The notes under the pieces were generated by a model. That model had not been told where the DNA came from and ran no database searches. It saw only the letters and a list, made by a program, of their open reading frames with translations. Position numbers and translations under genes: made by a program. Source: Sulfurimonas sp. (GTDB lineage: Bacteria; Campylobacterota; Campylobacteria; Campylobacterales; Sulfurimonadaceae). Taken from it: DNA of 17,652 nucleotides. How positions within the stretch are numbered: position 1 is the stretch's first letter; each line of letters begins with the position of its first letter. The stretch lies in assembly GCA_027063585.1 (NCBI GenBank), contig JAMORM010000201.1, forward strand, positions 1-17,652. The letters are read 5' to 3'. Below are positions 1 to 17,652 of this stretch, one piece after another.

Positions 1-851
1 AAAAGGCGTAAGTTCTTCCCTTTTAAGGCTTTGAGCTCACTTGAGAAGCCTTTTTTTGAGACAATAACAAAAATATCCGCATCAATATTTGCTTTTTTGG
101 CAAGCTCTTGCAAACGAGTAAGTTCACTCTTTTTGACTTTTGCATTTGTATATTTTGTACTGCCGAGTATAATTTTTCCAGATTTTGTTTTGGCAAAGAT
201 ATCAAACTCTGCTTCTTTGTCCCAGTAACTTGAAATTTCCGTGATAGGGTCTTCTTTTTCAAAAACTTTTTTGAGTAGTTCATGAGAAAGTTGTGTAAAG
301 ATGAGGTTTGTAAACTCTGCTTCTCTATTTTGCCAGCGCTTTTTTACCTCAGAGTAGTCACCGTCACGGATGCCTTTAAAAAGAGGAGAGACAAAAGCAA
401 ACCAAAAACGTAAAAAAGGCGTGGTGAAGTAAAGCTTGTTGTCGATTTTTTCATCATCACTCCATGAAGTAAACTCTTTTTTCGGTTTTTCAATACGGAT
501 TATTCCTCGTTCAACGAGTTCGGTTACTGCTTTGTCCCCGACCTCTTTTTCTAGTTTTGCACGTTTGTAGCTTGCATGTGTTTTACCGTCACCCATGGCA
601 ATAGCACTCAGAAGTGCATGGTAGAGCGGTGCACCACCGGTAATGTCGCTGACATCATTACGAATATAGTTATAGTCTTTGAGTATTAATGTCTCTATAA
701 GCTCATAAGAGGGTTTGGATGTATCTATCTCGCCCCAGCCTACACCGCCGAAAATTGCAAATTTTTCTACTAAATCTTCAAAATTCTTGCTTGGATGCTC
801 TTTGTAAAATATTCTGAACTGTTCTGTAACTGTTTGTTGTTCTGATAAAAT
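1..851 (-). CDS. DUF234-family protein, 3' end cut by window edge, probable AUU start
   Basis: I read an open frame of 283 codons on the minus strand that runs off position 1, probably missing only a short C-terminal tail. It contains an N-terminal FRIFYKEHP segment, then FGGVGW, a middle part resembling a winged-helix region (SAIAMGDGKTHASYKRAKL), and a C-terminal alpha/beta domain with EAEFDIFAK, GKIILGSTKY and ADIFVIVSKKGFS. This is the pattern of the DUF234 family, whose C-terminal part resembles a PD-(D/E)XK nuclease fold; here the usual acidic residue before the Lys is Ser (GSTK), so nuclease activity is doubtful. No N-terminal P-loop ATPase is present, as in the short epsilonproteobacterial form. 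The frame has an in-frame TAG 24 bases upstream and no ATG, GTG or TTG before the conserved region. ATT at 851-849, seven bases after an AAAGG, is the best start. Cellular role is unknown. Confidence 0.7.
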   Translation of the reverse strand, partial: MLSEQQTVTEQFRIFYKEHPSKNFEDLVEKFAIFGGVGWGEIDTSKPSYELIETLILKDYNYIRNDVSDITGGAPLYHALLSAIAMGDGKTHASYKRAKLEKEVGDKAVTELVERGIIRIEKPKKEFTSWSDDEKIDNKLYFTTPFLRFWFAFVSPLFKGIRDGDYSEVKKRWQNREAEFTNLIFTQLSHELLKKVFEKEDPITEISSYWDKEAEFDIFAKTKSGKIILGSTKYTNAKVKKSELTRLQELAKKANIDADIFVIVSKKGFSSELKALKGKNLRL

Positions 852-877
852 TTGAAAGCCTTTAAATAATTTGTACT

Positions 878-883
878 ATTATA
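878..883 (-). promoter_or_regulatory. Candidate -10 box (TATAAT) for the DUF234 gene
   Basis: A perfect TATAAT on the minus strand lies just after the cheR stop codon. It would place a transcription start near 871, about 20 bases before the proposed AUU start, with AAAGG (863-859) between. No clear -35 element is visible. Confidence 0.4.
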
Positions 884-884
884 T

Positions 885-1736
885 CTAAAGCTGACTTTTT
901 TGAAAATAGCTTCCCTCTGAAGAAGCTTGTTTTATAAAACCATCAGGCTCAAAAGAGATGTCGGCATGTCCTAAAAATAAGATACCATTTTCTTCAAGGA
1001 GCTCTCTTAGATTTGCTAATGCCTCTTTCTTTTGTTTGTCATCGAAATAGATGAGCATATTTCTACAAAAGATTACTTCAAATTTTCCAAGTCCTTTGAG
1101 TACAGTAGCATCAAAAATATTATGTCGTAAAAATGTTGCATGGTTTTTTAATGTACTTTGGCAACAATAATACTTGTCTTTTTTTATAAAATTATTTCGC
1201 ACAAGTTGCATGGGTAAGTTTGATATGGAACGTTTTGAATAACATGCTTCTTGTGCCAAACTGATTGCTTCACTATTAATATCAATACCTGTAATATGTA
1301 CTTTGCTTATGTCAGCAAGATATTCTTGCATAAAAAGTAAAATAGAGAAAACTTCTTCTCCGCTTGAAGAGGGTGCGCAAAGGATGTTTTTAATGTTTTT
1401 TTCTTTCATAAGCTGTATAAGTATTTTAAAATGTCCAAGCTCTCTATAAAAGTATGTTTCCCCTACACTCAGCATATTTATAAGTTTTTCTTTCATTGTC
1501 TCTGAGCTATTGATGATTTTGTGCAGTTGCGAAAAGTCAAAGATTTCATTTTTAATGGCAAATCGTTCAATTTTTCTCAGAGTAATATACTCTTGTCTAG
1601 TATAGTCCAGTCCAAATTCTTTTTTAATTTGCGTTAGTATTACTTTTGCTTCTTCATCATTAAAATTTGGAATTGTTTGTTGTTTTTTTTCCTCTATTAT
1701 GGCTGCTTTTTTTCTTTTTTTTAACCATGAAAACAT
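885..1736 (-). CDS. cheR: Chemotaxis protein methyltransferase CheR
   Basis: This is an S-adenosylmethionine-dependent methyltransferase that methylates glutamates on chemoreceptor signalling domains for adaptation. The 283 residues match the usual CheR size. An N-terminal helical domain is followed by a variant of the TxNETxFFRE motif (SVGETYFYRE, about 90-99), the SAM-binding loop CAPSSSGEEVFSI (120-132; usually xAxSTGEEPYSI), ITGIDINSEAI (148-158), and CRNMLIYFD (224-232). The basic N-terminus (KKRKK) precedes the conserved part by about 25 residues. The start lies one base after the cheB stop, so the two genes are probably translationally coupled. It is the last gene of the mcp-cheB-cheR unit. 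Confidence 0.95.
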   Translation of the reverse strand: MFSWLKKRKKAAIIEEKKQQTIPNFNDEEAKVILTQIKKEFGLDYTRQEYITLRKIERFAIKNEIFDFSQLHKIINSSETMKEKLINMLSVGETYFYRELGHFKILIQLMKEKNIKNILCAPSSSGEEVFSILLFMQEYLADISKVHITGIDINSEAISLAQEACYSKRSISNLPMQLVRNNFIKKDKYYCCQSTLKNHATFLRHNIFDATVLKGLGKFEVIFCRNMLIYFDDKQKKEALANLRELLEENGILFLGHADISFEPDGFIKQASSEGSYFQKSQL

Positions 1737-1737
1737 A

Positions 1738-2316
1738 CTAACAACTCTCTTTTTGTATATCTTGGATGATTTCGTTTATACTCATGACATGTAAAGCTGC
1801 TCCCATCTCTTTGGCACTTTTTGGCATACCATAGACGATAGATGTTTGCTCATCTTGCGCAACAGTTTTGTAGTGAGCTTCTTTGAGTGTGAGCATACCT
1901 TTTGCACCATCTGCACCGATACCACTTAAAAGATACGTGACTATTTCAATATCATGGAGTTTGCTAGCAGACAAAAAAAGTTCATCTATTTGAGGATGAT
2001 AGTAGCTTTTGACATGAGTATTCTTTTGTAAAAAAAGAGTGTTATGTGTGAAGTAAAATTCTGATGTATCTTCAAGAACATAAATATTTCCATCTGTGAT
2101 TTTTGTTTCTTGTGTGACTAGTGTAACGGCTATACTGGAATTAAGCCGATGCAACCTCTTTGCAAAAGATACTAAATGGTGCGCTTCCATATGCTGTACG
2201 ATGATAAGCGCTGCATGCGGAACTTCTTTAAAAGAGCCAATAATTTTTTCAATAAGTCCCGGTCCTCCCGTAGAGGCACCGATGAGTATAAGTTTACTAA
2301 GCTTTGAAAAGATCAA
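1738..2316 (-). CDS. cheB: Stand-alone CheB methylesterase domain, no receiver
   Basis: This protein is a chemoreceptor glutamate methylesterase that removes the methyl groups added by CheR. The 192 residues are only the catalytic domain. The triad is visible as Ser15 in GASTGGP, His42 in VQHM and Asp136 in GIGADGA. The N-terminal CheY-like receiver and linker of enterobacterial CheB are missing, as in Campylobacter jejuni CheB, so activity is not set by CheA phosphorylation of this protein. The start overlaps the end of the chemoreceptor gene by 20 bases, and cheR follows after one base, so the three genes form one translational unit. Being paired with a single receptor gene suggests local co-regulation, though the enzymes should act on other receptors too. 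Confidence 0.94.
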
Positions 2317-3871
2317 GTTTATGGTTCAATTCTTCTGTAAGTTTACTAAGGTGTTCCGCTGCTGCTGCTATCTCTTCTACACTTCGAGCATTATCTGTTG
2401 AAATAGCAGTAATATCAGTCATGTTTTGAATAACAGATTCCATCTCTTTTGCAATTTCATTGGAACTTCTTGCTGATTCGCTACTCGCATTTGCAGCATC
2501 ATTTAAAGAGCAACTAACGCTTGAAATCTGTTCATTTACTTTATCTGCTTTTTGCATTGCATCTTCAAAATCTTTTGTATTGGACTGCATTGCCCCGCTT
2601 GCATCAGCAACAGATTGAATAACAAGGTTTATAGTACCTGTTATTTCTGTCAGGCTTTTTTGTGTTCGTTCTGCAAGCTTACGTACTTCATCGGCAACAA
2701 CGGCAAATCCTCGACCGTGTTCCCCTGCACGAGCAGCTTCAATGGCAGCATTAAGAGCGAGCAAGTTTGTCTGGTCTGCAATGTCTCCTATGATGGAAAG
2801 TACCTCTTTTACAGAAGATGCTTCACTTTGGAGTTGTTCCATGTTGCTTGCGAGTTCAAGCTCTTTTTGGCTTGTACTATTCATAGTATGGAGCAAATCA
2901 TTGACACTGCCGTTTGCCTCATGAAGGACATTCATTGCTTCATTGACATCATTTTCACTTTTGTTGACAGAAGCTACTGCATCTTTGAGATTTTCAAAAA
3001 CTTCAGAGGCTCGTGCCGAAGTATTCGTTATAAGTGCTGCTTCATTTTCTGCTCGAGTGCCGACTTCAAGTGCTGTTGCTGAAAGCTCTGCAGATACAGA
3101 AGCATTTTCGCTCCCGTTTTCTTTACTTTCACGCACCGTAGTTTGCACTTTTTGGATAAAAAGATTAATTTGTTCTGCAAGTGTTCCTATCTCATTTTTT
3201 CCAATAACAGGCATTCTTTTTGTGAGATCACCGTCACTTGAAGAAAGGTCTCTTGCCGCATTTTGAATAGTAAGAAGATTTTTAATAATAAAGCTTGAGA
3301 CAAAAAACGCTAAAAAAAGTGTAATGAGAATGACAATGGCTCCAACAATACTCATAGTTGTTTTATAGCGAAAAATAATACTTTTATTTTTCTCAATACT
3401 CTTTTTTTGTAATGTTATTATCTTTTTATGTAATATATCAAGTTGTGACATTAATGATTCTTGGACCTTTATTAAATCATCAGTAGCATGTGTAGAATTT
3501 TCTTTTACGATTTTATCATACTTTTTTATATGTGTTAAAACACTTTGAAGCAGTGTCAAAAATTCTTGGTCTTTCACATGCGCAATACGTTTGTTTAAAA
3601 GTTGCATAGCTTTGTCAGATGCATTTTGATACTTTATTAAAGTATCTTTGTCGCCTGTAGTAGCATAAATCATAGCTGACGTAACGCCCTCCAGTGTTGA
3701 TTTTTCTGTTGTAGTGACATCTGCCATAAAAGCATCTGTTTTTGCAATTTCTGTGACACCTTCAGCTGATGAATTGAGGGCTATAACCCCTAAACTAAAA
3801 ATTGCAATTAATCCAACAACCATAACTGTAAATGCACTTAGCAGTATCGCTTTCATACTCATATTATTCAT
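2297..3871 (-). CDS. Methyl-accepting chemotaxis protein (transmembrane chemoreceptor)
   Basis: This 524-residue protein is an inner-membrane chemoreceptor. TM1 lies at about 8-32. A periplasmic domain of roughly 138 residues (33-170) looks all-helical and is probably a four-helix-bundle sensor. TM2 is at 172-196, a HAMP domain at about 193-245 (contains [18 protein letters not shown]), and a long cytoplasmic coiled coil has the signalling hairpin tip at 361-405 ([19 protein letters not shown] then [19 protein letters not shown]). No CheR-tethering pentapeptide is seen at the C-terminus (ends DLFKA). The ligand cannot be read from sequence. The ATG at 3871 is chosen because AGGAGGT lies six bases upstream. 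It is first in the mcp-cheB-cheR unit. Confidence 0.96.
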
Positions 3872-4117
3872 ACCTCTACCTCCTGAAAAGAATAAGACTT
3901 AGATTGCTCTAAATATAATGCTTTATAAAAAGTTTATTAAATTTATGTTTATAAAATTATTGAAAGTATATTTATAAATATAGATTGAATAATTCAAAAC
4001 ATATATTATTATTATATAATTATAATTATAATTATAAAGTTAAGATTAACAAAAATTTATTAATTTTTTGCATTACAATGTGAATATCTGTTAGATTAGA
4101 AGCAATAAAATCCTATA
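3872..4117. other. AT-rich intergenic region upstream of the chemoreceptor gene
   Basis: This 246-base gap lies between the stop of the P-type ATPase gene and the start of the chemoreceptor gene, both on the minus strand. It contains the AGGAGGT ribosome binding site next to 3871, a strongly AT-rich block and the TATAAT tandem repeat at 4015-4038. I see no RNA gene and no convincing terminator. Confidence 0.6.
4015..4038. repeat. Tandem repeat of the hexamer TATAAT
   Basis: The sequence reads TATAAT three times in exact tandem (4015-4032) followed by TATAAA (4033-4038). Each unit equals the sigma-70 -10 consensus and, with the register shifted, the other strand also reads TATAAT repeatedly. 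It lies about 145 bases upstream of the chemoreceptor start. It may be a multi-register promoter, an easily melted element, or a simple repeat prone to copy-number change. Confidence 0.6.
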
Positions 4118-6244
4118 CTAAAAGATTTTCATTCGTATAAATTTTTCACTCTCCATTGCTAACATAAGAAGCAGAGCAATAGATATTAAAAGAAGCCAGA
4201 TAGACGAATCAACTGGTTTAAGTCCTAAAACAGATTGCATAAAGGGGTTATACATACTAAAAAGATGAATACCAAAGGCACCCAGTACAGACATCCATAA
4301 GAATTTGTTCTGTTTATGATTAATTTTAAAAAGAAAATTATTTTCACTGCGTGAATTAAAAACATGCACATTTTCAAATAAAACCATCAGCAGTAGAGTG
4401 ATATTTCTAGCGGCATCCACTGCATATCCGGCATTGAGCAAAATATAAAAAAGGGAAAATGCTGCAAGCCCCATATAAAGACCTGCTACCATCACTCTGC
4501 TAATCATCGGCTTGTTAAAAATCGGCTCTTTTGGACTGCGAGGTTTACGTTTTAAAACGCCGGGTTCTCCTTTTTCAAGTCCGAGTGCCACATCTTGAAT
4601 ACCGTTTGTTACGAGATTGAGCCACAACAACTGTATAGGAAGCAGAGGGATTGGCAAGGCAAACAATATGGCAAGAAAGACAAGAACAATTTCTGCAAAT
4701 CCGGTAGATATAAGTAAATAGATGACTTTTCGAATATTATCATATGCAATTCTTCCCTCTTCGATACCGCTGATAATAGAACCGAAAAAATCATCTGTTA
4801 AAATAAGGTCACTCGATTCTCTGGCAACATCTGTGCCGCTTTTTCCCATCGCTATACCGATATTTGCGCTTTTTAATGCAGGGGCATCATTGACACCGTC
4901 TCCGGTAACAGCAACAAAATCTCCCGCATCTTGAAAAGCATTTACAATAATCTGTTTTTGCTCGGGTGAGACTCTTGCAAAAACTTTTTTATTGCTTATT
5001 AGCTCTTGAGTATTGCCTCTTTCTTGCGCATGCGTGAGTGAAAGTCCTTCTATTACTTCTTCTTTGTTAATTGCAATGCCCAGTTCTTTTGCAATAAAAT
5101 AGGCTGTATTTGGATGGTCTCCCGTTACCATTACAACATTTACACCGGCTTCTTGGGCGATTTGTACCGCCTCATGGACACCTTCTCTTAACGGGTCTAT
5201 AATTGTTACAAAACCAAGGTAAGTGTAGTCGCTCTCGGCTATTGTTTCTTGCCTGTTTTGTTTGTATGCGAGGGCAATGTTTCTAAAGCCTTTTTGTGCC
5301 CATTGGTTTACCGTATTTAGAATATGCTCTTTTTGTGCAGGCTTGAGAGAAGATTTATTTATAATGATTTCAGGGGCACCTTTTATAAAATCAAAAGTTT
5401 CCATATCTATCGTGCATTTAACGGCAGCATATCCGTTTTGCGGTTCATAAGGGATTTCCTGCAAAGGTTTGATATGTCGATATTTTTGAAAGAGTTCACT
5501 GTTTACATGTAACACATAGCGCATAAGTGCAACATCTACCTGATCTCCTAGTATTTCCAGTGTATCATTTTTTTGCACGATTGTCGCTTCGTTGCACAGC
5601 ATGGCACAAAGCAGGGTTTTTGTGTGTGTATCATTATCTTCATTGAGTGCTATGAAATTTTCAACGCTCAGCATATTTTGGGTCATGGTTCCTGTTTTAT
5701 CGCTGGCAATTAAAGTACAAGAGCCTAATCCTTCAATGGCAGAGAGTTTTCGTACGATCACGTTTCGTCTGCTCATTGCAGCACTTGCATTACTGAGAGC
5801 CACCGTAATGGCTATAGGCAGTCCTTCGGGTGTAGCCGAAACAGCCAGCGCAACGGTAAAGAAAAATATCTCTTTTAGTCCTACACCTTGGTAGATACCT
5901 ATAAATATAATAATGACAATGACAACGGCAAGAATTTTTAATATATTGAACGAAAATTTTTCCATACGAATCACCAGCGGTGGTTTTGCGACATGGGCAG
6001 TGAGTAAAAGTTCAGAAATTTTTCCGACTTGTGTTTGAGATGCTATTGCCGTGACAACCCCTGTTGCTCTGCCTTTTGTGACAAGTGAACCTGCATAGAG
6101 CATATTTTTTCTCTGGGCAACCGGTTCGTCGATATCGGCAGATATATAATTTGCGTCTTTGTTGACATCTATGGATTCTCCCGTAAGAAGCGATTCATTC
6201 ACAAATAAATTTTTACTTTGTATCAGTCGGACATCCGCAGGCAC
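4118..6244 (-). CDS. P2-type cation-transporting ATPase, C-terminal part of a frameshifted gene
   Basis: This 708-residue frame carries most of a P-type ATPase: the A-domain loop TGES (21-24), M4 motif PEGLP (139-143), phosphorylation site DKTGT with Asp182, GDGVNDAPALKSANIGIAMG in the hinge of the P domain, and six C-terminal membrane helices. PEGLP places it in the P2 group (Ca2+, Na+ or mixed). Against the Ca2+ sites of SERCA, by eye, the M5 Asn position is Gly (STGFAE) and the M6 Asp position is Asn (NLVTNG), so calcium specificity is doubtful. The nominal GTG at 6244 is only the first start codon in this frame and lies inside the A domain, with no good ribosome binding site. The real N-terminus is the 6223-6672 frame; joined, they give about 851 residues, the normal size. 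It is broken by one base, or expressed through slippage. Confidence 0.88.
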   Translation of the reverse strand: MPADVRLIQSKNLFVNESLLTGESIDVNKDANYISADIDEPVAQRKNMLYAGSLVTKGRATGVVTAIASQTQVGKISELLLTAHVAKPPLVIRMEKFSFNILKILAVVIVIIIFIGIYQGVGLKEIFFFTVALAVSATPEGLPIAITVALSNASAAMSRRNVIVRKLSAIEGLGSCTLIASDKTGTMTQNMLSVENFIALNEDNDTHTKTLLCAMLCNEATIVQKNDTLEILGDQVDVALMRYVLHVNSELFQKYRHIKPLQEIPYEPQNGYAAVKCTIDMETFDFIKGAPEIIINKSSLKPAQKEHILNTVNQWAQKGFRNIALAYKQNRQETIAESDYTYLGFVTIIDPLREGVHEAVQIAQEAGVNVVMVTGDHPNTAYFIAKELGIAINKEEVIEGLSLTHAQERGNTQELISNKKVFARVSPEQKQIIVNAFQDAGDFVAVTGDGVNDAPALKSANIGIAMGKSGTDVARESSDLILTDDFFGSIISGIEEGRIAYDNIRKVIYLLISTGFAEIVLVFLAILFALPIPLLPIQLLWLNLVTNGIQDVALGLEKGEPGVLKRKPRSPKEPIFNKPMISRVMVAGLYMGLAAFSLFYILLNAGYAVDAARNITLLLMVLFENVHVFNSRSENNFLFKINHKQNKFLWMSVLGAFGIHLFSMYNPFMQSVLGLKPVDSSIWLLLISIALLLMLAMESEKFIRMKIF

Positions 6245-6672
6245 TTTGACTCCCGATTCAAAAAAAGTATGTCTCCTACCGTGACGTCTTCGCTTGGTAT
6301 TTCTCGCTTTTTCCCGTCCCTAAGTACATAAACATAGGTTTTAATCATTTTTTTGAGAGCCTGTGCACTCTTGTTGGCTTGATACTCTTGATATGTTCCT
6401 ATAACTGCATTAATGAGAAGAACGGCGACAATGAATCCGGCATCGCTGAACTCTTTAATAGCAACAGATACTACGGCCGCAATGATTAAAACATATATAA
6501 TCGGATTTGTAAATTGTTGTAAAAATATTTGAAGCAGAGTTGCTTGCCTGCCTTGGGGGAGTATATTTTTCCCAAAATGTTTTTGTCTTATTTGTACTTC
6601 TTGAGTCGTTAACCCTTTGGGGGTAGTATTTATATCTTCAAGTGTAGCTTGAACAGTTTTTGTGTGGAACAT
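6223..6672 (-). CDS. P2-type cation-transporting ATPase, N-terminal part of a frameshifted gene
   Basis: The 149-residue frame begins with a cation-ATPase N-terminal domain (GLTTQEVQIRQKHFGKNIL), then M1 (about 52-74), M2 (77-95) and the start of the A domain up to VGDILF. After residue 137 it continues out of frame for about 11 residues and stops. The next conserved residues, ESGVKVPADVRLI, are read in the -1 frame, which continues as the 4118-6244 frame. The start is well supported by AAGGAGA before the ATG and a TATAAT at 6706-6701. Alone, this piece could not be an active transporter. It is divergent from the Cys-repeat peptide gene at 6860. Confidence 0.85.
   Translation of the reverse strand: MFHTKTVQATLEDINTTPKGLTTQEVQIRQKHFGKNILPQGRQATLLQIFLQQFTNPIIYVLIIAAVVSVAIKEFSDAGFIVAVLLINAVIGTYQEYQANKSAQALKKMIKTYVYVLRDGKKREIPSEDVTVGDILFLNRESKCLRMSD
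6260..6266 (-). other. Frameshift site in the P2 ATPase gene (run of seven A; T on the coding strand)
   Basis: The coding strand reads ATA CTT TTT TTG AAT in the upstream frame, where the family expects VGDILFxESGVKVPADV. One more T in the run, or a -1 slip on U UUU UUG, gives exactly GAA TCG GGA GTC AAA GTG CCT GCG GAT (E S G V K V P A D). The defect is therefore a one-base contraction, homopolymer phase variation, transcriptional or ribosomal slippage, or a sequencing error. Confidence 0.85.
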
Positions 6673-6700
6673 ATCTTCTCCTTTTTTAGAGAGAACTGTA

Positions 6701-6706
6701 ATTATA
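6701..6706 (-). promoter_or_regulatory. Candidate -10 box (TATAAT) for the P2 ATPase gene
   Basis: TATAAT on the minus strand lies about 30 bases upstream of the ATG at 6672, with the ribosome binding site AAGGAGA between. No -35 match is seen. Confidence 0.4.
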
Positions 6707-6783
6707 AAACTTATTCTAGCATATTATTTTTATTTGAAAGCAGTACACAAATATTACACACTTAAAATGTATAATTTTTTTAA

Positions 6784-6799
6784 TGTAACGGATGTCACA
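6784..6799. promoter_or_regulatory. Candidate CRP/FNR-superfamily operator (TGTAA-N6-TCACA)
   Basis: TGTAACGGATGTCACA matches the TGTGA-N6-TCACA architecture of CRP-type sites with one mismatch. Its centre is about 41-42 bases upstream of the start predicted from the TACAAT at 6822-6827, the classical class II activator position, and no -35 element exists there. The identification is inference from pattern and position. Confidence 0.35.
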
Positions 6800-6821
6800 T
6801 AAAGAAAAGTTATTTTTATGT

Positions 6822-6827
6822 TACAAT
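6822..6827 (+). promoter_or_regulatory. Candidate extended -10 (TGTTACAAT) for the Cys-repeat peptide
   Basis: TACAAT preceded by TG one base upstream forms an extended -10 about 33 bases before the ATG at 6860. AAAGGA (the ribosome binding site) follows seven bases before the ATG. The -35 position holds no match and abuts the CRP-like site. Confidence 0.4.
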
Positions 6828-6859
6828 CGTTCTAACTTAAAATATCAAAGGATAACAAA

Positions 6860-7144
6860 ATGAAAAAGTTAAATTTAACAGCACTACTTTTAGGAGCAGC
6901 TTTATTTACGGGTTTAGGTGCAGTTTCACTCAGTGCAAGCGATATGAAATGTGGTGCGGGTAAATGTGGTTCTTCTATGAAAGCACCTGCAAAAAAATGC
7001 GGTGCTTCAATGAAAAAAGAGGGCAAAAAGTGTGGAGCTTCAATGAAAAAAGAGGGTAAAAAATGCGGTGCTTCAATGAAAGAAATGAAAAAAGAGAAGA
7101 AAAAAGCCGGAAAATGCGGAAAAGGTAAGTGTGGCGCTAAATAA
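6860..7144 (+). CDS. Exported Cys/Lys/Met-repeat peptide, HvfA-like metallophore precursor candidate
   Basis: This 94-residue protein has a Sec signal peptide (1-26, cleavage probably after LSA) and then a low-complexity mature region of Lys, Gly, Cys, Met and Ala. All seven Cys (31, 36, 47, 58, 69, 86, 91) sit in K-C-G. Cys36, 47, 58 and 69 are spaced exactly 11 residues apart, in repeats of the type KKCGASMKKEG. This resembles precursors of the HvfA/bufferin type, small exported proteins with EGKCG repeats whose Cys are modified by an MNIO (DUF692) enzyme to bind copper; here the repeat reads EGKKCG or AGKCG rather than canonical EGKCG. The DoxX protein downstream supports the link, but no maturase is nearby. 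Without modification it could be a simple metal- or thiol-buffering peptide. It appears to have its own promoter and terminator. Confidence 0.85.
   Translation: MKKLNLTALLLGAALFTGLGAVSLSASDMKCGAGKCGSSMKAPAKKCGASMKKEGKKCGASMKKEGKKCGASMKEMKKEKKKAGKCGKGKCGAK
6992..7090 (+). repeat. Three 33-base coding repeats (11 residues each)
   Basis: The units lie at 6992-7024, 7025-7057 and 7058-7090 and encode KKCGASMKKEG, KKCGASMKKEG and KKCGASMKEMK. The first two units differ only at third codon positions (for example TGC GGT against TGT GGA), so the protein repeat is conserved more tightly than the DNA. Confidence 0.85.
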
Positions 7145-7155
7145 GTCTTACTTTT

Positions 7156-7179
7156 TATAACAGAGTTTTCTCTGTTATA
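7156..7179 (+). terminator. Hairpin terminator after the Cys-repeat peptide
   Basis: TATAACAGAG and CTCTGTTATA form a perfect 10-bp stem around a TTTT loop, 12 bases after the stop codon, followed by a modestly T-rich stretch (TTTCT). It probably ends or attenuates the peptide transcript before the DoxX gene; a high peptide-to-enzyme ratio would suit a RiPP precursor. Confidence 0.6.
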
Positions 7180-7335
7180 TTTCTAATCTCATTGAATCTT
7201 TTGCAAAGATAACTTTCCCTTGATACTTTTTTCATATTTTTCTCTTTTTTTTCTAAAGTATAGCACAAATGTATACTGCACACTTACTACACAAAGCAGA
7301 GATAAAATACTTTTATAAAACTTAAGGAGTTTGTT

Positions 7336-7776
7336 ATGAATATTAAAAAAACATATCTTGAATTTTCACGTTTAGGCGAGTATTTAAAATCGCTCAGTCT
7401 CCTTTTTGCAAGGTTATTGGTAGCCTACGGTTTTTATGAACCTGCTATGATGAAGTGGAATGATATGAAGTCGGTTGCCGAATGGTTTGGTTCTATGGGT
7501 ATTCCTTTTCCGACACTTAATGCTTATATGGCTGCCAGTACGGAAATAGCAGGGATAGTCTTACTTACTTTAGGACTTTTTACGAGAATTATCTCTATTC
7601 CTATGATTATAATTATGATAGTTGCCATAGTAACGGTGCATTTGCATAACGGCTTTTCTGCGGGAGATAACGGTTTTGAAATTCCACTCTACTATATGGC
7701 ATTTTTGTTGATATTTTTTTCACACGGTGCCGGTAAATTTTCCTTAGACAGACTTATCTTTGGAGAGAAAAATTAA
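7336..7776 (+). CDS. DoxX-family membrane protein, HvfX-like
   Basis: The 146-residue inner-membrane protein has four hydrophobic segments (about 20-37, 65-82, 86-104 and 117-132), the DoxX arrangement. The conserved features RLLVAYGFYEPAMMKW, WFGSMGIPFPTLNAY and NGFEIPLYYMAF are, from memory of the family, those of DoxX proteins found in hvfABC-type copper RiPP operons and called HvfX, rather than of archaeal DoxD/DoxX quinone-linked oxidases. Its exact biochemical role is not known. The start has AAGGAG six bases upstream. The FMN enzyme follows after three bases, so the pair is co-translated. A plausible -10 (TAAAAT, 7303-7308) lies upstream, so the pair may be transcribed separately from the peptide gene. 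Confidence 0.88.
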   Translation: MNIKKTYLEFSRLGEYLKSLSLLFARLLVAYGFYEPAMMKWNDMKSVAEWFGSMGIPFPTLNAYMAASTEIAGIVLLTLGLFTRIISIPMIIIMIVAIVTVHLHNGFSAGDNGFEIPLYYMAFLLIFFSHGAGKFSLDRLIFGEKN

Positions 7777-7779
7777 AAG

Positions 7780-9531
7780 ATGGAAGCCTTAGTCCATTTC
7801 ACACATAAAATAGGGGAAATACATTTTCCTATATTGATGTTTTTACTCAAAGCATTTTTTATTCTTTTTATTGTTGTGTCCATTGTTTTGTTTATATATG
7901 ACAGATATATTCAAAGAGAGAATCAGCTGCTTATCAATTATCCGTTAATCGGTCGTATACGTTATTTGTTCTATGCACTTCGCGACCCAATGCGTCAGTA
8001 CTTCGGAGATGAAAAGTTTTATGAATCGTTTGACAAAGTAAAATGGGTGTATGATTCTGCTGAGCGTAAATCGGCGTATGCCTCTTTTTCTCCCGGGCAA
8101 CCTCAGCAAAGCGCAAGATTGGGGTTAAAAAATGCTAATTGTGTGCTTAATACTCAGGATGTAAATGATGATTTTTCCGTGACCTTCGGCGAAAATTGTG
8201 CGCATCCTTTTAAAACAAGTTCCGTCTTTGGGCGAAGTGCTATGAGTGACGGTGCAATTTCCCCTGAGGGAACGCGCTCCTTTACTAAAGGAGCGTATCT
8301 TGGGAAGTTCCCTATAAATACAGGAGAAGGTAGCCTCACTTCAAACTTTTTTTATACCCATAAATATACAAGAGAATGTAAATTTTTCGAAACATATGAG
8401 GGAACATTTTTTGCAAAAGGTGTTTATAAAATAATCAAATTACTGCTCAATGAAATTATAGCAAGAAAAGTGTATAAACATATGGTTGTTTACTGTGCAG
8501 CTCAAGACAGTTATTTGTTTGATACAAGTGAATTGGTTTTTTACAGAGTGAATTGGGATGCTCCTATATCTACATTTCCTTCACGGGTACCGGATGATAT
8601 GCCTGATATTATTTTTCAAATTGGGAGTGGCTTATACGGCGTACGTGACACGAAAGGTAATTTTTGTGAAGAACGGTATCAAAAAACAATGCGGTTTTGT
8701 AAAATGACAGAAATAAAAATGGCTCAAGGGGCAAAACAAACGGGAGGAAAGCTACTTGCTACCAAAGTAAGTGAAGAGATTGCATATTATCGTGGAGTAG
8801 AAGCGCATAAAGATTTGTTTTCTCCAAATCAGTTTCCTTTTGCGCATACGATAGAAGAACTTTTTGACTTTATGGGCAGACTAAAAGTGCTGTCGGGGAA
8901 ACCGGTAGGCGTAAAAATTGTCATATCTTCACAAGAAAACTTTACGCAATATGCAAACTTATTCAAAGAGCGTTTACATGCAGGTTCTAATGCTTATCCT
9001 GATTTTATAACCATTGACGGTGGAGACGGCGGTAGCGGTGCGGCACCGTTGGAGATGATGATGAGTGTCGGTATGACTATAACAAAGGCACTCTATATTG
9101 CGGACAGTGAACTAAAAAAAGTCGGGGTACGAGAAAATGTTAAACTGATTGCAAGTGAAAAAGTTTTAACGCCTGATGATGCCATGGTTCTTTTTGGTTT
9201 GGGTGCAGATTATATAGCTATAGCACGAGCATTTATGATGAGTGCGGGGTGTATACGCGCACGTGAGTGTTCCGGAGCACACGGTCGTGCCTGCCCCGTC
9301 GGTTTGGCAACACAAGACAAGAAAAAAAGAGCTTCTTTTTTAGTAGAGAAAAAAGCGAGAAATATTGCATCGTATCATGGACAATTACTCTCGGGAATAA
9401 GAGAACTTCTTGCCATAATGGGGTTAGACCATATATCTAAGTTAAGTAAAGAGAATCTTATTTTTAGAGATTACAGTGGAAAAACATATATGAATGTCGA
9501 TACCTACTTTGAGGAGTCTTTAATAAATTAA
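7780..9531 (+). CDS. Membrane-anchored FMN-binding glutamate synthase-family protein
   Basis: This 583-residue protein has one N-terminal membrane helix (about 17-40) and a cytoplasmic region homologous to the FMN/Fe-S synthase domain of glutamate synthase large subunit. Visible motifs are NTGEGSLTSN (180-189), IIFQIGSGLYGVRD (277-290), KMAQGAKQTGGKL (313-325), the FMN-binding ITIDGGDGGSGAAP (410-423), and the cluster motif with Cys491, Cys497 and Cys505. The glutaminase and C-terminal structural domains of true GltB are absent, so it is not ordinary glutamate synthase. About 80 residues (roughly 191-273) lie between two motifs that are close together in typical family members, and the Cys spacing C-x5-C-x7-C is longer than I recall for GltB. 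Substrate is unknown. It is tightly coupled to the DoxX gene. Confidence 0.88.
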   Translation: MEALVHFTHKIGEIHFPILMFLLKAFFILFIVVSIVLFIYDRYIQRENQLLINYPLIGRIRYLFYALRDPMRQYFGDEKFYESFDKVKWVYDSAERKSAYASFSPGQPQQSARLGLKNANCVLNTQDVNDDFSVTFGENCAHPFKTSSVFGRSAMSDGAISPEGTRSFTKGAYLGKFPINTGEGSLTSNFFYTHKYTRECKFFETYEGTFFAKGVYKIIKLLLNEIIARKVYKHMVVYCAAQDSYLFDTSELVFYRVNWDAPISTFPSRVPDDMPDIIFQIGSGLYGVRDTKGNFCEERYQKTMRFCKMTEIKMAQGAKQTGGKLLATKVSEEIAYYRGVEAHKDLFSPNQFPFAHTIEELFDFMGRLKVLSGKPVGVKIVISSQENFTQYANLFKERLHAGSNAYPDFITIDGGDGGSGAAPLEMMMSVGMTITKALYIADSELKKVGVRENVKLIASEKVLTPDDAMVLFGLGADYIAIARAFMMSAGCIRARECSGAHGRACPVGLATQDKKKRASFLVEKKARNIASYHGQLLSGIRELLAIMGLDHISKLSKENLIFRDYSGKTYMNVDTYFEESLIN

Positions 9532-9562
9532 ATTATTACACAATCGTTGCACATATTTTAAG

Positions 9563-9580
9563 TATAATAATTGTAACAAT
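9563..9580 (+). promoter_or_regulatory. Candidate promoter with palindrome at the start site
   Basis: TATAAT (9563-9568) is followed at once by the perfect inverted repeat ATTGTAACAAT (9570-9580), centred near the predicted transcription start. This is a plausible repressor site for the genes from 9600 onward. AAGGAGG (9588-9594) lies five bases before the ATG at 9600. Confidence 0.4.
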
Positions 9581-9599
9581 AGAAAAAAAGGAGGATGGT

Positions 9600-9791
9600 A
9601 TGTGTATCCCTCATGGTGCCACGCGCACAATCAATACAGGCTTTGTAAAAGAAAAAAAGTCAAAAAAACATATAAAAAAACCTTCAAAATGTATGCTTGA
9701 AAAAGGTGATCCTGATTTTGTGGATGAGCGTAAGACTGTTGATGAAAATAAAAAAGAAGAGTCACTCTTTGACAAACTTTTTAAAGATTAA
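9600..9791 (+). CDS. Small Lys-rich protein of unknown function
   Basis: The 63-residue protein has no signal peptide or membrane helix. It begins MCIPHGATRTINTGF, has a Lys-rich middle (KEKKSKKHIKKPSK), a second Cys at about 31 and an acidic/basic C-terminus ending LFDKLFKD. I do not recognise a family. A strong AAGGAGG site before the ATG, a promoter-like region just upstream, and a three-base gap to the next gene argue that it is real. The two Cys and two His could bind a metal, but there is no recognisable motif. Its position first in the GMC-oxidoreductase unit suggests an accessory or assembly role. Confidence 0.7.
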   Translation: MCIPHGATRTINTGFVKEKKSKKHIKKPSKCMLEKGDPDFVDERKTVDENKKEESLFDKLFKD

Positions 9792-9794
9792 GTA

Positions 9795-10289
9795 ATGCTG
9801 TCATTGCAATCAAGAAGAAATTTTTTAAAAGCAGGGTTTTTATCAAGTACCGTTTTTATAATGGAGGGATGTAATCTTTTTGCCGTGACAACACCTATGC
9901 AAACACTGGGGTTAATGCATAAAGATTTGTTCCCTCAGGCACAAGAACTTGGCATAAAAACCGCTTCGTATATGAATATAGTATTTAACCACAGTCGTAT
10001 TAGCGATGCAGATAAAACTTTTTTAAAAAATGGGGTAAAATGGTTGAATGAAGAGGCTGTAAAAATGTATAAAAAAGAGTACGTAAAACTTTCTGCATTA
10101 CAAAGACAAAAGGTTCTTGCTAGTGTGACGCAAACAGAGTGGGGTAACAGTTTTGTGTATGATGTGATGAACTATATGTTTGAAGCAATGCTCGGTGATT
10201 CCGTATACGGTGGGAATAACCATGAAGCCGGTTGGAAATGGCTGCAGTTTGAAGGTGGAAAACCGCGTCCAAAACAAGCTTACATGTAA
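9795..10289 (+). CDS. Gluconate 2-dehydrogenase subunit 3-like protein with Tat signal
   Basis: The 164-residue protein begins with a twin-arginine signal (QSRRNFLKAGFLSS) and a hydrophobic stretch ending in EGC, so it is exported folded by Tat, possibly lipid-anchored at that Cys. The mature part resembles the gluconate 2-dehydrogenase subunit 3 family, the small periplasmic partner of GMC flavoprotein dehydrogenases: a helical region with DADKTFLKNGVKWLNEEA, then GNSFVYDVMNYMFEAMLGDSVYGGN and a C-terminal GWKWLQFEGGKPRP. In such complexes the flavoprotein lacks its own signal and is carried out with the small subunit. The GMC protein follows after 17 bases, consistent with this. No cytochrome c subunit is seen in the window. 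Confidence 0.85.
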   Translation: MLSLQSRRNFLKAGFLSSTVFIMEGCNLFAVTTPMQTLGLMHKDLFPQAQELGIKTASYMNIVFNHSRISDADKTFLKNGVKWLNEEAVKMYKKEYVKLSALQRQKVLASVTQTEWGNSFVYDVMNYMFEAMLGDSVYGGNNHEAGWKWLQFEGGKPRPKQAYM

Positions 10290-10306
10290 CGCAAGGAAGA
10301 ATAAGA

Positions 10307-11959
10307 ATGGTTGACATATGTATAATCGGCAGCGGAGCGGGTGGCTCGCCCATAGCCTATGAACTGGCAAATGCGGGATTTAGTGTCGTCGTTTTGGAAA
10401 AAGGAGAGGACTATACGGAGAGTGACTTTACCAAAGATGAAATAGGCGTTACGCGTCGTGATATGTTTACACCGCCTTTGAGTGAGCAAAAGCATATTAT
10501 TAACGAGTATAAGGCAGACGGTACATTTACACGGTATGACGGAGAAAAATCGGGCTGGAATTTTTGGAACGGTTCTATGGTCGGCGGTTCTTCAAACCTG
10601 ATGAGCGGATATTTTCACAGACTCAAGCCAAATGATTTCAAGCTTAAAAGTGTGTATGGTAAGATAAAAGATGCCAATGTGGTTGACTGGCCTATTAGTT
10701 ACGAAGATTTAGAACCTTACTACGACAAGGTAGAAAAAGTCGTGGGCGTGAGCGGTAAAATCGTGAAGCATAAGCATCTTGAACCACGCTCAAGTACAGA
10801 TTTGCCTTATCCTGAACTGCAGACAAACGGAGTGACACAGTGGTTTGATGCAGCTTGTAAAGTATTGGGCTATGAATCGATACCTACGCCACGTGCAATA
10901 TTGTCTCAAAATGCACTCGGACGAAACGCTTGCTATTACTCTAATTTCTGTGGAAGTTACGGTTGTGCAAGCGGTGCAAAAGGAAGCGGGCGTGCCGCCT
11001 TGCTGCAAAAATGCTCTGCAAAAATAATTACGGATGCTTTTGTCTATAAGCTCGAAAGTACAGACAAAAAAGTAACACGTGCCTATTACTATACAAAACG
11101 CGGTATCAGACATTCCATACAGGCGAAAATCTTTGTTGTGGCAGCACAGGCAATTGAGACCTCACGGCTTCTGCTTAATTCTAAAAACAAATATTTTCCA
11201 CAGGGTTTGGCAAATTCCAGCACAGAAGTCGGAAAAAACCTTATTTTTTCGGCAGGAGGCAGTGGCAGCGGACGATTTGTTTTTGAAAAACTGACACCGC
11301 AGCAGCAAAAAGAGCTGATGGAAGTCGGCGTCTTTTTTAACCGCTCTTTGCAGGACTGGTATGCGTATGAAAAAAATGACAAAGAATACAAGGGCGGAAC
11401 CATAGATTTTCTGTTTGAGCATCAAAATATTATTTCACGTGTGATGCGGGAAGTATATGATGAAAACGGAAATTTGATGTGGGGTGATGCGCTTGCCAAA
11501 AAAATTAAAAAACGCTTAACGACCTCAAGAGTGCTTACTTTTGAAGTTTTTAATGACTGGTTACCGACCGATAAATGTTTTGTGGGCGTAGATGCAAAGG
11601 CTAAAGACAAATACGGTGTGCCTGTGGGTGTTATAAATCTATACGGACATCCGCACGACTTGGAAGTTGGGGAATATTTGGCAAAAAAAAGTGTCGAAGT
11701 ATTACAAAAACTCGGCTGTGAGGAGATTGATTACTCCATCTCTTCTGCTCCACCGCCTAATCTTGTTGCAGGCGGATGCAGATTCGGTAATGATGCAAAA
11801 ATATCCGTACTGGACAAAAACTGTAAAGCACATGATTTAGAAAATCTGTATGTATCAGATGCTTCTTTTATGCCGACAGGCGGAAGTGTGCCATATACAT
11901 GGACGATTTATGCAAACGCATTTCGTATTGCAGATGTTATAAAAGCGCAGTTAGCGTAA
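10307..11959 (+). CDS. GMC-family flavoprotein oxidoreductase
   Basis: The 550-residue protein has an N-terminal FAD-binding Rossmann motif GSGAGG (8-13) with Glu31 at the end of the second strand, the GMC signature region GSMVGGSSNLMSGYFHR, a mid segment FCGSYGCASGAKGSGRAALL typical of the gluconate/alcohol dehydrogenase-like branch, and a C-terminal NLYVSDASFMPTGGSVPYTW. The family oxidises alcohol or sugar groups with FAD and passes electrons to a cytochrome or quinone. By eye, the usual catalytic His before the G-T-x-R-M-G motif aligns with Leu486 (PNLVAGGCRFG), and the usual His/Asn of NPTLTI aligns with Val528 (VPYTWTI). The substrate and even the chemistry are therefore uncertain. It has no signal of its own and probably travels with the Tat partner encoded upstream. 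Ribosome binding site: AAGGAA. Confidence 0.9.
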   Translation: MVDICIIGSGAGGSPIAYELANAGFSVVVLEKGEDYTESDFTKDEIGVTRRDMFTPPLSEQKHIINEYKADGTFTRYDGEKSGWNFWNGSMVGGSSNLMSGYFHRLKPNDFKLKSVYGKIKDANVVDWPISYEDLEPYYDKVEKVVGVSGKIVKHKHLEPRSSTDLPYPELQTNGVTQWFDAACKVLGYESIPTPRAILSQNALGRNACYYSNFCGSYGCASGAKGSGRAALLQKCSAKIITDAFVYKLESTDKKVTRAYYYTKRGIRHSIQAKIFVVAAQAIETSRLLLNSKNKYFPQGLANSSTEVGKNLIFSAGGSGSGRFVFEKLTPQQQKELMEVGVFFNRSLQDWYAYEKNDKEYKGGTIDFLFEHQNIISRVMREVYDENGNLMWGDALAKKIKKRLTTSRVLTFEVFNDWLPTDKCFVGVDAKAKDKYGVPVGVINLYGHPHDLEVGEYLAKKSVEVLQKLGCEEIDYSISSAPPPNLVAGGCRFGNDAKISVLDKNCKAHDLENLYVSDASFMPTGGSVPYTWTIYANAFRIADVIKAQLA

Positions 11960-11966
11960 AGGAAAA

Positions 11967-12107
11967 ATGATGATAGTTTCAATAGTATTTGCGGCAGGAT
12001 GTTTTTGGGGTGTTGTTAGTGCGGAGTCTGGCTATACAGGAGGCAACTATGCAAACAAAACCGCTTGGAGGCAAAGAAATTTTTGCCCTTACTGTGAGAA
12101 ATTCTAA
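11967..12107 (+). pseudogene. msrA: Decayed msrA remnant (peptide methionine sulfoxide reductase)
   Basis: A 46-codon frame after the GMC gene encodes FAAGCFWGV, the MsrA active-site motif including its catalytic Cys, followed directly by VSAESGYTGGNYAN. In intact MsrA these two blocks are separated by about 12-15 residues (FxxGCFWG...GVxxxxxGYTGG), so an internal in-frame deletion is apparent. The remainder (WRQRNFCPYCEKF) does not match the MsrA body, and about 130 further residues are missing. AAAGGA before the ATG is intact. It could be read as a short gene, but a truncated remnant is far more likely. Confidence 0.75.
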
Positions 12108-12160
12108 AAACTAAATTTATTCAAGAAAGCAGTTTGGTATATTTTTAAGAAAGATTGGCG

Positions 12161-12191
12161 TATAATCTTTACATGTAATCTATATGTAAAG
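12161..12191 (+). promoter_or_regulatory. Promoter -10 and inverted repeat at the beta-CASP RNase start
   Basis: TATAAT (12161-12166) is followed by the inverted repeat CTTTACAT (12167-12174) and ATGTAAAG (12184-12191), separated by nine bases. The right arm overlaps the ribosome binding site AAAGGA (12188-12193), which serves the ATG at 12200. It may be an operator over the start site or, if transcription starts upstream, a hairpin hiding the ribosome binding site. Confidence 0.45.
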
Positions 12192-12199
12192 GATTTATA

Positions 12200-13600
12200 A
12201 TGGCAAGAGTGAGATCGTACGGTGCAACAAAAGAAGTAACGGGTTCATGCCATGTGTTTAAAGTCAGCGGTGTGAAAATCATGATAGACTGCGGAATGTT
12301 TCAAGGCTCAGATGAAGATAAAAATGAGGAAGCCTTTTATTTTGAACCTGCGAGTATAGACTATCTTTTAGTGACACATGCGCACCTCGATCATATCGGG
12401 CGTATTCCTAAGCTTGTAAAAGAGGGTTTCAAGGGAAAAATTTATGCTACCTCTGCCACTATGGATTTGGCGCAGATAATTTTGATGGACAGCGCAAAAA
12501 TAATGAGTGAAGATTTTCAAACGCGTTATCGTAAAGCCTTGCGTAAAGGGAGAGAAAAAAAACTTTCAAAGCCGCTTTATCTGCCTTTGGATGTAGAAAA
12601 AACATTTCAATCTATAGAATGGGTGAACCCTGAATATGACAAATATTATGATTTATGCGAAGGTGTTAGCTTTATCTACCGTAATGCGGGTCATATATTA
12701 GGTTCTGCTTTTATAGAACTTTCATATATGGAAAATAGCGATTCGCATACCATAGTATTTTCCGGAGATATTGGCAACAATAACGGCTTGGTAATGCCTA
12801 ATTTGAATAAATGCGATAAAACACAGAGCCTTTATGTGGAAACAACCTATGGAGACAGAGACCACAGGTCTATAGATGAGACACTTAAAGAATTTAAAGA
12901 TGTTGTTGTAAAAACTTTAAATAATCACGGCAATGTCTTGATTCCCTCTTTTGCGGTGGAGAGAACACAGGAATTATTATGTATTTTGCGAGACATGTAT
13001 GAAAGTGGCGAGTTGCCTAAATGTAAGGTCTTTTTGGATTCTCCAATGGCAACACGCGCTACGGTCGTGTATCGCAATTATGTTGAAGAACTGACAAATA
13101 AATGTCAGCAAAATGTTGAAGAAGACGGCACTGTTTTTAATTTTGACTCACTTATATATACCGAAACACCGGAAGCTTCAAAAGGTATCAATGATATAAA
13201 AAGCCGTGCTATTATCATTGCCGGAGCGGGCATGTGCAACGGAGGAAGAATTACACATCACTTCAAACATAGAATCTGGGATAAACGCAATGCCGTAGTT
13301 TTTGTAGGGTTTCAGGCGGAGGGAACACTCGGACGTGAAATAGTTGATGGAGCAAAATGGATAAATATTTTGGGTGAAGATATTATTGTCAAAGCTTCTA
13401 TTCATACGATTAACGGTTTTTCTGCGCATGCTGACAGAGACGGAATTGTTGAGTGGATTTCAAGCATGAAAGATTTGCAAAAAGTATTTTTAGTGCACGG
13501 AGAATTAAAGAGTCAAAAATCATTTAAAAAGATGTTGAAAAAAGAGTTGAATTTGAATGCGCATATTGTATCTTTTAAAGAGAAAATAGTCCTTGATTAA
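12200..13600 (+). CDS. Metallo-beta-lactamase/beta-CASP RNA-processing nuclease
   Basis: The 466-residue protein belongs to the cytoplasmic MBL-beta-CASP ribonuclease group (YSH1/CPSF73-like bacterial members). Zinc ligands are visible: HAHLDH (60-65), His165 in NAGHILGSA and Asp190 in FSGDIG. The beta-CASP motifs follow: Asp/Glu in ETTYGDR (214-220), His410 in GFSAHAD, and His433 in VHGE. Also seen are SPMA (281-284) and GMCNGGR (344-350). Expected activity is endo- and/or exonucleolytic RNA cleavage with two zinc ions; target RNAs are unknown. It is distinct from RNase J, which has an additional C-terminal domain and is longer. The gene is monocistronic, with a promoter and inverted repeat upstream and a terminator at its end. 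Confidence 0.93.
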   Translation: MARVRSYGATKEVTGSCHVFKVSGVKIMIDCGMFQGSDEDKNEEAFYFEPASIDYLLVTHAHLDHIGRIPKLVKEGFKGKIYATSATMDLAQIILMDSAKIMSEDFQTRYRKALRKGREKKLSKPLYLPLDVEKTFQSIEWVNPEYDKYYDLCEGVSFIYRNAGHILGSAFIELSYMENSDSHTIVFSGDIGNNNGLVMPNLNKCDKTQSLYVETTYGDRDHRSIDETLKEFKDVVVKTLNNHGNVLIPSFAVERTQELLCILRDMYESGELPKCKVFLDSPMATRATVVYRNYVEELTNKCQQNVEEDGTVFNFDSLIYTETPEASKGINDIKSRAIIIAGAGMCNGGRITHHFKHRIWDKRNAVVFVGFQAEGTLGREIVDGAKWINILGEDIIVKASIHTINGFSAHADRDGIVEWISSMKDLQKVFLVHGELKSQKSFKKMLKKELNLNAHIVSFKEKIVLD

Positions 13601-13610
13601 GGACTATTTT
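13583..13610. terminator. Bidirectional terminator between the RNase and copA
   Basis: AAAATAGTCCTT and AAGGACTATTTT form a perfect 12-bp stem with the loop GATT, flanked by A on one side and T on the other, so it works on both strands. It contains the stop codon of the RNase gene (13598-13600) and ends directly at the stop of the convergent copA gene (13611). Confidence 0.85.
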
Positions 13611-15899
13611 TTAAAGTTTTGTATTTTTCAAACGCAAAGCATTAGCAATGACGGACACAGAGCTAAAACTCATGGCTGCCGCCGCGATGATAGGTGAGAG
13701 AACAATCCCGAAAAACGGATAGAGTACACCTGCTGCAACGGGAACACCTGCACTGTTGTAAACAAAAGCAAAAAAGAGATTTTGTCTGATGTTTTTCATC
13801 GTAGCACGAGAAAGTCTAAGTACCTTTACTATGCCAAGCAGGTCTCCTTTTATAAGAGTTACTCCCGCACTTTCTATGGCTACATCTGTCCCTGTCCCCA
13901 TAGCAATACCGACATTAGCCTGTGCGAGTGCCGGAGCATCGTTAATGCCGTCACCCGCCATTGCAACAAGAGCACCTTTACTTTGAAGCTCTTTTATGAC
14001 ATCCGCTTTCCCGTCAGGTAAAACATTGGCATAGACTTCGGATATACCGAGTTTTTTAGCGACTGCATTGGCTGTAAATTCATTGTCTCCACTGAGCATT
14101 ACGACTGTTATGCCTTCATCATTTAATGTTTGTACAGCTTCAACGGAAGTTTCTTTTATAGGGTCTTCTATAGCAATAATCGCGCAATAATTATCATCAA
14201 TTGCCATAAAAATAATACCTTTGGCATCGTTTCGCATAGCATCTGCTTTTGCTTGAACGGCTTCAATGGAGACACCTTGTTCTTTTAAGAACTTTTCACT
14301 GCCTAAGAGTATCTTTTTGTCGTCAATTTGAGCGATAACGCCTTTGCCGGGAACTGCTTCAAAGTTGTCTACATTGATAAGTGCAATATTGGACTCTTTT
14401 GCATACTCTATAACGGACTGGGCAAGAGGATGTTCACTTGCTCTCTCTAGTGAAGCAGCATATTTTATGAGTTCGTTTGCATCATATCCTTCTGCTGTAA
14501 GAAAGTCAGTCACTTTTGGTTTTCCCTCTGTGAGTGTTCCTGTCTTATCTACTACCAAGGTATCTATCTTTTCCATTGTTTCTAAAGTTTTGGCATCTTT
14601 AATAAGTATACCCGAAAGTGCAGCGCGACCTGTTCCTACCATAATGGAAATCGGTGTAGCAAGTCCTAAGGCACACGGACAGGCAATGATTAAAACAGAA
14701 ACCGCTGCGACAATTGCATAAGCGAGTTGTGGCGAAGGCCCCCAAATATACCAGCCTACAAAGGCAAGAACGGCGGAAATAACGACAGCAGGCACAAAAT
14801 AACTCGAAACGGTATCGGCAAGCTGCTGAATCGGTGCACGAGAGCGTTGAGCTTGAGCTACCATTTGAACAATTTGGGCAAGCATCGTGTCTGAGCCTAC
14901 TTTTGTTGCTTGCATAATAAGCGTACCGTTTTTATTAATAGTCGCGCCTATAAGCGTATCTCCTACTGTTTTTTGTACAAGAACAGGCTCTCCCGTTATC
15001 ATAGATTCATCAATATTGCTTTGTCCCTCTACAACAACTCCGTCAACAGGGATTTTCTCTCCCGGTTTTACTCTGAGTTTATCTCCCGTATGGACGAGTT
15101 CAAGGCTTACATCTTCTTCATTTCCTGCCTCATCTATAATTCTATGTGCCTGTTTGGGTGCGAGGTTAAGTAATGTTTTTATAGCCGTATTGGTTTTGCT
15201 TCTTGCTCGAAGTTCAAGTACCTGTCCTAAAAGAACAAGGGCGGTAATAACAGCCGCTGCCTCAAAATAGACATGGACGACTCCCTCTTTCGTGTGCATA
15301 AGCGGTGGAAAAATCTCAGGAAAAAAGAGTGCGATTATACTGTAGATATACGCAGCTCCTACACCCATGGAAATTAGCGTAAACATATTTAAATTCCATG
15401 TTTTTATAGACTGATACCCTTTGACATAAAAAGGCCATCCACCCCAAAGAACGACAGGTGTTGCGAGAAAAAATTCAATCCACTGTATCGTTTGTGCACT
15501 CAGCCAAGAGGGAATATATTGTGGTGTTATATCGTTTACCATTGCAAGGATAAAAAGAGGAATAGAGAGCACCGTACTTATCCAAAAACGTCGACTCATA
15601 TCTTCAAGTTCATCATTCTTTTCTTCTGCCTGTACGGTAATAGGTTCAAGGTGCATACCGCATTTTGGGCAGTCGCCCGGTTCATCACGAATAATTTCTG
15701 GGTGCATCGGACAGGTGTATTGCGTTTTAATCGTCGGGAGTGCTTCGACCTCTTTTTCTAAGGTCATACCGCATTTAGGACAGTTCCCCGGATGATTCTG
15801 GTGAATTTCGGGATGCATCGGACAGGTATAAAAGACATTGCCTATCTCACAAGAATCATCCACACAGTAAATATTATCTTCTTTATTCTGTTCACTCAT
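13611..15899 (-). CDS. copA: Copper-exporting P1B-type ATPase with two HMBD motifs
   Basis: This 762-residue inner-membrane ATPase exports Cu(I) from the cytoplasm. In place of the usual HMA domain it has two N-terminal heavy-metal-binding domains of the HMBD type, residues 24-48 and 61-85, each with YTCPMHPEI...PGxCPKCGMxLE. Further motifs are TGEP (302-305), the metal-binding CPC in the membrane helix (407-409), DKTGT with phosphorylated Asp451, SEHPLA in the nucleotide domain and [13 protein letters not shown] plus HMBD indicates Cu(I)/Ag(I) rather than Zn/Cd. The ATG at 15899 follows GGAGGT at a six-base distance; 14 bases separate it from the SHOCT gene. It is last in the copper unit. 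An additional Cys pair lies upstream of HMBD1 (Cys12, Cys17). Confidence 0.95.
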
Positions 15900-15913
15900 A
15901 ATACACCTCCAAA

Positions 15914-16108
15914 TCAGTGTTTCAACTGTTCTTTTTTTCGTTTGTACTCTTCTTCGTCTATTTCTCCGTTTGCGTACTTTCTATCTAAAATATCTTGTGC
16001 AGATTCTCTGTCATTATTGTTATTGCCGTTAATAAAATAAAAAAGCGTAAAAATAAAAAGCAACGGAACAATCCATCCAAAACCCATACCAAAGCCCCAA
16101 TCATGCAT
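15914..16108 (-). CDS. Small SHOCT-domain membrane protein
   Basis: The 64-residue protein has a Gly/Phe/Trp-rich N-terminus leading into one membrane helix (about 11-27) and a C-terminal SHOCT motif ([20 protein letters not shown], about 37-56). SHOCT is a short helical oligomerisation motif common in small membrane proteins. Such proteins often sit beside copper ATPase genes in these bacteria, but a function has not been assigned as far as I know. Ribosome binding site AAGGA lies upstream of the ATG. It shares a transcript with copA. Confidence 0.88.
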
Positions 16109-16139
16109 AATAAATCCTTGTTTTTTAAGCTTATAAAAT

Positions 16140-16170
16140 ATTATAGTGGGTGTTTGTGTAGTGTTTGTGT
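16140..16170 (-). promoter_or_regulatory. Candidate promoter and 11-base direct repeat upstream of SHOCT-copA
   Basis: On the minus strand, TATAAT (16145-16140) would give a start near 16133, 25 bases before the SHOCT ATG. Immediately upstream are two direct copies, ACACAAACACT (16170-16160) and ACACAAACACC (16159-16149), one helical turn apart and filling the -35 region. This looks like a regulator-binding site, possibly copper responsive. Confidence 0.4.
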
Positions 16171-16173
16171 GTT

Positions 16174-16216
16174 AAAAAAAAAGCTTTTCCTCAGATTTTG
16201 GCTAAAACCAAAATCT
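16174..16216 (-). terminator. Candidate terminator after copB
   Basis: On the minus strand AGATTTTGG and CCAAAATCT form a 9-bp stem with a six-base loop, overlapping the copB stop. A run of nine T follows, but about 10 bases after the hairpin, so termination may be partial. It would allow SHOCT-copA to be expressed from its own promoter. Confidence 0.45.
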
Positions 16217-16885
16217 AAGACCTATCGTTACATATGCTTCATCCAAAGGAGAAAAATTGCCTGTATTTCCGTAATTTTTACTCCATTCTACACCTATATA
16301 AGGTGCAAATTCTCTTTTTATTTCATATCGAAGACGTGCACCGAGCGTGATGTTCGAGATACCGGAACCATATGTCATTGACGGAGCATCTTTTGAGTAA
16401 GCATCCAGTGTAAACTTTGGTGTAAGGATGAGCTTTTGGGTAATGAGCGCTTCATATTCCATGTCTATTCGCAGGCCCAGATTGCCATCATCACCAAAAA
16501 GCAGAGCTGCTCTTGTTTCAAAAAAATAAGGTGCTAAACCTGAAAGTGCGATAACGCCCCATGTTTTATTTTTAGAGCCTGCAATGTCATAGTCAATTCC
16601 TGTCTGAATATCCCAAAAAGGAGCAATAGCATGTGCATAAAGAAGTTGATTTTCACTCTCGGCATTTGCGCCGTCTGCTTTTTCTCCTTCACTGTATATA
16701 TAAATTTTGTTGAGGTCATAGCCTATGTACCCGTAGGTATCCCAGTAAAAGGTTTTTTCGCTGTTTGTCTGATACTCTAGGTTGTCTGCCGTAAAACTTG
16801 CACGTAAAATATCTCCGCCTCCTCCTGCAAAAGAGGCAGTCGACAAGGTGCTTAAAAGTGTTAATTTTATTATTGTATTTTTCAT
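16202..16885 (-). CDS. pcoB: Copper resistance outer-membrane protein CopB/PcoB
   Basis: The 227-residue protein has a Sec signal peptide (1-20, cleaved after SFA) and a beta-barrel pattern: alternating strands such as FYWDTYGYIGYDLNKIYIYS, FETRAALLFG, LRIDMEYEALI, ITLGARLRYEI and FAPYIGVEWSKNYG, ending in aromatic FWF as is typical of outer-membrane barrels. This is the PcoB/CopB family, found directly after the PcoA/CopA multicopper oxidase. It is shorter than Pseudomonas CopB because the Met/His-rich N-terminal extension is missing. Its start lies 10 bases after the multicopper oxidase stop, with an AAAGGA ribosome binding site overlapping that stop, so the two are coupled. Confidence 0.92.
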   Translation of the reverse strand: MKNTIIKLTLLSTLSTASFAGGGGDILRASFTADNLEYQTNSEKTFYWDTYGYIGYDLNKIYIYSEGEKADGANAESENQLLYAHAIAPFWDIQTGIDYDIAGSKNKTWGVIALSGLAPYFFETRAALLFGDDGNLGLRIDMEYEALITQKLILTPKFTLDAYSKDAPSMTYGSGISNITLGARLRYEIKREFAPYIGVEWSKNYGNTGNFSPLDEAYVTIGLRFWF

Positions 16886-16895
16886 TATAAATCCT

Positions 16896-17652
16896 TTACG
16901 CCACTATGACTTTTCTAAACATATCTGTCATGTGGTAAAGAAAATGACAGTGATATGCCCATGCCCCTTTTGCATCAACGGTGACACGAAAACTGATTTT
17001 TGAACCAGGTTGTGAGATAATGGTATGTTTCTTTACTAAATGGTTCTCATCTCCCGTTTCCAAATCACTCCATAGTCCATGCAGGTGCATAGGATGGTTC
17101 ATCATCGTATCGTTAATATAGGTAATTCGTAATCGTTCTCCATAATGAAATTCCAGCGGTTTTGCTTCATGGTAGGGGATGCCGTTAATTGACCACATGT
17201 AACGCTCCATATTGCCTGTAAGATGCAGAACTATTTCTCTGTCTGGGTACCTGTCCTCTTTGGTGGAGGCAAGAGAACGTAAATCTGCATAGCAGAGAAC
17301 TTTTCTGCCGTTGTTACGCAGTCCGACTCCCGGATCATCAAGTCTGTACTGTGGATTCATTGCCCGCATAGTGGTGCTTACATCCCATTTTATAGGTAGT
17401 TTAGTTAAAGGAATGGTTTTTTTCATAGACTTCATAGGCTTTTTTATGGACATATTCATATTGTTCATTTTTGCCATATCTTTACTCATGCCCATGTCTG
17501 CAAGAGTAAGTGCCTGACGCTTATCAAGTTTTGGTACATCTGCTAAAATATTTACGTCCGTTGAGAGATTTCCAAGTGCATACCCGCTTCTGTCTATGCT
17601 TTGGGCAAATATTGCATAGGCTTTGTCATCTTTTGGCTCTATGATAACATCA
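16896..17652 (-). CDS. pcoA: Copper-resistance multicopper oxidase PcoA/CopA, C-terminal part
   Basis: The frame is open to the right edge and gives 252 residues, the C-terminal part of a protein usually around 550-620 residues. The first visible residues, VIIEPKDDKAYAIFAQSIDRSGYA, and PKLDKRQALTLADMGMSKDM are typical of the CopA/PcoA periplasmic oxidase. A Met-rich linker (MGMSKDMAKMNNMNMS) follows. The C-terminal cupredoxin domain carries HPMHLHG and WAYHCHFLYHM, which hold the ligands of the type 1 and trinuclear copper sites, plus the axial Met in TDMF. It oxidises Cu(I) in the periplasm and is normally Tat-exported, though the signal lies outside the window. The ATG at 17495 is internal, not a start. 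It is upstream of and coupled to pcoB. Confidence 0.93.
   Translation of the reverse strand, partial: DVIIEPKDDKAYAIFAQSIDRSGYALGNLSTDVNILADVPKLDKRQALTLADMGMSKDMAKMNNMNMSIKKPMKSMKKTIPLTKLPIKWDVSTTMRAMNPQYRLDDPGVGLRNNGRKVLCYADLRSLASTKEDRYPDREIVLHLTGNMERYMWSINGIPYHEAKPLEFHYGERLRITYINDTMMNHPMHLHGLWSDLETGDENHLVKKHTIISQPGSKISFRVTVDAKGAWAYHCHFLYHMTDMFRKVIVA

Follow-up and report, generated by a model that had tools for sequence, protein, structure and literature searches.

An MNIO-less KCG-peptide cluster in Sulfurimonas, with an HvfX-type DoxX and a candidate GDH3-GMC flavoenzyme

Which enzyme, if any, acts on the cysteines of an HvfA-like peptide in a genome where the usual modifier is not found? 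HvfA/oxazolin, fontiphorin and the Buf_EGKCG bufferins are MNIO-PME1 RiPP metallophores, whose cysteines are converted to copper-binding 5-thiooxazoles. MNIO, the usual modifier of HvfA-type peptides, is an oxygen-using iron enzyme; it is cytosolic and O2-dependent. The Sulfurimonas contig considered here (JAMORM010000201.1; "the window" is the whole stretch analysed, 17,652 nucleotides) encodes an HvfA-like peptide, at least two Sulfurimonas relatives of which are named in databases "HvfA family oxazolone/thioamide-modified RiPP metallophore". Genomes of the genus are nevertheless mostly without the modifying enzyme, which leaves two options: a mistaken label, or modification by some other enzyme. 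The features of the window that bear on this question are the following.

6860..7144, + strand: exported KCG-repeat peptide, HvfA-like, 94 aa, 7 Cys (NF050137, 20.4 bits, cut-off 19.5)
7336..7776, + strand: HvfX-type DoxX membrane protein, 146 aa (equivalog model NF050144, 128 bits, cut-off 80)
7780..9531, + strand: Glu_synthase-domain FMN/Fe-S protein, 583 aa, with an N-terminal membrane stretch (PF01645, E 1.3e-60)
9600..9791, + strand: conserved small protein, 63 aa, no assigned function (family members in 12 of 81 FMN loci by clustering)
9795..10289, + strand: Gluconate_2-dh3 family small subunit (GDH3) with a twin-arginine (RRNFLK) N-terminus (PF13618)
10307..11959, + strand: GMC flavoprotein, FAD-GDH/FDH-like (Pfam match, alignment to FAD-glucose dehydrogenase)
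13611..15899, - strand: copper-type P1B ATPase, context (TIGR01511, 610 bits, cut-off 397)
16896..17651, - strand: multicopper oxidase, context, open at the window end (profile matches)

The run from 6860 to 11959 lies entirely on one strand, in the order peptide, DoxX, FMN protein, 63-aa protein, GDH3 and GMC. The sequence-only reading had described a set of peptide, HvfX-like DoxX and membrane-anchored FMN/Fe-S protein, and profile searches together with a reading of the ORFs recover all three; its coordinates end before 9600-9791, 9795-10289 and 10307-11959, which are co-oriented with the run. The 63-aa protein has no match in Pfam, NCBIfam or PHROGs. The metal context that had been proposed is borne out by the copper-type P-ATPase (13611-15899) and the multicopper oxidase (from 16896), and in loci L131 and L132 the gene of the copper ATPase is immediately followed by one for a KCG lipoprotein. 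The peptide is likely to bind copper or another soft metal of that kind.

The peptide itself has cysteines at positions 31, 36, 47, 58, 69, 86 and 91, each within a KCG, with spacings of 5, 11, 11, 11, 17 and 5. The claimed 11-residue period is exact for four of them (36, 47, 58 and 69), and a hydrophobic stretch at residues 4-22 agrees with the claimed export. With its seven KCG motifs, the peptide is placed among HvfA/bufferin precursors by NF050137, marginally above the cut-off. Like HvfA/oxazolin, fontiphorin and the Buf_EGKCG bufferins, it is an exported KCG-repeat peptide with an HvfX-type DoxX and copper genes nearby, and its KCGAGKCG core recurs in peptides from some related Campylobacterota loci that are complete MNIO operons. 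Unlike in Buf_EGKCG, the exact EGKCG motif does not occur in the peptide, where KCG is preceded by AG, KK and others. A rule for calling such peptides gives 92 ORFs in 161 loci and none once the sequences are reversed; since many of the loci had been chosen for such a match, the control tests the rule and not the frequency. In one genome (G249) NF050137 gives a match, yet the rule calls no peptide in the corresponding locus (L158).

Unlike the HvfA/bufferin systems, this locus has a Tat-type GMC-GDH3 pair, and neither MNIO nor HvfC is found: a search of the source MAG, which is 73.4% complete, gave no match to MNIO (PF05114) or to HvfC/DUF2063 (PF09836), in line with the absence that had been read from the locus. 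An MNIO encoded elsewhere, or missing through incomplete assembly, might still modify the peptide, a reading to which the 73% completeness of the MAG and the MNIO genes in 2 of the 50 genomes of our genus sample (G298 and G312, both also with GMC) lend something. Against it, MNIO is found in none of the 18 same-genus genomes of the phylum sample, 17 of which are other genomes each listed as 99-100% complete, 12 of them carrying KCG peptides. The counts of 0/18 and 2/50 point to a clade trait more than to an assembly gap, which makes loss by assembly unlikely; that an MNIO modifies this peptide after all we regard as highly improbable.

The enzyme first proposed to stand in for MNIO was the FMN/Fe-S protein. 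It has a single strong hydrophobic stretch (residues 21-39) and, like the FMN/[3Fe-4S] domain of the glutamate synthase large subunit, it carries PF01645 and a Cys trio. Cys491, Cys497 and Cys505 are invariant in 14 aligned sequences and align to three cysteines of the glutamate synthase chain, which we take to be Fe-S ligands there; the spacing is C-x5-C-x7-C as against C-x5-C-x4-C in the aligned chain. Unlike glutamate synthase, the protein has no other Pfam domain, and it has an N-terminal membrane stretch and a DoxX partner. Only 3 bases separate its gene from that of DoxX, and it lies immediately downstream of DoxX in 73 of 80 loci. Of the proposed trio of peptide, DoxX and FMN protein, the last two are regular partners and the peptide is often missing: it lies within 5 kb in 29 of the 80 FMN loci and is not seen there in the other 51, many loci being cut short. 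Where 5 kb is present on both sides (25 loci), a KCG peptide is present in 12 and absent in 13.

Some counts do favour a role of the FMN protein as maturase. Its close type occurs in 9 genomes of the genus sample, all 9 with KCG peptide and GMC, and in the phylum sample a full-length FMN protein of any type occurs in 17 of 32 KCG genomes, more often than in the others (25 of 266); the DoxX pairing and the 12 loci with full flanks point the same way. On the other side, within the genus sample the close type is absent from 28 of the 37 genomes that have KCG (9 have it), the peptide is missing from the 13 loci just given, Glu_synthase is the sole Pfam domain of a protein whose membrane side is a prediction, and the FMN gene stands downstream of a complete KCG-MNIO-HvfC-DoxX set in G074 (L139) and in Hydrogenimonas (L051). 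In one Sulfurimonas MAG locus (L035) peptide, DoxX, FMN protein, MNIO, HvfC, GDH3 and GMC are all together. The MNIO operons with an FMN gene and the peptide-less FMN loci lead us to reject the substitution as the main reading and to think it unlikely. The FMN/Fe-S protein would rather be an optional partner of DoxX, probably a cytosolic one.

In genomes without MNIO, the oxidoreductase whose distribution follows that of the peptide is GDH3-GMC. The phylum sample comprises 298 Campylobacterota genomes, with the peptide called by NF050137 at E 0.01 or better and weak GMC matches of 116-120 bits (G112, G168, G190 and G216) excluded. Of 32 positive genomes, 21 have GMC only, 9 MNIO only, 1 both and 1 neither (p 3.4e-6; here and below the Fisher tests ignore relatedness), and above the NF050137 cut-off (28 genomes) the numbers are 18, 8, 1 and 1; these counts rest on a model by which the peptides of G143 and G254 went undetected, although the KCG-peptide rule caught them, and its negatives are therefore uncertain. 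Both MNIO and GMC are present in G292. Of the 50 genomes in the genus sample, 31 have both the KCG pattern and GMC, 6 have KCG alone, 1 has GMC alone and 12 have neither (p 1.7e-6); among the 35 genomes at least 90% complete the corresponding numbers are 24, 3, 0 and 8 (p 7e-6). The three with KCG only all have a contig end close by: in G319 it truncates a GDH3 that comes after KCG and DoxX, and the peptide genes of G316 and G303 lie less than 400 bases from one.

Seen from the enzyme, 45 genomes of the phylum sample have GMC. A KCG peptide lies within 5 kb of it in 29 and DoxX in 23, all 23 also with KCG, and no MNIO is present in the examined GMC locus in any of the 45. No KCG peptide was found in 6 (G122, G145, G177, G199, G204 and G234) and in a further 8 it is only elsewhere in the genome, so that GMC may have other substrates. 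Also against a tie between GMC and the peptide, neither GMC nor GDH3 is seen in the examined stretch of 14 of the 29 FMN loci in which a KCG peptide is present; one of the 14, L051, has MNIO, contig ends truncate several, and five (L053, L057, L082, L085 and L086) extend at least 3 kb to either side or nearly so. The orders KCG-DoxX-GDH3-GMC and KCG-GDH3-GMC, as well as divergent pairs, occur on both sides of the GMC tree. As judged from these genomes, the KCG peptide, the HvfX-type DoxX and the predicted Tat-type GDH3-GMC pair are a recurrent Campylobacterota unit, and the KCG peptides of the phylum are accompanied by MNIO plus HvfC or by GMC, seldom by both and not strictly exclusively.

Could the GMC protein simply be a sugar or gluconate dehydrogenase, with the KCG neighbourhood incidental? 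Its best solved relatives are indeed FAD-glucose and fructose dehydrogenases, and like the BcGDH and fructose dehydrogenase complexes it combines a GMC catalytic subunit with a Tat-type partner: the RR motif is present in 52 of 56 GDH3 family rows, among which some species appear more than once, and GDH3 is probably the Tat hitchhiker of GMC. In BcGDH, Cys212/218/222 are the [3Fe-4S] cysteines (PMC6719666) and His476/Asn519 is the catalytic pair. C209, C215 and C220 of GMC align to the former; in place of the latter, unlike these dehydrogenases, it has L486 and P529. Over 44 family members read, the His position is Leu in all 44 and the Asn position is never Asn. A Pfam scan of ten proteins of the window shows no multihaem cytochrome c subunit, and the linkage to KCG and DoxX departs from the sugar enzymes, a KCG peptide lying no more than 5 kb away in 29 of 45 genomes. 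The His/Asn loss disfavours a sugar or gluconate dehydrogenase, which we hold to be very unlikely; members of the family that are not near KCG genes have lost the pair too, and its loss is thus not specific evidence for the peptide.

A weightier alternative is that the peptide is an unmodified periplasmic thiol buffer for metal, with DoxX, GMC and FMN protein as co-regulated envelope redox enzymes of metal or oxidative stress that do not touch it. KCG pairs also form the tail of a Met-rich c-type cytochrome in the same genome (L236, 395-946) and tails on lipoproteins, apparently as simple ligands for metal, and a plasmid locus has KCG peptide and GDH3-GMC together with MsrPQ and a two-component system. 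What speaks against such a buffer is the near-complementary presence of MNIO and GMC among the KCG genomes of the phylum sample and their interchange beside HvfX. DoxX at 7336..7776 is of the HvfX type, frequent and not universal in the HvfA/bufferin class. MNIO or GMC is present in 40 of the 42 HvfX-positive genomes among the 298 (exceptions G139 and G251), and in the DoxX tree the HvfX proteins linked to MNIO and to GMC are interleaved with 5 changes, in a tree of few columns and many open forks. Complementarity and interchange alike suggest an enzyme whose target is this same class of peptide, and we consider the unmodified buffer possible, if rather less than probable.

The reading that we prefer, at a rough probability of 0.45, is that the cluster at 6860-11959 is an MNIO-independent variant of the HvfA/bufferin-type metal-peptide systems, in which a periplasmic FAD/Fe-S flavoprotein would act on the cysteines. 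The GDH3-GMC complex would reach the periplasm in folded form, already holding FAD and [3Fe-4S], and would there meet the Sec-exported peptide and oxidise its cysteines, either as such or in the metal-bound state. From the Fe-S cluster, electrons would pass to DoxX and on to the quinone pool, a path replacing the cytochrome c subunit of the sugar dehydrogenases. The more specific proposal of a second, oxygen-independent maturation route is a doubtful one: a GMC that has lost its alcohol-oxidising pair would convert cysteines of the peptide into dehydro products, thiooxazole-like or otherwise, with electrons leaving via HvfX/DoxX to quinone, and would do so after export, unlike MNIO.

In the literature, of 2583 genomes in a published survey 67 are listed with Buf_EGKCG precursors but without MNIO (PMC12452194). 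Peptides with 5-thiooxazoles show an absorption band near 305 nm (PMC13097082), and a DoxX complex of Mycobacterium has reportedly been studied. A search whose reach excluded the PNAS bufferin/HvfA papers returned no paper joining GMC or the FMN protein to KCG/HvfA peptides, and the word "GMC" has 0 occurrences in PMC12452194, PMC13097082 and PMC12538549.

The GDH3-GMC pair is a concrete candidate enzyme for the KCG peptides. In many bacteria of one phylum such an exported flavin enzyme, and not MNIO, is the neighbour of the peptide, a hint that HvfA-like peptides may be made or handled in a second way that has yet to be described. If the proposal is true, HvfX/DoxX, as yet uncharacterised, would gain a suggested role as an electron outlet, and the presence of this peptide class, whose known maturase is O2-activating, in bacteria of oxygen-poor habitats would be explained.

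We consider the gene run that begins with an exported small peptide whose seven Cys all lie in KCG. The sequence-only reading named three genes here; all are real, and its cysteine arithmetic for the peptide is correct on recount. The same-strand run, however, passes 9531 and ends at 11959:

6860-7144, KCG peptide, just over the cut-off of the HvfA model
7336-7776, DoxX, over the NCBIfam HvfX equivalog cut-off
7780-9531, FMN/Fe-S protein
then, in order and on the same strand, a 63-aa protein; a Gluconate_2-dh3 protein (GDH3) whose N-terminus is of twin-arginine type; and, as the last gene (to 11959), a GMC flavoprotein

The gaps from the FMN gene on to the GMC gene are 68, 3 and 17 bases. Elsewhere in the window, a calcium-type P-ATPase is broken into two overlapping minus-strand reading frames (4118-6244 and 6223-6672), and a beta-CASP nuclease (12200-13600) reaches 396 bits against the NCBIfam model for Cas14 (type VII), under its cut-off of 800.

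The usual enzymes of HvfA/bufferin systems, MNIO (PF05114) and HvfC (PF09836), have no match in the genome holding the window (1.53 Mb, 247 contigs, 73.4% complete). MNIO is over cut-off in 13 of 298 Campylobacterota genomes. Because it has no match in the 18 genomes of the window's genus among these, and a match in only two (G298, G312) of a 50-genome genus sample, its lack is largely a clade trait. A survey of >40,000 assembled genomes (PMC12452194) gives Buf_EGKCG precursors without MNIO for 67 of 2583 genomes.

The FMN protein, whose closest relatives by protein comparison are Sulfurimonas proteins, had been taken as a positional stand-in for MNIO; we read it instead as a partner of DoxX and an accessory at this locus. 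Among 80 genome loci (the best 80 of 113 confirmed relatives), DoxX is immediately upstream on the same strand in 73, a KCG peptide lies within 5 kb in 29, and GMC or GDH3 is in view in 17, many contigs being short; where 5 kb is present on both sides, the peptide is found in 12 of 25. The gene also follows a complete peptide-MNIO-HvfC-DoxX series in G074 (L139) and Hydrogenimonas (L051), and one locus, L035, combines peptide, DoxX, FMN, MNIO, HvfC, GDH3 and GMC. Across the phylum its association with KCG (any full-length FMN protein, 17/32 KCG genomes vs 25/266 others) is looser than that of GMC (22/32 vs 23/266) or HvfX (23/32 vs 19/266). In the genus sample the close type (>1000 bits) occurs in nine genomes, all with KCG and GMC, and is missing from 28 of the 37 KCG genomes (p 0.09); the distant type has no linkage to KCG in these 50 genomes (p 0.33). 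An exported metallo-beta-lactamase-fold hydrolase (Lactamase_B_2) is encoded no more than 3 kb from the FMN gene in 27 of the same best 80 loci (e.g., L046:1740-2633), often divergent from the DoxX-FMN pair and seen with and without the peptide; a tandem DoxX pair precedes the FMN gene at L052, L053, L057, L058, L071 and L085.

We turn to the GMC protein. A 15-row alignment matches 49 of the 298 genomes at E 1e-30 or better, and 45 are kept after removal of four weak matches. GDH3 adjoins GMC in 40 of these, and a KCG peptide (by our own motif rule) lies within 5 kb in 29. DoxX is within 5 kb in 23, every one with KCG, and FMN in five; MNIO is found at none of the 45 fetched loci. In two further genomes (G029, G036) the gene directly 5' of GDH3 codes for an exported, Met-rich peptide of a looser KCG/KCN type. 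The remaining 14 have the peptide away from the GMC locus in eight (G289, G116, G163, G191, G288, G241, G291, G292), and in six none was found. On plasmid pSulSP (L215, NZ_CP118374.1) the peptide is divergent from GDH3-GMC and adjoins MsrPQ and a two-component system, the peptide and GDH3-family gene being annotated as hypothetical; in G132 (L183) the GMC gene is in two pieces.

MNIO and GMC are nearly complementary. Of the 32 genomes that match the HvfA model NF050137 with an E-value of at most 0.01, GMC alone is present in 21, MNIO alone in nine, both in one and neither in one (Fisher p 3.4e-6, genomes treated as independent); the 28 over the model's cut-off give 18, 8, 1 and 1. One or the other enzyme is present in 31 of the 32, vs 26 of the remaining 266. 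Of the 50 genus-sample genomes, 37 show the KCGxxKCG pattern and 32 encode GMC (both 31, KCG only 6, GMC only 1, neither 12; Fisher p 1.7e-6, genomes again treated as independent). The six KCG-only genomes comprise G319, where DoxX is followed by a GDH3 broken by the contig end, G316 and G303, with the peptide gene <400 bases from a contig end, and G308, G311 and G330, which are 68-88% complete. Against strict exclusion, both MNIO bearers of the genus sample also have GMC, and G292 and L035 hold both. Since the HvfX tree needs five changes between MNIO and GMC company, and KCG linkage is found on both deep branches of a 44-row GMC tree (without the split gene of G132; seven linkage changes with G029 and G036 counted as linked, eight otherwise), the pattern is not an accident of one clade.

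The best solved relatives of the window GMC are FAD-glucose dehydrogenase and fructose dehydrogenase. For BcGDH, the structure paper (PMC6719666) assigns the [3Fe-4S] cluster to Cys212, Cys218 and Cys222, considers His476/Asn519 the likely catalytic pair, and describes the small subunit as a Tat hitchhiker. In the window protein the three Cys align with C209, C215 and C220, His476 with L486 and Asn519 with P529; all 44 family members read have Leu at the His position, and none has Asn at the Asn position. A twin-arginine motif is present in 52 of 56 GDH3 rows. GMC would be an exported electron-transferring flavoprotein with a substrate other than an ordinary alcohol, and its gene neighbours make thiols a natural candidate.

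The metal is likely copper, judging from the following: a copper-type P-ATPase and multicopper oxidase lie downstream in the window; KCG-pair lipoprotein frames begin 13 bases past a copper P-ATPase gene (L131:3651-4025) or overlap the 3' end of one (L132:4079-4501); and the window's own genome encodes a Met-rich c-type cytochrome with a terminal KCGAGKCG tail (contig C4, L236:395-946). KCG looks like a transferable, putatively metal-binding tail. The neighbours of the L236 cytochrome gene include, as named by eye, genes for an ArsR-like regulator and a permease and one that is TolC-like; more such cytochromes with C-terminal KCG pairs are at L219:5241-5948, L222:84-677 and L223:2789-3394.

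Gene content, conservation, linkage, near-complementarity and cofactor-ligand conservation are direct observations, and we put the probability that the conserved unit itself is real at about 0.9. In the mechanism we propose, peptide and GMC would meet in the periplasm, the peptide cysteines would be oxidised, electrons would pass to DoxX and quinone, and the peptide would bind metal. That GMC is a true covalent maturase of the peptide seems unlikely; that it acts on the peptide in some way is a tentative proposal, at slightly less than even odds.
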